A DNA stretch of 64,000 nucleotides from Kiritimatiellota bacterium B12222 (lineage in GTDB: Bacteria > Verrucomicrobiota > Kiritimatiellia > SS1-B-03-39 > UBA6053), in NCBI GenBank assembly GCA_029719485.1, contig CP120722.1:1798001-1862000 (forward strand), written 5' to 3'. Position 1 is the stretch's first letter. Each line of letters starts with the position of its first letter. The notes under the pieces were generated by a model. The model saw nothing but the letters and a program-made list of their open reading frames with translations. It searched no databases and was not told the DNA's origin. Both the position numbers and the translations under genes were made by a program. Shown here one piece after another: positions 1-64,000 of the stretch.

Positions 1-2
1 GC

Positions 3-308
3 AGATTCGAGATCTATTGCGAAATCCTATATAGAGGATTACTTGATATTCGAAACAACGGATACGCAGGCAACCCAGACCAGTGCGCAAAGCAGGCCGA
101 TCACCTCCACAACCTACCCGAGTTGCTCAAAAACTTTGACAAAGAGGAACTCCATGATTTTTATTGGAAATGTATGAGACCTGAAGCCGATACCGAGGAG
201 GCTAAACCATTTAAAGAGTTATGGAAAGAACTTGAGGAAGCAAAATGTGCCAAAAAAGTGGACAACAATAAAATCGTCCGAACCTCCTTCGTCGGTCCGG
301 ACATCTAG
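3..308 (+). CDS. Cassette protein, N-terminus outside window
   Basis: The frame is open from the first bases of the window to the stop at 308, so at least 101 residues are coded and the start lies to the left. The segment contains 'QADHLHNLP' followed by an acidic, Trp- and Tyr-containing helix-rich tail. I recall similar small uncharacterised proteins with an ADH-HNLP motif but cannot give a function. The last eleven or so residues are encoded by the attC site itself, so the natural C-terminus may be set by cassette structure. An internal ATG at 123 could start a shorter product but the upstream reading frame looks coding. Confidence 0.7.
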   Translation, partial: RFEIYCEILYRGLLDIRNNGYAGNPDQCAKQADHLHNLPELLKNFDKEELHDFYWKCMRPEADTEEAKPFKELWKELEEAKCAKKVDNNKIVRTSFVGPDI

Positions 309-317
309 ACGTTAGGC
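260..317 (+). other. attC recombination site
   Basis: R'' box GGACAAC (260-266) and R' box GTTAGGC (311-317) flank an inverted repeat GTCCGAACC / GGTCCGGAC with one extra base on the right arm. The same stem recurs at 2161-2187. Confidence 0.85.
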
Positions 318-356
318 CACCGTGTTACCCAAGACTTGTAGCCATCCTGAGGATGT

Positions 357-1262
357 ATGGAATATTATAGCGATCAAATAAATGGTTCTAAGCCTAGAGA
401 TGTTGAGATTATCCCTCCCAATGTTTGGGGGGGAATTGTGGCATTGGTAAATGGACTGGTTGCATCTGGTGCCTTTGGAAAGTATTTCCCAGAAGAATGT
501 CCGGATGGTCAGGGAATATACGCTACTAATGAAGAAGCTTTTAAATTAGCCCTAAATGCCGAAGTTCCAAATATTGAATATCCTTTTGTTACAAAAAAAT
601 CAGATTCTGATGACTGGATGGCAAAGGAAGAAAAGTTCTCACCTAATTACCTTTCGGTATTGGACTTCATTCAGTTTTGCTATGAACACGTTTCAAAGCC
701 CATTCAAGGTTCTCATCACAGCTATTTTAACCACTACCATTTGAGCTTTGATTGCGATGAAGGGAAAGATGATTTCAGGAGCAGAGTGAATCGTATTTTC
801 TCAAGAAATGGAATTTCTTATGAGCTAAAAGATACAGGGAGTATTATCAGGTTGGCACCTGAAGTATTATCTGACGCACTGAACACTGCTAGATTCAGCA
901 CTTCAGATTCTACTCTCAATCGAATGCTGGAAGAATCACGAGACAAATTCTTAAACCCTAACGAAACTATACGACGCGAGAGTTTAGAGCGTTTGTGGGA
1001 TGCGTGGGAAAGAATTAAAACAATACTAAATCCTGGAAATAAGAAAGCTTCAGCAACGCTTCTTCTGGAAAAGTGCGCAACCGAAGAAAACTTTAGAGAA
1101 CTATTAAACGAAGAAGCAAAAGCACTAACCACTATTGGTAATAAGTTTCATATTCGCCATAGTGAGGTTGGGCAAGTAGAGATACAAACAAGCTCTCAAA
1201 TAGATTATATATTTCATCGGTTGTTTAGCTTTATCTTGCTAGCATCTAAGAGCTTGGCCTAA
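357..1262 (+). CDS. Cassette-borne protein with Abi-like C-terminus, possible phage defence
   Basis: This 301-residue protein is the largest in the array. A Shine-Dalgarno-like GAGGA lies just before the ATG. The N-terminal two thirds is mixed and unrecognised. The C-terminal third holds 'LWDAWERIKTI', a Lys-rich linker, 'LTTIGNKFHIRHSE' and a final 'DYIFHRLFSFILL' helix. I recall this series at the C-terminus of abortive-infection-like proteins, which suggests defence; that is family memory and not tested here. The stop codon lies inside the R'' box of the cassette's attC (GCCTAA), which pairs with its leading GTTAGGC at 311. The attC itself is broken by a group II intron remnant. Confidence 0.75.
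   Translation: MEYYSDQINGSKPRDVEIIPPNVWGGIVALVNGLVASGAFGKYFPEECPDGQGIYATNEEAFKLALNAEVPNIEYPFVTKKSDSDDWMAKEEKFSPNYLSVLDFIQFCYEHVSKPIQGSHHSYFNHYHLSFDCDEGKDDFRSRVNRIFSRNGISYELKDTGSIIRLAPEVLSDALNTARFSTSDSTLNRMLEESRDKFLNPNETIRRESLERLWDAWERIKTILNPGNKKASATLLLEKCATEENFRELLNEEAKALTTIGNKFHIRHSEVGQVEIQTSSQIDYIFHRLFSFILLASKSLA
1257..1262 (+). other. Half attC: R'' box interrupted by intron remnant
   Basis: GCCTAA at 1257-1262 is the first six bases of GCCTAAC, the exact complement of this cassette's leading GTTAGGC. The seventh base and the rest of the attC are missing; intron sequence begins at once. No matching R' box is seen before the next gene at 1635. Confidence 0.75.
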
Positions 1263-1560
1263 TCGGGTAGCCGGAGGTTTCTAGCCTCCGGCCCCCACAC
1301 CACCGTACATGCGGGTCCGCATACGGCGGTTCCTGAAAGTCGGCAGAACCAGAATGAACCGACCGAGAGTTCGGTCTCGAATCCATTCATCCAGTATCCT
1401 TAGCGTAACTTGTTACCTTTGGTGACTCCGCCGGTTCGGCATCAACGTCCCTTAGGGAAGCTACGATCCAGATACTCCTTTCAAGTTTGACCCTTCAGCG
1501 GGGTGAGGCTGTTACGACGATCAAATAACGGTTACACTCACATCGATCCTTCCTGAGAAG
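1263..1560 (-). mobile_element. Group II intron remnant, ORF-less, 3' end intact
   Basis: Read on the minus strand, 1298-1332 folds as a domain V-like hairpin (GAACCGCCGTATGCGG, then CCGCATGTACGGTGGTG) and is followed by a domain VI-like stem at 1270-1292 and the terminal CTACCCGATT that ends many bacterial group II introns. Further 5' the sequence has the text 'CCGAACCGGCGGAGTCACC' and 'GGTAACAAGTTACGCTAAGG', which I associate with upstream intron domains. No reverse transcriptase gene is present, and no GTGCG-type 5' end or 5' exon can be found, so this is a truncated remnant; its right boundary is a guess. It is inserted in the bottom strand of an attC R'' box. Confidence 0.65.
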
Positions 1561-1634
1561 TGAGGACTGATCTTTACTTTTTCCCAAACCCTCAAAGTGC
1601 TTGCATGCTTGTCTTGATGGTGTAATTTAAACAT

Positions 1635-1850
1635 ATGACTACAGCAGAACTCCATCAACTCCCCAATTTGGAAAAACTAAAAATCATTGAAGCCCTCTGG
1701 TCTGATTTGGTTCAAGATGATGCATCCCTTCCTTCACCAGCATGGCATCAGGATGAGTTACGTAAAACCGAAGAAGATTACAAAGCTGGTAAGGTAGCTT
1801 CCATTGATTGGGAAAATGCCAAAAAACAGATCCGTGCTAAAGTCGAATGA
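1635..1850 (+). CDS. Antitoxin, putative addiction-module family
   Basis: A 71-residue acidic protein of the short 'putative addiction module' antitoxin type. It has an N-terminal helix 'LEKLKIIEALWSDL', the 'SPAWHQDEL' motif and a final basic stretch. It overlaps the next gene by ATGA, the usual antitoxin-toxin coupling. It resembles the second antitoxin of the array (5178-5384; shared 'SPAWH' motif). The partner toxin gene carries an in-frame stop, so this may now be an orphan antitoxin able to neutralise a related toxin. Its cassette's left boundary was lost with the broken attC. Confidence 0.85.
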   Translation: MTTAELHQLPNLEKLKIIEALWSDLVQDDASLPSPAWHQDELRKTEEDYKAGKVASIDWENAKKQIRAKVE

Positions 1851-2143
1851 AGGTACGGATACTCCCACCCGCAATGCAAGACATCCTTGCTGCACATGAA
1901 TTCTATAACCGACAAGAGGAAGGGCTTGGTGCCTATTTTCTGGATTGCATATTTTCCTAAATAGATTCGCTAGCCTTATATGCAGGAATTCACGCAAAGA
2001 CATTTGGATACCATAGACTTTTAGCTAGGCGATTCCCTTATGGAATTTACTATGCCTTTGAAGAAACGACACCTCTCGTATTTCGGATCTTGGATTGTAG
2101 ACGCAATCCCAATTGGATAGAAAAGCAACTAAAGCCCAACTGA
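1847..2143 (+). pseudogene. RelE/ParE-type toxin with in-frame stop
   Basis: Translation from the ATG at 1847 gives 37 residues and then TAA at 1958-1960. The same frame continues for 60 more residues to TGA at 2141. The downstream part ('YAGIHAKTFGYHRLL', 'FPYGIYY', 'ILDCRRNPNWI') aligns residue for residue with the intact toxin at 5381-5728 ('YAGIHSKRYGCFRLI', 'FPFAIYY', 'ILDMRRKPNTI'). In the homologue the stop position holds Asp. One substitution appears to have killed the toxin; there is no frameshift. Readthrough or sequencing error are the alternatives. Confidence 0.85.
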
Positions 2144-2144
2144 A

Positions 2145-2202
2145 AATCAACTATTCACTGGTCCGAACCTCCTCCGTCGGTCCGGACAGCTAAACGTTAT
2201 AC
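2145..2202 (+). other. attC recombination site
   Basis: R'' AATCAAC (2145-2151), stem GTCCGAACC / GGTCCGGAC, R' GTTATAC (2196-2202). The stem is nearly identical to the site at 260-317. The next cassette ends with GTATAAC, the exact complement of this R'. Confidence 0.85.
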
Positions 2203-2215
2203 CCTCTACCCTACC

Positions 2216-2695
2216 ATGAATGAAACTTTTGAATACGAATGGACTCCGAAACTTGGGAAAGCATCCCTTGATGCATATTTCAGAACGCTTGAGGGACGCC
2301 CGTGGTTAATGCTAGCTGGTGGGTTATTCTCGTTTTCAGCGGGGTTCTACTTCCTTTTTGCAGATCCTGAGGAGCCCTGGGGTGTCGTTTGTATAATTTT
2401 CGGAACAGTTTTCATCTTGAGGCCTGTAAAAATGTTCTTTTACAAGAAAAGGCTTTGCAAAGATTCTGTTCGGCTGGCTCCGACTTCAAAAGTCGCAGTT
2501 GTAATCACTGAGGATCATTTGGCGATAACGTCTTCTGAATCAAATAGGACCATAAAATGGGATAGTTTTACTAAAACAAAACTGATAGATGGTTTTTTGA
2601 TGTGCTTCTCAGGAAAAATTTTGGCCGCATCAATTCCATTGAGTATTCTAGATGAAAAACACATCGAATATATCAAAAAGAAAATACCACGATAG
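2216..2695 (+). CDS. YcxB-like membrane protein (cassette)
   Basis: A 159-residue protein with two membrane segments around residues 30-75 ('WLMLAGGLFSFSAGFYFLF' and a second after a short EEPW turn). A cytosolic C-terminal half has the look of the YcxB family: an ITEDHL strand, 'SNRTIKWDSF', then 'IPLSIL' and an amphipathic C-terminal helix. Function unknown. It is the only gene of its cassette (2196-2744); the cassette's terminal R'' exactly complements its leading box. The family name is from pattern memory. Confidence 0.7.
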   Translation: MNETFEYEWTPKLGKASLDAYFRTLEGRPWLMLAGGLFSFSAGFYFLFADPEEPWGVVCIIFGTVFILRPVKMFFYKKRLCKDSVRLAPTSKVAVVITEDHLAITSSESNRTIKWDSFTKTKLIDGFLMCFSGKILAASIPLSILDEKHIEYIKKKIPR

Positions 2696-2701
2696 AGCAA
2701 A

Positions 2702-2750
2702 GTATAACAATTCCCGCCAGTGAACAAGTCACTGCGGGTGGACGTTAGCT
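2702..2750 (+). other. attC recombination site (short)
   Basis: R'' GTATAAC (2702-2708) is the exact complement of the box at 2196. A stem CCCGCCAGTGA / TCACTGCGGG around ACAAG is followed by R' GTTAGCT (2744-2750). The core is nearly identical to the site at 7572-7620. Confidence 0.9.
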
Positions 2751-2761
2751 TATAGAAAAAT

Positions 2762-3268
2762 ATGAAAATACCTCTTCTTATACTTCTCGTAATAATTTCA
2801 TCTCTCACGAATGTTTATTCAGGCGGAACCTTTGAAATCCGAATTGGGAAAACTGAGCCTGTTGAGGGATGGGATAAGGTACGTCATGAGGGTATGGACA
2901 TTTGGATTTCACCAAATCCAGAAATCACTTCTGATATGATCTCATCAGCTGAGTACAACTGGTCAATGCCTGATCTTTCTAAAGAAGAAATAGCCCAGAT
3001 CAAAAAAATTGACCCAGATGTTCGTATTAGCCAAAACGCAACGAAACGCCATATAAAGATCATTGTCACCTACACTGAACAAGGGGCAAAGAAACAATCC
3101 ATTGTAACGGATGAGAATTCTGGAAGTCTTATGGTCTTTATGTTTGATGGGGAAATATTGACAGCGCCTAAAATAATGGAGAAAATCCCTGGAGATATTG
3201 CGGTCATCACTGGTAATTTCACCGAAGAAAAAGCGAAAAAGATAACAAAAGCCTTAAATCACAAATAG
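2762..3268 (+). CDS. Exported protein with SecD P1-head-like C-terminus (cassette)
   Basis: The protein has 168 residues. Residues 1-20 are a signal peptide (MKIPLLILLVIISSLTNVYS, cleavage near SGG). The C-terminal half has 'GSLMVFMFDGEILTAPKI', then 'IPGDIAVITGNFTEEKAKKI', closely matching the pattern of the P1-head subdomain of SecD (normally 'DG-v-SAP-i ... G-ITG-FT-eeA'). No membrane segments of SecD follow, so this is a stand-alone periplasmic version of that fold; its role is unknown. The stop codon overlaps the R'' box of the cassette's attC. Confidence 0.75.
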   Translation: MKIPLLILLVIISSLTNVYSGGTFEIRIGKTEPVEGWDKVRHEGMDIWISPNPEITSDMISSAEYNWSMPDLSKEEIAQIKKIDPDVRISQNATKRHIKIIVTYTEQGAKKQSIVTDENSGSLMVFMFDGEILTAPKIMEKIPGDIAVITGNFTEEKAKKITKALNHK

Positions 3269-3325
3269 CTAACAATAAGGCCAACTGAACCGCGAGTACA
3301 CGGTCCAGTTGCCTAGACGTTGGGT
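3267..3325 (+). other. attC recombination site
   Basis: R'' AGCTAAC (3267-3273) exactly complements GTTAGCT at 2744. Stem GGCCAACTGAACC / GGTCCAGTTGCC; R' GTTGGGT (3319-3325). The same stem recurs at 3898-3955 and 6769-6827. Confidence 0.92.
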
Positions 3326-3336
3326 GATAGAATATT

Positions 3337-3909
3337 ATGAGTAATAACAGCCATGCCATCCGGAATGGAGTCATCACAACAGTGGTGGGAGGAGCTATTC
3401 TTGCTGGGATCCTTAGTTCTTGGTTTCGAGGGCTTCTTCTTGGTTTCGGGCGAGCTGTAGCGAAGCCTTTTGTGGCTATCTGGCACTGGCTGACAGTGAC
3501 AACAACCGTTCCAAATTGGCTATTATCAGTTTTGATCTTACTTGCATGCGCAACCATAATTCGATGGCTAATAGCAATACTTAGGGCAACTAATGTTGAG
3601 AAAGAATCCTATAATCATGACACCATCTTTGGAGTTCATTGGCGCTGGTCCGGTGGTGCCGCGCATATAAATAATCTTTGGTGCTTCTGCCCGAAATGTG
3701 ATGCAGAACTTGTTTACCATGAACAGCGTCAAGACTACCGTGACGTAAGCTTTCTTGACTCTGCTCATTTCACACAGTTTGTCTGTGAAAATTGCTCCCT
3801 ATGCTCACATGAACTTGACGGCGATCAATATGCCGCGGTGGCAAGGGTGAAACGAGAAATCCGTCGACGATTCAGAACAAGCGAATGGAAGAAAAACACC
3901 CAACCATAA
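3337..3909 (+). CDS. Membrane protein with zinc-ribbon-like Cys motifs (cassette)
   Basis: A 190-residue protein with two predicted membrane segments (about residues 10-35 and 60-85). A soluble C-terminal part contains 'CPKC' and, about 35 residues later, 'CENCSLC', a likely metal-binding ribbon. A basic tail ('RVKREIRRRFR') ends the protein. I do not recognise the family. The hydrophobic N-terminus with cytosolic Cys clusters suggests a small membrane-tethered sensor or adaptor, but that is inference. The gene runs into the R'' box of its attC. Confidence 0.7.
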   Translation: MSNNSHAIRNGVITTVVGGAILAGILSSWFRGLLLGFGRAVAKPFVAIWHWLTVTTTVPNWLLSVLILLACATIIRWLIAILRATNVEKESYNHDTIFGVHWRWSGGAAHINNLWCFCPKCDAELVYHEQRQDYRDVSFLDSAHFTQFVCENCSLCSHELDGDQYAAVARVKREIRRRFRTSEWKKNTQP

Positions 3910-3955
3910 GGCCAACTGAACCTCCTTCGTCGGTCCAGTTGCCTAGACGTTCGGC
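3898..3955 (+). other. attC recombination site
   Basis: R'' ACCCAAC (3898-3904) exactly complements GTTGGGT at 3319. Stem of the GGCCAACTGAACC type; R' GTTCGGC (3949-3955). Confidence 0.92.
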
Positions 3956-3963
3956 GGAATAGA

Positions 3964-4596
3964 ATGAGAAAAATAGACGACTCACTCAAAGCTTGCTGGC
4001 GAAATTTCAAGCTAGGTGAATTTGACCAAGATACGATAAGAGCGTTGTTCCTCACGATCAGAGAAATAGCTCCAATCAACAGTCTTGCCCGTGACCTCGG
4101 CGATGCTTTCGCTCACACGACCAGGAATCGAGGGATCGTCTTCGATCAAATCGGAACACTTAAAGAAACCAAAGAAACAAGAAAAGATGGGTCAGGAACT
4201 TACACATTTACCTTTCCCATGCCACAAGATGCACACTCCTTCTGCAGGGGGATCGCCATGGCATTCTCAGAAAGGAAAATCGCTGAAAAAGACGAAATCA
4301 TTTCAGTAATAAAGAAGCTGTCAGGAGATTTAATCGTATGCATTTTTTGCCTACTACAAAACTCAACAATCAAATTTAAGAACAGAGAGGAATACGAATT
4401 ACAAATATCTGGATCCACATCACAGAATGGAGCAAACATGCCATTACTGTCACTTTTAGCCATATCCAAAAAAAATAAATCCTTCATCGCATTTGATTCA
4501 GACGTGATTTTCTTAGACTATTTTAAGGAGTCGGTATCGGGATTAAACCTCTTTGCGAAACGAAAAAATAACCAACTAACCATTGAAAAAATATAA
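3964..4596 (+). CDS. Hypothetical cassette protein
   Basis: A 210-residue soluble protein with no signal peptide. It has an N-terminal helical segment containing 'DLGDAFAHTTRNRGIVFDQI', a middle section 'TYTFTFPMPQDAHSFC' and a Lys-rich C-terminus. Family not recognised and no catalytic motif is evident. It fills its cassette (3949-4651) completely, the stop abutting the R'' box, so the reading frame is very likely real. Confidence 0.7.
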   Translation: MRKIDDSLKACWRNFKLGEFDQDTIRALFLTIREIAPINSLARDLGDAFAHTTRNRGIVFDQIGTLKETKETRKDGSGTYTFTFPMPQDAHSFCRGIAMAFSERKIAEKDEIISVIKKLSGDLIVCIFCLLQNSTIKFKNREEYELQISGSTSQNGANMPLLSLLAISKKNKSFIAFDSDVIFLDYFKESVSGLNLFAKRKNNQLTIEKI

Positions 4597-4657
4597 GCCG
4601 AACAAGGCGCTTCTCACAACGAGCGCAAGCGCTCGTCGTGAGAGCTAGACGTTAGCT
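4597..4657 (+). other. attC recombination site (long stem)
   Basis: R'' GCCGAAC (4597-4603) exactly complements GTTCGGC at 3949. The stem is unusually long: GCTTCTCAC-A-ACGAGCGC pairs with GCGCTCGT-C-GTGAGAGC around a two-base tip, with single unpaired bases. R' GTTAGCT (4651-4657). Confidence 0.92.
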
Positions 4658-4665
4658 ATGAAAGA

Positions 4666-5040
4666 ATGAAAACCACAATGAATAAGCTATACATGCTGGT
4701 GATGGCGATCTGTCTGTGCGGCTGCCAAACTGAAGTTATGATCCGTATCGAAAATCGAAGCGACGTTGAACTGAAAGGAGTAATAGTTCAGTTTCCTTCA
4801 CAGACAGAAAACTATGGGGACATTCTTCCAGGCCAAGCAACCGAATATCGAGAGATCGATAAAGCGTATGGATACGCCTACGTGGAGGCATGGATTAATG
4901 GCGATGAAGCCGTGCTACAGCCTGAAGATTACGTCGGGGAAAAACTTCTTTCTGGTGGTAATTATACTTATGTCTTGAGACATAATAATGAAGCAACCGA
5001 AAAATGGAACCGGTTACGTTTAGTAATGGAAAAGAAATAA
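4666..5040 (+). CDS. Small lipoprotein (cassette)
   Basis: A 124-residue protein with a lipoprotein signal: hydrophobic stretch, then the lipobox 'LCGC' with Cys at about residue 20. The mature part is a short beta-rich domain with charged turns ('RIENRSDVELKGVIVQF'), reminiscent of small immunoglobulin-like or carboxypeptidase-regulatory folds but not assignable. Presumably attached to a membrane facing the periplasm. An internal ATG at 4678 is a possible alternative start. Confidence 0.7.
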   Translation: MKTTMNKLYMLVMAICLCGCQTEVMIRIENRSDVELKGVIVQFPSQTENYGDILPGQATEYREIDKAYGYAYVEAWINGDEAVLQPEDYVGEKLLSGGNYTYVLRHNNEATEKWNRLRLVMEKK

Positions 5041-5044
5041 AACC

Positions 5045-5105
5045 CGCTAACAATGCATCCAAGCGAACCCTCATACTTCGGGTCCGCTTGACTTGGACGT
5101 TGATC
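5045..5105 (+). other. attC recombination site
   Basis: R'' CGCTAAC (5045-5051) matches the complement of the leading GTTAGCT (4651) at 6 of 7 bases. Stem AAGCGAACCC / GGGTCCGCTT around TCATACTTC; R' GTTGATC (5099-5105). The core is shared with 6245-6304. Confidence 0.88.
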
Positions 5106-5177
5106 ACAGAAAAACATGATAGTTGCGGCGGAAAATCAATGCTTGCCTGGAGGGGTAAACCCCTGTAGGATTACTTT

Positions 5178-5384
5178 ATGACAACGGAAACGATCCAATC
5201 AATGTCCCTGACCGAGCAGGTCGAAACCATGGAACGGCTGTGGGATAGCATTTGCCATGCGGGAAAAGAACCCGAATCGCCAGCCTGGCATGAGCAGGTC
5301 GTTCTGGAACGGCAGCAACGTTACCGCAGTGGTGAGGCGGAAACCGTTTCCCTGACCGACCTCAAAAAGCGATTTGGCCGGTGA
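5178..5384 (+). CDS. Antitoxin, putative addiction-module family
   Basis: A 68-residue homologue of the antitoxin at 1635-1850, with N-terminal 'TEQVETMERLWDSI', central 'SPAWHEQV' and a basic C-terminus ('DLKKRFGR'). It overlaps the downstream toxin by GTGA, so the two are translationally coupled. About 75 bp separate its ATG from the preceding attC, room for a promoter of its own, as toxin-antitoxin cassettes in integrons usually have; no convincing -10/-35 could be picked by eye. Confidence 0.88.
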   Translation: MTTETIQSMSLTEQVETMERLWDSICHAGKEPESPAWHEQVVLERQQRYRSGEAETVSLTDLKKRFGR

Positions 5385-5728
5385 ATTTCAGGAATGTGGA
5401 ACTCTTGGACGAGGCGGAGTTCGACCTCCATGCCGGGGAGTCGTTTTACAACGAAAGAGAGGTTGGGTTGGGAGACTATTTTGTGGACTGCCTGCTGTCG
5501 GATCTGTCCTCTCTTCAGCATTATGCCGGGATTCATTCTAAACGATACGGGTGCTTCCGACTCATTTCCAAAAGGTTTCCTTTTGCGATCTATTATGAGC
5601 TCGAAGAGGAAAGAGCCGTGGTTATCGCGATCCTCGACATGAGAAGAAAGCCCAATACCATACGAAACCTCGTGTCGGACCGGTCAACCATCGACGGCAC
5701 CGAACCCTCCGGGTCGGGTGCGCCCTAA
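5381..5728 (+). CDS. RelE/ParE-type toxin (cassette)
   Basis: A 115-residue protein from a GTG start overlapping the antitoxin stop. It shows the RelE/ParE plan: an N-terminal helix with 'EAEFDLHAGESFYNER', 'GLGDYFVDCLL', the central 'HYAGIHSKRYGCFRL', then strands 'FPFAIYYELEEERAVVIAILDMRRKP'. ParE-like members poison gyrase and RelE-like members cleave mRNA; which applies is not clear. The last residues (from about 'DGTEPSGSGAP') are encoded by the degenerate attC and are unlike the family. It is intact, unlike its relative at 1847-2143. Confidence 0.85.
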   Translation: MNFRNVELLDEAEFDLHAGESFYNEREVGLGDYFVDCLLSDLSSLQHYAGIHSKRYGCFRLISKRFPFAIYYELEEERAVVIAILDMRRKPNTIRNLVSDRSTIDGTEPSGSGAP

Positions 5729-5736
5729 CATTATGA
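5682..5736 (+). other. Degenerate attC site (A in place of the core G)
   Basis: R'' GGTCAAC (5682-5688) is 6/7 complementary to GTTGATC at 5099. An imperfect GGCACCGAACCC / GGGTCGGGTGCGCC stem follows. The expected R' reads ATTATGA (5730-5736), not GTTATGA. The next cassette nevertheless ends with TCATAAC, the exact complement of GTTATGA. Confidence 0.75.
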
Positions 5737-6227
5737 GTATCCAGTTTCAGAAATTATGCAGAATCACAGCAAGCCTTCTGGTGAGCATTTGGATTTCCTC
5801 TTGCGCGACCACTGAACCTTGGAGCGGTTATAAGCTGAAGCATCACGGAAATATTCTTAACAATGATTTCTCAGATGAAAACCCTCTTTTAATAGTGCCG
5901 GGTATGAAGTTATCATCTGCAGTAGATATCCCCTTAATCACCATTTCCTCATCTAATCCAGGAGAAGCGATTGTATTGTTGTTTTCACTTCAATTTGATT
6001 GGGTTGCAGATCAAATCAACTCTGATTATAGGAGCATATTTGGAGACGATTCCGAAATTCCTAAGAAAAATTCATACAATATATATGTTCGTGATACTGG
6101 AATGTATTACCACATTCATATGGTTGAAGAGTTCATTCTCTTTTCTGAGACCCGTGTTCTGGTGAACCCAGATTATTGGGATGCCTTATGTAAATCATTT
6201 TTTCCTGAGAATAGTTATGAGTTTTAA
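5733..6227 (+). CDS. Lipoprotein, cassette-borne
   Basis: An upstream in-frame ATG at 5718 lies within the attC stem, so the ATG at 5733, inside the R' box, is chosen; the product is 164 residues. A lipoprotein signal peptide ends in 'WISSC'. The mature part has no recognised domain. It has hydrophobic strand-like stretches ('IVLLFSLQFDWVAD') and an aromatic-rich C-terminal half. Function unknown. Confidence 0.65.
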   Translation: MSIQFQKLCRITASLLVSIWISSCATTEPWSGYKLKHHGNILNNDFSDENPLLIVPGMKLSSAVDIPLITISSSNPGEAIVLLFSLQFDWVADQINSDYRSIFGDDSEIPKKNSYNIYVRDTGMYYHIHMVEEFILFSETRVLVNPDYWDALCKSFFPENSYEF

Positions 6228-6244
6228 TCAATTTATGTATTTTT

Positions 6245-6304
6245 TCATAACCAAAATATTGAGCGAACCCTCATACTTCGGGTCCGCTCATCTTAACGTT
6301 GAGT
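6245..6304 (+). other. attC recombination site
   Basis: R'' TCATAAC (6245-6251) exactly complements GTTATGA. Stem GAGCGAACCC / GGGTCCGCTC around TCATACTTC; R' GTTGAGT (6298-6304). Confidence 0.9.
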
Positions 6305-6314
6305 AAGAGATGAA

Positions 6315-6818
6315 ATGGAAAACCTAAACCTATGGCTATTTGCAACGATCATCGTCATATTGATCGTGTCTTTGCTTTTCAACGTTGGTCGAAAACGTGA
6401 ATGGTTTACCCTTCTCACGGAATATGGTCTAATTAAAGAGCTCGAATCGTATTTCAGCGGGAGGCCTAAGCTCAGCGACGAAGATTTCTATATCACCTAT
6501 TTTCAAGACCAAGGTATACCCAAAGAAATACCAATCAGAGTTAGGGGGATATTTGAGGAACAGTTTGAAGCCGATTTTTCCAGGATAACGAACACAGATG
6601 ACTTCTCTGAAGAAATGAAATTCATTTGGGGATACGATTCCTTGGTAGATGTTGAAATCGTTATGGCTCTTGAAGATGAATTTGATATAAAAATTGAGAA
6701 CTCAGAAGCGGAAAAAATGAAATCAATTCAAGACATTGTTATGTGTGTTTGGAATAAAAAAAATGACAACCCAACAATGCGGCCAACTGAACCTCCTACG
6801 TCGGTCCAGTTGCCTTAA
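6315..6818 (+). CDS. Membrane-anchored acyl-carrier-protein-like protein (cassette)
   Basis: The protein has 167 residues. Residues 6-25 form one membrane anchor ('LWLFATIIVILIVSLLF'). The C-terminal region has 'GYDSLVDVEIVMALEDEF' followed by 'DIKIENSEAEKMKSIQDIV', the helix-II/III pattern of acyl carrier proteins; Ser109 in the DSL motif is the position that carries phosphopantetheine in that family. Whether a holo-form is made is unknown. The last residues ('PTMRPTEPPTSVQLP') are encoded by attC. No acyltransferase is adjacent, so partners must be elsewhere. DUF1493-type carrier-like proteins are an alternative comparison. Confidence 0.7.
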   Translation: MENLNLWLFATIIVILIVSLLFNVGRKREWFTLLTEYGLIKELESYFSGRPKLSDEDFYITYFQDQGIPKEIPIRVRGIFEEQFEADFSRITNTDDFSEEMKFIWGYDSLVDVEIVMALEDEFDIKIENSEAEKMKSIQDIVMCVWNKKNDNPTMRPTEPPTSVQLP

Positions 6819-6827
6819 ACGTTAGTT
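6769..6827 (+). other. attC recombination site
   Basis: R'' ACCCAAC (6769-6775) is 6/7 complementary to GTTGAGT at 6298. Stem GGCCAACTGAACC / GGTCCAGTTGCC; R' GTTAGTT (6821-6827). The preceding gene reads through most of the site. Confidence 0.88.
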
Positions 6828-7123
6828 TGGAAAATGTGAAATCACACACAAAGAATAGAAATTGCTATTGCGACCTCTGGGAGAAGAAACCAGAGGTTCT
6901 TGAAGAACAGGGTGTGCCCAGAGGCTACTGTGGTCTATGCCAAGTTTGCGGCAAGCCAGGACACACTCGCCACTTCCCTGGGGCCGTCCCCTATACTGGC
7001 TCGTGGTGTGAATGGCACTATCGGCGACTTATGTTTTTTCATCCTAGTGGTCCTATTGGATGCTTGTTTTGGCTGGGTGTACTCACAACCTTGTGGTTTC
7101 TCTTATGGAAGTTCGTGTTGTAG
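6827..7123 (+). CDS. Cys/His-rich small protein with C-terminal membrane helix (cassette)
   Basis: 98 residues from a TTG that begins on the last base of the R' box; a GTG at 6836 is an alternative. It has 'CYCDLWE', 'GYCGLCQVCGKPGHTRH', 'GSWCEWHY' and ends in one membrane helix ('GCLFWLGVLTTLWFLLW'). The repeated Cys/His pairs suggest two metal sites. I believe this is a recurrent small cassette protein but cannot name it. It overlaps the macrodomain gene by 19 bp in another frame, so the two are probably coupled. Confidence 0.65.
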   Translation: MENVKSHTKNRNCYCDLWEKKPEVLEEQGVPRGYCGLCQVCGKPGHTRHFPGAVPYTGSWCEWHYRRLMFFHPSGPIGCLFWLGVLTTLWFLLWKFVL

Positions 7124-7611
7124 AAGGTGACTTACTTGAACAAAAGGTGGAGGCCATCGTGAACGCATGGAATCGCAACATCATTCCGTGGTGGCTTCTG
7201 ATCCCTCAGGGAGTTTCAGGTGCAATCAAGCACCGTGGAGGTTTCTCTCCATTTCGAGAGCTTGGTAGAAGAGGTTCCATACCTCTGGGAAGTGCCGTAC
7301 TGACAGGCTCAGGAAGGTTGCCGTTTAAGGGAATCATTCATGTGGCCGGTATTAATATGCTTTGGCGGGCCTCAGAATCCTCGATTCGCGATTCTGTGAG
7401 CAACGCCATGGAAATAGCGATTAATCAGGACTATTTGAGCGTTGCTTTCCCAATTATTGGTGCAGGTTCTGGGGGCTTCAATACAGATTCAGCACTTGAG
7501 CTCATGAAAGATCAGTTCAGCTTTATTGATTCAAATATGGACGTTGCGATAGTAAGGTATATGAAAACAAAAACTAACAATTCCCGCCACCGAACAAGTC
7601 GGTGCGGGTAG
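7105..7611 (+). CDS. Macrodomain protein (cassette)
   Basis: 168 residues from the ATG at 7105. The start 'MEVRVVEGDLLEQKVEAIVNAWN' is a standard macrodomain opening (strand, GDL, then AIVNAxN), followed by 'GVSGAIKHRGG', 'PLGSAVLTGSGRLPFKGIIHVAG' and 'SVAFPIIGAGSGGF', the second ADP-ribose loop. Macrodomains bind or remove ADP-ribose, so a role in reversing toxin or defence ADP-ribosylation is possible; this is inference. Its N-terminus overlaps the Cys-rich gene, and its C-terminal tail ('NNSRHRTSRCG') is attC sequence. Confidence 0.85.
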   Translation: MEVRVVEGDLLEQKVEAIVNAWNRNIIPWWLLIPQGVSGAIKHRGGFSPFRELGRRGSIPLGSAVLTGSGRLPFKGIIHVAGINMLWRASESSIRDSVSNAMEIAINQDYLSVAFPIIGAGSGGFNTDSALELMKDQFSFIDSNMDVAIVRYMKTKTNNSRHRTSRCG

Positions 7612-7620
7612 ACGTTGTCA
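7572..7620 (+). other. attC recombination site (short)
   Basis: R'' AACTAAC (7572-7578) exactly complements GTTAGTT at 6821. Stem CCCGCCACCGA / TCGGTGCGGG around ACAAG; R' GTTGTCA (7614-7620). Confidence 0.92.
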
Positions 7621-7635
7621 CAGCATTAGTAACAA

Positions 7636-8286
7636 ATGTTAAATCCATACACAAAAATATCAGTCTCGATTTTCTTTTCGATATTTCTAGCAGCTTGCAC
7701 CTCAACACCCCATCCTAGGAGTGATGAACTACCTTGGGCTCTTAGCCCTGAATTGCCGATAAACTCAAGGTTAGCGATTTGCGTTCGAGATCTCAGGCCA
7801 AAAGTTGAAACGGAGAAAGAACCTACAACGGAATATCTATATACAGGATCAGTTTCGCCTGTTGAAAATCACGCTGAATATTTAGCAAAAGATTTTGGGG
7901 ATGTTATCATAAGAAGTGGAGGTGCCTACGCATACACTGTTTCCTCCAAAATTGACTTTGATGCCGATGTTTTTATATTGTTTAAAATGAAACATTGGTT
8001 CGGAAAGATGAAAAGGTTGGATCTAGATCCAGGCAGTAACTTGACCATCGCAGATGGTGAGTTTGGTGGTGAAATTTTGATTTATCGAAAAGGTGTTCTT
8101 ATAGCTCAAGAGGAAATTCACTGTGATGCCACTCCAATTGCAATAGACCTGTTTACACCTCTTGCTTCGCAAAGAGAAAATACGCCACAATTGATTTTGA
8201 AGGGGCTTGGGCTCACTGCGAATGATGCGATGAATTGTGGCATACACAAAATGATGGACTGTTTGGAATCCATATGGGATAAATGA
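7636..8286 (+). CDS. Lipoprotein, cassette-borne
   Basis: A 216-residue protein with a lipoprotein signal: 'ISIFFSIFLAAC', lipobox Cys at about residue 21. The mature region ('RLAICVRDLRPKVETEKEP', then 'YLAKDFGDVIIRSGGAYAYTV') looks like a conserved periplasmic lipoprotein type that I cannot name. No enzyme motif is seen. The stop overlaps the R'' box of the next attC. Confidence 0.7.
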   Translation: MLNPYTKISVSIFFSIFLAACTSTPHPRSDELPWALSPELPINSRLAICVRDLRPKVETEKEPTTEYLYTGSVSPVENHAEYLAKDFGDVIIRSGGAYAYTVSSKIDFDADVFILFKMKHWFGKMKRLDLDPGSNLTIADGEFGGEILIYRKGVLIAQEEIHCDATPIAIDLFTPLASQRENTPQLILKGLGLTANDAMNCGIHKMMDCLESIWDK

Positions 8287-8337
8287 CAACCATTGGTTGG
8301 TGGGAACGTTTCACGTCCCACACCCTAAACGTTGACT
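8284..8337 (+). other. attC recombination site
   Basis: R'' TGACAAC (8284-8290) exactly complements GTTGTCA at 7614. Stem GTGGGAACGT / ACGTCCCAC around TTC; R' GTTGACT (8331-8337). Confidence 0.92.
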
Positions 8338-8372
8338 GGGTAGAGAAAAAGAAGGAATTTGTGAAGCTCGGC

Positions 8373-8459
8373 ATCGGGATCGCAATCGGGATCGAAACCG
8401 AAGACATGAGAAGCCCATTTGCTCAGTTTTTCGATACCGGTCCCGATTGCGATCCCGAT
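8373..8459. repeat. Perfect 19-bp inverted repeat in a cassette without a clear gene
   Basis: ATCGGGATCGCAATCGGGA at 8373-8391 is repeated in exact inverse at 8441-8459, 49 bases apart. The cassette 8331-8594 has no reading frame I would call a gene: the 64-codon frame ending at 8477 begins in the previous attC and is built on the repeat. The cassette could carry a structured RNA, a MITE-like element or a promoter. Confidence 0.7.
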
Positions 8460-8540
8460 TTCTCCCCATTCGAATAAGCACCCGTTTAAGAAGAAAAAAC
8501 GAATATCCATGACACCCGAAAAAAATTTGATCAAAATAGT

Positions 8541-8600
8541 AGTCAACTCTCAAGTCAAGCGAACCGCGGGTACGCGGTCCGCTTGACTTGAGAGTTGACT
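8541..8600 (+). other. Terminal attC, near-perfect palindrome
   Basis: R'' AGTCAAC (8541-8547) exactly complements GTTGACT at 8331 and also R' GTTGACT at 8594-8600. The whole site is one long inverted repeat with only a few unpaired bases, longer and tighter than the other attCs. No cassette-like sequence follows, so I take it as the last site of the array. Confidence 0.88.
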
Positions 8601-9387
8601 ACTCATTCTAGATGGTTAGCCCTTGCACCTTGCACCCAAAACGTCGTCGGTATGTTGGTGGAAGGTGTTTATGGGTTTTTCGGCGAAGGTTTTACATCCA
8701 TGTCTAATGGTCCATGCAGTGAGAGGGTCGCCACTTACCCTGGCCGTTGACCCGTCCTACGGGCAGGCAGGGCTTAAATTTATTTTGGGTTGCCATACCC
8801 AGCGCTGCGCACTGGGCTGTGCAGGGTCGCCACCTTCGGGGCTTTGCTGTGGCCATACCGATGGGCATACGCAACGCCTTCAGCGTTGGCATGGGGTGGG
8901 GGACCTTTTCCTAGGGTATTGGGTTGCGTTATCCCTCCACGATCCAAACACTCTGCATGGATACGCCAACGGCGTTAATGCTGTCAGTCCAGAGTTAACC
9001 GAGGTACGAGGTCTATCCTGGGACATTCGTCCACCCTCTGATTCAACGCTGAAGGCGTTGCGTCATTCCTGCGAACAGGAAAAAGGGTCGAATGTTAATA
9101 AAGGCGAAGGGGGAGAGCGGGTGCCCGGGGCGGGGACAACACCGCTGGCAAAAGCCCTCGCTCAGGGACATGCCGACGCGGTATCGCTTTTGCAAAGCCA
9201 GGCTGCGGTTTCCGATCTTCCCTGAAGCAGGGGTTCTAAAGTTTAAGAAGGCCCTAGAGAAAACAAATCAGCGAAGCTCTGCGCTGGCTTTTATGTACAG
9301 GCCTGCAACCATCACGAGTATCCCCATTGATTTCCTAGGTGACTGATGCATGCGGCACAGCAACCTTAACTCTAACTGAAAATAACA
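8601..9387. other. Hairpin-rich stretch without a convincing gene
   Basis: GC-rich text with short palindromes, for example CAACGCCTTCAGCGTTG near 8872 and AACGCTGAAGGCGTT near 9045, plus runs such as CCCAGCGCTGCGCACTGGG. A 200-codon frame (8623-9225) is open, but its residues are low-complexity and lack a start signal. Its last 30 codons read 'TTPLAKALAQGHADAVSLL', like one ankyrin repeat, which may be a gene scrap. The segment marks the join between the integron and the stable chromosome. Confidence 0.6.
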
Positions 9388-10086
9388 ATGAAATTCATCC
9401 ATCTCCTGGCGACTCTATTCATTTTTATGACCTCGTTGACAAAAGGTACAGAGGTCTCCGACTCCTATTCTGTACCGATCACTATCACCTATAAATATGA
9501 CTATTTGGTCATTCTACCCGCGAACTACAGTCCCAGTGAGCCGCTTCCTGTCGTCTTATTTCTTCACGGTGCAGGTGAACGCGGGGAAGATCTTCAAATT
9601 GTCAAAAAACATGGTCCATTTAAGAAAATTTCAGAAGCTGAAACTCCGGTGATCATCGTCGCTCCTCAATGCCCTAAAGGGGAATATTGGAATACAGAGG
9701 TGCTTTCTGGACTTCTGGATGAGGTGGAGAAAAAATATGCGGTCGATAAATCTCGGATTTATCTTACGGGATTAAGTATGGGTGGATATGGTGCTTGGTC
9801 GTTAGCGGCATTTGAGCCCCATCGCTTTGCCGCCGTCGCCCCCATCTGTGGGGGAGGTGATCCTGAAGACGCTCGGAAACTTGTCGACACGCCGGTGTGG
9901 GCATTTCATGGAGATAAGGATACCTCCGTTAAACTGGAGAAAGGACAGGCCATGATCGACAGCTTAAAGGATGCTGGTGGAAACCCGAAATTTACGATCT
10001 ATGAGGGTGTGGGCCACGACAGTTGGACTGAAACTTATAACAATGACGAATTTTATAAGTGGATATTTGCTCAGCACCTTCAATGA
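9388..10086 (+). CDS. Exported alpha/beta-hydrolase (esterase, PHB-depolymerase/feruloyl-esterase-like)
   Basis: The protein has 232 residues. A signal peptide (about residues 1-21) precedes an alpha/beta-hydrolase core: 'VVLFLHGAGERGEDLQ' (oxyanion-hole HGAGE), nucleophile elbow 'GLSMGGYG' with Ser130, acid in 'HGDKD' (about Asp178) and catalytic His210 in 'GVGHDSW'. This subgroup of short secreted hydrolases sits near carboxylesterases and prolyl-oligopeptidase-like domains, often acting on carbohydrate esters. Substrate cannot be read from the sequence. First gene after the array; no clear ribosome-binding site. Confidence 0.88.
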   Translation: MKFIHLLATLFIFMTSLTKGTEVSDSYSVPITITYKYDYLVILPANYSPSEPLPVVLFLHGAGERGEDLQIVKKHGPFKKISEAETPVIIVAPQCPKGEYWNTEVLSGLLDEVEKKYAVDKSRIYLTGLSMGGYGAWSLAAFEPHRFAAVAPICGGGDPEDARKLVDTPVWAFHGDKDTSVKLEKGQAMIDSLKDAGGNPKFTIYEGVGHDSWTETYNNDEFYKWIFAQHLQ

Positions 10087-10172
10087 ATTAAATCTGTTCA
10101 CGCTCATTGATAGTGCATCTTACCATTAAACTGCTTGTAGATGAATCGCTACTCAAGAGGTTTGCATAAATT

Positions 10173-10634
10173 ATGAATGAAAAAGTTAGCCATGTGAAAT
10201 ATTCAGAGATTGAAAACCTTTCAGGTGCTTGGTCGATTGTCGAGCACTGTGAGGTGTCAACCCAAGCCGATATAAAAGACAACGAAATAAAACTGATTGT
10301 ATCTAACGCCAAGGGAGCCCATTGGCATAGTGAGTTGCGGTATGGGCCGTTTGAAGTTGAGGAAGGGGAGGTTTACGCCCTGTCTTTTGAGACGAAAGCA
10401 AAGGTTGCTTATCGGTTTAGTGTATGGCTGGGGCAGTTTGATGCCCCTTATGCTGCGCTTATTGCAGATGAAAATCATTTTGGAGAAGCGCTTGCCGATG
10501 GCCAGTGGAGATCGTTTAGCCATGAGTGGGTGGTTACCAAGCGTGAAGTGCGTGCACGCCTGGTATTTGTGGTGGGGCCTATTGATAATATTGTCGAATT
10601 TAGAAATATTCGCCTGATTAAAATTAGCCGTTAA
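10173..10634 (+). CDS. CBM4/9-like carbohydrate-binding domain protein
   Basis: A 153-residue protein made of a single beta-sandwich-like domain: 'GAWSIVEHCEVSTQA', 'LRYGPFEVEEGEVYALSFE', 'VAYRFSVWLGQ', then 'RARLVFVVGPIDNIVEFRNIRL'. The strand order with Trp residues and the ending 'F-NIRL' resembles CBM4/9 modules. No signal peptide is visible, unusual for a carbohydrate-binding module, so it may act in the cytoplasm or as a partner. AAGAGG lies about 10 bases before the ATG. Confidence 0.6.
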   Translation: MNEKVSHVKYSEIENLSGAWSIVEHCEVSTQADIKDNEIKLIVSNAKGAHWHSELRYGPFEVEEGEVYALSFETKAKVAYRFSVWLGQFDAPYAALIADENHFGEALADGQWRSFSHEWVVTKREVRARLVFVVGPIDNIVEFRNIRLIKISR

Positions 10635-10656
10635 ACATGCGTTGCGGGAAAAATTT

Positions 10657-11076
10657 ATGAAGATAAGACCTTACCAAAGTTTTGACGAATTGAAAGTGAT
10701 TGAGCTTTGGGTCGCGTGTGGCTTGGTGTCGTTAAAAAATAATCCGGTCCGAGATATTCAAAGGAAGTTAAAAGTGAATCCCGAATGGTTTTTAGTGGGG
10801 GAAGCGGGGGGAGAGATTGTGGCCTCTTGTATGGTGGGATATGAGGGACATCGCGGCTGGATCAATTATTTGGCGGTTGCTCCAAAAGAGCAAGGGAAGG
10901 GATGCGCAACCCAAATGATGGATGAGGCTGAACGGCTCCTTCGTGAAGCGGGATGTCCAAAAATAAACCTACAAGTAAGAACGTCAAATTCGAAAGTGAT
11001 CAAATTTTATGAGGGTCTGGGATTTCAAGTCGATGAGGCGATCAGTTTAGGTAAACGATTGGAGTTTGATGATTAG
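10657..11076 (+). CDS. GNAT-family acetyltransferase, YpeA-like
   Basis: 139 residues from ATG 10657; a TTG at 10642 is less likely because the family begins at 'MKIRPY'. It matches the YpeA pattern: 'VIELWVACGL', 'NNPVRDIQRKL', 'FLVGEAGGEIVASCMVGYEGHRGWINYLAV' and the acetyl-CoA loop 'EQGKGCATQM', ending 'FYEGLGFQVDEAISLGKRL'. GNAT enzymes transfer acetyl groups to amines; the YpeA substrate is not established. Likely cotranscribed with the preceding gene. Confidence 0.88.
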   Translation: MKIRPYQSFDELKVIELWVACGLVSLKNNPVRDIQRKLKVNPEWFLVGEAGGEIVASCMVGYEGHRGWINYLAVAPKEQGKGCATQMMDEAERLLREAGCPKINLQVRTSNSKVIKFYEGLGFQVDEAISLGKRLEFDD

Positions 11077-11377
11077 GCGTCGGCATAAACCACACTGGTT
11101 GAGGTTATAGGGCCGCACTTTCAGTGCTTAGGCTATGTGGAAAATAGAGGCCATGGGTTTCATCCATGGCTGGTATAGTGCCGTAGCGTTGCTACTTTTT
11201 GTGTTTAATTGAATAAATCACCAAACTCTAAACACGGGACGGGTGGGTTAATTGAAACCTGTAGCAAGCTATGAATTATTCTGGACTTTACGCTCACATT
11301 ACGGGATTTATTTAGGTGGCTGGTTGCAGATCTCCGATATGAGTCTCCTCTTTTAACCCTTTTTCGCAGGACAAAAC
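11077..11377. other. Intergenic, nothing clear
   Basis: No coding frame of quality. The sequence contains a few short hairpins (for example CCATGG GTTTCAT CCATGG near 11150) resembling those at 8601-9387, which might belong to one dispersed repeat family. No promoter stands out. Confidence 0.4.
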
Positions 11378-11776
11378 ATGATGAAAAATAACCCCGTGGT
11401 ATGGTTTGAAATTTACGTAGCAGATATGGCCCGTGCGAAAGCATTTTATGAAGCGGTGTTGGATATGAAAATGGAAATGATGCCTTCGCCCACCGGTGAA
11501 TCAGGTATGGAAATGTGGAGTTTCCCTGCGGATCAAGAGGAGAGCATGACCCGCTACGGTGCATGTGGTATGTTGGTTAAAATGGAAGGGTTTACGCCGG
11601 GATCTGGTGGCACCTTGGTTTATTTTTCTTCTGAAGATTGTGCGGTGGAAATTTCGCGCGTTAGCGAGAATGGGGGGACGGTAGTGAAAGAAAAAATGCC
11701 CATTGGGGAGCATGGTTTTATAAGCCTTGCTCAGGATACTGAAGGGAATATGATTGGTTTTCATTCCATGTGCTAA
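11378..11776 (+). CDS. VOC-superfamily (glyoxalase/bleomycin-resistance-like) protein
   Basis: A 132-residue single VOC domain: 'VVWFEIYVADMARAKAFYEAVL' opens the first beta-alpha-beta-beta unit, 'GTLVYFSSEDCAVEISRVSENGG' the second, and 'GFISLAQDTEGNMIGFHS' ends it with the usual D-EGN-iG-H. Several metal-ligand positions are present (E6-region Glu, C-terminal His). The subgroup with this pattern is often annotated as a lactoylglutathione-lyase relative; its substrate is not known. Confidence 0.88.
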   Translation: MMKNNPVVWFEIYVADMARAKAFYEAVLDMKMEMMPSPTGESGMEMWSFPADQEESMTRYGACGMLVKMEGFTPGSGGTLVYFSSEDCAVEISRVSENGGTVVKEKMPIGEHGFISLAQDTEGNMIGFHSMC

Positions 11777-11786
11777 GGGGATGTGA

Positions 11787-12221
11787 ATGAAAGTTTTGCG
11801 TTGTTTGCTTCTCCTCGCTTTGGGCTTTTTTCAAGTAGAGGCTGTGACTCCTTCTAAAGAATTAGACCCTGTTCTGCTTGATCTTTTTGAGCAAGGGCTC
11901 TTAGGGCCTGCGCCTTCAGAAATCGAAGGGCAAGAGTTTGTGGCTGAACTTACGGTACGGATGGTCAGTGATCGCTTTCTGGTGTTTTCAGATGCCTACG
12001 TGCAGATAGATGAAGAAACTAAATACCAGATAGGGAAATGGATCTTTACGCCAGAGCAATTGGCGAGTGTGCCTGTGAAGGCAGGGGAAAGCTATTTGGT
12101 GACTTTTAAAATCCAAAAAGTGATGCGGGAGGAGCCGTATGAGGATATGCCCCATTTCGTGGCGCTTATTCTCTCCTTTGAGGCGGTGGATCAGGATGTT
12201 GATCTTCTCGAGGGACCTTAA
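11787..12221 (+). CDS. Exported protein of unknown function
   Basis: A 144-residue protein with a signal peptide (residues 1-19, cleavage after 'VEA'). It has 'EFVAELTVRMVSDRFLVFSDAYVQIDEE' followed by a compact beta-rich domain. It begins 11 bases after the VOC gene and is probably in one operon with it and the next two genes. Family not recognised. Confidence 0.65.
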   Translation: MKVLRCLLLLALGFFQVEAVTPSKELDPVLLDLFEQGLLGPAPSEIEGQEFVAELTVRMVSDRFLVFSDAYVQIDEETKYQIGKWIFTPEQLASVPVKAGESYLVTFKIQKVMREEPYEDMPHFVALILSFEAVDQDVDLLEGP

Positions 12222-12328
12222 GTTATGTGATTTCCCCCTCAGGGAGGGTGATTGCTTTAGAAGGTGAGGAAAGTGTGCCTCTAAAAATATGTCTTGTAAG
12301 AATTCTAAGTGAAGCGTATGTTTTAGGT

Positions 12329-12691
12329 ATGAAAACTATAGTTAAGAAGAATGCCGGATTTATGGGGCTGGTTTTATTTTCGGCCGTCGTGTCGTCAAGT
12401 TTGTGTCGAGGGATTGCTCCCACACCCACGCCCACGGCTGCGCCCACGCCCATGCCCACATCCCTTCCATCGCCCACAGCGACACCGGGTCCCACACCTG
12501 TGTCACCTACGGCAACTCCGGCACCCGTTGCGACCGTTACGCCAGTTCCTGCAAGTCCCGCGAGTACGGCCATTCCTGCGGCTACCCCAAAGAGTGCTCA
12601 ATCGAAGAAAACACAAAATTATATCATAGGGCTCAACAGTCGTATGGCTGAGTTTTCAAAAACCATATCCGTAGAGGAGGGCACACGATGA
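12329..12691 (+). CDS. Exported Pro/Thr/Ala-rich protein
   Basis: 120 residues from ATG 12329; a longer frame to 12227 lacks support. A signal peptide (to about residue 25) is followed by some 55 residues of Pro-Thr-Pro-Ala repeats ('TPTPTAAPTPMPTSLPSP'), a linker-like low-complexity region, then a short charged tail. The proline stretch would span the cell envelope as an extended rod. It overlaps the next lipoprotein gene by four bases. Function unknown. Confidence 0.6.
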   Translation: MKTIVKKNAGFMGLVLFSAVVSSSLCRGIAPTPTPTAAPTPMPTSLPSPTATPGPTPVSPTATPAPVATVTPVPASPASTAIPAATPKSAQSKKTQNYIIGLNSRMAEFSKTISVEEGTR

Positions 12692-13086
12692 AAAAATCTC
12701 TGTTAACGTTGGTTCTTTTGCTGGGTGTAGGTTTACTTTTTCTCAACTCCTGCGATGGGGATTCTGACAGTTCGATTACGGGGACCTGGCAAGCGGGTTC
12801 CATGATGGTGATGTTTTCTTCGGGAGGAACGGGTGAAGCCGATCTGCCTGATAGTTGGGTGGAGCAATTGACCTTTCATGGCGATGGTAGCTATACGTAT
12901 ACGTGGATGAAAGATGGTCGTTCCGGATCTGGTAGTGGGAGTTGGGTGAGGGCGGATGGGAATCTCGTGCTCACGGATGACGGACAGACGGAACAAATTT
13001 CTTATACCTTAGACTCTGAATTTTTAAGTCTGAAAACGACTGTGCCCGAAGGCGATGCTGAACTCGTGTTTACGCGGGTGGAGTAA
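12688..13086 (+). CDS. Lipoprotein, lipocalin-like
   Basis: A 132-residue protein with signal 'LLGVGLLFLNSC' (lipobox Cys at about residue 22). The mature part reads 'ITGTWQAGSMMVMFSSGG', 'LTFHGDGSYTYTW', 'DGNLVLTDDG', the strand pattern of small lipocalin-like lipoproteins that begin with G-W. Ligand unknown. ATGA overlap with the preceding Pro-rich exported gene implies joint expression. Confidence 0.7.
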   Translation: MKKSLLTLVLLLGVGLLFLNSCDGDSDSSITGTWQAGSMMVMFSSGGTGEADLPDSWVEQLTFHGDGSYTYTWMKDGRSGSGSGSWVRADGNLVLTDDGQTEQISYTLDSEFLSLKTTVPEGDAELVFTRVE

Positions 13087-13240
13087 TTTTATTCAGGATT
13101 GAACTTCCTTAAGGGTAAGAATGCTTGCCCATAACGGCCTACCTGCGCTTTTCTGTAATCGACTTTTTTCAAAAAGAAGTTGAGTTGGAAAATAGCGAAG
13201 CCTAGGCTGGTGTGCTCAACAATACTGAGGAGTATGCCCT

Positions 13241-13687
13241 ATGATGGAAGATGTAGATGATGGCTTAAAATTACCGTCCGCCTCGCAGTGGGTGCGTGGA
13301 TTGAGTGCCCTGACGGGGTTGACCATGATGTTGGTGGGGGTGGTGTATGCGATTCGATTGTTTGGCTGGATTGTGGAAGGGCTTCGTTCGCCGGAAAAAG
13401 TAACGGATCTAATCAAACGGTGGGGTATGGCGATGGGAGGGGGGAGGGCTTTTGAAACCATGATAGGAAACGAACGTATTCCGTTGTCCGAAATTTTAGC
13501 GGTGTTGGTTTTAGGAGTTGGGATGTGGGTACTGATCAGAATTGCGTTTATGTTTATCTCTGAAGGGTCGAAAATTGTGACCCATACCTTAGGTGAAAAA
13601 GCTGCGATTAAACGCATCTTGGTGCATGCATTGGGCGCGGGTGCGGTGAAGGAGACTTCTGATCTTGATCATGAGAATAAAGCTTGA
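13241..13687 (+). CDS. Membrane protein of unknown function
   Basis: A 148-residue protein with two membrane segments (about 25-45 and 85-110) and soluble charged ends. Between the segments lies 'EKVTDLIKRWGMAMGGGRAFETMIGNERI'. No family recognised. An ATGATG start follows a weak Shine-Dalgarno. It stands alone between the lipoprotein operon and the SulP gene. Confidence 0.6.
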   Translation: MMEDVDDGLKLPSASQWVRGLSALTGLTMMLVGVVYAIRLFGWIVEGLRSPEKVTDLIKRWGMAMGGGRAFETMIGNERIPLSEILAVLVLGVGMWVLIRIAFMFISEGSKIVTHTLGEKAAIKRILVHALGAGAVKETSDLDHENKA

Positions 13688-13800
13688 TGCCTCCGAGGTC
13701 TCGGTGTGAAAGTTGTGCCGGGTTGCGAGTAGTCGTTACGGGGTATAGAATCTGAAGTCATTGACTTGTCTTAAAATGATCAAAGGCGTATGAGACAGCT

Positions 13801-15618
13801 ATGATTTACCCTGATTTAGAAAAAATACATCCCGCACCCTTCCTTTCGGTGTTGCGTGGATACAAGTTTTCTTTTTTGCGGGGGGATTTGTTAGCGGGCA
13901 TTACTGTAGCTATTTTTGCAATTCCTCAAGCCATTGCCTGTGGGATTATTGCGGATGTTCCTCCGATTCACGGCTTGTATGGTGCGATGGTGGCGGCGAT
14001 GGTGGCCGCGTTGTGGGGGAGCTCTCCTTTTGTAAATACAGGGCCGAGTAATTCAGCGTCTTTGTTGACTGCGGCGGTGATGTTGTCGTTTATCGAAAGC
14101 GAAAATCATTTGCAGATGGTATTTTTGTTTACCTTGATGGTGGGGCTTATTCGTTTGGGGATGGGGTTGTTACGGATGGGCAATCTGATTCATTTTGTGC
14201 CTGAGTCGGCCTTTCTTGGATTCACGGTGGGGGTGGGCAGTATGATTGCGTTGGGGCGCGTTCACGATTTGTTTGGTATTTCTCAAAGTACGACACGTTG
14301 GTTTCCGGCTGCGACGCTTGATAAGTTCAGTCGGGTGGGGGATGCCAGCCCGCACGCGTTGGCGGTGAGTGGCCTGGCCTTGCTGATCATGTTTGGGCTG
14401 ACCAAATATTCTAAAAAATTTCCGGTGGCCTTGTTCGCGATTGGGGTGGGGGTGCTTTATGGTCAAGTGGTGCCTGGCAATGATTTAATTCTGGTAAAGG
14501 ATTTGTTCAAGGTGACCACGGGCTTGCCTTCCTTTGTCTCTCCGTTTTTTAGTGGCTGGATGGAAACGATTCCTGCCTTGGCTCCCGGTGCATTGGCGGT
14601 GGCGGTGGTGGGCTTGATTGAAGCCGTGTCTATTGGTCAAACCTTGGCGGTACGGCATCGTCAGAAGTTGAACTTTAATCAGGAATTTTTTGGTCAGGGA
14701 CTCAGCATGATTGTGAGTGCTTTTTTTCAGGGCATTCCCGGGTCAGGCAGTTTCAGTCGATCCTTGTTACTTGAGGAATCGGGCGCGCGCACCTTTTTGG
14801 CCAACGTGGTATTTGGCCTCGCGACCGCACTGGCCTTGCTCACGCTGCCGGGTCTGATTAATCTGATTCCTGCGGCGTCGTTATCCGCGCTGTTGCTTTA
14901 TATTGGCATTCGGTTGATTGATCCCAAACGGATTAAACGGCTGTGGCGGACTTCCCGTTTAGATGTGGGGGTCATGGTGGCCACCTTATTTGTGACGGTA
15001 TTTGTCAAAATTGAATATGGCATTTTTACGGGGATTGTGTTGGCGGCTTTGTTGTTGTTACAACGCAGTCGTTCTTTGCATTTGAAAGAAATTTTGCCGA
15101 AACCGGATGGGTCCTTTGAAGAGTTGCCTTACAGTCCGGGGTCGCATCATGAAAAAAGTGCGATCATTGGATTATCTCTCCATGGGGATCTCAGTTATAC
15201 GGTGGCGCATGAGCTCTTGGAACAATTGAACGAAATTACGCAAGTTCAAGACCCGGAAGTCATGGTGTTGCGGATTCGTCAAACCTACGCCATTGATTTT
15301 TCAAGTTGGAATGCCATTTTGGACTTTTCAGAGAGTTTCCAGAAAGATGGCCGGAAAGTATACCTCACAGGGATTGATGAAAAGGTGTGCAAGACCATTC
15401 ACGATGCCCGCGCCCACGAATGGCTTCCGGATGACCAGTTATTTATAGGAACGCCGGTATTGATGGAAAGTTTTCGGAAAGCGTTACGGCATGCTGCGGA
15501 AAATATCTCCGATCCCAGTCGTATCTCAGGGGTGTGGAAGGATTGGTTGGAAAATCCAGTGGTGATTAGTCGGGAGCAGTTGTTGGATATTGAAAAATTT
15601 CTGAATGGTGAGGCTTAA
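13801..15618 (+). CDS. SulP-family anion transporter with STAS domain
   Basis: 605 residues, the usual SulP length. The signature region at 29-95 ('GDLLAGITVAIFAIPQAIA', 'GLYGAMVAAMVAALWGSSP', 'TGPSNSAS') is followed by about ten more membrane segments, including 'PGSGSFSRSLLLEESGARTF'. A cytosolic STAS domain occupies roughly residues 450-565 ('VMVLRIRQTYAIDFSSW'). SulP proteins carry sulfate, bicarbonate, dicarboxylates or other anions; which one here is not clear. The STAS position that is often Ser/Thr in SpoIIAA-like domains reads 'DFSSW'. Confidence 0.92.
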   Translation: MIYPDLEKIHPAPFLSVLRGYKFSFLRGDLLAGITVAIFAIPQAIACGIIADVPPIHGLYGAMVAAMVAALWGSSPFVNTGPSNSASLLTAAVMLSFIESENHLQMVFLFTLMVGLIRLGMGLLRMGNLIHFVPESAFLGFTVGVGSMIALGRVHDLFGISQSTTRWFPAATLDKFSRVGDASPHALAVSGLALLIMFGLTKYSKKFPVALFAIGVGVLYGQVVPGNDLILVKDLFKVTTGLPSFVSPFFSGWMETIPALAPGALAVAVVGLIEAVSIGQTLAVRHRQKLNFNQEFFGQGLSMIVSAFFQGIPGSGSFSRSLLLEESGARTFLANVVFGLATALALLTLPGLINLIPAASLSALLLYIGIRLIDPKRIKRLWRTSRLDVGVMVATLFVTVFVKIEYGIFTGIVLAALLLLQRSRSLHLKEILPKPDGSFEELPYSPGSHHEKSAIIGLSLHGDLSYTVAHELLEQLNEITQVQDPEVMVLRIRQTYAIDFSSWNAILDFSESFQKDGRKVYLTGIDEKVCKTIHDARAHEWLPDDQLFIGTPVLMESFRKALRHAAENISDPSRISGVWKDWLENPVVISREQLLDIEKFLNGEA

Positions 15619-15713
15619 CTCAAACTCTTGGCCAAAGAAGGGTTGGCATTTCTGAGGATTCACGGTAGGTTTTTCTCGTCTCCTCCTTTAGCAATTAACC
15701 CGAGAATACCTTT

Positions 15714-16130
15714 ATGGAACGACCTACAGCCCACGCCCAAATTGAAAATACCCTTGCAAAGATGGCGGAGCCTTTTGGGGAGCCGGTGTTTGATGAATGG
15801 TTTTTGGTGGCGAAGGCGGGTCCGGGTTGGGAGGTGCTGAGTTATGAGGGACCGCGTCCTGATGAGTATCAGGCTGCGTTCACCAAAGACATGGCTTCAC
15901 TTCGAAATACCTTGAAGCCCGGACGATTGGAGTTAGGCGATTTTGCTTTTTCTCATGAAGGGGTGGGCTCTGGTTTTGATGCCCATATGGTTGCGGGCCC
16001 CGAGGTCTTGGTGTTGTTTAACAATACAGGGAAAAGCACGGGTGATATTACGGGTGACCCACGCTGGAAAATCTCCCAAATTCATTTTAATGAATTGTTG
16101 GAGACTTTTTTAAGTGATCCTGTGCTGTGA
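15714..16130 (+). CDS. Conserved hypothetical protein
   Basis: A 138-residue soluble protein with no signal peptide. 'FDEWFLVAKAGPGWEVLSYEGPR' and 'DFAFSHEGVGSGFDAHMVAG' look like strands of an alpha/beta fold. GAGA sits before the ATG. It ends one base before the stop of the convergent exchanger gene. No function can be given. Confidence 0.65.
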   Translation: MERPTAHAQIENTLAKMAEPFGEPVFDEWFLVAKAGPGWEVLSYEGPRPDEYQAAFTKDMASLRNTLKPGRLELGDFAFSHEGVGSGFDAHMVAGPEVLVLFNNTGKSTGDITGDPRWKISQIHFNELLETFLSDPVL

Positions 16131-16131
16131 G

Positions 16132-17115
16132 TTAGGCCAGACCTAAATAGATAAAGGCCGCAAAGGCCATGATCAGGACTGCGGCGACAGGGCGGGGGAG
16201 TCGTCCTCCGCAAGTGACGAAGAAGAGATGTATGCCTGCTAAGGCCATCAGCCCCAGCATGCTCTGTTGGAGAAAAGGACTACTGGGGATGGGGCTGAAA
16301 ATTGCAAAAAGGCCTATGCAAAGAGGGATGCAGATATGTGCGTCGCCTGCTTGAGAGGTATACACCACGTCCATCCGGTTTTTGGCTCCATAATAAAAGG
16401 CCAGTAACGCATTGGGGAGGACCATGAGTACACCACTGAGCCATCCCAGAAGATGTTGTGGTGCCCAGGAATGATCTTGTTGCTGAAACCATTCCACCAG
16501 CCAATCGGTGCTGACTACGACGGTGGCGGCGCAGAGCAACAGCAGGAAGGCTTCGAGGGGTAGGCTTTTGGGATAACGTTTTTTCTGGAGAAGGTTGGTT
16601 TTTTGAACGTCGTAGAGGTGGAAGCACAGCCAAAAGATGAACAGGGCCAGAAATACAAATCCGTCCATACGGCTCAACGAACCATCTGCAGACAGCAACC
16701 AGGTGATGAGGGTGAAAAAGAGCACCGCCACCAAGTTGAGCGAGAGGGATAATCGTCCGATGTGATAGGCTTGTTGCGCAGCTTTTCCCTTCTTGGAAGA
16801 GAGCCCGCTCATTTTCCAAATGAGGGCGGGGGCGGCAATCAGCAGGGTGAGATTGGTGATGTTATTAAACAGACAGTTGATCAGCACATCGCTGCCCGCC
16901 CCGCCGTGTCGGGCGAGGACCAAGGCGAAGATGATGTTGCCCATGCCTGAACAAAACGGCATGAAAATCGTCCCGAGCACGGTGCCTTCCACGCCTTTGG
17001 CCGCCAAGCTTTCCAGTCGCCAAATTACCAGGAAATTTGCGAGTATAAACAGGAACAAGGCCGCATAGGGTGCTGCGTTCCCCAAGGAAGAAATGGCGTG
17101 ATGAAAAAAATCCAT
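16132..17115 (-). CDS. Sodium/calcium-exchanger-like membrane protein
   Basis: A 327-residue protein with about ten membrane segments. Two half-repeats look like CaCA alpha-repeats: 'GTVLGTIFMPFCSGMGNIIFAL' near residues 45-66 with 'LINCLFNNITNLTLL', and 'LSGVLMVLPNALLAFYYGAK' with 'DAHICIPLCIGLFAI' near 235-285. The usual acidic GN-E/P-E ion-binding residues are not obvious (Met-Gly-Asn and Pro-Asn-Ala replace them), so the transported ion may differ. Convergent with the gene at 15714. Confidence 0.7.
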   Translation of the reverse strand: MDFFHHAISSLGNAAPYAALFLFILANFLVIWRLESLAAKGVEGTVLGTIFMPFCSGMGNIIFALVLARHGGAGSDVLINCLFNNITNLTLLIAAPALIWKMSGLSSKKGKAAQQAYHIGRLSLSLNLVAVLFFTLITWLLSADGSLSRMDGFVFLALFIFWLCFHLYDVQKTNLLQKKRYPKSLPLEAFLLLLCAATVVVSTDWLVEWFQQQDHSWAPQHLLGWLSGVLMVLPNALLAFYYGAKNRMDVVYTSQAGDAHICIPLCIGLFAIFSPIPSSPFLQQSMLGLMALAGIHLFFVTCGGRLPRPVAAVLIMAFAAFIYLGLA

Positions 17116-17334
17116 GGAGGGAAACTTAACAGGATTTTTGTGGCCTGAATATCAAAAATATCCAGAAGTCGACGTTCGTTTTACCTCATAAGATTTTGAA
17201 TGTGACGAAGGATACGGGTGGTGCATTTGAGGGGGGGGGAGGTTGGAGGATGCGCTCTGCACTGGCGGAGGTTTTTGTTGTATGAGTAAGTGCTGGCCCG
17301 GACCTTTGGCCCGTATGAATTTGAACGCAACAGC

Positions 17335-17613
17335 CTAGTCGTGTTGCTCTTTTTGTTTCAAAAACAAAATGACCCCGACGATAATGAAATTCAGTATCGC
17401 GGTGAGCAGTTGAGCCATCAGAGATTGGATGACAAAATATTTTTCCGTGAAAATATAGATACCCAAGTTCGCAATTCCGAACAGAACCCAAGTGAGCACG
17501 CTCACGCCTTGAGTGGAGCGCGAGCGTAACAATTTGATGAGTTGCAGGGAGGTAGCGGCAGGTAGGGTGATGGCCGGAATCCAGCCGGCCACGTTGACCC
17601 AGAAATCAGACAC
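17335..17613 (-). CDS. PQ-loop / SemiSWEET-like protein
   Basis: A 92-residue protein with three membrane helices, beginning with GTG directly after the stop of the upstream gene. 'STQGVSVLTWVLFGIANLGI' is the SWEET-type motif (GVS-xx-W-x-L-x-G-x-x-N). Half-size SemiSWEETs form dimers that move sugars; the substrate is not readable. It is coupled to the large gene upstream on the minus strand. The first helix has 'PAATSLQLIKLL' where other members have PQ. Confidence 0.78.
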   Translation of the reverse strand: MSDFWVNVAGWIPAITLPAATSLQLIKLLRSRSTQGVSVLTWVLFGIANLGIYIFTEKYFVIQSLMAQLLTAILNFIIVGVILFLKQKEQHD

Positions 17614-19353
17614 TTAAAGCTCCAGTTCTTGGTGAAGGCCTTTGATACTGTCTAAGATCTGCTCTTGGTTATCCCACGCGACTTTGACTTTATCGCCAGT
17701 GAAGCTCAGTGTGACGGGGCGTTCAGGGTGACGATGTTTCAAAAGATTTGCCAAGGTGATGGCTTTTTCCGCTCCGTCGCCTGTTTGGAAGTTCCATACT
17801 TCATCGGGTTGCGCTAAACGATTTTCGTCATAGACCGAATGAGAGGGTAAGGCGCAAATCTTTTCGACGGCGTCTGATTCTGAAACTTTGCGCAAAGCAT
17901 CGATAACCACGGGGTTACGTTCTAAGGCCGCTTTAAGGAAAGGTTTCCAATCCGTTTTGGTGAGATCGCGATAGGCGTAGAAGGCGAGATCGACTACTGG
18001 ATTCGTTTCGCGCATGCCTTCGAGCGTTTCAATGATTTTCTCACGGCCCCATTCGGCTTTGAGCTCAATTTTAGGACTGGGCACAAAGGTGCGGTTTTCG
18101 GGGAAACGGGGTTCGATATGGCAAAATTCGACTAATAATTGGCCGACATTGCGCGCTTTGGCATTGGTGCAGCTGAAGGCATCCATCAGGATGGCCAGAT
18201 CTTTAGGATCGTTTAAATCCAGGTCCGGATTTTGTTTAAAGAAGTCTTCGAAGGTATTGAGAACGATGCGGCCTTGAATAGGGCAGGTGTAAAATTCGAA
18301 GCCATCGATTTCATCCAAGAGTTTATCGCGGGTATCGTCATTGACACGATAGCTACTGCCATGTTCGTAGGCATAAACTTTTTCAGCTTCGATATAGCGG
18401 TGTCCGCCATGACGGTCCTGACGGATTTGGAAGCATTTCTGCAATTCAGAGTGTTGGCGCAGGAAGTTGGAGAGGATCTCCATATCGATTTTAACGGTGA
18501 GGTACTCACTTAGTTTGTCGATGTTTTTTTGGTAGGAGGCGGGGTCAATGGTGGCTTCGGGATACATGGTGTGGATGTATCCGGTATTGTTGGCCACGAT
18601 GGTGATTTTTTCATTGCGGATCGCGCGTTGGGCTTTCCATGAAATCTCGGTGCCATTGAACCACATTTTTTTGGTGACGATTCTGCGGTTGTTGGTGATG
18701 ACACCTTCGCCCAAATTCACAAAGTTTTGAGAGTGGAGTGGGGTGGCCAATAGTAGAATATCTTCGAGTGCCACTCCACCGACGATAAACATGGCGGCGG
18801 CGTAGAGGGTAGAAAGAGACACACATTCGCCAGCACCCATGCTGTATCCCTCTTTATGGCGAAAGGCATCCATGGCTTCGATGGTTTCCGTTTTCCAATA
18901 GGGAATGATATCGTCGGTATAATTATCGAGACCAAAATGTTTCCGAATATCGAGGTCAAAATAGTATTTATCCCCTTCGTAGCCAAAAAGGGCATTGCTT
19001 CGTTTGAGGATTTCAGGATCGATAATTGAAGAAAAGCGTTCCATTTCCCGTTCTTTGGTAGTGAGACCCCACGTATCCAGATCCAGATTAAAATCGTAGG
19101 CATCCATGATGTATTGTTTGAGGCGTTGCACGCGTCGATTTGAGGATTTGCCTTGAATTTTTTGAGCCCAATCCTCTTCCAACCATGCCCAAATGCGGGG
19201 TGACATGATGTTCGCTAAAACCAAAGAATAAAGTAATTCAGGGAAAACGAATATTTCCATATCTCCGAGGGTGATGGCGCTGGAATACTTTTCTAACGAA
19301 TAATTGGGATCTTTGTCTTGATGTGTCATGTTCATTGATTGATTGTCTTGCAT
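17614..19353 (-). CDS. Large hypothetical protein with transglutaminase-like patch
   Basis: A 579-residue protein with no signal peptide or membrane segments. Around residues 170-215, 'GYSMGAGECVSLSTLYAAAM', then 'LEDILLLATPLHSQNFV', has the Cys...His spacing of transglutaminase-like papain-fold proteins (C followed by L--LL, then H about 30 residues on). A third residue (Asp/Asn) in 'NNRRIVTKKMWFNG' is plausible. The rest is mixed alpha/beta with no recognised domain. The next gene on this strand is the PQ-loop gene. I cannot name the family. Confidence 0.65.
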   Translation of the reverse strand: MQDNQSMNMTHQDKDPNYSLEKYSSAITLGDMEIFVFPELLYSLVLANIMSPRIWAWLEEDWAQKIQGKSSNRRVQRLKQYIMDAYDFNLDLDTWGLTTKEREMERFSSIIDPEILKRSNALFGYEGDKYYFDLDIRKHFGLDNYTDDIIPYWKTETIEAMDAFRHKEGYSMGAGECVSLSTLYAAAMFIVGGVALEDILLLATPLHSQNFVNLGEGVITNNRRIVTKKMWFNGTEISWKAQRAIRNEKITIVANNTGYIHTMYPEATIDPASYQKNIDKLSEYLTVKIDMEILSNFLRQHSELQKCFQIRQDRHGGHRYIEAEKVYAYEHGSSYRVNDDTRDKLLDEIDGFEFYTCPIQGRIVLNTFEDFFKQNPDLDLNDPKDLAILMDAFSCTNAKARNVGQLLVEFCHIEPRFPENRTFVPSPKIELKAEWGREKIIETLEGMRETNPVVDLAFYAYRDLTKTDWKPFLKAALERNPVVIDALRKVSESDAVEKICALPSHSVYDENRLAQPDEVWNFQTGDGAEKAITLANLLKHRHPERPVTLSFTGDKVKVAWDNQEQILDSIKGLHQELEL

Positions 19354-19440
19354 GATCCGTTTCTGGATGCAAGTCTGTTGATTGTAACTTAATCGTAGTT
19401 ACACGCTATTTGAAGTTTTGCAAAATAAGATCCCCGTGCC

Positions 19441-21084
19441 ATGTCTGAAGAATCTGAAAAATCTGAAAATCCTGATGCTCCTAAACCTGAAGAACTCCAG
19501 TCCCTATTTGGAAGTTTTGATTTAACTCCCGATTGGGCTAAGGGGAAACCCGGTGTCACCCAATCTGAACCTACTCACCGCTCTAAAGGGGGCGGACGTG
19601 GTCGTGATGGAGGCGGAAGACCTCGGGTGCCGAAATCTTCTCGTCCCAATATGCAAGGTGTGCGGGTGAAACCCCGTCGCACGCCTCAAGAGGGCGGTGG
19701 TCGTGGAGAAGATTTCCGTGACAACAATTCCCGCGGACCCCGTGGAGAAGGTGGATATGGCGGACAACGCTATCAAGAACGGGCCCCCCGGGTGCCGGTA
19801 CATGTAGATTTTATTCCCGAGAAAAAACGATTGAGTAAAGTGGTGAAAGTCATTCGCCAGTCTCATCGCGCATTTCCGCTGAAAGTGGTTGCGGGTAAAT
19901 TTATGGAAAAAGCTTCGTTTATTTCCATGAAATATACGGTGAAAGACAATGTGGGTGAAGACGCTACAGATTTCCACTTATTTGTGTGTACCGCAAATGG
20001 AATGGTGTTTTCCGATCAGCAAGCTTGTGAGCAATACATTTTAAACCACGGCATGGAGGCTACTTACGAACGTGAAGATCGTGAAATTGCACCTCCTGCA
20101 GGTAATTTTGTATGCGTAGGGCGTCACGGTCGTAGTGGTCGTTTGGTCGGTCCTCCCAATTGGCATGGCTATCAGACGCGGTTAGAAGCCCTTCGCAGTG
20201 AAGTGGCTGAGGACATGCCGTTGGAAATGTTCAGTCGTCAGATTGAAATGAGTCATGACGAAGCGGATATTGAGGCCTGGAAAAAAGATGTCTCGGTGCA
20301 AAGCTTTTATCGAAAGAAACGGGAAGAAAAGCCCGCTCCTGCCGCTGAAGAAAAAGCTGCGGAAGTTGTTGCTGAAGAAGCTCCTGTTGTTCCTGAAGTT
20401 TCAGAAGTGCCTGCCGATGCTGGCGCTGAAACGGCTGACGCGCCTGTAGCAGAAGAGACGGTGGTGGCTGAAAGCCCTGTCGTTGAAGGTGAGGGCGTGG
20501 CTGAGACGTCTGTGGCCGCAGAAGAGACCGCAGAAGAGGCTCCTGTTGCTGAAGCAGAAGCCACACCGGTGGAAGATAACCGTCCTTACGATTGGACACG
20601 TGAAGAGGCCGAAGCTGATTTCCGTCAGCATCATATGCCTAAATTGATCAAGAAAACCAAACGTGCCATCATGCCTGGGTATCTTTTTGACAAAATGTCT
20701 GATCCCGGCTTGCTCAGCTTAACTAAATTTCATTTGAATCGTGAGCATGATCGCCCGAATTCAATTATTTTTGCATTACGTCCTGCCTTTAAGCATATGC
20801 GCTTGCATGTTTTCCGTCACCACGGAGAATTGATGGTGAGTGGCATTGCTCAACATCCCTTGCCTGATGATTTAAAAGTAGTGGATGAAATTCGCCATAT
20901 TATTGATTATGTGGCGGCAAATCCTGGGTGTAATACCCAAGTAGCCCTACAAGCTGTCGCCAAGCAAGATGGTGAGATTCCCGCGGATTTGGTTTCGCAC
21001 TTCCGTTGGATGATTGAAAAGGGGCATTTGGTCGAAATGCATGATGACACCCTTCAACTTCCACACGCTTCCGGAAAAAAATGA
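19441..21084 (+). CDS. RGG-rich, Ala/Glu-rich low-complexity protein
   Basis: The protein has 547 residues. Residues 40-120 are Gly/Arg-rich (RGG-type: 'GGGRGRDGGGRPR', 'GGRGEDFRDN'), typical of RNA-binding tails. Residues 125-290 form a conserved-looking folded part ('FHLFVCTANGMVFSDQQACEQYIL', 'NFVCVGRHGRSGRLVGPPN'). Residues 295-385 are Ala/Glu/Val-rich linker. Residues 385-547 form a second folded part ('FHLNREHDRPNSIIFALRPAFKHMRLH', 'NPGCNTQVALQAVAKQDGEIP'). The layout suggests an RNA-associated protein; this is inference. It overlaps the transporter gene by ATGA. Confidence 0.75.
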   Translation: MSEESEKSENPDAPKPEELQSLFGSFDLTPDWAKGKPGVTQSEPTHRSKGGGRGRDGGGRPRVPKSSRPNMQGVRVKPRRTPQEGGGRGEDFRDNNSRGPRGEGGYGGQRYQERAPRVPVHVDFIPEKKRLSKVVKVIRQSHRAFPLKVVAGKFMEKASFISMKYTVKDNVGEDATDFHLFVCTANGMVFSDQQACEQYILNHGMEATYEREDREIAPPAGNFVCVGRHGRSGRLVGPPNWHGYQTRLEALRSEVAEDMPLEMFSRQIEMSHDEADIEAWKKDVSVQSFYRKKREEKPAPAAEEKAAEVVAEEAPVVPEVSEVPADAGAETADAPVAEETVVAESPVVEGEGVAETSVAAEETAEEAPVAEAEATPVEDNRPYDWTREEAEADFRQHHMPKLIKKTKRAIMPGYLFDKMSDPGLLSLTKFHLNREHDRPNSIIFALRPAFKHMRLHVFRHHGELMVSGIAQHPLPDDLKVVDEIRHIIDYVAANPGCNTQVALQAVAKQDGEIPADLVSHFRWMIEKGHLVEMHDDTLQLPHASGKK

Positions 21085-22490
21085 AATTCCCTGTTAAAAA
21101 AATCCTTGGCCTGATTTTGGGTCTGGGATGTCTTATGCTGTTGCCGTTTTGTCACTTTGAAGGCTTGAGCCCTTCTGGACATATTACTTTAGGAATCTTC
21201 GCATTTGCGGCGATTTTTTGGATCATGGAGCCGATTCCGATTTACGTAACCAGTTTATCGATCATATTAGCTCAGGTCTTGTTGTTGTCAGATAAAAGTT
21301 TGTTTTTGAAGGCGCTGACCCAAGCTTCGGGTGGTGACTATGTGGCGCCGCGCTATCAGGATTTTTATGCCACGATGGCGCATCCGATTCTGATTTTGTT
21401 TTTGGGCGGATTTAGTTTGGCCAAAGCTGCAGAGAAATATCAACTTGACCGCAATTTGACCCGTATTTTATTGAGGCCGTTTGGAACATCTCCTACGCGG
21501 GTGGCCTTGGGTGTGATGCTGGTAACGGGGATTTTGTCTGCGTTTATGAGTAACACCGCGACGACGGCGATGATGATGACGGTTGCCTTGCCCATTGTGG
21601 CGAAAGTACCTGCCACGGACCCTTTCCGTCGTTTGATCGCATTATCTATTCCGGTAGGTGCCAATATCGGAGGAATCGCTACTCCGATTGGTACGCCTCC
21701 TAATGCGGTGGCGATTGCTGCATTGGCCAAGCAGGGGACGATGGTTCCTTTCAGTACCTGGATGATGATTGCCACGCCATTGGTGGTCTTGTGTTTGCTC
21801 CTTTCGTGGGTGGGCATGTGCCGTATGTTTAAACCACAATTAGAGAAGTTTGAACTCAGCATTGAAGGGAGTTTTAATTTAGCCCCTAAAGCGATTGGCT
21901 GTTACGTGATCTTTTCCGTGACGGTACTGCTGTGGGTTACCGAAAAATTACATGGGATTCCTTCAGCGGTCATCGCTTTTTTACCGATGGTGTTTTTGCC
22001 GGCTTTGGGCATACTCGACAAGCATGATATTCGCAGTCATGCCTGGGAAGTCTTATGGTTGGTTGCCGGAGGGATTTCTCTGGGCCTGAGTTTGAAAAGC
22101 ACAGGTTTGGCCCATTGGATGATTAATCAGGTTTCTTGGGATGCGTTCTCACCCTTTATGTTGATCCTGTTGTTTGCCTTGGTGGGCTATGCGGTGGGGA
22201 ATTTGATTTCTCATACGGTAAGTGCCACGATTTTGGTGCCGATTGCCATTGCGATGTTGGCGCCGGATGCTGCCGTAGGTCCTGCCGCGATGATTATCCC
22301 CATTGCTGTGATCGGAATTATTGTGAGTTTTGCCATGATTTTACCTATTTCAACTCCACCGAATGCGATTGCATTGGCCACGGGCTTGATCGAAACCAAG
22401 GATTTAGCCAAAGCAGGATGGTTGGTCGGGATTATTGGCATAATCTTCACCTTGTTATTTGGGGCTTATATATGGCCTCTGATGCTTTAA
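21081..22490 (+). CDS. DASS/SLC13-family sodium:anion (dicarboxylate/sulfate) symporter
   Basis: A 469-residue, about twelve-helix protein. The two family signatures are clear: 'SAFMSNTATTAMMMTVALP' with 'GANIGGIATPIGTPPNAVAI' in the first half, and 'NLISHTVSATILVPIAIAML' with 'MILPISTPPNAIALATGLI' in the second. SNT and SHT motifs bind Na+ and substrate in this family. Translationally coupled to the RGG-rich gene, an odd partner. Likely substrate is a dicarboxylate, not proven. Confidence 0.9.
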   Translation: MKFPVKKILGLILGLGCLMLLPFCHFEGLSPSGHITLGIFAFAAIFWIMEPIPIYVTSLSIILAQVLLLSDKSLFLKALTQASGGDYVAPRYQDFYATMAHPILILFLGGFSLAKAAEKYQLDRNLTRILLRPFGTSPTRVALGVMLVTGILSAFMSNTATTAMMMTVALPIVAKVPATDPFRRLIALSIPVGANIGGIATPIGTPPNAVAIAALAKQGTMVPFSTWMMIATPLVVLCLLLSWVGMCRMFKPQLEKFELSIEGSFNLAPKAIGCYVIFSVTVLLWVTEKLHGIPSAVIAFLPMVFLPALGILDKHDIRSHAWEVLWLVAGGISLGLSLKSTGLAHWMINQVSWDAFSPFMLILLFALVGYAVGNLISHTVSATILVPIAIAMLAPDAAVGPAAMIIPIAVIGIIVSFAMILPISTPPNAIALATGLIETKDLAKAGWLVGIIGIIFTLLFGAYIWPLML

Positions 22491-22512
22491 TTACAGAATC
22501 GGAGAGCAACTG

Positions 22513-23007
22513 ATGTCAAAAATAGTACTTGTATGTGTTGAAGATGAAGCGGATGTTTTGGATGCGGTTATTCGTGAATTAGAGCCGATGGAGGATGTCT
22601 GCGTGGTGGAAGCGGCTGCGGATGCTGCAGAAGCGCGCGTGTTGTTGAAGCAGATTGCAGATCGTGGTGACGAAACCGGCGTGATCTTTTGTGACCACAT
22701 TATGCCTGGTGAAAATGGGGTGGAGTTGTTGGTGGATCTACAAAAGGATGATCGCTGGGTGTTTACGCGGAAAGTGTTGCTCACGGGGCAGGCAGGACTG
22801 GAAGCGACGGTCAAAGCCGTGAATCAAGCTGAGCTTTCTCATTACATTTCTAAACCATGGGATGGGGATGAGGTTTTGAAAGTTGCGATTCAGGAATTGT
22901 CCCATTATTTGGTGGTCAAAGATATCAACCCTTTACCTTATCTCAAGCATGTGGATATGGATATCGTGGAAGAGTTGATGCGTAAACATCTCACTGCAGA
23001 TCGTTAA
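22513..23007 (+). CDS. Response regulator receiver protein
   Basis: A 164-residue receiver domain without an output domain. The acidic pocket is 'CVEDEADVLD', phospho-acceptor Asp61 in 'VIFCDHIMPGENG', then 'VLLTGQAGLEATVKAVNQ' and the conserved Lys in 'YISKPWDGDEVLKV'. KPW is common in RpfG-like and hybrid receivers. It sits four bases upstream of the histidine kinase gene, so the pair probably works together. Confidence 0.9.
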   Translation: MSKIVLVCVEDEADVLDAVIRELEPMEDVCVVEAAADAAEARVLLKQIADRGDETGVIFCDHIMPGENGVELLVDLQKDDRWVFTRKVLLTGQAGLEATVKAVNQAELSHYISKPWDGDEVLKVAIQELSHYLVVKDINPLPYLKHVDMDIVEELMRKHLTADR

Positions 23008-23011
23008 GGCT

Positions 23012-24439
23012 ATGCCTACATCGGATGCGCATCTGATGAAATCCTCGACCTCTGAAGCATTGCAGGGACTGGTGGCATGGGCCAGGCATGCGGGCGTCGA
23101 GACGCTGCGATTGAAGCCTCGCGAATGGATGATGAGGGAAGGGGATAAGAATCGTTCCCTTTGTGTTCTGCTGGCAGGAGAAGTTCAATTATCCAAAGCT
23201 GGGCCTGATGGCCGTGCCCAAAAGTTGGATTTATTGCGACAAGGGTCTCTGATTGGTATTCTTTCTTTTTGGACCGGAAATCCTTCTTTTTCAGATTCTC
23301 AGGCCATTGGAGAGGTAGAGTATCTTAAATTAGACCGGGACTTGTTTGATCGCACTGTTGCCGAAGATGCGGAGTTCTCTAGTTTAACCCTTCAATTATT
23401 GGTCGCCAATCTGAGTGATCGCTATCGAAGTCTGGTGGGCTTGAATTTAAAAGTTGCTGGACTTACGCAAGAACTTGAGCATGAACGCAATGCCTTACAG
23501 GCAGCGGTCAAAGATCTGCAACAGACCCGCAATCAGATGGTTCATCGGGAAAAGTTGGTAACCATGGGGCAATTATTAGCCGGTATTGCGCATGAGATTA
23601 ATAATCCTTCGACCTCATTGATGCAAAGTGTGAGCCGTCTGAGTGAAGATTTGTCTGCATTTGTTCAGGATAAACCTGATGAATTAAGGTTGTTACAGGC
23701 CGGTCAGGCCGCTCCCTTCGTGAGTACCTCTGAAAGTCGGGTGAAGTTGAGCGCCTTAATCGAACAATATCCGGATTTGTCTAGAGCGCGGGCGAGGCGA
23801 TTGATTCGCTTTCCTGATGAATTACTCGAGGGGCTACGAAAGGATTTAAAGAAATCTCGCTGGCATCGTGTGGATGAGCATATCCGGTTGTTTGAACTGG
23901 GAAGTTCTTTGCACAGCATTGAGATTGCCAACGAACGTATTACCCGTTTGGTGAAAAGCTTAAAAAGTTATAGTCGTCAGGATGAACCCGAAGATGCGGG
24001 GGTTGATTTGGGGAAATGTATCCAGGATACCTTAATGATTTTGAATCATAAGCTTAAGTATTATGACCTGAGCTTAGAGGTAGAGACTTTACCTGTGGTG
24101 CATGGCCGTCCGGGAGAGGTGAATCAAATTTTAACGAATTTACTGTCCAATGCATGTGAAGCGACCGAGCCTGGGAAAAAGATCTTGATTCGGAGTGGGC
24201 AAACAGAGGATGTGGTTTGGGTGGAGATCGGGGACGATGGCTGTGGGGTTCCTGAGCACCTGATGCAGAAAATATTTGAGCCGAATGTGACCACGAAAAG
24301 TGGGGGGGGGCAGTTTGGCTTGGGCTTGGGCTTGGCCATTTCGAAAGATTTGGCCATGCAGCATGGGGGATCTCTTACGCTCAGGAATCGGGAAGAAGGC
24401 GGTGCGATCTTTCGATTGGAGTTACCCTTGCAGTGCTAG
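23012..24439 (+). CDS. Histidine kinase with N-terminal cyclic-nucleotide-binding-like domain
   Basis: A 475-residue cytosolic kinase. Residues 20-120 form a cNMP-binding/CRP-like sensor ('LKPREWMMREGDKNRSLCVLLAGEVQL'), then a coiled coil ('LTQELEHERNALQAAVKDLQ'), the phospho-acceptor box 'GIAHEINNPSTSLMQS' with His194, and a HATPase domain (N box 'ILTNLLSNACEATE', 'GDDGCGVPEHLMQKIFEPNVTTKSGGG', 'GLGLGLAISKDLA'). The conserved phosphate-binding Arg of true cNMP sensors is not obvious, so the ligand is unsure. A nine-G run (24302-24310) lies in the coding sequence at 'SGGG'. Confidence 0.92.
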   Translation: MPTSDAHLMKSSTSEALQGLVAWARHAGVETLRLKPREWMMREGDKNRSLCVLLAGEVQLSKAGPDGRAQKLDLLRQGSLIGILSFWTGNPSFSDSQAIGEVEYLKLDRDLFDRTVAEDAEFSSLTLQLLVANLSDRYRSLVGLNLKVAGLTQELEHERNALQAAVKDLQQTRNQMVHREKLVTMGQLLAGIAHEINNPSTSLMQSVSRLSEDLSAFVQDKPDELRLLQAGQAAPFVSTSESRVKLSALIEQYPDLSRARARRLIRFPDELLEGLRKDLKKSRWHRVDEHIRLFELGSSLHSIEIANERITRLVKSLKSYSRQDEPEDAGVDLGKCIQDTLMILNHKLKYYDLSLEVETLPVVHGRPGEVNQILTNLLSNACEATEPGKKILIRSGQTEDVVWVEIGDDGCGVPEHLMQKIFEPNVTTKSGGGQFGLGLGLAISKDLAMQHGGSLTLRNREEGGAIFRLELPLQC

Positions 24440-24855
24440 CGTGCTGAAAGAGCTTTGATGGCATGGCCTAATGTATCGACAGAAAAAGGCTTATTGAGGA
24501 AGCGGCAATGGGGGGAGGAGAGTTGTGCGGGATCGATGACGTCGGAACTGTAGCCTGAGACAAAGATGCATTTTAATGACGGGATGATTTCCTTGGCTTG
24601 ATTGTATAATTCTTGTCCGCTTACTCCGGGCATTAAAACGTCGGTAATCAGGAGGGTGATATCCCTGTTTTCATTGATAATGCTGAGGGCTTTTGACGGC
24701 TCTGCACAAATGATGACATCGTGTTTAAGTTGTTTTAAAACCATATCTCCAAGTCTCAAAATATGTTTGTCGTCGTCTACCATCAGAATGCGAATGGGCT
24801 GAGGTTTTGAGGGCTCGTTGGGGGGGGCTTGGTTTTGGGGCAGGAGTATTTCCAT
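24436..24855 (-). CDS. Receiver domain, surviving C-terminus of a decayed hybrid kinase
   Basis: A 139-residue frame with an intact receiver domain: 'ILMVDDDKHILRLGDMVL', Asp in 'LLITDVLMPGVSGQELY', 'CIFVSGYSSDVID' and 'FLNKPFSVDTL'. The residues before it continue into a histidine-kinase tail, so the ATG at 24855 is not the original start, though a stand-alone receiver could still be made. Convergent with the cNMP-kinase gene, overlapping it by four bases. Confidence 0.7.
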   Translation of the reverse strand: MEILLPQNQAPPNEPSKPQPIRILMVDDDKHILRLGDMVLKQLKHDVIICAEPSKALSIINENRDITLLITDVLMPGVSGQELYNQAKEIIPSLKCIFVSGYSSDVIDPAQLSSPHCRFLNKPFSVDTLGHAIKALSAR

Positions 24856-25215
24856 GCGTGTACCTCCGGAGGGGCTTGGGTGAACTTGGATGGATCCGTT
24901 GTTTTGTTGTAGGGTGCCGTAAAAGCTTTCGAGGTGTAGATCTGAGTTCTAGCGGTGTTGAAAAAGGGGGGGGAGATGGGCTGCCACTGCTGGATCCATT
25001 GCTTTTTTATTGTCTTCGACCTTGAAGGAAAGAGCCTTCGTCAGGCTCGCATGCCATATACAGTGCGTCTGTCTGTGTGGACATGGGGTTTTGATTTTGA
25101 GAGTGTATGGACAGCCTTCCGCAAGTATTAATGGCATTTTTGGCGATTTCAACCCAACCTATGCAGATTTGTTCGAGTTGTCCATTGCCAATTTTTACCT
25201 CGTGAATGACTTTTG
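24436..25215 (-). pseudogene. Degraded hybrid sensor histidine kinase (HATPase part broken)
   Basis: Upstream of the receiver the minus strand still spells kinase boxes, but in changing frames. 'GQLEQICIGWVEIAKNAI' is an N box (about 25170), 'AMDPAVAAHLPPLF' is a G1/F region (about 24975), a TAG stop lies at 24949-24951, then 'ESFYGTLQQNNGSIQV' and 'SPSGGTRMEILLPQ' match the last kinase box. At least one stop and two frame changes are needed to join them. No N-terminal sensor or H box is found before 25456, so the 5' part is gone. 25216-25455 shows nothing I can read. Confidence 0.72.
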
Positions 25216-25455
25216 ATCATTTCCATTCGGCATGAATCTGATGGCCGTGAAGCGATTCAAATATCGGTTTCGGTGTCTGTGGGAGAGATGGGTGGGACTG
25301 CGCCGCCTGTGCCGGCATGCCTGATGTGGACTGCTGCGTGGAGATAGCGGTGCCGGAGAACGTAGGGCCGGAACGTCAGATTTAGTTGAATGCGGACTTC
25401 GTCAGGGGCGGGCTGAACCTTGTGGGCATCAAGAAAACCGAGTGTAGAGAGGGCT

Positions 25456-26103
25456 TTAGCTGTTCTTTTCAGCTTGAGCGTGTCGAACAGGGGCGAAGCT
25501 ATGTCGATGGATGGGGCAGGGGCCTAAGGATTCCAGGGCACGAAGATGTATTTTTGTGCCGTACCCTTTGTGTTGTGCGAAGCCGTAGCCGGGATATTTT
25601 TTCTCCATCTTGATCATGATGGCGTCTCGGGTTTCTTTGGCCACGATACTGGCTGCGGCAATAGAGAAACATTTGCGGTCCCCTTTCACGATGGCGCGAT
25701 GCTCCATGGGCAATCCTTGAATAGGTAAACCATCAATTAATGCGAGGGAAGGTGTATCGGGCAACTTAAGCAGTGCTTTCTTCATGGCCAGATGGGTGGC
25801 ACGCAGAATATTCAGACGGTCGATTTCCTTTGGAGAGCATTTTCCGATACCGACTTGGACGCCCGGGTAGGCGAGGATCTCTTTGAGGAGGGCCGCTCGT
25901 TTTTTTGAGGAAAGAATTTTGGAGTCTTGAATGCCCGGGATGATTTCTTGGGCTTCTCCTTGTAGTACATGGCAGGGGAACATGACTGCGGCCGCGACCA
26001 CGGGGCCTGCGAGCGGTCCGCGACCTGCTTCATCAACTCCCGCAACAAGAAAAACGCCGCTGTGGAGGGCGGCGTGTTCTGCGGCTAAGAAGCCGGTATC
26101 CAT
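25456..26103 (-). CDS. rnhB: Ribonuclease HII
   Basis: 215 residues from the ATG at 26103; the frame is open further but would overlap rplS. The first catalytic Asp lies in 'VAGVDEAGRGPLAGPVVAA' (DEAGRGP). 'PSLALIDG' supplies a second acidic residue, and 'KGDRKCFSIAAASIVAKETRD' is the conserved K-D-S-ASI-AK motif. It removes RNA from RNA-DNA hybrids and misincorporated ribonucleotides in DNA. rplS-rnhB adjacency is common in bacteria and supports both calls. Confidence 0.95.
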   Translation of the reverse strand: MDTGFLAAEHAALHSGVFLVAGVDEAGRGPLAGPVVAAAVMFPCHVLQGEAQEIIPGIQDSKILSSKKRAALLKEILAYPGVQVGIGKCSPKEIDRLNILRATHLAMKKALLKLPDTPSLALIDGLPIQGLPMEHRAIVKGDRKCFSIAAASIVAKETRDAIMIKMEKKYPGYGFAQHKGYGTKIHLRALESLGPCPIHRHSFAPVRHAQAEKNS

Positions 26104-26113
26104 CTGAAAGAGC

Positions 26114-26449
26114 TCAGGTGATTTTAGCTTTTTTGCCTTTAAGTTTACGGGCATAATAAAGTTTAGCGCGGCGTACTTTGCCTTCACGTTCTACTTCAAT
26201 TTTCTCAACCACAGGTGCGTGGATGGGGAATACTTTTTCAACACCTTCTCCGTAAGAAATACGGCGAACGGTGAAGGTTTCAGTAGCGCCATGTCCATCA
26301 CGGGCAATGACTGTTCCAGAGAAGATCTGGGTACGAACGTTGTTACCTTCCTGAATGCGAACGTGTACCTTAACGGCATCGCCCACTGCAAATACAGGAG
26401 TTTCTTCTTTGCGATTTTCTGCGTCTATTTTTTCTAAAAGCGTGCTCAC
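26114..26449 (-). CDS. rplS: Ribosomal protein bL19
   Basis: 111 residues from a GTG at 26449 (protein begins STLLEKIDAENRK). An upstream ATG at 26518 would add 23 non-family residues. The bL19 core is clear: 'AVGDAVKVHVRIQEGNNVR', 'QIFSGTVIARDGHG', 'TFTVRRISYGEGVEKVFP', 'KVRRAKLYYAR'. bL19 sits at the interface of the 30S and 50S subunits. The rimM-trmD genes that often precede it are not in the window; the upstream neighbour is divergent. Confidence 0.95.
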   Translation of the reverse strand: MSTLLEKIDAENRKEETPVFAVGDAVKVHVRIQEGNNVRTQIFSGTVIARDGHGATETFTVRRISYGEGVEKVFPIHAPVVEKIEVEREGKVRRAKLYYARKLKGKKAKIT

Positions 26450-26608
26450 GGGTTTTCCCTTGGTCGAAATTGTTTGTGTGAAAGGGGTGCAAAATAGGGA
26501 TAATAACGCTCTCGTCAAGCAGAATGCATCGGAAAATACGTCTCAGTTCCCTCGGGGAAGCTGTCTTTTAGTGTTGCCAGCGGGACTTGCAAGGCATTTA
26601 AGAGGCGA

Positions 26609-27442
26609 ATGTTCTACTCCTCTTGTCTTTCTTGGATTCGATTTTTACGTTTACCCGCGGTACTGACGGTTCCTGGGGATGTTTGGGTGGGGGCTGCGTT
26701 GGTCGGGGGGGGCGTGTCGTATGGGGAGACCTTGGCTGTTTGTTGTGCGTACCTTTTTGGTATGGGGCTCAATGATGTTGTGGATGTGAGGGCTGATAGG
26801 GTGAATCGACCTGAACGTCCGCTTCCTCAAGGGGACATTCCTTTGAAGGTGGCTATCAGCGCGTGCATTGCGTTGTGTATGCTGTCTTGGGTGTTGAATC
26901 CTTGTGGGGCACAAGTGGCGCTGTTGGGGATGGTGACGGCCTACAATACGCTCAAGCATCTCCATTTATGGCTGAGTGGAGGCTTGATGGCGGGCTGTCG
27001 GATTTTGGTATTGTGGATGGGTGCAGGTGCTCCTGGGGAAACGAGGTTGTTATGGCCGCTGTGGGTGCTTTGGGGCTATTTGATTCTGATGATAATTCTG
27101 TTGGCCGATCTGGAAAACAAACAAAGTAAGCGGATCCTGCCTCTCACGCTTGGACTGAGCCTGTGGTGGCTTGGAGCTCCGGTGTTGGCCATTCTTTTAG
27201 GGGCGTGGACAGCGTGGGTATTGTTGCCCTGGGGGCTCTTGATCTTTTTAACGTTGAACAATCTTCAACAGATCTTTCGTACGCATCAGTTATCCCCTAA
27301 AAACACGGGTGTGTGGTTGTCGATGTTGATTCCGTTACAGGCTTCATTCTTGTGTGCATTTGGAGATGTGTCACTTGGCTTGGTGGTGTTATTGGCCTGG
27401 CCGTTGTTGAAAATGATCTTGCGTAAAATTCAGATCTCTTGA
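26609..27442 (+). CDS. UbiA-family prenyltransferase, EboC-like
   Basis: A 277-residue protein with eight to nine membrane helices. The first Asp-rich motif is 'NDVVDVRADRVNRPERPLPQG', a typical N-D--D---D--NRP-RP. The second, usually D--D--G/D-, is 'LADLENKQSKRILPLT', degenerate. UbiA enzymes attach isoprenoid chains to aromatic acceptors; EboC-like ones belong to a scytonemin/eustigmatophyte-type envelope cluster. Neighbouring eboA-F genes are not seen here, so the role is open. Confidence 0.78.
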   Translation: MFYSSCLSWIRFLRLPAVLTVPGDVWVGAALVGGGVSYGETLAVCCAYLFGMGLNDVVDVRADRVNRPERPLPQGDIPLKVAISACIALCMLSWVLNPCGAQVALLGMVTAYNTLKHLHLWLSGGLMAGCRILVLWMGAGAPGETRLLWPLWVLWGYLILMIILLADLENKQSKRILPLTLGLSLWWLGAPVLAILLGAWTAWVLLPWGLLIFLTLNNLQQIFRTHQLSPKNTGVWLSMLIPLQASFLCAFGDVSLGLVVLLAWPLLKMILRKIQIS

Positions 27443-27510
27443 GGGAGGATTGTCCCGATTGTCAGATGCTTTTTCATTGAATTTTTCTATCAGTTTAGGA
27501 GGTTTAAGTC

Positions 27511-27813
27511 ATGAATATTTCCGATTTCCTTGAACATGTCGCGTCTCATTCCCATCCTGAGGCTACATGGTCTTCCGCAGTGCAGGCGATATGGTACGCA
27601 GAGAAAGGAGAATGGACGTTGGCGCATGACCGCTGTCAGGAGGGTGATGAAAAAGATGGGGCGTGGGTGCATGCGCATTTGCATCGGGAAGAGGGGGACC
27701 TGTCGAATGCCCGGTACTGGTATCATCAGGCGGGTCAGCCAGAGAGCCTTGTTTCGGTTGCGGAGGAACGTCATGAAATGATCCGTAGCCTTTTAACCCG
27801 GCGACAACTTTGA
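27511..27813 (+). CDS. Conserved hypothetical protein (W-HAHLHREEGD type)
   Basis: A 100-residue soluble protein with a strong TAGGAGG ribosome-binding site. 'EWTLAHDRCQE', 'GAWVHAHLHREEGDLSNARYWYHQAGQP' is a motif I remember from small conserved hypothetical proteins in several phyla. Function unknown. It starts an operon with the two following genes: its TGA overlaps the TTG start of the next. Confidence 0.75.
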   Translation: MNISDFLEHVASHSHPEATWSSAVQAIWYAEKGEWTLAHDRCQEGDEKDGAWVHAHLHREEGDLSNARYWYHQAGQPESLVSVAEERHEMIRSLLTRRQL

Positions 27814-29501
27814 AGTTTTGGGTTCCTTTTGTTGGGGTCTGCCTCTGCACACTGTCGTTGTTCTCGGGAGAGGCCGAGGACTGGTTGGCGCAGTTGGGTG
27901 CTGAAACTTTTGAAGAGCGGGAGGCCGCCAGTCAGCGATTGTGGGAGATGGATATTCAGGCGATGGATGTTTTGGTCATTGGAGCCCAAAGTGAGGATCC
28001 TGAAATTCGCCGTCGCTCCCAGGAGCTGTTGAAATTTTTTAGTGCGGGTGTTTCTCCGGAATGGCCTCAGGAACTTCAGCAAAAGGTGATCGACAGCGAT
28101 GGGGCTTCGCAGGAGGTTCTCACTGATTTGATGAAAGAACTGTTGGCGTATGATGAACCCTCGGCCTTGCCCTTTTTAGTGCGACAACTCCGCGGCCCAG
28201 CCAAAAGCACTGCGAAGAAACACCTTGATCTGATGGTGCAACAGGAGGTCTATCAACCCAGGTTCATGCAACAACTTCCGCATCCACCCCAAAATAAACT
28301 GGAAACGGATTTGTGGTATCAGGTCTACCAGAATAAGGGCAGTTTTTCCGCAGTGAAGGCGGCGTTGGCCTTGCCGTATCTTTCGCCATCTGATCAACAG
28401 AAGTTAGTTCAGGAGGGGGTGAAGGTATTGCAACGTTTGCACCGGGATAAAAAGTTCGCCGACCTTTTAACGGAAGCAAAGGCCTTGTCGGCTTTATATC
28501 CCGATTTTCCTCCGTACATCTATCAGGAAGGATTGGCTACATGGCATTTGGGTGATGAAGAGGGGGCAAAAGTGTACTGTGATTACGCACTTTCTTTGTA
28601 TCCTGAAAATGAAACTGCGCATTATCAAGTGGCCGAAATGTTACAGGAATCTGGACACCGCTATCTCGCTGCTCGCGAATGGGCCGTGGTGGTAACCGTC
28701 GCGCCTCATGGAGGTCTTCATGATGTAAATGCCTATTTTCATTTGGCGGATTACCATCAGAAAATGGAGCGCTATGATGAGGCTGCAGAGGCCTATGAAC
28801 ATGCGATGATGGGTATTCGTCAACTCAATGATCGAGGCCTTTCGGGCACGCTGAATGGAGGGAGTGAAGCGGATCTTTTGCAACGGATCCAAGAGTTGAG
28901 ATCCAAGGCCTTGAAGAAACAAATGGGTGAGGATGCGGTAGCGTTGCGTTGTGGGATTGCGGTGAAGGAGGGGCGTTTTGATGAGTTGCGGGAGATGACG
29001 GATCTTACAGGGGCTCAAATGACGCTGGAGGTGAAGCCTTTTGGGCTGCGTTTACTCGAAATTGTGCCGTCTACCTTGGTGTACCTTGCCGAAAAAGAAA
29101 AGTTGGTGTTGATGGTGAAAGGGGAGGTTGTCGGTGAAAAGGTCGACTATGTTTGGGAGGAGGGGACCAAGGACGGGCGCAATTGGGTGTTGGTGAAGGC
29201 GCTCGATATGCGTTATATTTTCGAGTTGAACCCAGAAACGCTACGGGGTGAACTTATTGATCAATTTGAATTAGAGTACACGTGTTATTTGATTTTGAAC
29301 GAGCGCATGAAGGACTTGGCGGAAGGGTCCATCACCGTAAATGATGAATCCTTTAGCGTTGAAGAGCTACCCCAGGGTATCCCTTTTGATTATTTACCTG
29401 AAGAAATGAATATACAGTATAGCGGTATACGGGATGACGGCATGGAGCTGAATGTAACGTTAACGATAGATCCCCGAAAGAGGGCCCCTGATTTCCCATG
29501 A
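27810..29501 (+). CDS. Exported HEAT/TPR-like repeat protein (paralogue 1)
   Basis: 563 residues, starting at a TTG overlapping the previous stop. A signal peptide (to about residue 20) is followed by HEAT-like helices ('FEEREAASQRLWEM', 'ARRRSQELLKFF'-type repeats), TPR-like repeats ('AKVYCDYALSLYPENETAHYQVAEMLQESG', 'YDEAAEAYEHAM') and a beta-rich C-terminal part ending 'DPRKRAPDFP'. Its layout and sequence parallel the next gene. Periplasmic scaffolding is likely; no enzyme motif seen. Confidence 0.8.
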   Translation: MKFWVPFVGVCLCTLSLFSGEAEDWLAQLGAETFEEREAASQRLWEMDIQAMDVLVIGAQSEDPEIRRRSQELLKFFSAGVSPEWPQELQQKVIDSDGASQEVLTDLMKELLAYDEPSALPFLVRQLRGPAKSTAKKHLDLMVQQEVYQPRFMQQLPHPPQNKLETDLWYQVYQNKGSFSAVKAALALPYLSPSDQQKLVQEGVKVLQRLHRDKKFADLLTEAKALSALYPDFPPYIYQEGLATWHLGDEEGAKVYCDYALSLYPENETAHYQVAEMLQESGHRYLAAREWAVVVTVAPHGGLHDVNAYFHLADYHQKMERYDEAAEAYEHAMMGIRQLNDRGLSGTLNGGSEADLLQRIQELRSKALKKQMGEDAVALRCGIAVKEGRFDELREMTDLTGAQMTLEVKPFGLRLLEIVPSTLVYLAEKEKLVLMVKGEVVGEKVDYVWEEGTKDGRNWVLVKALDMRYIFELNPETLRGELIDQFELEYTCYLILNERMKDLAEGSITVNDESFSVEELPQGIPFDYLPEEMNIQYSGIRDDGMELNVTLTIDPRKRAPDFP

Positions 29502-31192
29502 ACATGATGATCAAGAAGCTGTTTTCCCTGTGTAGCCTTATGGCTTTTGTGAGTACGCCCCTCTTTTCGGCGGAGGTGGATGAGTTGATTGAACAATTGG
29601 GTGCGGAGAGCTATGAACAGCGCGAGGCGGCTACCGAGGCGCTGTGGGGCATGGGGGCTCGGGCATTGCCCGGCGTGAGGGAAGCGACAAAGGATGCTGA
29701 TCCAGAGGTGAAGGCCCGCGCATTGTATTTATTGCCGTACTTGGAGCGAGGGGTGCCCCCTGACTGGCCCGAAGATTTGCAAAAAGATGTGCTCAACTGT
29801 GAAAACTTATCTGAGGGGGCTTTGGCGGAGTTAATGGAGACGATTGTTGCGTCGTATGGAGAGGAGGCATTGCCTTTTGTTATGAGTCAGCTTCAGGGCA
29901 ACGCCTCTGGAGCGGCAGTAGCGCTCTTAAAAGCGCAATGGGATCAAGTGGGCTGGCGGGAGAAAATTATTCAGGCCTTGCCTGCTCAGCCTGCCACGGA
30001 ATTAGAGGCTCATCTTTTAGCGGATGCGTTGATGCAATCCGCGGAATTATCTGATTATCAACAAGCGTTGGCGTTGGAGCATCTCTCGGAAAGCTATCGA
30101 GAAAAAATTATTCGTGCGGCCATCAAGGAGATGATCGTTCTGAAGAAAGCAAAGGAATATGAGGTTTTGAAAATTCAAAGCCAAGCCTTTGGTCGGCTGG
30201 CTCCTCGGGATGCAAGAATGTTGTATGTGGAGAGTATCGCACTTGCTCAATTGGGCGAGCCGTCTTTGGCAGAAGGATTACAGGCTCAGGCCATACAATT
30301 GGATCCTGAGGAAGAGTTGCCTCATTATTTGGCTGCGGTGATGTTGGAAGAGATGGGCAAAGTCAATTTGGCCATTAAAGAATGGCAACAGGTTTTGGCG
30401 ATTGCGCCCCAAGATGATGTGTATGATATCAATGCGTATTTACATCTGGGGGAGCTCTATCAACGAAAGAAAATGTTCGATAAAGCGGCGGATCATTTTG
30501 AGGAATCCCTGGGTTTGTTTCGAGCAGCTCGGGAGCAGGGGCAGGGCATGGGGATTGTGGGGGCTACGGAGGAAGAGCTTGAGCAACGTATTCAAAAGTT
30601 ACGTGGACTTAAAACGGTGATTCATGTGGGGGAAGACCCGCTGACGCCGAGTGTTGAAGTAGGGGTAAAAGGTGGACGTGAAGACGAGTTGAGAGCACTG
30701 GCCAAAACGGTGACCGGTCAGTTGAGTTTTACCGTGGAGCCCTATGGGTTTCGACTGCTAGAAAAAGCGGCCTCTACACTGATTTATGAACAGGAAACGG
30801 GACAGCTTCGCCTCACGCTCAATGGTAAACCTTTTGGCGAAGGGTCCCCCTATATTTGGAAAGAGAAGGGGAACCGCATTTTAGTGCGCAGTTTGGATAT
30901 GCGTTATATTTTTGAACTCGATTCTGAAACGGGTGAAGGAAAAATTCTCGATCGTTTCGAAGTGGATTATGTGTTTAAAATAACTCCCAATGAAACGGTC
31001 AGTCAGTTCAAAGAGCCGGAATTGATGCTCAATGAAAAAAAGATCAGCTGGGAAGAGCTGAAGGCTGGGGTGGACATGGACTTTTTACCGGAAGAAATTA
31101 CCTTTCTTCTGAAAGCTAAAAATGAGGTTGGCTATAACATCAAGGCCGAGCTTAAGTTTGATCCCCGTAAAGATGCTCCAGACATTCCTTGA
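29498..31192 (+). CDS. Exported HEAT/TPR-like repeat protein (paralogue 2)
   Basis: 564 residues, ATGA overlap with paralogue 1. The layout is the same: signal peptide, 'YEQREAATEALWGM' HEAT-like start, 'VPPDWPEDLQ', TPR pair ('PSLAEGLQAQAIQLDPEEELPHY', 'FDKAADHFEESL'), beta-rich end with 'RYIFELDSETGEG' and 'DPRKDAPDIP'. Clearly a tandem duplication that has diverged throughout. It ends 10 bases from the convergent malK stop with no visible terminator. Confidence 0.82.
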   Translation: MNMMIKKLFSLCSLMAFVSTPLFSAEVDELIEQLGAESYEQREAATEALWGMGARALPGVREATKDADPEVKARALYLLPYLERGVPPDWPEDLQKDVLNCENLSEGALAELMETIVASYGEEALPFVMSQLQGNASGAAVALLKAQWDQVGWREKIIQALPAQPATELEAHLLADALMQSAELSDYQQALALEHLSESYREKIIRAAIKEMIVLKKAKEYEVLKIQSQAFGRLAPRDARMLYVESIALAQLGEPSLAEGLQAQAIQLDPEEELPHYLAAVMLEEMGKVNLAIKEWQQVLAIAPQDDVYDINAYLHLGELYQRKKMFDKAADHFEESLGLFRAAREQGQGMGIVGATEEELEQRIQKLRGLKTVIHVGEDPLTPSVEVGVKGGREDELRALAKTVTGQLSFTVEPYGFRLLEKAASTLIYEQETGQLRLTLNGKPFGEGSPYIWKEKGNRILVRSLDMRYIFELDSETGEGKILDRFEVDYVFKITPNETVSQFKEPELMLNEKKISWEELKAGVDMDFLPEEITFLLKAKNEVGYNIKAELKFDPRKDAPDIP

Positions 31193-31202
31193 ACATCATG
31201 GG

Positions 31203-32339
31203 TCACAAAACTTGTTCGGTTGTGGGATCAAAGAAGCTACATTTGTCCAAATGAAGATAGAGGGTCACCTCTTCCCGACGTTTAAACAGTCGGTCATTTT
31301 GGATGCGACCGATTAAGCGATGATTGGCCATATCCATATGCAAGAGTGTTTCCGCGCCCATGGGTTCTGCTAAGCTTACAGGTGCGGTGAATTCCGCTTC
31401 ATTTTCGTGCTGACTGCGTTCGTAAAGATGTTCAGGACGAATGCCCAATACGACGGGTCGACTCCCTATTTCTTTAGCTTTTTGTGCGGAGGGACCTTTT
31501 AATTTAATTGTCCCTAAGGGATGGGTGTCTCCCTCATTTTCGATGAAGTAGGCTTGATCGTTGTCCAGCTTCAGTTTTCCATGAATAAGATTCATGGGAG
31601 GGCTACCAATGAAGCTGGCCACGAACATATTTTCAGGATGTTTGTAAAGGGTGAGAGGGTCTGCGACTTGCATGATCTCTCCCGCGTTCATCACGCAAAT
31701 TCGGTCTCCCATGGTCATGGCTTCGACTTGATCGTGGGTAACATAGAGAATTGTGGTGCCCAGGCGTTCGTGCAGGTTCGAGATCTCAGTCCGCATTTGC
31801 ACCCGCATTTTTGCGTCCAAATTTGAGAGTGGTTCATCAAAGAGGAACACTTTAGGATTGCGGACGATGGCACGTCCTACGGCAACGCGTTGCCGTTGTC
31901 CGCCGGAGAGAGCTTTCGGTTTACGTTCTAACATATCGGATAGACCTAAAATTTCAGCAGCGATATCTACCCGTTTTTTTATTTCGGCTTTAGGGACCTT
32001 ACTGAGTTGTAAACTGAACGCCATATTGGTGAAAACGGAGAGATGGGGGTAGAGGGCGTAATTTTGAAAGACCATGGCAATGCCACGGTCTTTAGGTTCT
32101 AATTTATTCACCACGGTATCGCCAATGGATATGGTCCCTTCACTGATGTCTTCCAGGCCGGCCACCATACGTAATGTGGTGGATTTCCCACAACCAGAAG
32201 GTCCCACTAGCACCATGAATTCACCATCTTCTATTATTAAATCAATTCCTTTTACTGCGGTAAAGGCAGGTTTACCTTTCCCATCCAGATAGGTTTTTTC
32301 CAATTTATTAATGACAACTTTTCCGTTGTGTTCAGCCAT
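31203..32339 (-). CDS. malK: Maltose/maltodextrin ABC transporter ATPase
   Basis: A 378-residue MalK/UgpC-type ATPase. Walker A 'GPSGCGKST', signature '[15 protein letters not shown]', Walker B '[16 protein letters not shown]', His in '[11 protein letters not shown]', then the C-terminal regulatory OB-fold region ('[13 protein letters not shown]'). It powers MalF-MalG from the cytosolic side. It is the last gene of the mal operon. Because MalK-type ATPases often serve several sugar importers, sharing is possible. Confidence 0.95.
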
Positions 32340-32370
32340 GAGTAGAGGTCCTTGTGGTTAGAGGGATGGA

Positions 32371-33273
32371 TTATTCTTTCACGCCGCCGGCGGTAAGGCC
32401 GCTGACGAGGAAACGTTGGCAAATGATAAATAAAACTGTGATGGGAATGCCGCTCAATACTGCGAGTGCTGAAAAACGTCCCCAGAGTTTTTGTTGTTCG
32501 TAGAGAAAAGAGTTTGCACCGACGGCGAGGGTCCATTGGTCTCCGGTTTGCAAGACCACAGAGGCTACAGGGTATTCTGACATATAAGAGATAAATGACA
32601 GGATGAAGACCACGGCAAAAATCGGAGCGCTCATGGGGAGTAAGATGAGGATGAAGGCCTGGAAGGGGGAGGCACCATCGATACGTGCAGATTCTTCGAT
32701 ACTGGTGGAAATGGTTTCGAAGTAGCCTTTAATCATCCAAATATAGATGGAGACGCCTCCTAGATAAATCAAGGTGAGTCCTGCATGGGTGTTGAGCCCC
32801 ATGCGGGGTGCGAATTGCCCAATGAATTCGAGTATGGTATAGAAGGCGACCAAAGCCAGAACCATGGGGAACATTTGTAAAATCAGCAATCCGGTCATGG
32901 TTTGATTTTTAAATGCGAATTTCATGCGGGCGAAGGCGTATGCACAGGTGCCTGAGAGGAGAAGGATGCCTCCTGAAGCGATGATTGAAATTTTGATTGA
33001 GTTCCAGAACCAGCGAATCGGAACCACATCCGCTTTGAGCGTGCGGGTTTCTCCGGTAGTGACATTGACCACTTCGTCATAGGGGATACCCAAGACATAC
33101 TTCCAATGATTTAAACTTATCTCAGTCGGGATCAGTTTGCTGGGGGCAAAGTTTCCACGGCTAAAAGATGACGCGATGACGGTTAGAAATGGGGTCATAA
33201 TCATCATAATGAATAGAATTAAAAATGCATGAGCCAGTAGTTTTCGGGTCAGGCGTTTGGATCCGGAATTCAT
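32371..33273 (-). CDS. malG: Maltodextrin ABC transporter permease, MalG
   Basis: A 300-residue inner-membrane permease of six segments. The EAA loop that docks on MalK is '[21 protein letters not shown]'. A periplasmic loop between the first two segments is of MalG type ('[10 protein letters not shown]'). Its start overlaps the malF stop by four bases. Ending 'LTAGGVKE' matches the MalG C-terminus pattern (GGVK-). Confidence 0.95.
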
Positions 33274-34823
33274 GAGGCGCTCCCTTGAGTTTTCTTTAGA
33301 TTTAGCCAGGCCAATATGCCTACAATTACAAATAGAATGGTGGCAATAGCACTGGCAAGGCCATAGTCGGCTCCTGAGTTTTTGAAGGCCAAATTAAAGG
33401 TGTAGGTTACCAAAATATCCGTTTCTCCAGCTATGCCCGCGCCCCCCACCATCTTGGGGCTCCCGCCGGTGAGCAGGAAGATGAGATTAAAATTATTAAA
33501 ATTAAAGGCGAAGCTGGCAATCAACACGGGAATCATGGGGGGTAAAACCAAAGGGAGGGTTAAGCGTTTGAAGTTGGCCCATGGGGTACTGCCATCAATG
33601 GCGCTTGCTTCGTAGATGCTTTTGGAGATGGATTGTAAGTTGCCTGTACAGATGATCATCATATAGGGGTAGCCCAGCCACAGATTCACGATGAGGATCA
33701 TGGTTTTTGCTAACCAAGGATTGGTATTCCATTCCGGAGTGATGTGAAAAAGGGCGCCTAAGAATTCATTGACGGCTCCAAATTCCTGATTGAACATCCC
33801 TTGGAAGGTGAGGATGGAGAGGAACGCGGGTACGGCATATGGGAAGATGAGGAGGGTGCGATAAAGGGTGCGTGCTTTTAATCCTTCCCATTCGAGGAGT
33901 ACGGCAAGAAACATACCTAGTGCGAAGGTGGTGAGCATAGATAAAAACGCGAACGCAAAGGTCCAAAAGAAGATACGAACAAAGGGTTGTTTGATTTGCT
34001 CATCATTGATGATTCGCGAATAATTTTCTCCCCCTGCCCAAGTTCTGAATCCGACGCCCACGCGTTCTCCATCTTCTGTTTCAAAGAATCCGCTATTGGA
34101 TTGGGCATGGATAAGGGTGCCATCTTGTAAATTTTTAAATCCACCGTCTTTCGTCTTTTCCCACACGGGTTTTTGAGTGGAGAATTCTCGAAGGGAAGAA
34201 AGGGCAACGATCTGTTGATCGGGTAATTTTAATTTGAGGCCTCTGAGCATTACGTGGAGTTTTCCGCGGGTAATCTCTCCGAGGGTTAAGGCCTCTCCTG
34301 AGGGCGGGGTAGGACTAAGGCTAAGGTCTAGGATCTGGGGGTCGTCTACAAGTGGTAAGCTGAACTCGGGGGAGAGAAACATCGGAGGGAGCTGTTCGGC
34401 TGTGGCTGGCCCATCTTTGGGGGTTAAGGCGAGTTGATATGTATTGAAGGATACACCAGGATAAATTTTATAAGCGTAGCCGAGGGCGCCTTCGGGTTCA
34501 AAGGTTTCAGAAAGGAGGATTTGTTCCACCCGTTCTTTGGTCAGTAAATTTCGAGCGTCGTATTTATGAAAGCTGATCCAAAAGGTGTAAATCAGGGGGA
34601 AAATGACAAAGATGAGGAAGCCCAGTAGACCGGGAAAAAGATAGCGATAGACGTAGCCCTTGTGGCTGGCATAAATGAATATTCCTAAAACGAGAAGTCC
34701 TAACATGCCCATGGCCATGAGGATGTTTCCACTCATGTACATAAGGAAATTGACGTAAAAGAGGGGCAGGAGTACCGACGCCGCCAGTGCGTATTGTATG
34801 AGTTTCGTGGTGGATTTATTCAT
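33270..34823 (-). CDS. malF: Maltodextrin ABC transporter permease, MalF
   Basis: 517 residues, about the length of E. coli MalF. Residues 1-90 hold the extra N-terminal membrane segments, about 100-270 form the large periplasmic P2-type insertion, and the core carries the EAA loop '[20 protein letters not shown]'. The P2 domain contacts the binding protein in the E. coli transporter. Such a long insertion is typical of proteobacterial-type MalF, not of the shorter MalF of Firmicutes. Confidence 0.94.
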
Positions 34824-34851
34824 AGCGTGATGTCCATTCGTAGATAAAAGA

Positions 34852-34881
34852 GTAGGCGTTCCGTTTTATCGGAACGCCTAC
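34852..34881 (-). promoter_or_regulatory. Perfect hairpin between malE and malF
   Basis: GTAGGCGTTCCG (34852-34863) pairs exactly with CGGAACGCCTAC (34870-34881) around a six-base loop, in the gap between the malE stop and malF start. On the minus-strand transcript only a short TCTTTTATC follows, so it is at best a partial terminator. In E. coli the same gap holds REP hairpins that stabilise the malE message; a similar role here is inference. Confidence 0.7.
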
Positions 34882-34890
34882 GGGCACTGG

Positions 34891-36078
34891 CTACTTGCTG
34901 AGAATTGTTTTTTTTGCATTCTCAAGCACCGCTTTGGGGGTGGCTTGTTCGTTGGTTGCATTTTGGAGTGCGGCTTCCATGGAAGACCAGAATTTGCCCA
35001 TTTGGGGGACGTTGGGCATGGGGGATCCATTGTCCACATTTACTTTTGTTTTGGCAATGAGTGGATTTTCTTTGGCGACGACTTCGTAGAACGCGATATT
35101 GGAAGGCACGCCTAATGCGACATCGTCATTCATCATTTTGAGGCCCTGAGGTTGCATCAGCCAGTTTTCAATGAATTCTACCGCGAGGTCTTCGTTGGGA
35201 CTGCTACGATTGAGCATGGCTCCCAATACGCCTACAAAGGGTTGGCCAGGTTTGCCACCCGACCCGGGTATGGGAGCGAGATCAAAGTTGATGCCACTTT
35301 TTTGAAGATTACTCCAAGCCCAAGGACCGCTGATCATCATTGCGAGTTCACCACTGTTCATTTTACTTTCCATGACAGAGTAGGTGCCTCCTTTGGCCAT
35401 GACCCCGAGGTCGATCAATCCCACAATTTCTTCAAGGGCTTGAATCGCTCCGGGTTCGGCGACCCCTACATTTTGGGTGTCGTATCCTTTTTCAGTTTTT
35501 TTAAAAACGTAGCCTCCATTTGATGCCAAGATTCCCCAAGTGAAATATGTATTATTATAGTCCCAGAGGATGGTCATGGCCTTGGGGTTCTTTTTTTTCA
35601 CCGCGGCATCAACCTCTGCCATGTCTTTGATTTGGGTGGGGGGATCTGAAATAAGATCGGTATTGTAAATCAGGGAAACGGCTTCAAATGCGAGAGGGTA
35701 TCCCCAAATTTTCCCTTTATGGGTAAAGGCTTCCCATCCCAGAGGATAATTTTCGGCTTTAATTTTCTTGCTGGGGTCAATGGGTTGAACCAACCCGGCA
35801 TCAGCCCATTCGCCTAAACGATCATGTGCCCAGAGCAGAATGTCGGGTCCTTTTCCTGATTTGGCGGCTTGTTGGAATTTATCGGTGAGGCCTTCGGGGG
35901 CTTCAACTTTAACTTTAATACCCATTTCAGCTTCAAAGGCTTTTCCTAGTTCTGCTAGGCCCCGGTGTCCTTTGTCTCCGTTGACCCAAATAAGCAACTC
36001 ATCTTGTTCCCAAGCATATCCAATGCTCGAACCGAGGGCGACTATTCCGCACAGGGTGAAGTGTAGCAATCTTTTCAT
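34891..36078 (-). CDS. malE: Periplasmic maltose/maltodextrin-binding protein
   Basis: A 395-residue protein with signal peptide (cleavage near 'GYAWEQ'). The mature protein follows MalE: 'LLIWVNGDKGHRGLAELGKAFE', 'LLWAHDRLGEWADAGLVQPI', 'YPLAFEAVSLIYN', 'MISGPWAWSNLQKSGINFDLAPIP', 'GVLGAMLNRSSPNEDLAVEFIENWL'. It delivers maltodextrins to MalFG. A strong AAGGAG Shine-Dalgarno lies eight bases before ATG. A nine-G run (36129-36137) lies in the gap to malM. Confidence 0.95.
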   Translation of the reverse strand: MKRLLHFTLCGIVALGSSIGYAWEQDELLIWVNGDKGHRGLAELGKAFEAEMGIKVKVEAPEGLTDKFQQAAKSGKGPDILLWAHDRLGEWADAGLVQPIDPSKKIKAENYPLGWEAFTHKGKIWGYPLAFEAVSLIYNTDLISDPPTQIKDMAEVDAAVKKKNPKAMTILWDYNNTYFTWGILASNGGYVFKKTEKGYDTQNVGVAEPGAIQALEEIVGLIDLGVMAKGGTYSVMESKMNSGELAMMISGPWAWSNLQKSGINFDLAPIPGSGGKPGQPFVGVLGAMLNRSSPNEDLAVEFIENWLMQPQGLKMMNDDVALGVPSNIAFYEVVAKENPLIAKTKVNVDNGSPMPNVPQMGKFWSSMEAALQNATNEQATPKAVLENAKKTILSK

Positions 36079-36138
36079 GTCTCATCTCCTTTTTGGGGGG
36101 TGGTTAAGTGGGGAAGGGTGAAAGAAAAGGGGGGGGGC

Positions 36139-36969
36139 TCACTCCTTAAGAAGATCTGAAACGGGAATGCCGAGCATGCTGGCTTCGCGGTTTAATTGGG
36201 CTGCTTTGTTCAGGTCTCCCGCATCTCGTGCTGCTTGAATGCGCTTTTGATAAAGAGCGATGGTTTCATCGGATACGGTTAAGGTCTGCAAGTCCGCGCT
36301 TTGTTCTGGAGGAGCTCCAGAGGGCAAACTGTCGTTCTGTGGCGTGAGAAGTGTGTCGTCCTTAGGTTTTCTTATTTTAAAGTGTAGTGCGATTTTTCCA
36401 AAGCGTTGGTGTGGCACTTTTCGCATTTCATTGATTACTCGTGCATTTCCTTGGGCAGCGGCCATGAGATTGGCAGGACTTTCAAATTCACTGAACCCTT
36501 CGAGTTGAGATGCCGCGGGTACAATGAGGAGTGTAAGTTCCTGATGGGGAAATCGGTTGAGCGAAAGGGTAGCGCTTAAGCGGTCAGGTTTTAAGAAGTA
36601 TTGATTCTCAGCCTGAAAGTCAGCGAAGGAGAGAGAGGATAAAAGGTCACCTTGTGCTGAAAAGAGATAGACCTCTGGAGGCACAACACTTTGGCTGGCT
36701 TCGCTTTCAATCAGCACTTTGCCTGTTTCTGCGGAGTATAACCTGAAGGTTCCGTAGGGAAGTGTTTGTTCCTGAAAGAGAAGGGTGGGGCTTTCTTCGG
36801 TAAAGTTCAGTAGGTGTTTGCCTGAAACGGTGGGTGGAGTAGTGACATGGTTTTCGGGGAGTTGGGGCGCCGACTGCAGCATGTCCGTCTGGGCAGAATT
36901 TTCTGCCCAGACATGGGTGAGGCCTAGCAAAAGGCCACTGAGGATAAGAATGCGTTGACTTACCACCAT
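36139..36969 (-). CDS. malM: MalM-like periplasmic protein
   Basis: A 276-residue protein with a signal peptide (to about residue 22). A beta-rich middle part ('LPYGTFRLYSAETGKVLIES', 'LFSAQGDLLSSLSF') and a helical C-terminus ('LYQKRIQAARDAGDLNKAAQ') resemble MalM, the periplasmic product of the E. coli malK-lamB-malM operon, whose role is unclear. The position right after lamB supports the call; the sequence alone would be a weaker argument. It starts inside the last codons of lamB. Confidence 0.72.
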   Translation of the reverse strand: MVVSQRILILSGLLLGLTHVWAENSAQTDMLQSAPQLPENHVTTPPTVSGKHLLNFTEESPTLLFQEQTLPYGTFRLYSAETGKVLIESEASQSVVPPEVYLFSAQGDLLSSLSFADFQAENQYFLKPDRLSATLSLNRFPHQELTLLIVPAASQLEGFSEFESPANLMAAAQGNARVINEMRKVPHQRFGKIALHFKIRKPKDDTLLTPQNDSLPSGAPPEQSADLQTLTVSDETIALYQKRIQAARDAGDLNKAAQLNREASMLGIPVSDLLKE

Positions 36970-38252
36970 GCTTCAACCTGTGCGCCAAACATGGTTTGTT
37001 GATCAACCCCTTCTGCATCCCGTAATTTTACAGCATCGCCCATATAATGAGAGACGTATACACGAATGGCTGGTCGAGACCAAAAGCTGGTGCCGGCTTG
37101 CCACTGTTGTGCGAGGGTTATTTTGGAAAGATCTTCCCAATCGCCACCTTCTTTTTTGTTATTGGCGTATCCTAATTCACAGACCGTACTCATGACCGTA
37201 TTCCATTCCCAAGAGGGGCGAATGACGGCGTTATAGAATTCGTTTTCGCCTGCGAGATGTCCGTTGGTATCCGGAATGGTTTCGGTGATATCACGTTGTG
37301 CATACATGGTGCTCCATCCCAAGTTCCAGCGACCAGATTCAATGACACCCCAGTCGATCAATCGCCACCCTGAACCTTCTACCGCATCCATTACTTCGCC
37401 GGCATGGTTTTGAAAGGCACCAATGGTGGCGAATCCGCCATCTCCATATTGGAAGATGGCTTTGTTGAAGCCTCCACCGGGTAATCCGCCCTGGGTGTGT
37501 TCTATGGTGAGGAACAATCCATCATTGTCGGAGTCGCCTTTGGTATTGGCTTTTTGTTCATCGGAAAGGGTTGTGAGCCCATAAATGGCGATCAGTTCCA
37601 AGCTGCCCTTTTCGGAGACTTTGATATCTTGTAACCGAAGATCTAGTTTATTGATACGGCGCCAATCGTCTCCATTCGCACCACCGGAATAATCGTCTTG
37701 CCAATCTTCGGCATTTTGGATCCAGGCGAGGTTCCATTTTCCATAGGAGGTTTGAATTTCATCAATCCCGATACCGTACCCTGAATCATTGACGTAGTAG
37801 AAATCCAAGATGTGGATGTCTTTGCGTTGGTGATAGCGTTTACCTGCCCAGATGCCGTATCCTCCTAGATCGGCTGCAGCATAAACTTCACGAAAAGAAG
37901 CGCGCTGTCCTCCCCATGGGCCTTCGCCACCAATGCCTTGCCAGGAGTTGCCTTGTAAGTCGAGATCTCCTTCGGTGGTGCCCCCCGCGAGTAAAGTTTG
38001 AATTTGGAAAGATTGATCTCCATCTTCCCAGACGGTTGACCCTAATCCAATTTCTACATAGGTGTCGGCTTCGTCACCTAAGCGACCTACCGGGTGACCT
38101 GTTGCGCCATTTCCATAAGTGGTGGCTGCGCCTCCTTCAACATTTTCGCCAACACCTGCACGCAAGTATCCGCTGAAGTTTACATCTTGTGCATGTAAGG
38201 TTAGACTTGTGAGTCCTATCAGGACGGTTGATCCAAGTAGCATCTTCTTCAT
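36960..38252 (-). CDS. lamB: Maltoporin, outer-membrane maltodextrin channel
   Basis: A 430-residue beta-barrel with signal peptide (cleavage 'LHA-QDVNF'). Typical LamB features: N-terminal 'FSGYLRAGVGENVEGG', 'RLGDEADTYVEIGL', 'GIWAGKRYHQRKDIHILDFYYVNDSG', and a C-terminal strand ending in an aromatic residue ('QVEAWW'). GKR-Y-R and DIH-DFYY are close to the enteric porin. It is the first gene of the operon; the upstream gap to can (38253-38390) would hold the promoter, but I could not fix one. Confidence 0.95.
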   Translation of the reverse strand: MKKMLLGSTVLIGLTSLTLHAQDVNFSGYLRAGVGENVEGGAATTYGNGATGHPVGRLGDEADTYVEIGLGSTVWEDGDQSFQIQTLLAGGTTEGDLDLQGNSWQGIGGEGPWGGQRASFREVYAAADLGGYGIWAGKRYHQRKDIHILDFYYVNDSGYGIGIDEIQTSYGKWNLAWIQNAEDWQDDYSGGANGDDWRRINKLDLRLQDIKVSEKGSLELIAIYGLTTLSDEQKANTKGDSDNDGLFLTIEHTQGGLPGGGFNKAIFQYGDGGFATIGAFQNHAGEVMDAVEGSGWRLIDWGVIESGRWNLGWSTMYAQRDITETIPDTNGHLAGENEFYNAVIRPSWEWNTVMSTVCELGYANNKKEGGDWEDLSKITLAQQWQAGTSFWSRPAIRVYVSHYMGDAVKLRDAEGVDQQTMFGAQVEAWW

Positions 38253-38390
38253 GTTGTCTCCTTTATCGTTTCACATTGTGGGGAATGTGTTTTATTTTAG
38301 GCTGGGTGCCTGTATAAAAGTTGGAATACAACCTGATTGTCCTCCTGTTGAGGAGAACATGCAACCTTTTTTTTGGGGGGGAGTCTGATT

Positions 38391-39011
38391 TTAAATTTTA
38401 AGTGCGACTACAGATTGGGGTTTATGTTGCACCTCGGAGAGTTCCCTGAGAATGCCGTCGTCCAGACTGTAGATCCATCCGTGGACGGCGACTTCTTTTC
38501 CGTTGGCCCACGCGTCGCGCAGGATGGTGGATTCGCATACATTTCGCACTTGGGTGAGTACGTTTAATTCACACAAACGGTTTACCCGTGCTTCGTCATC
38601 CAGTTTTGATAATTCTTCTGCATATTCACGTTTGATGTCGTGAATATAACGCAACCAATTATCGACGATGCCCACCCGTAAATTCTGGTCCACAGCACAA
38701 ATGCCTCCGCAGCCGTAATGCCCGCAGACAATGACATGGCGTACGTGTAACACATCCACCGCGTATTGCAGGGAAGAGAGGCAATTTAAATCTCCATGAG
38801 AGACGATATTGGCGACGTTACGATGTACGAAAATTTCTCCGGGCAGCAAGCCAATGATTTGATTGGCAGGCACGCGACTATCCGAACATCCAATCCACAT
38901 AAATTCCGGTGTTTGAGATTTAGCGAGTTCGTTGAAAAATTCGGGTTGATGGGTTTGTTTTTCTTTCGCCCATTTCCGGTTGTTTTCTAATAATTTCAGA
39001 TAGGTTTCCAT
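38391..39011 (-). CDS. can: Beta-class carbonic anhydrase
   Basis: A 206-residue enzyme interconverting CO2 and bicarbonate. Zinc ligands are in 'FMWIGCSDSRVPANQI' (C and the D-R pair) and 'VIVCGHYGCGGI' (H-xx-C). Length and motifs match the E. coli Can type. It lies upstream of lamB on the same strand, separated by about 140 bases, and is likely its own transcript. Confidence 0.95.
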   Translation of the reverse strand: METYLKLLENNRKWAKEKQTHQPEFFNELAKSQTPEFMWIGCSDSRVPANQIIGLLPGEIFVHRNVANIVSHGDLNCLSSLQYAVDVLHVRHVIVCGHYGCGGICAVDQNLRVGIVDNWLRYIHDIKREYAEELSKLDDEARVNRLCELNVLTQVRNVCESTILRDAWANGKEVAVHGWIYSLDDGILRELSEVQHKPQSVVALKI

Positions 39012-39197
39012 GATGTTTTTGTAGTTAAGTTAAGGGCACTGTGCAAGAGTGGAGTAGAGCTCCGTACTTATAAATCACAGCGCTGTATGCGGATAGCAAG
39101 GTGCTGTTTTCTGCTTTACGCTTGATCCCGGGCTCTGTTTTCTGCATATTGAGCTCCATATTTCAGGCTGGCGGCCGTCTATCGGATTCTATTATTT

Positions 39198-39872
39198 ATG
39201 CGTTTGATTCCCTCCCCATATTCCCGGGGTTTCACTTTGATTGAAATGCTGGTGGCGATCAGTGTGGTTCTGCTTCTTAGCGGAATGACATTGTCCGCAT
39301 TGCGTTCATCTAAAAACCATCAGGTCGTACATCAAGCTGCCACCCGGCTAGCGCTACAGGTGGAATTGGCGCAAACCATGGCATTGTCTGAAAATGAATC
39401 GGTTTATTTGGTGATCGCGGATCATGGTGCTTTGCCCGCAGGCCTTCCCATGCGTGCCTATACTTTTATTAAAGATTTGGATGATCCTCAGCTCTTACAT
39501 CATTGGCAGTTTTTGCCGATAGGGGTGGTGTTTGCTCCCGATGAGTCCTCCGCCGGAATCGATTTAATCGCGTCCGATCCGATTCGTTTGTTGGCCAATC
39601 CGTTTCCTGATGATGTGCAAGGCAGTTTGGTGGAGGGGCCTGTTCGCGTATTAGTAGAGTTCACCCCTCAAAATCGCATTTGCTCAGGTCCCGCACGTCA
39701 ACCCGAAGCGACGTCATTGTTGTTGGAGCGTGGAAAGTGGTTTGCTGCCGGTGGAATGAATTGGGGGTATCTTTCTTTGGTGGATGAAGATGAGGAGGCT
39801 CCCTATGATCTATTTCGCATACATTTTCGCCCGATGAGTGGCGTTGTTCGGGTGGAAGAGGTGTTGCCATGA
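39198..39872 (+). CDS. Prepilin-like protein (GspH type; Verru_Chthon cassette D-like)
   Basis: A 224-residue protein with a class III signal 'RGFTLIEMLVAISVVLLLSGM': cleavage after Gly and Glu at mature position 5, followed by a hydrophobic helix. The C-terminal globular part is unrecognised. First of four overlapping genes (ATGA with the next) with the order expected for the Verru_Chthon D-B-C-A set. Pseudopilins of this kind initiate or cap a type II/IV fibre. Confidence 0.85.
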   Translation: MRLIPSPYSRGFTLIEMLVAISVVLLLSGMTLSALRSSKNHQVVHQAATRLALQVELAQTMALSENESVYLVIADHGALPAGLPMRAYTFIKDLDDPQLLHHWQFLPIGVVFAPDESSAGIDLIASDPIRLLANPFPDDVQGSLVEGPVRVLVEFTPQNRICSGPARQPEATSLLLERGKWFAAGGMNWGYLSLVDEDEEAPYDLFRIHFRPMSGVVRVEEVLP

Positions 39873-40327
39873 TTGCTTCGCGCCATGGGTTTACTTTAAT
39901 AGAATTGTTACTCACTTTGGGGGTGTTGGCGATCGGCTTGATCAGTATTTTCGGATTATTACCCGGGATTTCGGAGTTTAGTCGAGAACTACGTGATCAA
40001 GATCGTATGCAGACGTTTGCTTCGGCCGTATTTGATTCTATGGCGTGGTCGATCTCTACTCACGAAGAGGGGGGGACCCTCAGCGAAGAGGAGCAGCATC
40101 GTCTGCCTACTCTTTTGGGGGCGCAATCATTTCATGTTGGCGAAGGAGAGCGGCGCTGGCCGGATACGGATGGGGTAGATGAGTTGCTTCCTCTCTTCTA
40201 TTATAAGGTCGAGGTGTCGACGACCTCTGTCAGCGAAGTGGAGCTGCGATTGCAGATTCGACCCGAATCTTCACCCACTTTCACCGAGTTTACGCGAACA
40301 GTCTATGTGCAGGCACAAGCATGGTGA
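39869..40327 (+). CDS. Prepilin-like protein (Verru_Chthon cassette B-like)
   Basis: A 152-residue protein with prepilin signal 'HGFTLIELLLTLGVLAIGLISIFGLLPG'; the 'IFGLLP' after the hydrophobic run is a pattern of Verru_Chthon B and GspI-type proteins. The remainder has 'SREL' and 'FYYKVEVSTT', consistent with a short pseudopilin head. ATGA overlap upstream and seven-base overlap downstream. Confidence 0.82.
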   Translation: MIASRHGFTLIELLLTLGVLAIGLISIFGLLPGISEFSRELRDQDRMQTFASAVFDSMAWSISTHEEGGTLSEEEQHRLPTLLGAQSFHVGEGERRWPDTDGVDELLPLFYYKVEVSTTSVSEVELRLQIRPESSPTFTEFTRTVYVQAQAW

Positions 40328-41043
40328 AGAGAAGGTTAGATTCAAAACGTGGCTTCACCTTGGTTGAGGTGATGGTGACGGTTGCCTTGTTTTTGATGGT
40401 GATGCTGTTGTTGTTTCGCGGCGTGACTGCGGTGACATCCACCGTTACACTCGGGCAAAGGCAAAGCCGGTTACATCGGAATGTACAACGTATTCGTCGG
40501 GTAATGGATGATGACTTGCGGTCAATGGTTATGCATGAGCACTGGCCTGTACAGGTAGGAGATGCCACTGCAGAAGCGCCGCAGTTGATGTTAGCCTTCT
40601 TAAAGTATCGCTCCGATACGGAAGGTGATACTGAAACGGAATGGGTGCAATATTGGCGCGAGGAACATGCGGGGAATGATGCAGGAGAAGATCGACTGGA
40701 GACCTGGGTGCGTTATGCTGCAGCCGCGAGCAACCGCAGGGGGATTCAAGGCGAATGGTGGACGACGATCACGCGTGATGATTTGGTTGGCGAGGTGCTC
40801 GCAGATGATCTGATTCAGGTGGATGTGAAGGTATTCACCTCGGAAGGGATGGTCAGTGGCGTGGTCAGTAATCAGGTGGAAGTGGTTGATGTGGAGCTTT
40901 ATCTTACCACGACGCCGGTTCCTTTGGTCTTTGATCCGGTGGACAATGCTCTCCGGCGCCTGTGGCAGGAAGAAGGAACCTGGACGCATTTCCGCAGTCG
41001 ACCCGATTTTGTGGGTGGCCCAGATCTAAGGGTGACCCCATGA
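40321..41043 (+). CDS. Prepilin-like protein (Verru_Chthon cassette C-like, GspJ type)
   Basis: A 240-residue protein with signal 'RGFTLVEVMVTVALFLMVMLLLF', then 'RRVMDDDLRSMVMHEHWPV', the 'DDLR' helix seen in GspJ/PilW-like pseudopilins. The gene begins inside the previous one and overlaps the next by ATGA. Confidence 0.82.
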   Translation: MVKRRLDSKRGFTLVEVMVTVALFLMVMLLLFRGVTAVTSTVTLGQRQSRLHRNVQRIRRVMDDDLRSMVMHEHWPVQVGDATAEAPQLMLAFLKYRSDTEGDTETEWVQYWREEHAGNDAGEDRLETWVRYAAAASNRRGIQGEWWTTITRDDLVGEVLADDLIQVDVKVFTSEGMVSGVVSNQVEVVDVELYLTTTPVPLVFDPVDNALRRLWQEEGTWTHFRSRPDFVGGPDLRVTP

Positions 41044-43052
41044 AAACGCATGAAAAACAGCAGGGCTCGGCCTTGATTTTAACCCTCATGTTGTTGGCGT
41101 TGATGTTAACGTTGGTGCTTTATTATGTCAGTTTGATCAAGATAGAAGCGCAGGTGTCCGGGTTTACGACTTCACATTATCTGTCCCGTGAAGCGTTGGA
41201 GCTGGCGACATCTGAAGCGTTGGCGGCATTGGAAATGAGGCATTCTGCACGACTTTTGGAGGGAAAAGTAACCTTGTCTCCGACGAGCTTTGTGGATTTG
41301 GTTTCTCGAGGGACTGGAGGCGTGTTGACTGGAGCCTTTACTGAAGTGGAGATTCAGCAGTTGGGGTGGCCCCTTCCCGCGGAGGTGGTGGCTCAGCTCG
41401 ACCACATGGAGTGGGTGATTCTGGGCGAGAGTACCACCGTTCACAGTGCCTATGCGTGGGGGCTGATACCGCTTACAGGTTTGCTGGATCCGGAAGGGCT
41501 GTCAGGATGGAGTGTGGGGCATTTGGGTTTTGATGAGACAAGGCCTCTAGATGAGGTCTATTTGTCTGCGACGGAATTTAAAGCCAAACATCCGGGGGCG
41601 GCAGAGGCCTTTATGCCTGGAAATTATTCACGGGACCGGGGATGGTTCGATTTTTCAAGTTCGACTTGGCAAACCAACACCGTGATGGGAGCGGCGGAAG
41701 TGTCCATGCATCCCTTGGCGTGGACGGATGCCGAGGTCTTGGAGGTGATGAAGGTTTTGTATCCCACGCGAGATGCCGTGGCATTGGCCGAAGCCTTTAT
41801 AGACTTTCGGGATGGCAAAACCTTGCCCAGCAATCCTGATGGACTGAGTGCGGTGCCGGTACCCATGTTTAACGAAGTGACGGCTTCCATGACGGTGACG
41901 AATCTTGGGAATGATGTGATATCGATCTCCCATCAAGTGGATGTCGAGATTTGGTATCCTTTTGAAGGGAATCTCAACACCAACCGCTATGAAGTGGCGA
42001 TGACACCAGCATTAGAAGCCCGCAATGGGAATTCGGCCTCTTTGTCCTTGCCCTCGGTGGCTTCGGAGGATGATTGGACCTTTGATGTTCCGGGAGGAGA
42101 TGCCGAAACCGCATTTGCCATTTTAACGCTCCATGTGACACCCTATCAGGTAATTCAGCCCGTAGGAGCGGTGTTAGAAGTTGATTGGAATTTAGAGAAT
42201 TTGACATTAGAGCAACTGGGTGGGGGGATTGCCGATCGATTGCCCTCGGGGTTAAAATTAGAAATGCCCGCGATGACCGTGCCGGCGTCCGGAAGGGTGG
42301 AACGCGTGACGTTGAGCTTAGAAGTGGTGGATCCTGGTTTAAATTACCAACCCGAGCTGTGGGTGCCACGTGAATCATCTACACTTTCCGCCGTAAATGC
42401 GGTGGCGATTGATGCGCAGGCGGACGAAGAGCTTGCGGATGGCTGGTCGCGATGGACCCCTGTAGGGAAAGAGGGGCAATGGAAGGAAGGGTGGGTTGGA
42501 TATTTCCCCTTGGATGGTCCATGGCGAAGTGTGGATTTATTTTCGGAAGAAGGGCAGTGGTGGTTGCAGCATACCCGATCTCCCGAATGGGAACCCGGTG
42601 AGTGGCGACGAGACCGTATTAATCCTTATGGGTTATACGTCGAACCGCTGACTGCGGCATTTGTGGGTGTGCCACGTTTTAAATATCCGGAAGAACTGGG
42701 CGCTGATACGTTTTCCGTAGCAGAAGCTGAGGTTTTTGCAGAAAATTTGGTGGCCGCGACACTTTTAGATGAAAATGGGAACCAACGTGGTAGTTGGAGC
42801 AGCGCGTTGGAAGCCGCTTTGCTCGCAGACCTAAGGGATCGGCATCAAGCAGAAGCCATTTTACAGGAAATTTTAGAGAGGGTGGATATCGGCCATCACC
42901 TTTACGGGTTAATTTTAATGTCGGAAGCCCGAAGTCCCGGGGGAAGGGTGCAGAACCGTAGTGGTGAAATGATGATTTTATGGATGGATGCCTATCCCGA
43001 TGTGAAAGGGCGTTTCCCATTGATGAAAATACTTCGTCACCCGATTAAGTGA
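41040..43052 (+). CDS. Large PilX/GspK-like protein (Verru_Chthon cassette A-like)
   Basis: 670 residues from ATG 41040 (an in-frame start at 40962 lies inside the previous gene). The N-terminus 'QGSALILTLMLLALMLTLVLYYVSLIK' is of the PilX/GspK kind: a prepilin helix lacking the usual Glu5. A long exported beta-rich body follows ('NPYGLYVEPLTAAFVG', 'AEAVFAENLVAATLLDENG'-type motifs). It may cap the fibre, as GspK does. No terminator is seen downstream. Confidence 0.8.
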   Translation: MKTHEKQQGSALILTLMLLALMLTLVLYYVSLIKIEAQVSGFTTSHYLSREALELATSEALAALEMRHSARLLEGKVTLSPTSFVDLVSRGTGGVLTGAFTEVEIQQLGWPLPAEVVAQLDHMEWVILGESTTVHSAYAWGLIPLTGLLDPEGLSGWSVGHLGFDETRPLDEVYLSATEFKAKHPGAAEAFMPGNYSRDRGWFDFSSSTWQTNTVMGAAEVSMHPLAWTDAEVLEVMKVLYPTRDAVALAEAFIDFRDGKTLPSNPDGLSAVPVPMFNEVTASMTVTNLGNDVISISHQVDVEIWYPFEGNLNTNRYEVAMTPALEARNGNSASLSLPSVASEDDWTFDVPGGDAETAFAILTLHVTPYQVIQPVGAVLEVDWNLENLTLEQLGGGIADRLPSGLKLEMPAMTVPASGRVERVTLSLEVVDPGLNYQPELWVPRESSTLSAVNAVAIDAQADEELADGWSRWTPVGKEGQWKEGWVGYFPLDGPWRSVDLFSEEGQWWLQHTRSPEWEPGEWRRDRINPYGLYVEPLTAAFVGVPRFKYPEELGADTFSVAEAEVFAENLVAATLLDENGNQRGSWSSALEAALLADLRDRHQAEAILQEILERVDIGHHLYGLILMSEARSPGGRVQNRSGEMMILWMDAYPDVKGRFPLMKILRHPIK

Positions 43053-43157
43053 ATTTTTTTAGGATTCTTGCTGATTCCAAGGTTGACCAATGACCTATTC
43101 TTCCATTACATGTCGTGACACTTCATGATTCATTCATTTTATTTCCAAGAGGTTCCT

Positions 43158-43775
43158 ATGATTTCTAAATTTGGGCGTACGGCCGTTTTAAGCTTTTTAC
43201 TGTTAGGAACTTTTGCGCTTAAGTCGCAACTATCTGCGCAACCCTCTGCGCAACTGACGCCAAGTGAAATGATCCAAATCAGATCTGTGGAAGCCGAGAA
43301 AATTGCTTCCCCTCGATATGCGGTCGATGTCCGCGGTCAATCCACCAAAAATGATGGTAGCTTACAATGGCTCGAAGTGAGCGTTGAATTTGATACGAGA
43401 CTGAAATGGACAGATGAAATCACTTTTACCATGTACGTGGTGTTGCAAGGGAAACCCGAAAATCTTCCCGAAGGGGCTCAACCCGTAAATATGTTCAGTG
43501 GCACCGTTACCATTGTGAATGTTCCCCAAGTGAAGAAAGGGAACCTGAGTATGTATTTAGATCCCTACACTTTGGCGCGTTATGGAGAACCTACCCACGT
43601 AGCCGTGGTGGCCACGATTGATGGCGAACCCGCTGCTGGAATTGCAGAACCTTCTTCGAGTGCCGCTTCACAGTGGTGGACGCGTCAAACCCCGAATGCG
43701 ACCCCGTTGCTCTCCAGAGATAAAACACCATATATCTTTGTCGAAATCGACGGACAGAACACAATTCAACCCTAA
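43158..43775 (+). CDS. Amuc_1102-like exported protein
   Basis: 205 residues from ATG 43158 after AGAGG; an earlier ATG at 43125 is less likely. A signal peptide leads to a single beta-sandwich-like domain ('YAVDVRGQSTKNDGSLQWLEVSVEFDT', 'FTMYVVLQGKPENLPEG', 'TPYIFVEID'). Its position as first gene of the five-gene set matches Amuc_1102 of Akkermansia, a secreted protein of that pilus locus. A possible TTGACC-18-TACATG promoter lies at 43083-43112, weak. Confidence 0.78.
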   Translation: MISKFGRTAVLSFLLLGTFALKSQLSAQPSAQLTPSEMIQIRSVEAEKIASPRYAVDVRGQSTKNDGSLQWLEVSVEFDTRLKWTDEITFTMYVVLQGKPENLPEGAQPVNMFSGTVTIVNVPQVKKGNLSMYLDPYTLARYGEPTHVAVVATIDGEPAAGIAEPSSSAASQWWTRQTPNATPLLSRDKTPYIFVEIDGQNTIQP

Positions 43776-43792
43776 TCACCCCAGGGCTTCAT

Positions 43793-45454
43793 ATGTCGAA
43801 AAGAATCCTTACATTGGATGTGGGTGCAAGCACTCTCAAACTCGCTGAATTTCATGTTGCGAAAGACCATGAACTCGAATTGGTAAAATATGGTACGCGT
43901 GCCGTAGGTATTGATCCTGGCGATGAAGCGAACCGCATGGTATATACCGGCACGGCTCTGCAAGAGTTGATGCGGGAATTGCAAATCAAACCGGGTCCGG
44001 TTTCGCTGTCATTGTCTGGCATGCATGTATTTTCGCGCTACGTAAAATTACCTCCGGTCTCTGGAGATAAAGTTTCGCAAGTTGTTGAATACGAAGCAAA
44101 ACAAAATATTCCTAATCTAGATGAGGTGGTCTGGGACCGTCAAATCCTCAAAGGTAAAGACGGGGATATGGATGTGTTGTTGGCGGCTGTGAAGCAACAG
44201 GTCGTTGAAGACTTGGCAGAGACCATTCACAGTTGTGGTCTTGAAACCGATTTGGTGGATGTTTCAGTTGCCTCCATTTATAATGCATATCGCAACTGCT
44301 TCCCGAGTCAGGAAGGCTGTACCATGATTTTGGACATGGGGGCGAAAACCACCAGTGTAATCTTTACGGAAGGTGATCAGGTGTGGAGTCGTAGTTTCCC
44401 TGTTTCGGGTAACTCCATTTCCCAATCCATTGCCAATGATTTTAAATTAGAATTTGGTGAAGCGGAACAGCTGAAAGAGCAAGTATCTATGGTGGCTTTG
44501 GGTGGGGCCTATGAACCTTTAGAAGACCCGCAGGCTGACCAAGTTTCCAAATGCATTCGTGGGTCGATGACCCGACTGCACTCTGAAATCAATCGTTCTA
44601 TCAACACCTATCGTAGTCAACAACACGGTTCTGCACCTGATCGGGTGTTGCTGACCGGTGGTTCGGTGGTGATGAGTTACTTCGACATGTTTCTCAATGA
44701 GAAACTAGATATTCCGGTTGAATACTTTAATCCTCTTGAATGTGTGCGTATCGGTAATCACATTGATGACGAAGCCATCAGTCAAGACTGGCATTTATTG
44801 AGTGAAGTCGTGGGCTTGGCGAAACGTAAAGCCGGTTCTGCGATCATGGAGATGAACTTGTTGCCGCCTTCGATTGTGAGTGAGCGGATCTTCCGCAAGA
44901 AACAAGGCGTTTTTGCCGTTTGTTTCGCTTTAGTGGTGGCATCCCTTGGCGTATGGGGCTGGGGGAATGATGCGCAACTCAAACAGAACCAAGCGTATTT
45001 ATCTGAATTGGATGCGGAAGTGGGCACCCTGCAAGAGTGGGATGCTAAAATTAAAGCCGAGAGACGTGGTTTTGTTTCCGTAGAAAAAGATTTGCTTGCA
45101 TTAACCAATGTGGTGGACTCACGAATGGTGTGGGGCCGGGTATTGGAAGCGGTTGAGAAAGACAAACCCGAAGCGGTTTGGATTACGCAAATTCGTCCAG
45201 ATGAACAGCAGCCTAATCAGAAATTGATCATCATTGGATCCTTCTTTAAGGATGATTTATATGATGTAGACAAGCTACCTGTGAATGATGAGATCACAGG
45301 ATATCAGAAAAAACTTAAAGAAACCTTTAGGGAAGATACACAATTTAGTCTCGGTATTACTGACTTATCCCCCAGTGGAGAACCAGACGATAAACTGAAG
45401 AGCATTTCTGTTTTTCAAATCGAAATTCAACTTAAGAACCCGGTGGAATTATGA
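43793..45454 (+). CDS. pilM: PilM-type actin-like ATPase fused to a PilN-like domain (Amuc_1101-like)
   Basis: The protein has 553 residues. Residues 1-350 follow PilM: 'ILTLDVGASTLKLAEFHV', 'LPPVSGDKVSQVVEYEAKQNIP', 'TMILDMGAKTTSVIFTEGD', 'DRVLLTGGSVVMSYF'. Residues 375-395 form one membrane segment, then a coiled coil and 'WITQIRPDEQQP' of PilN type. One polypeptide thus does the work of PilM and PilN. It overlaps the next gene by ATGA. It should tether the cytosolic motor to the periplasmic alignment proteins. Confidence 0.9.
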   Translation: MSKRILTLDVGASTLKLAEFHVAKDHELELVKYGTRAVGIDPGDEANRMVYTGTALQELMRELQIKPGPVSLSLSGMHVFSRYVKLPPVSGDKVSQVVEYEAKQNIPNLDEVVWDRQILKGKDGDMDVLLAAVKQQVVEDLAETIHSCGLETDLVDVSVASIYNAYRNCFPSQEGCTMILDMGAKTTSVIFTEGDQVWSRSFPVSGNSISQSIANDFKLEFGEAEQLKEQVSMVALGGAYEPLEDPQADQVSKCIRGSMTRLHSEINRSINTYRSQQHGSAPDRVLLTGGSVVMSYFDMFLNEKLDIPVEYFNPLECVRIGNHIDDEAISQDWHLLSEVVGLAKRKAGSAIMEMNLLPPSIVSERIFRKKQGVFAVCFALVVASLGVWGWGNDAQLKQNQAYLSELDAEVGTLQEWDAKIKAERRGFVSVEKDLLALTNVVDSRMVWGRVLEAVEKDKPEAVWITQIRPDEQQPNQKLIIIGSFFKDDLYDVDKLPVNDEITGYQKKLKETFREDTQFSLGITDLSPSGEPDDKLKSISVFQIEIQLKNPVEL

Positions 45455-46566
45455 ATTGGACCCGCTATAAGTTATTAATCATCTCCGGCGGTGTCACGGT
45501 TGTGCTCTCCTCTGCGCTACTGTTTTGGATTTTATCTGTCCGTTCCGAGAACGCAGATGTAAAGTCTGAGATTCAAAGTCTCACGTCGAAGCAAGCTAGT
45601 TTAAAGAGTCAGCCGTTATTTCCTTCCGAGCAGAACTTTCAGCTTTTGAAAGCCGAACAGGAGAAAGTTGTCGCCCAACGCGATCAATTGAAAGATCTGA
45701 TTGCTGAAGGCGAATTAAAGGTTCAGGAAGTGAGCCGATCCAACTTTAGTGGTTACATCAAATCCTGGGCGTCAAGTTTACGGAAGACCGCAAGTGAATC
45801 TGTTACAGGAGGGGAGCATGGCGTCATTCTCGTAGATCCAGATTTTGGTTTTACGGACTACATTCGCAATGGGATTTTACCGGTCAATTCGGAACTTCCC
45901 AACCTGTTGCTTGAGCTTCAGACCATGGAAGTCTTATGTAATCTGCTTTTTGAATCGGGTATTAGTGAGTTAATTTCCGTTTCGGTTGTAGAAGAAAAAA
46001 GTGCGGTCACTCCAGGTCGTAATGCATTCAACAGTTCAAGTTTTTCTGCGCCGGGTATGAATGCCATGAATAACATTCCGGGTGGTTCGGGTGCGATGCC
46101 TCCAGGAGCTGGCATGAATGAAGAGGGGGCACCTTCTGAAAAAGAGCGGATGTTTACCTACAAGGATTACCGAGTGGAGTATCGCGTGTATGAAGACTAT
46201 TTATGGACGACCTTAAATAACTTCATGGGAAATCCAAACACACTAGTGGTGAAAGAACTGGGCGTTACCAATTCTAACCAAGAGCTCTGGCCGCATTATT
46301 TAAAGCCATTGATTGGGACCAAGCGAAACAAAACCCCTATTGCGGGTGCTCCTAAACGTCGTCCCGAAAGAAGGACCAATCCATTAGAACGTATGTTCAT
46401 GTCTGAAGAAGGTCCTGCACCGGAGGAACCTAAAGAAGACATCCGTATCGCGGGGTTGACTGAACGTCGTCAAAATATGGTAGGTGGCGATTTATTAAAT
46501 GTTTATATGGTGGTGCGGGTGTATCGCTTGATAAACGAAGATTCTGAAACCGAACAAGGCCGCTGA
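45451..46566 (+). CDS. PilO-like protein (Amuc_1100-like)
   Basis: A 371-residue protein with one N-terminal membrane helix ('LIISGGVTVVLSSALLFWIL'), a coiled coil to about residue 90, then ferredoxin-like PilO domains ('LLLELQTMEVLCNLLFESGISELISV'), a Pro/Gly/Met-rich loop (residues 190-225) and 'DYLWTTLNNFMGNP'. Position and layout match Amuc_1100 of Akkermansia muciniphila; the identity of individual residues is not claimed. It is longer than Amuc_1100 because of the low-complexity inserts. Confidence 0.8.
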   Translation: MNWTRYKLLIISGGVTVVLSSALLFWILSVRSENADVKSEIQSLTSKQASLKSQPLFPSEQNFQLLKAEQEKVVAQRDQLKDLIAEGELKVQEVSRSNFSGYIKSWASSLRKTASESVTGGEHGVILVDPDFGFTDYIRNGILPVNSELPNLLLELQTMEVLCNLLFESGISELISVSVVEEKSAVTPGRNAFNSSSFSAPGMNAMNNIPGGSGAMPPGAGMNEEGAPSEKERMFTYKDYRVEYRVYEDYLWTTLNNFMGNPNTLVVKELGVTNSNQELWPHYLKPLIGTKRNKTPIAGAPKRRPERRTNPLERMFMSEEGPAPEEPKEDIRIAGLTERRQNMVGGDLLNVYMVVRVYRLINEDSETEQGR

Positions 46567-46568
46567 TC

Positions 46569-47666
46569 ATGGATTTTATTAAAAAGCATGGCGAAAAAGT
46601 TTTATTAGTCGTTCTGTTATTGGTGTTAGCGGGGGCTGTATTCATGGCGCTCAATAGCACGAGTAAATTTCAGAACATGAATGTGTCATCCACGACTGGT
46701 GGTCAAGTGGACTTGGCGGTGGATACGGATGGGGTGCAAAGCTTCATTAACCACTTAACCGATGACCCTTATCAACTTGAAGTCATCACCAATGCCTTTA
46801 CACCTGAAGTTCGTGTAATGTGCATGAATCCAGATGACCTCACCTTGATCCCCAAAGATGCGAAAATTTGTCCTTACTGCAAGTGGGAGCAAACGGAACG
46901 AGTGCGGGATACTGATGAAGACGGCATCAACGACAAATTAGAATTGCAATGGGGAATGAACCCAAATGATCCTAAAGATATTTATCTCGACCAGGACAAT
47001 GATGGATTCCAAACCATTGTTGAATTTGAGCGCGATACTGATCCTACGGATTCAAGCAGCTATCCTCCTTTGGTTGATTACCTGCGCTTGATCAGTGTGT
47101 CTGAAACCAGTATTTCGTTTGAATTACGTGGTACTGCCAAAATGTCATCCGGATACACCCTGCAAATGAAATGGACCTATCCAGATGAAAGCACTGCTCG
47201 TACAGAATATGTCAAAGTAGGAAGTACCTTTGGGCGTAACAATGAATTTAAAGCGGAATCGTTCACTGAAAAACGTACACTCATCGATGGTAAGTATGTG
47301 GATCAGTCCCGTGCCGTGATTCGGGCAGGAAACTATTCTGTTTCTCTGGGAAGAATAGGGGAGGAGCGGAAAGGGAAAATGACCGAACGTACCGCAGAAC
47401 TTGAATTGATCATGGGACCCAAATGGAGTCAAGAGGTAAGGATTGATCAAACCTTCGACCTTGATAAGAAATCCTATATGGTCGTTGACATCAACAGCGC
47501 CTCTGTCGTAATAAAGCTCAATGATACAGGTGCTGAAAACGAAAAATTACGTACGATTCGCGAAGCGACTCAAGAGGAATTGGATGCATTAAAGCCTCCA
47601 CCCACTGAAGAGGACATCATGGGAGGCTTCATGTTTGAAGGTTCAGGCTCCCAGCCTCCTTTTTAA
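46569..47666 (+). CDS. PilP-like protein with Ca-binding-like repeats (Amuc_1099-like)
   Basis: The protein has 365 residues. The N-terminal membrane helix ('VLLVVLLLVLAGAVFMAL') is followed by 'CMNPDDLTLIPKDAKICPYC', a zinc-ribbon-like or disulfide pair, and 'DTDEDGINDKLELQWGMNPNDP' and 'DQDNDGFQTIVEFERDTDPTD', two thrombospondin-type-3/EF-like Asp-rich repeats. The beta-rich C-terminal part would contact the secretin. It occupies the Amuc_1099 slot. The combination of Asp repeats with a PilP role is unusual. Confidence 0.78.
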   Translation: MDFIKKHGEKVLLVVLLLVLAGAVFMALNSTSKFQNMNVSSTTGGQVDLAVDTDGVQSFINHLTDDPYQLEVITNAFTPEVRVMCMNPDDLTLIPKDAKICPYCKWEQTERVRDTDEDGINDKLELQWGMNPNDPKDIYLDQDNDGFQTIVEFERDTDPTDSSSYPPLVDYLRLISVSETSISFELRGTAKMSSGYTLQMKWTYPDESTARTEYVKVGSTFGRNNEFKAESFTEKRTLIDGKYVDQSRAVIRAGNYSVSLGRIGEERKGKMTERTAELELIMGPKWSQEVRIDQTFDLDKKSYMVVDINSASVVIKLNDTGAENEKLRTIREATQEELDALKPPPTEEDIMGGFMFEGSGSQPPF

Positions 47667-47766
47667 ATAAGCTAAGAATTATCTTTATTATCAACACTCT
47701 ATAATCAAAACCATTTAAATGCAAAAAACCCAAACTAACCAGAAGTGTTTAGAGGAGACCGCCCTT

Positions 47767-50433
47767 ATGAATCGTATGTGTAAGATGTTAATCATTGGCT
47801 GCAGTATCTGGAGCTACCTATACTTTCCAGTCAACGCTCAAGAGGAAATGGATGTTCTCGTTGAAGAGGCACCCGCCGCGGTTGAAGAAGTTGATGCTGT
47901 TGCGGAAGTCGTAGTTGACGATACCACAACCATTGATTTGCTTGATCCTACGCTTGTTACTGATCAGGAGCGCGTCGTTGACGCCGCTGCTTTGGCGGAA
48001 CAAGAGCGTGTTCGTCGCTACTCTGCCGCTATGGAAGGGCGTCAAGCCTTGGCCAAAGCAAACGTAGCCATGACCAAAGGGCAGTGGGCCTTGGCGGTTG
48101 AGCTCTATGATTTGGCTCAATCCAAAATGCAAAACGTAGATATGCTCCAGGAAGAGTTGACCATGGCACGCGATCAGAAATCTGAAGCGTATTTCCAAAT
48201 GGCCCTCTCGATTTATAACCGTCGTAAGGAAGGTGGAAACCTGAATGAAGCGGAACGTTATTTGAAACTTTCTGCTGAAATTAATCCCGAGAACACCAAA
48301 CCTGCGATGTTGAGTAAAGATATTGCGGTTTACAAGAAACGGGTTGCGGATGAAAAAGAAATCAGCCCCATTCAAGAAGAAGAAAAATACGTCAACGCCC
48401 AAGCGAAGATCAAAACCTTATTGGCACGTGGTCGTGCTGAAATGGAAATCGGCGATTATGATACGGCAGAAAACACCTTCGAACAGGTCTTGGCCTATGA
48501 TCGCTACAATCATGACGCTTTCCGCTATATTGAAAAAGTAGCTGAGTTACGTTGGAAAGCTCACAGTTTAGAACGCAAATCCACCGTCATGAAAATGATG
48601 GATGATGCGGAAAAACGTTGGTTATTACCTTTGAACATTGATCAACGCGGACCCAAAGACATCATGAGTGTCAGTGGCAGTGATATTGAAATTGCTGAAT
48701 CCGATTTAGAAAACAAATTGAACAACATTGTAATCGAAGAAATTCGTTTCCAACGTGCTGACATCTCTGATGTGATTCAATTCTTGGTTCAGGCCAGTCG
48801 TGAGCAAGACCCTGATGGTATTGGTGTCAATATTATCTTTATGGATCCAGAAATGGGTGCAGGCGCTGCACCTGCAAACGCTGGCTCTGGGGCTGCACCT
48901 GCTGCTGATCCCTTTGGTTTCGGCGCTCCGGCTGGAAATCTTGCGGCTCCTGTTGCTGCCCAAAGTTCCATTCCTCCGATTACCTTAGAATTGCGTAATG
49001 TGACTTTGTTGGACGCGTTGAAAACCGTAACCGACATTTCCGGTCTCTACTATCGTATTGAACGGAACATGGTGATCATTGAGCGTGAAGGTCGTGGTCG
49101 TTTAATCACTCGTTTTTATCCTGTAGATCCTACCCGTTGGGTCGTGGTTTCTGGTAATATGGCTGCCCGTTCGGGTGGTGGGATGAACGCTGGTGCCAGC
49201 AATGATCCTTTTGCGAGCTCCAATGATCCATTTGGTTCTTCTGCAGCCGCTCCTTCAGGTTCCGGACCAGAATTGAATTCACTGTTCTCCAAATATGGTG
49301 TGAAAATTCCTGATGGTGGAGACATTGCTTATGAGTCATTGATTTCTCAGTTGGTGGTGACCTTAACCCCTGATCAATTCCCACAATTTGAGGAAGTACT
49401 CAGAAAGATTAACGTGGCGCCACGCCAAGTTGAAATTGAAGCTCGTTTTGTTGAAGTACTGCAAAGTGACCTCGAAGAACTTGGTTTTGAGTGGATCTTA
49501 ACAGACAACGCTGAACTGTTGGTTCAAGATGGACCTGGTGCTGTGGCTTCCCGTCCTCGGGTGGTTGCGGATCAAAACTTACAAGGTGTAACCTCAGGTC
49601 TTCGTTTCTTCGACTTTGACTCTACCGCTGACAACGTTCAGCCTACCAGTCGTAGTAGCAGCAATGGTAATAATTTCCTTGGTGAAATTATGTCCTTCTC
49701 TGGAATTTTGACCAACCCTGAATTGCAAGTTGTGATTCAAGCCTTGGATCAAAAAGGAAACTCCGACTTGCTGTCCTCACCTCGAGTGACCACCGTTCAT
49801 GGTGTAAACGCGATTATCGAAGTTGTACGTGAGATTATTTATCCTACAGAGTTCGATATCACTGAAAATGATGTGAATGTGGATGGTGGCGGAACCGGTG
49901 ATAGTTTCATCTTCCTGCCTCCTACCGTTGAGCCAGGTGGATTCGAAACCCGTAACGTTGGTGTGATTCTAAATGTGACGCCTACTGTAAACGCGGATAA
50001 CTATACCATCAACTTGGTGATGCTTCCTGAGATTGCGGAATTGGTGGACTGGTTGCAGTACGGTTCTAGTATTCCATTAGGCGATGGCACTGAATACCTC
50101 GTGAACATTCCACAACCTGTATTTGAATCACGTAACATTACCACTTCCATGATTGTATGGGATGGCCACACCGTGGTTATGGGTGGTTTGATTCGTGAAG
50201 ATTTGACTACTTATGAAGACAAAGTACCCCTGTTGGGTGACTTGCCTATCATTGGTCGTCTTTTCCGCAGTGAAGGTCGTCGTTCTGAAAAACGTAACCT
50301 CTTAATTTTCGTAACCGCTCGTTTGGTTGACCCCGCGGGTAATTCTGTGAATCGTAAAGAACAGCAGGATTTGGTTTCCGGAAAAGGAAGCAGCAGCATC
50401 ACTTCTAGTGGTGGACCTGTTGCCATACAATAA
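47767..50433 (+). CDS. Secretin, outer-membrane pilus channel (Amuc_1098-like)
   Basis: 888 residues from ATG 47767 (AGGAG nine bases upstream; a longer start at 47719 lacks one). A signal peptide precedes an N-terminal Ala/Glu/Val-rich segment, TPR repeats at about 70-260, N0/N1-type domains ('PPITLELRNVTLLDALKTVTDISG'), Gly/Ala-rich inserts, and the secretin domain with 'LLSSPRVTTVHG' and 'VPLLGDLPIIGRLF'. The TPR front differs from ordinary PilQ/GspD. It closes the five-gene set; a terminator-like hairpin follows. Confidence 0.93.
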   Translation: MNRMCKMLIIGCSIWSYLYFPVNAQEEMDVLVEEAPAAVEEVDAVAEVVVDDTTTIDLLDPTLVTDQERVVDAAALAEQERVRRYSAAMEGRQALAKANVAMTKGQWALAVELYDLAQSKMQNVDMLQEELTMARDQKSEAYFQMALSIYNRRKEGGNLNEAERYLKLSAEINPENTKPAMLSKDIAVYKKRVADEKEISPIQEEEKYVNAQAKIKTLLARGRAEMEIGDYDTAENTFEQVLAYDRYNHDAFRYIEKVAELRWKAHSLERKSTVMKMMDDAEKRWLLPLNIDQRGPKDIMSVSGSDIEIAESDLENKLNNIVIEEIRFQRADISDVIQFLVQASREQDPDGIGVNIIFMDPEMGAGAAPANAGSGAAPAADPFGFGAPAGNLAAPVAAQSSIPPITLELRNVTLLDALKTVTDISGLYYRIERNMVIIEREGRGRLITRFYPVDPTRWVVVSGNMAARSGGGMNAGASNDPFASSNDPFGSSAAAPSGSGPELNSLFSKYGVKIPDGGDIAYESLISQLVVTLTPDQFPQFEEVLRKINVAPRQVEIEARFVEVLQSDLEELGFEWILTDNAELLVQDGPGAVASRPRVVADQNLQGVTSGLRFFDFDSTADNVQPTSRSSSNGNNFLGEIMSFSGILTNPELQVVIQALDQKGNSDLLSSPRVTTVHGVNAIIEVVREIIYPTEFDITENDVNVDGGGTGDSFIFLPPTVEPGGFETRNVGVILNVTPTVNADNYTINLVMLPEIAELVDWLQYGSSIPLGDGTEYLVNIPQPVFESRNITTSMIVWDGHTVVMGGLIREDLTTYEDKVPLLGDLPIIGRLFRSEGRRSEKRNLLIFVTARLVDPAGNSVNRKEQQDLVSGKGSSSITSSGGPVAIQ

Positions 50434-50452
50434 GTGTAATTGACTTCACTGG

Positions 50453-50497
50453 TGAAGCAGCTCAGCGAGAAATTGCTGCAGCTGCTTCATTGTTTCT
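50453..50497 (+). terminator. Terminator-like hairpin after the secretin gene
   Basis: TGAAGCAGCT (50453-50462) pairs with AGCTGCTTCA (50480-50489), loop 17 bases, followed by TTGTTTCT. A moderate rho-independent terminator; the next gene starts 21 bases after the stem, so readthrough is possible. Confidence 0.5.
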
Positions 50498-50509
50498 ACT
50501 AATAATGAT

Positions 50510-52576
50510 ATGAAAAGTTCTCCTGTTCGTTTTTTTGGAATCTTCTGTTGTCTTCTCCTGTTATGGGGGGGCGCCTTGGGGATTCGCAGGGCGGTCTTCC
50601 ATCAGCAAACGCGAACCATGAATGGAGAAGAAGCACCTTTCCTCATGGAAAGTGCCTTGCAGTTTCGGATGACCCAAATGGTAAACGAAAACGGTCGTTT
50701 GCCGGAAGTGGATGAAAAAGTGCAGGTGCCGGAAGGGGTGGTGATGCGGGAGACCTACAGTGTAGGTGCTGAACAGGTCTATACTTTCATCGCAAAGTTC
50801 TTACCGGAGAGTTGGTCTTTTGCTCAACGTGTGCGGTGGGCGTCGGCAGGAGTTTTCTGTTTGGCGATTCCCTTGGCTGCATTGTGGATTGGCCTAAACG
50901 TTAGGTCCATGATGGGAGGCTTCGCGGGAGGGCTGTTACTCGCGGTGAGTCCAGCCTTCGCGGTTCGTTCGAGTGGATTGGAATTATCCCGAGAAAACGT
51001 AGCCATCCCGTTATTTGTGTTGTTTTTATTGGCAACGGTGTTGTTTGATCGGGCAGAACGCAAAGGCGCGAAATGGAGTGCGGCCTGTCTCTCCGGAGTG
51101 GCCATTGCCTTGGCGCAGTGTAGCTGGGATTTGTCTCAATATATCATCGGACTTTGGGTGGTGTGGGGCTGGGGCTCTCTACTGATGGGGAAAACGAAAT
51201 CAGAGGATGACCGAGTGCTGTGGACGGTGGTTTCTCTTTGTTTGGTGGTGGTGTCGATGGGCAATCCTTACTTACGAGCGCATGGGTTCTTTTATTCTCC
51301 GGTGATGGCGTTGTTGCTGGCCCGAGCCGTTGTAGGATGGATACCTACAAGTGATCAAGGCTGGAAACTCTTGGTGTTCCCGGTCTCTTTTTGGGGACTA
51401 TGGTTCCTTTTGGGGCATTTCTTTGTAGATAATTATTCCCACTTTGGAGAATTGTTGTACGCCAAGTTGCGGTATTTAAATGTGAAACCTGAAAACCCGG
51501 CGCTTTTGACCTATACGCAACGTATCATGTGGACCCCTGCATTGAATTCTTCTACATGGCAGTTGACAAAATCCTATTTTCCCATAGCTATAACCTTATT
51601 CGGCATATCTTTACTATCGCTGATTTGGGGGATGATACGTGGGCGGTGCCGGTTCCAGGCGGAATACTTTTACGCTGGCTTTACCTTAATCGTCTATGTC
51701 TTTTTCTTCCGTTTCCATGTCTTTCTTATTCTGTTTATTGCGGCATGCATTGGCGCTTGGGTTGCTTCTGCAAAACAAAATGACAGTATACTGACAAGGC
51801 GGATTTTGCCTCTTTTAGGGCTCCTTTTATTTATGGGGGTAGAATGCTACCTCCTTCTGTTCTTTGAACCAAAACCCTCTGGCATACAGCTGGAGCAACA
51901 AAAACAAATGCAAATGATCTCGCAGGCCATGGGCGGTTCAGGTGAGTTGCCGAAAGGGAACCGCTGGGGACGCCCAGGTGCGGCTTATGGTTATTTGGAA
52001 AGCTTAAGCGCAGAGATGCGGCAACTTTCTGAGGTGCAGCCTGTATTGGCAAACTTCGGTATCAGTGCCTCCATTCTCGCAGAAACCGGGTTTCCGATTG
52101 TGTTGCATCCCAAATTTGAAAGTCCGGGCATTCGAGAGCGGGTACAGCAATTTTATGAGCAACTCTTTCTTCATTCTGAAAAAGAATTCAGAGATTGGGC
52201 CGTAACTTTTGGTGCAAAATACTACGTGCATAGCATGGGTAATTTCTCAGACATCGATCCTCGAAATTCACCGCGTTACATGGTGGATGCGCTCGAACCT
52301 CCGGCGGGATCAGCGATTTATGTGCTTGAAAATGAACCCGAAAAAGCGGTTTGGTTTCGGCCCATTTACAGTAACCCTCGCTATAAAATTTATCAGATTA
52401 TTTCCGAAGAAGATGTGAATGCTGCTGAATCAATGACCCGTATGTCGATGATGGCTTATGAAATGGGTGATATGAAGCGGGCCAAAGAGAAGGCGATGCA
52501 AGCGCTCTCGTATTACTGGAAATATGAACCTGCTCAGCAGATGCTGAAGTTGGTGTTAAGTCAGCCACGTTTATGA
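50510..52576 (+). CDS. Multi-pass GT-C / STT3-like membrane protein
   Basis: The protein has 688 residues. A first membrane helix and an extracytoplasmic stretch with 'FLMESALQFRMTQMVNENG' precede about eleven membrane segments ('SPAFAVRSSGLELSRENVAIPLF', 'GAQ-SWDLSQYIIGLWVVW'-like). The soluble C-terminal 200 residues end in TPR-like helices. Layout and motif positions are those of oligosaccharyltransferase STT3/AglB, which glycosylate Asn in exported proteins. The WWD-type catalytic motif was not seen cleanly, so the enzyme call is tentative. Position after the secretin hints at pilin glycosylation. Confidence 0.6.
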   Translation: MKSSPVRFFGIFCCLLLLWGGALGIRRAVFHQQTRTMNGEEAPFLMESALQFRMTQMVNENGRLPEVDEKVQVPEGVVMRETYSVGAEQVYTFIAKFLPESWSFAQRVRWASAGVFCLAIPLAALWIGLNVRSMMGGFAGGLLLAVSPAFAVRSSGLELSRENVAIPLFVLFLLATVLFDRAERKGAKWSAACLSGVAIALAQCSWDLSQYIIGLWVVWGWGSLLMGKTKSEDDRVLWTVVSLCLVVVSMGNPYLRAHGFFYSPVMALLLARAVVGWIPTSDQGWKLLVFPVSFWGLWFLLGHFFVDNYSHFGELLYAKLRYLNVKPENPALLTYTQRIMWTPALNSSTWQLTKSYFPIAITLFGISLLSLIWGMIRGRCRFQAEYFYAGFTLIVYVFFFRFHVFLILFIAACIGAWVASAKQNDSILTRRILPLLGLLLFMGVECYLLLFFEPKPSGIQLEQQKQMQMISQAMGGSGELPKGNRWGRPGAAYGYLESLSAEMRQLSEVQPVLANFGISASILAETGFPIVLHPKFESPGIRERVQQFYEQLFLHSEKEFRDWAVTFGAKYYVHSMGNFSDIDPRNSPRYMVDALEPPAGSAIYVLENEPEKAVWFRPIYSNPRYKIYQIISEEDVNAAESMTRMSMMAYEMGDMKRAKEKAMQALSYYWKYEPAQQMLKLVLSQPRL

Positions 52577-52641
52577 GGATTTGTTTTTGAGAGGGAATGG
52601 TTAGAAGTCAACCGTTTGGATTACCGGACGAAAATATTTCT

Positions 52642-53226
52642 ATGACAACACGAATTGGACTTACCGGAGGTATTGCCTGCGGAAAGACTGAAGTAAGCAA
52701 ACGACTTGAGCAACGGGGAATCCCAGTGCTGGACACTGATCAGGTGGCCCATGAACTTTTGAAACCGGGTAATCCTGTTTCTGATGCGGTAGTGCAACAC
52801 TTCGGTTCACACATTTTAAATTCCCAAGGGGAAATTGAACGAGCGGTTCTTGGCAAAATTATTTTTGGCAATGAGTCGGAACGATTGGTTCTCAACCGTT
52901 TGATGCACCCTGAAATTGGAAAACGTTGGCGACAGTGGCTTAAGGATCAACAGGGACCTTTGGCGGTGGTGGCCATCCCGCTTCTCTACGAAGCAGGACT
53001 GGAAAATGAATTTGATGGTGTGATCTGTGTGCAAGCCCCTGAACTTGTCATGATTCAACGCTTACAAAACCGAAATTTTAACGAACAAGAAGCCCTTTCC
53101 CGGATCCGGTCACAATTACCGGTGGGATTGAAAGCTGAAAAATCAAACTGGACTTTTAACAATCAAACCACCCTTGATGACCTGCATGTGCAGGTCGATG
53201 AATGGGTGAACGAGATGACCCCTTAG
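52642..53226 (+). CDS. coaE: Dephospho-CoA kinase
   Basis: 194 residues from ATG 52642; an ATG at 52597 would add 15 residues. P-loop '[18 protein letters not shown]', '[15 protein letters not shown]', '[12 protein letters not shown]', '[22 protein letters not shown]' and '[17 protein letters not shown]' are all CoaE motifs. It catalyses the last step of CoA synthesis. Followed at once by rho, the same order as in Chlamydiae. Confidence 0.95.
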
Positions 53227-53240
53227 GAGAATTACCGAAC

Positions 53241-55118
53241 ATGTCAGACGAAACCACTTCCCCCTCAACCGGTGCTGAAGAAAAAGCAGCTCCGAAACGT
53301 CGTACGCGTAAAACCACACCGAAGGCAGCGCCAAAAGCAGACAAAGAAGCGGCTCCCAAGAAGAGCGCTGCTGCAAATGCTGAACCCGCACCGGCGCCCA
53401 TTCCTGAAACGGCGCCCCGGAGAACCCGTCGCGCACCTGCTGCGGACAAAGGTGAAAAAGCAGAAACGACAGAAAGCTCAGAACGGCCAGCCCGCACTCC
53501 CCGAGCGGAGAAATCTGAACGCTCGGAACGGTCTGAGCGCCCTGAACGCAGCGAAAGATCTGACACTGCTAAAGAACGAAATACGGATAATCGTCGGAGC
53601 CGTGATGAGGAAGGGGGCAATGATCGTCCTCGCCGTCAACGTCAGTCTTCGGAAACTCACAATAATGAGGAAGGTCATTCATCTTCTCGTGGGCACCGTG
53701 ATCAAAATAATCCGAATAATAACAACCGACGTCGCCGGAATAATCGTCGGGGTGCCAGGCCCAATCAATCCAACAATGCACCACAGAAAAACAATAATCG
53801 GCGAAACCGTCATGGCATGGATGATTATATTCCTGAGCCTGAAGAGAAGAACGGTCCCCCTTTAAATTTGTTTGATCTTCAAAAATTATCGGTACCTGAG
53901 TTGGTCGGCAAGGCCGAGGAGATGGACGTTGAAGATCCCGCCGGTTTGCGGAAGAGTGAACTGATCAATGAGATTGTTTTGGCCAATATGTATCAAGATG
54001 GTCCCGTGTTTGTACAAGGGATTTTGGAGATCATGCAGGATGGATTTGGATTCCTCCGCTCGCCGCTCTATAATTATCTTTCGACCACAGAAGATATTTT
54101 CGTATCGCCATCTCAGATTCGTAAATATGGGTTGCGTTATGGCGACTTTATTGAAGGGGATCTCCGCACTGCTAAACCTAAGGATCGTTTCTTTGGTTTG
54201 GGTGTCCTGAATAAAATAAATGGTGAACCTCCACAAAAAGGCAAACGTGGGGTGATTCCTTTTGAGCATTTGACTCCTTTATTCCCTGATCAACGTTTGG
54301 TGATGGAGCGTGCTGAAAATCCTTCCTTGTCGATGCGCGTGATCGATTTGGTTACACCGATAGGTAAAGGGCAGCGCGGTTTGATTGTGGCGCCGCCCCG
54401 CACAGGAAAAACCGTTTTGCTGCAGGATATTGCCAATTCAATTTCTGCAAATCATCCCGAAGCTGAATTGTATATTTTGTTGATTGATGAGCGTCCCGAA
54501 GAAGTGACGGACATGCAACGCAATACCCAAGCGCAAGTCATCAGCTCTACTTTTGATGAGCCCCCAGATCGGCATGTGCAGGTTGCCGAAATTGTGATTG
54601 AAATGGCACGTCGTAAAGTGGAGCATGGCAAAGATGTGGTAATCCTTTTGGATAGTATCACTCGTTTGGCCCGTGCCTATAATACGGTGCAACCTCACAG
54701 TGGCAAAATTCTGTCCGGTGGTGTGGATGCCAATGCTCTCCAAAAACCCAAACGATTCTTTGGGGCGGCCCGAAATATTGAGGGTGGGGGAAGTTTGACC
54801 ATTTTGGCGACGGCGTTGGTGGACACAGGTTCCAAGATGGACGAAGTGATTTTCGAAGAATTCAAAGGTACAGGAAATATGGAATTGTCTTTGGATCGCG
54901 CTTTGGTTGAAAAACGGGTGTATCCCGCGATCAATGTGGCGAGGTCCGGCACCCGGAAAGAAGACTTACTGATGCATCCCGATGAATTGCAACGCGTTTG
55001 GGTCTTGCGCAAGGCCTTGAACGGCGTACCTGCAGTGGAGGCTATGGAAGTGCTGTTGAGTCGTCTCAAGAAAACGAAGACCAACCCTGAATTTTTGTTA
55101 GCGCTTCAAAACGCCTAA
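53241..55118 (+). CDS. rho: Transcription termination factor Rho, long charged N-terminus
   Basis: 625 residues from ATG 53241 with AGGAG upstream; an upstream in-frame ATG at 53202 is rejected for overlapping coaE. Residues 1-200 are low-complexity (Lys/Ala, then Glu/Arg/Ser, then Asn/Arg-rich: '[16 protein letters not shown]'), absent from E. coli Rho (419 aa). From about 210 the usual Rho fold follows, with 'GFGFLRSP', RNA-binding OB fold, Walker A '[12 protein letters not shown]', '[15 protein letters not shown]' and '[19 protein letters not shown]'. Such extensions occur in other phyla and bind RNA. Confidence 0.95.
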
Positions 55119-55158
55119 AAACTTGCCAAGTTCAACGGAATTCGGTTGAATAGGCTCT

Positions 55159-56919
55159 ATGGCTACCCAATTGATAACACCTAAAAAAACTGCGATCTGG
55201 CTTTGGGCCGGAGCGCTGGTGTTGTCTGCTGGCTTGCATGTGGGGCTGGTACGCCTCAATCCCAACCTCTTTTTGGGGTCGGGTGATTTCGGGGAAACTC
55301 CCGCACGGGAAAATCGCCAATCAGTACGGGTGGAGCCTCGTGATCCCCAACGGATGAAACAGGAACTTCCTAAATTATTGGATCGTTTTGATCCGGTGTC
55401 CCAGGCTTTGCCTGCCACGGAATCTCCCATTGATCTTCCTGAGGCTGCAGATGCCTTTTTGAATTTGGCTCCGGTGGTTTTGCCGCAACCGCAAATCGAG
55501 CATCGCTCGGCGGCACTTTCGCAAGAGAGTCCCGAAATGGCCGAAACACCTACAGATTGGCAACCTCGTCAGGAGGTGATGGCGATTACGGATCAACGGG
55601 TAACTGAAACCTTGGATGTGTTGCCTCGTAGCTTTCGAGCGGTCGCAGATAATCAACCGGGGGCTCCCGATATTACCTTGCCGGGTATTGTGCCTGATCT
55701 CGGAACCGGTGCGGGTGAATTTACGGCTTCATTTCAAACCCGGGTGGCCGCGCCTGAAGTGTCTGATAATTTGCCGGGAATGTTTGGGTTGGAAACGGCG
55801 GCTGGTCCTGGGAATCCTGATCTATTGACCCCAGACACCTTGTCCGAAATAGAGATGCCTGAAATTGAGTCGGTCGCTGAAATTACTGATTTGGATGCGG
55901 TGGAAACCTTGCTCACCTTAGAAACTCGGGTATTTGACGACCCTGAAAATGATCAGTTGCGTTATTTTAAGATCCAATTGTTGCCCCAGGGTTTAGATGC
56001 TTTACCCGTGTTGCCTCGGGATGTGGTGTATTTGGTGGATTGTTCTGCGAGTATGACGGAGCGGAAATTGCGTTTGGCGGCTCAGGGAATCCAAGCGTCG
56101 CTTGAAACCTTGTCCGATACGGATACCGCCAATGTAATTGCGTTTCGTGATCAAGTGGAACTGCTGGATACGGAAGGTGTCACGGCAAATGTTTTTGGTA
56201 AAGCGAAGGTGCGCACTTTTTTATCGGGATTACATGCGCACGGTCAAACTGATGTTTATGCTTCTTTGGATGCGCTTCAAAAGTTGCCGCGTAACCCTCA
56301 ACGTCCGATGTTGGCCTTGTTGGTTACTGACGGTGTTCCCACGCAAGGGATGACGGATAGTTCGGTGATTATTGAACAATTTTCCAATGAAAACCAAGGG
56401 AAGATATCTGTGTTTGGTCTGGGTGCAGGGGGAAGGGTAAACCGTTTGTTACTCGATTTCCTCAGTTACCGTAATCGAGGGGCCTCGCTGGTCTCTCCGC
56501 AAACAGAGGCGTTGCCTGCGACCTTGTTGCAAGGTGCTGAAGAAGTGCGTCGTCCGGTCTTAATGAATTTAAGTGTGCAATTTACAGGGGCTCAAGAACC
56601 CGAAGTGTATCCTGCTGAATTGAGCCATTTGTATTTGGATCGCCCGTTGATCATGATTGGTCGGGTGCCCAAATCACAAAAACAAGTGGCTTTCCAAATT
56701 GTGGGCACTTCTGCCAGTGGAGAACACGATCTGTTGTTCACCTTGGATTTGGATAAGCAACCCCAAGGCTCGTCCTCCTTACGTCAGGAGTGGGCATGGC
56801 AGGCCTTGCTTGAGCGTTTGTCGACGAGTATTACCCATCCGGACTTGGCCAGTGAAGTTGAAGTACAACGTCTGATCGAGAGTTACAACTTGGTGATCCC
56901 CGACGCATATCAGCAATAA
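55159..56919 (+). CDS. Membrane-anchored VWA-domain protein
   Basis: A 586-residue protein with one N-terminal membrane helix ('IWLWAGALVLSAGLHVGL'). A long Pro/Glu-rich extracytoplasmic stretch leads to a von Willebrand A domain at 280-460 with MIDAS motif 'VYLVDCSASM' (Asp at 293), 'GQTDVYASL' and 'LALLVTDGVP'. 'HVGL' and Pro-rich layout recall TonB/GspC-type inner membrane proteins with exported domains. Function unknown. Its terminator is shared with lacZ. Confidence 0.85.
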   Translation: MATQLITPKKTAIWLWAGALVLSAGLHVGLVRLNPNLFLGSGDFGETPARENRQSVRVEPRDPQRMKQELPKLLDRFDPVSQALPATESPIDLPEAADAFLNLAPVVLPQPQIEHRSAALSQESPEMAETPTDWQPRQEVMAITDQRVTETLDVLPRSFRAVADNQPGAPDITLPGIVPDLGTGAGEFTASFQTRVAAPEVSDNLPGMFGLETAAGPGNPDLLTPDTLSEIEMPEIESVAEITDLDAVETLLTLETRVFDDPENDQLRYFKIQLLPQGLDALPVLPRDVVYLVDCSASMTERKLRLAAQGIQASLETLSDTDTANVIAFRDQVELLDTEGVTANVFGKAKVRTFLSGLHAHGQTDVYASLDALQKLPRNPQRPMLALLVTDGVPTQGMTDSSVIIEQFSNENQGKISVFGLGAGGRVNRLLLDFLSYRNRGASLVSPQTEALPATLLQGAEEVRRPVLMNLSVQFTGAQEPEVYPAELSHLYLDRPLIMIGRVPKSQKQVAFQIVGTSASGEHDLLFTLDLDKQPQGSSSLRQEWAWQALLERLSTSITHPDLASEVEVQRLIESYNLVIPDAYQQ

Positions 56920-56956
56920 ATAAAGAGCTCGCGCAAAGTGGGGGGGGGATGTAAAA

Positions 56957-56984
56957 AAAACGGCACTCTTGTGAGTGCCGTTTT
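56957..56984. terminator. Bidirectional terminator between VWA gene and lacZ
   Basis: AAAACGGCACTC (56957-56968) pairs with GAGTGCCGTTTT (56973-56984) around TTGT. The A-run on the left and T-run on the right let it serve the convergent genes in both directions. A nine-G run lies just before (56940-56948). Confidence 0.85.
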
Positions 56985-57000
56985 GGTTTGTCGTGGTTTC

Positions 57001-60042
<3,042 letters not shown>

Positions 60043-60120
60043 TTATCATTTATTGGTTTTTTTCATAGGTGCAATAAACAACGCAGGTGTTTTTGCATTG
60101 AATGTTAGAGGGCGGCGCTT

Positions 60121-60768
60121 ATGACGGCAGTTATGTACCCTTCCTTATACCTCCAACGTCATTCTCTGGCTGAAAATGCCATCCGTGTTTTGCGGAATCA
60201 AGATTCCAGCCCTGAACAATTTCGAGGAGCCATTTTGAGGTTAACAACCTTGTTAACTTTAGACGCTACTCGGGATTTGCCCCTTAAACAGGTCGAGATT
60301 CAAACCCCTCTTACCTCAACACTTGCGGGCATGTTAGATTGTCGGGTTGGTATTGTACCCATTTTACGTGCGGGATTAAGTATGGTGGATCCCTTACTTT
60401 CCATGTTACCGGAAGCCGAGGTATGGCATTTGGGTTATTATCGGGATGAAGAAACGCTTAAACCCGTGACCTATTACGATAAATTGCCCCCCAATGCACC
60501 GGTGGATGTGGCCTATGTACTGGATCCCATGTTGGCGACGGGAGGTTCTGCCTGTGCCGCCTTAGAAAACCTAAAAAAATGGGGTGTAAAAGAGATTCAT
60601 TTCTTGGGGATTTTGGCTGCGCCTGAAGGGGTGAAAAAAGTGGCTGAAGCGTTTCCGGATGTGGCCTTGCACATCTGTGCTTTGGATGAAAAACTCAATG
60701 AACAGGGATATATTGTGCCCGGTTTGGGAGATGCCGGTGATCGGGCCTTCAACGCGGCCGCGGTGTAA
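60121..60768 (+). CDS. upp: Uracil phosphoribosyltransferase
   Basis: A 215-residue salvage enzyme making UMP from uracil and PRPP. 'ILRAGLSMVDPLLSMLPEAEVWHLGYYRDEE', PRPP-binding 'AYVLDPMLATGGSACAAL' and 'DEKLNEQGYIVPGLGDAGDR' are the family motifs. Divergent from lacZ. A strong terminator follows. Confidence 0.96.
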   Translation: MTAVMYPSLYLQRHSLAENAIRVLRNQDSSPEQFRGAILRLTTLLTLDATRDLPLKQVEIQTPLTSTLAGMLDCRVGIVPILRAGLSMVDPLLSMLPEAEVWHLGYYRDEETLKPVTYYDKLPPNAPVDVAYVLDPMLATGGSACAALENLKKWGVKEIHFLGILAAPEGVKKVAEAFPDVALHICALDEKLNEQGYIVPGLGDAGDRAFNAAAV

Positions 60769-60808
60769 GTGATTTGATCATTCGTTAACTGTTTTTTTGT
60801 CTTGAACA

Positions 60809-60845
60809 TGCTTCGCCGAGCGCTGGTGAGGCGAAGCAATTTTTC
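60809..60845 (+). terminator. Rho-independent terminator after upp
   Basis: TGCTTCGCC (60809-60817) pairs with GGCGAAGCA (60830-60838), loop 12 bases, followed by ATTTTTC. Another T7 run precedes it at 60792. Confidence 0.75.
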
Positions 60846-60963
60846 AGAGCAGGAAAGGCAATAAAAGGCAGGGTGATTCGTTAACGCCTATATGAATCAA
60901 TCTCATTCTGCTCCTTTCATAAAAGGCATTGACCACACAGGCGCGGCCCCCTATAGTTTTGCC

Positions 60964-61620
60964 ATGTCTACCCTGTGGTTTTTTCTGTTGTTAGGATTTT
61001 CGGTTACTTCTGTTTCGTTTGCAAGCGAGCTGGGAGCGTATCAGCTTATTTTGGACAAACAACTTTTGGGGGTGGAGAAGGTGGTTCCACAAGTCATGCC
61101 TGCTCCTGCCGTTACGCAGGCGGCTCCTTCCTGGGCCCGTGATTACCGCATGACCATGATGACTCAAGATGGGACGGGGCTACGCATCGGTTTACAAAAT
61201 TTAAGGGATCAGTCGTCATTTCTGTTGGTGGAAGGTCAGTCTTGGAATGATGATGCACCTGTGTTGGTTTCGGGTGATTATAGCTCGGGTACCGCGCGGG
61301 TTCGTTTTAGGGGAATGGAGCATGTTTTCACGATTGAGACGGGACCCGTTGCCCTGGTTTCTAGCGGGCATGCCGAAGCTGTGCCTACGACCACTTCATC
61401 GGTTCGCGACCGTCGCAGGGGATTTCGTCAACGTTCCACGAACAAAGAAGCCACTCCCGAGCCTGTCATTCGCAAATTTGAAACGACGAAAGAACTGAAT
61501 GATCATTTGCAAGAGCAACAAATGGATGCGGTTCGTACGGGTAAACCGCTTCTTCCTATTTCGTTGACTGAAAAATCCGACACTCAATTAGTGAATGAAG
61601 GCGTATTGCCAAAGCTATAA
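60964..61620 (+). CDS. Exported protein upstream of the pilus ATPase
   Basis: 218 residues from ATG 60964, where a signal peptide begins; the longer frame from 60892 would place that peptide 24 residues in. The mature part is short: one beta-rich region ('MTQDGTGLRIGLQNLRDQSSFLLVE', 'GTARVRFRGMEHVFTIE') and a basic linker ('VRDRRRGFRQRS') with a helical end. No family is recognised; the position 12 bases before gspE/pilB suggests a pilus or secretion accessory. The beta region resembles small GspC/PilP-like periplasmic domains in outline only. Confidence 0.65.
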   Translation: MSTLWFFLLLGFSVTSVSFASELGAYQLILDKQLLGVEKVVPQVMPAPAVTQAAPSWARDYRMTMMTQDGTGLRIGLQNLRDQSSFLLVEGQSWNDDAPVLVSGDYSSGTARVRFRGMEHVFTIETGPVALVSSGHAEAVPTTTSSVRDRRRGFRQRSTNKEATPEPVIRKFETTKELNDHLQEQQMDAVRTGKPLLPISLTEKSDTQLVNEGVLPKL

Positions 61621-61632
61621 TCGGAAATATTT

Positions 61633-63330
61633 ATGATACAACGCTCCTCTCGAAGTTCGCAACTCTTAGAACGTACTGGCTGTTTTACGGCTGATGAAGC
61701 GGTCAGCCTGTTAAAGGCCCGTGAACATGATGGGGGTAGTTTACTCCATCGTTGTTTAGAAAATTCGGGTTTGTCCGAAGAGGTTTTTCTGCCCAAATTG
61801 GCCCAGGCCATGGGAATTCCTTTTCTTTCGTTGTCACAGGTGATGCCTCCCTCTGAGGTGTTGGCTCTGTTTCCCGCCAAAGTGGTGTATCATTATAAAG
61901 TTTTGCCCATGGCGTTAGAAGATGGTGGCTTGAGGGTTGCGGTTCGTGATCCTTTTCGACCCGGATTGGTGGATGCGCTTCAGCTTGCTTCAGGGAAACG
62001 TATACGTTTGGGGCTGGCGCCTTTATCTGAAATTGAGAAAGGGATTAAACGTCTGTATGGGGTGGGGGGAGAAACCATTGAACAGATGCTCGCCGAGGAT
62101 GGTGAAGGGGATATAGATGCTCTGTTGGATGCTGATCCTGAAGAATTAGACGAAGAGGCTTCCGTGGTGAAATTTGTAAACCAGATTATCTGGGAAGCAC
62201 ATCAGGAAGGCGCGACAGATATTCATATGGAACCCATGGAACGGGACTTGCGGATTCGGTATCGCATTGACGGGGTGCTGGTTCAGGTGCCTTTACCCGC
62301 GAGATTGAAGCGCTTTCAGGCGGCCATTATTTCGCGACTGAAGGTGATGTCGAATATGGACATTGCTGAAAAGCGCTTGCCACAAGATGGACGTATTGGT
62401 TTGCGTATTCGAGGGGAGAGTATTGATATTCGGGTATCGACCATGCCGACCGTTTATGGGGAGAGTGTGAGTTTGCGGTTATTGATGCGTCAATCTACCT
62501 TGTTAGGAATGGAAAAGTTGGGGCTCACGCATGTTGATGCGCAAAAACTTCAGAAGCTGATTACCCGTCCTCACGGAATTTTAATGGTTACTGGTCCGAC
62601 AGGTTCAGGAAAATCTACGTCTCTGTACACCTATCTCAATACGATCAATTCGGTAGATAAACGAATCTTGACCTGTGAAGATCCCATTGAATATGAAATT
62701 CCGGGGATTAATCAGATTCAAATGAAACCCGAGATCGGTCTGACTTTTGCCGTGGGACTGCGCCATATTTTGCGTCAGGATCCGGATGTGATCATGATCG
62801 GAGAAATTCGAGATAGGGAGACCTCTGAAATCGCAGTGCAAGCGGCACTGACTGGGCATTTGGTTTTCAGTACCTTGCATACCAATGATGCGGCCAGTGG
62901 ATTTACCCGGTTGTTGGATATGGGGGTTGAACCCTTTTTGGTGGCGTCGTCCATTGAAGCGTTGATTGCGCAACGACTGGTACGTACGCTTTGTCAGGAG
63001 TGCAAAGAGGAGGCCGATTATGCGCCGGATTACCTGCAGGAAATTCAATTTCCTGTCACAGAGGGGCAAAAAATTTATAAAGCCGCAGGCTGCGAAGCTT
63101 GTCGGAATACGGGTTATCGTGGACGGACAGGCATCTATGAGATTTTACCGGTGAGTGAAGATATTCGTCAGCATATCATTGCGCGCGACCCCGCGAGCCG
63201 TATTAAAAAGACAGCCATGAAGGAAGGCATGATTCCCTTGCGGGATGATGGCTGGGGGAAAGTGTTGGCAGGAAACACCAGCATCGAAGAAGTGCTGCGG
63301 GTGAGTGACGAAGCAGAAGAAGTGAAGTAG
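61633..63330 (+). CDS. pilB: Type II/IV assembly ATPase (GspE/PilB)
   Basis: A 565-residue ATPase. An N-terminal MshEN-like domain (to about residue 140) precedes the catalytic part: 'EAHQEGATDIHMEPMERDLRIRYRIDG', Walker A 'GPTGSGKST' at residues 321-329, 'TCEDPIEYEIPGINQIQ' (Asp box), Walker B 'DPDVIMIGEIRDRETSEIA', His box 'GHLVFSTLHTNDA', and a C4 zinc site 'CQECKEE' ... 'CEACRNTGYRGRTGIYE'. It should power the pilus locus at 39198-50433; no retraction ATPase or platform protein is in the window. Confidence 0.95.
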   Translation: MIQRSSRSSQLLERTGCFTADEAVSLLKAREHDGGSLLHRCLENSGLSEEVFLPKLAQAMGIPFLSLSQVMPPSEVLALFPAKVVYHYKVLPMALEDGGLRVAVRDPFRPGLVDALQLASGKRIRLGLAPLSEIEKGIKRLYGVGGETIEQMLAEDGEGDIDALLDADPEELDEEASVVKFVNQIIWEAHQEGATDIHMEPMERDLRIRYRIDGVLVQVPLPARLKRFQAAIISRLKVMSNMDIAEKRLPQDGRIGLRIRGESIDIRVSTMPTVYGESVSLRLLMRQSTLLGMEKLGLTHVDAQKLQKLITRPHGILMVTGPTGSGKSTSLYTYLNTINSVDKRILTCEDPIEYEIPGINQIQMKPEIGLTFAVGLRHILRQDPDVIMIGEIRDRETSEIAVQAALTGHLVFSTLHTNDAASGFTRLLDMGVEPFLVASSIEALIAQRLVRTLCQECKEEADYAPDYLQEIQFPVTEGQKIYKAAGCEACRNTGYRGRTGIYEILPVSEDIRQHIIARDPASRIKKTAMKEGMIPLRDDGWGKVLAGNTSIEEVLRVSDEAEEVK

Positions 63331-63348
63331 AGACGTCTTCGCCTCCAT

Positions 63349-63648
63349 TTATGTTGGAAAGTAGTACTCCTTGGCCTCATCTGAACCGACCAGCAGCCCC
63401 AGATCATGGGGAGAAGGTTTTGGGCATGGCCTTGCATCTACCGACTTCGCCAACGCCTGTAGAGAGGGAGGGAAGTAAACTTTGACGATGCAGTGGAGTT
63501 GTCCCTCCGCATCGTGCCGAATGAATACAGCCATTTCTTTTGCGTACGGAGATGGTTTATAGGTGGAAAGAAAAAGACTTTCAATTTGGTCCACGGTTGA
63601 TCGGGCTAACATCGCGTCGCCAAGATTTTTATAAAACCATGTACGCAT
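63349..63648 (-). CDS. Conserved hypothetical protein next to antiporter
   Basis: A 99-residue soluble protein: 'YKNLGDAMLARSTVDQIESLF', 'MAVFIRHDAEGQLHCIVKVYFPPSL', 'CPKPSPHDLGLLVGS'. I recall proteins of this kind encoded beside NhaP2-type cation/proton antiporters. The eight-base gap to the antiporter gene implies one transcript. Function unknown. Confidence 0.7.
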   Translation of the reverse strand: MRTWFYKNLGDAMLARSTVDQIESLFLSTYKPSPYAKEMAVFIRHDAEGQLHCIVKVYFPPSLQALAKSVDARPCPKPSPHDLGLLVGSDEAKEYYFPT

Positions 63649-63656
63649 ACGATCCC

Positions 63657-64000
63657 CTAAAGGGTGGATTTCGTTTTGATCTCCAGGGCTGCTGGGGTGT
63701 CCACGTCGTCCTGTTTGGGAGGAGGGGGCTCAAAAGCCTGCATCAAAAGTGACCGGATATTTCCCTCTTCGTTGGCATGCGCCAATACACTTACTTGATC
63801 CCAGCCTTTTAAGAGGGTGGATCCTTTGGGGATGACCAGCTCTTTGCCACGGGTGATCAAGGTGATGACTGCGCCCTGAGGTAGATTTAATTCGGCGATG
63901 CATGGGCCCGTTTTATTTCGAGGCCCTGGTAAATCGATCACGATCATGTCAAGATCGCTGGCGGCCATGGTGACAAGTTCCAAATGAAACAGGGGGCGTG
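63657..64000 (-). CDS. C-terminal part of a cation/proton antiporter with TrkA-C domain (gene continues past the window)
   Basis: The frame is open to the window edge, where 'RPLFHLELVTMAASDLD' reads through, so the N-terminal membrane part lies beyond 64000. The visible 114 residues are a TrkA-C (RCK-C) domain: 'PGPRNKTGPCIAELNLPQGAVITLITRGKELVIPKGSTLLKGWDQVSVLAH'. This pattern is that of NhaP2/KefC-type K+(Na+)/H+ antiporters. A TTG at 63983 is not the start. Pro-rich C-terminal tail. Confidence 0.8.
   Translation of the reverse strand, partial: RPLFHLELVTMAASDLDMIVIDLPGPRNKTGPCIAELNLPQGAVITLITRGKELVIPKGSTLLKGWDQVSVLAHANEEGNIRSLLMQAFEPPPPKQDDVDTPAALEIKTKSTL

Follow-up and report, generated by a model that had tools for sequence, protein, structure and literature searches.

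A truncated group IIC-attC intron at the junction of two integron cassettes in a Kiritimatiellota bacterium

The cassette array and the interrupted attC site

The window analysed here, a 64,000-nt stretch of DNA from Kiritimatiellota bacterium B12222, carries in its first 8 kb a series of gene cassettes, all on the plus strand and each ending in a short attC site. In this array the last box of a cassette, R'', is the reverse complement of the first box, R', of the same cassette. Consecutive attC sites were listed from position -1021 to 8340, the one at 5682-5736 being identified by visual inspection; an initial permissive attC finder, run over 68 kb upstream, proved too noisy, and its results were excluded. 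Among 13 consecutive cassettes, all four variable bases agree with the rule in nine and three of the four in the other four, while a match at three or more variable bases is expected by chance in ~5% of cases per cassette. The sole exception across 14 cassettes is the pair 311 to 2145, where GTTAGGC faces AATCAAC and none of the four variable bases matches.

The R' box GTTAGGC (311-317, plus strand), the end of the attC at 260-317, forms the first bases of this exceptional cassette. Its expected R'' is the reverse complement, GCCTAAC; the first-pass annotation had anticipated this ending, and the behaviour of the 13 other cassettes bears it out. The 0/4 score reflects the loss of the cassette's own attC. 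An integron cassette is recognized by an R' at its start that is complementary to the R'' at its end, and the unit 311-2195 has no such pair. It now holds an AbiJ-like gene (357-1262, plus strand; 301 residues with AbiJ N-terminal domain 4, PF18863, E 4.6e-20) and the antitoxin gene of the downstream cassette (1635-1850, plus strand; Unstab_antitox, PF09720, E 8.1e-15), which share a single attC at 2145-2202 (plus strand, R'' AATCAAC, R' GTTATAC). In the partner toxin gene at 1847-1960, the reading frame is closed prematurely at 1958-1960, 37 codons in, at a point where the chromosomal homologue (L040) reads on; from its sequence the toxin gene looks like a pseudogene.

What is left of the lost R'' box is five of its seven bases, GCCTA at 1257-1261 (plus strand), as read directly and by the R'/R'' rule, and the TAA stop codon of the AbiJ-like gene sits at the junction of this box with an intron remnant. 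On the minus strand these five bases read as a 3' exon TAGGC, the same as that of plasmid-borne introns, intact copies of which read TTGT/GTACGCC...CCCGAT/TAGGC. Because the intact copies end in CCCGAT/TAG(GC), the intron ends at 1262: the A at that position is the complement of the last intron base, and the last A of GCCTAA is intron-derived. The earlier placement of the intron inside the R'' box thus holds, but its boundary, set after GCCTAA, was one base off. Introns of the group IIC-attC type insert at TTGT/T in R'', in the bottom strand of attC and in the orientation opposite to the cassettes (PMC7923331). The remnant likewise lies in the attC bottom strand and in the R'' box, although with the 5' exon deleted only half of the site is visible; the TAGGC half-site, as in the plasmid copies, supports the bottom-strand insertion against the cassettes proposed at first pass. 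No intron-free homologue of the AbiJ-like cassette was found among 97 relatives, and we infer the empty site.

Identity and class of the intron remnant

The minus-strand segment 1331-1262 matches the Rfam model of group II intron domains V and VI over its full length (RF00029, model positions 1-77, 51 bits, E 4.5e-07), which confirms that a group II intron remnant is present. This is the only RNA element found by Rfam in the whole window, and a genome search showed the domain V/VI to be single-copy. Domains V and VI extend to the 3' splice site (1262-1332, minus strand, ...CCCGAT, assigned by RF00029 and by identity to the plasmid introns) and include the AY of that site, with the intron ending in GAT. 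Folding of the minus-strand stretch, the check suggested in the first-pass annotation, gave z = -3.8 relative to shuffled sequences. The right-hand limit of 1562 given there found no support, as recognizable intron sequence stops near 1507-1509. Neither a domain I with its EBS nor a GUGYG-like 5' end was found, and RF01998 and RF02001 have no match in the window. Since intact relatives, unlike the window, match one or both of these D1-D4 models, domains I-III are gone; the remnant is 5'-truncated, a fragment of a group II intron rather than a functional member. In a profile search, no RVT_1 reverse transcriptase (RT) was found anywhere in the genome.

A blastn search of 1257-1640 against plasmids returned 619 matching records. 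The best matches span 1257-1332 with 90.8% identity over 76 nt, the exon edge included (for example pWLK-NDM), and the intron beside blaIMP-4 is nearly as similar. In the three records that were opened, the introns are located within class 1 integron segments or next to them, and their RT carries the annotation group II intron reverse transcriptase/maturase. By direct comparison, 65 of 73 domain V/VI positions are identical to each of two plasmid introns, one of them that of pWLK-NDM; identity is 89-91% to the IIC-attC introns of class 1 integrons, versus 75-84% to the other group IIC introns compared, from the remnant's own bacterial class. The short distal helix TGCGG-A-[C/G]CCGCA and the lower helix GCC...GGTGGTG are common to the remnant and the plasmid introns. 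By its domain V/VI sequence, then, the remnant is a group IIC-attC intron, the usual attC-targeting type, in a lineage normally defined on the RT that is absent here. The first-pass annotation had taken domain V to be unlike the usual attC-targeting type and had proposed an independent solution to the same target. The ~90% identity to plasmid IIC-attC introns, together with the published TTGT/T junction, refutes both points. That a different class of group II intron evolved attC targeting separately is hence very improbable: apart from a domain IV that differs from that of the plasmid introns, nothing speaks for it except the initial impression of domain V, whereas of all the introns compared those of the IIC-attC type in class 1 integrons are nearest in domain V/VI, and the junction is identical to theirs.

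The class 1 integron introns (1947 nt in pWLK-NDM and in pRo24724, of the S.ma.I2 type) resemble the remnant in domain V/VI, in the 3' exon TAG(GC), in the TTGT/T target in R'' and in their orientation against the cassettes. They are, however, full length and carry an RT in domain IV, whereas of the remnant's intron only the 3' portion survives, and its domain IV is a different one that has no RT. Also 5'-truncated is UHB.F1, a IIC-attC intron from a cassette array in a hypersaline metagenome (PMC7923331). It too lies within the array in the opposite orientation, and its RT is closest to that of a Verrucomicrobia bacterium; yet UHB.F1 keeps RT sequence, and the remnant keeps none.

Domain IV and relatives without a reverse transcriptase

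Two segments of domain IV remain. The 3' part (1333-1420, minus strand), between domain V and a conserved block, forms hairpins, one of them strong in the fold, and contains no RT sequence. The block itself (1421-1509, minus strand; ~85 nt) is shared, by local alignment and by a covariance model, with two full-length RT-less group IIC introns, L026 (= L007) and L027 (= L006), from metagenome-assembled Kiritimatiellota genomes of the same class, and it is collinear with their domain IV. With one scoring scheme for both, its alignment to L026 and to L027 scored above 500 of 500 shuffles; under stricter scoring, the score was reached by 0/500 shuffles for L026 and 3/500 for L027. A 20-base pattern from the block was found at the L026 and L027 loci only, among 84,980 genomes, and had no match in viral contigs. 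A covariance model built from the three copies (R1) recovered, in 346 genomes of the class, just these three and two chance-level matches; the latter (L079 and L080) were dismissed, having no adjoining domain V. Both relatives combine the block with a group IIC domain V/VI as the remnant does, but they are inserted outside attC and are complete (~650 and 760 nt).

No similarity to RT was detected in 1333-1509. The possibility that domain IV is a degraded RT was also addressed by tblastn of three IIC RTs against the window and its relatives, which gave chance matches only. In relatives that encode an RT, ~0-75 nt separate its end from domain V. The ancestral intron was probably a form without an RT of its own, although the window alone cannot prove this because the 5' part is missing and an RT could have stood upstream of the block. 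Bacterial group II introns that lack an ORF have been described as rare and as occurring, in most cases, together with a related RT (PMC4424553). The genome that harbours L027 (G060) is 98% complete and has no RVT_1 match, so its RT-less intron is possibly one that no RT serves.

A further RT-less intron, this one inside an attC site, was found in another genome of the class by a pattern consisting of the intron end plus TAG, which also matched at L056, L057 and L060. It is a full-length, 704-nt intron (L061, 2547-3250, plus strand) inserted at TTGT/TAGC, with a group IIC D1-D4 match (architecture D1-D4-3) and a domain IV without RT; like L026 and L027, it is complete and ORF-less. It shares with the remnant the R'' target and the lack of an RT, but in local alignment against shuffles its domain IV showed no significant similarity to that of the window. 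At L061 it stands back to back with a second group II intron of a different class, RT-coding and of the D1-D4-6 type (462-2393, minus strand), ~150 nt away.

RT-less IIC-attC introns may thus exist in this class. A bolder proposal, which we put forward as tentative and on balance doubtful, is that Kiritimatiellota integrons carry an RT-less IIC-attC lineage with a structured domain IV that would spread into attC sites by means of a trans-acting RT or through the shuffling of cassettes; the copy in the window would be a dead member of this lineage, and the one at L061 a member of full length. If these introns do form a lineage, they would amount to a non-autonomous group II retroelement of a kind that is rare in bacteria, and would let mobilization in trans be tested in a natural setting; a small group of RT-less IIC(-attC) introns in this class would be worth following.

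Origin of the fused cassette

The deletion junction at which domain IV now meets the leader of the following cassette lies in the stretch 1510-1634, in which nothing upstream of the block shows homology. The R' box of that cassette, expected to read GTTGATT, is absent; there is no GTTGA in 1263-1640. The leader of the toxin-antitoxin homologue at L040 is unrelated to the one in the window, and the junction can be placed only within that stretch. We consider it highly likely, at a probability of about 0.88, that a IIC-attC intron, itself probably RT-less, retrohomed into an attC site and that a subsequent deletion left an immobile scar and a cassette fusion. Judging from the behaviour of its family, the intron would have entered the attC of the AbiJ-like cassette on its bottom strand, directly behind the TTGT of R'' and against the cassettes. 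A later deletion, presumably a single event, would have taken domains I-III together with what remained of the attC and the very beginning of the following cassette, leaving only domains IV-VI in place. The AbiJ-like and toxin-antitoxin cassettes would thereby have been fused into one unit, from 311 to ~2195, that ends in the attC of the second.

Two other histories have to be weighed against this one. An ordinary RT-encoding IIC-attC intron might have lost its RT by deletion, with 1333-1509 being unrelated filler. The known plasmid and metagenome IIC-attC introns do encode an RT (PMC7923331), and truncation is common; yet 1421-1509 matches the domain IV of RT-less introns, above all 500 shuffles and collinear with domain V, and 1333-1509 is unlike RT in just the region next to domain V where the RT of coding relatives would end, which makes such a loss rather unlikely. 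Somewhat more credible, though still the lesser prospect, is that the remnant was never inserted here but arrived already truncated, inside a composite cassette formed elsewhere. The genome has neither an RT nor a second copy of the intron, and the unit 311-2195, bounded by a usable R' and an attC, could move as one cassette; on the other hand, the relatives searched yielded no further example of the composite unit. Under the retrohoming and deletion history that we favour, the locus documents the fusion of neighbouring cassettes through intron insertion and deletion. It also shows that IIC-attC introns, known mainly from resistance integrons, occur in chromosomal cassette arrays as well, here in an environmental phylum. 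The remnant itself is a degraded, immobile copy of a known kind, whose mildly unusual trait is its seemingly RT-less origin.

The array looks like an attC cluster that lacks an integrase, as none was seen beside it in the window. Two integron integrases (TIGR02249, 422 and 321 bits) are encoded outside the window, at G000:C1:1733888 and 2469421, that is, ~64 kb upstream of the array and 0.67 Mb away from it. Within the array, the attC at 5682-5736 has the crossover box ATTATGA in place of GTTATGA, a G to A change at the recombination point that, on sequence grounds, probably renders the site recombination-dead; the original box GTTATGA is still recorded in the R'' of the next cassette, TCATAAC at 6245.
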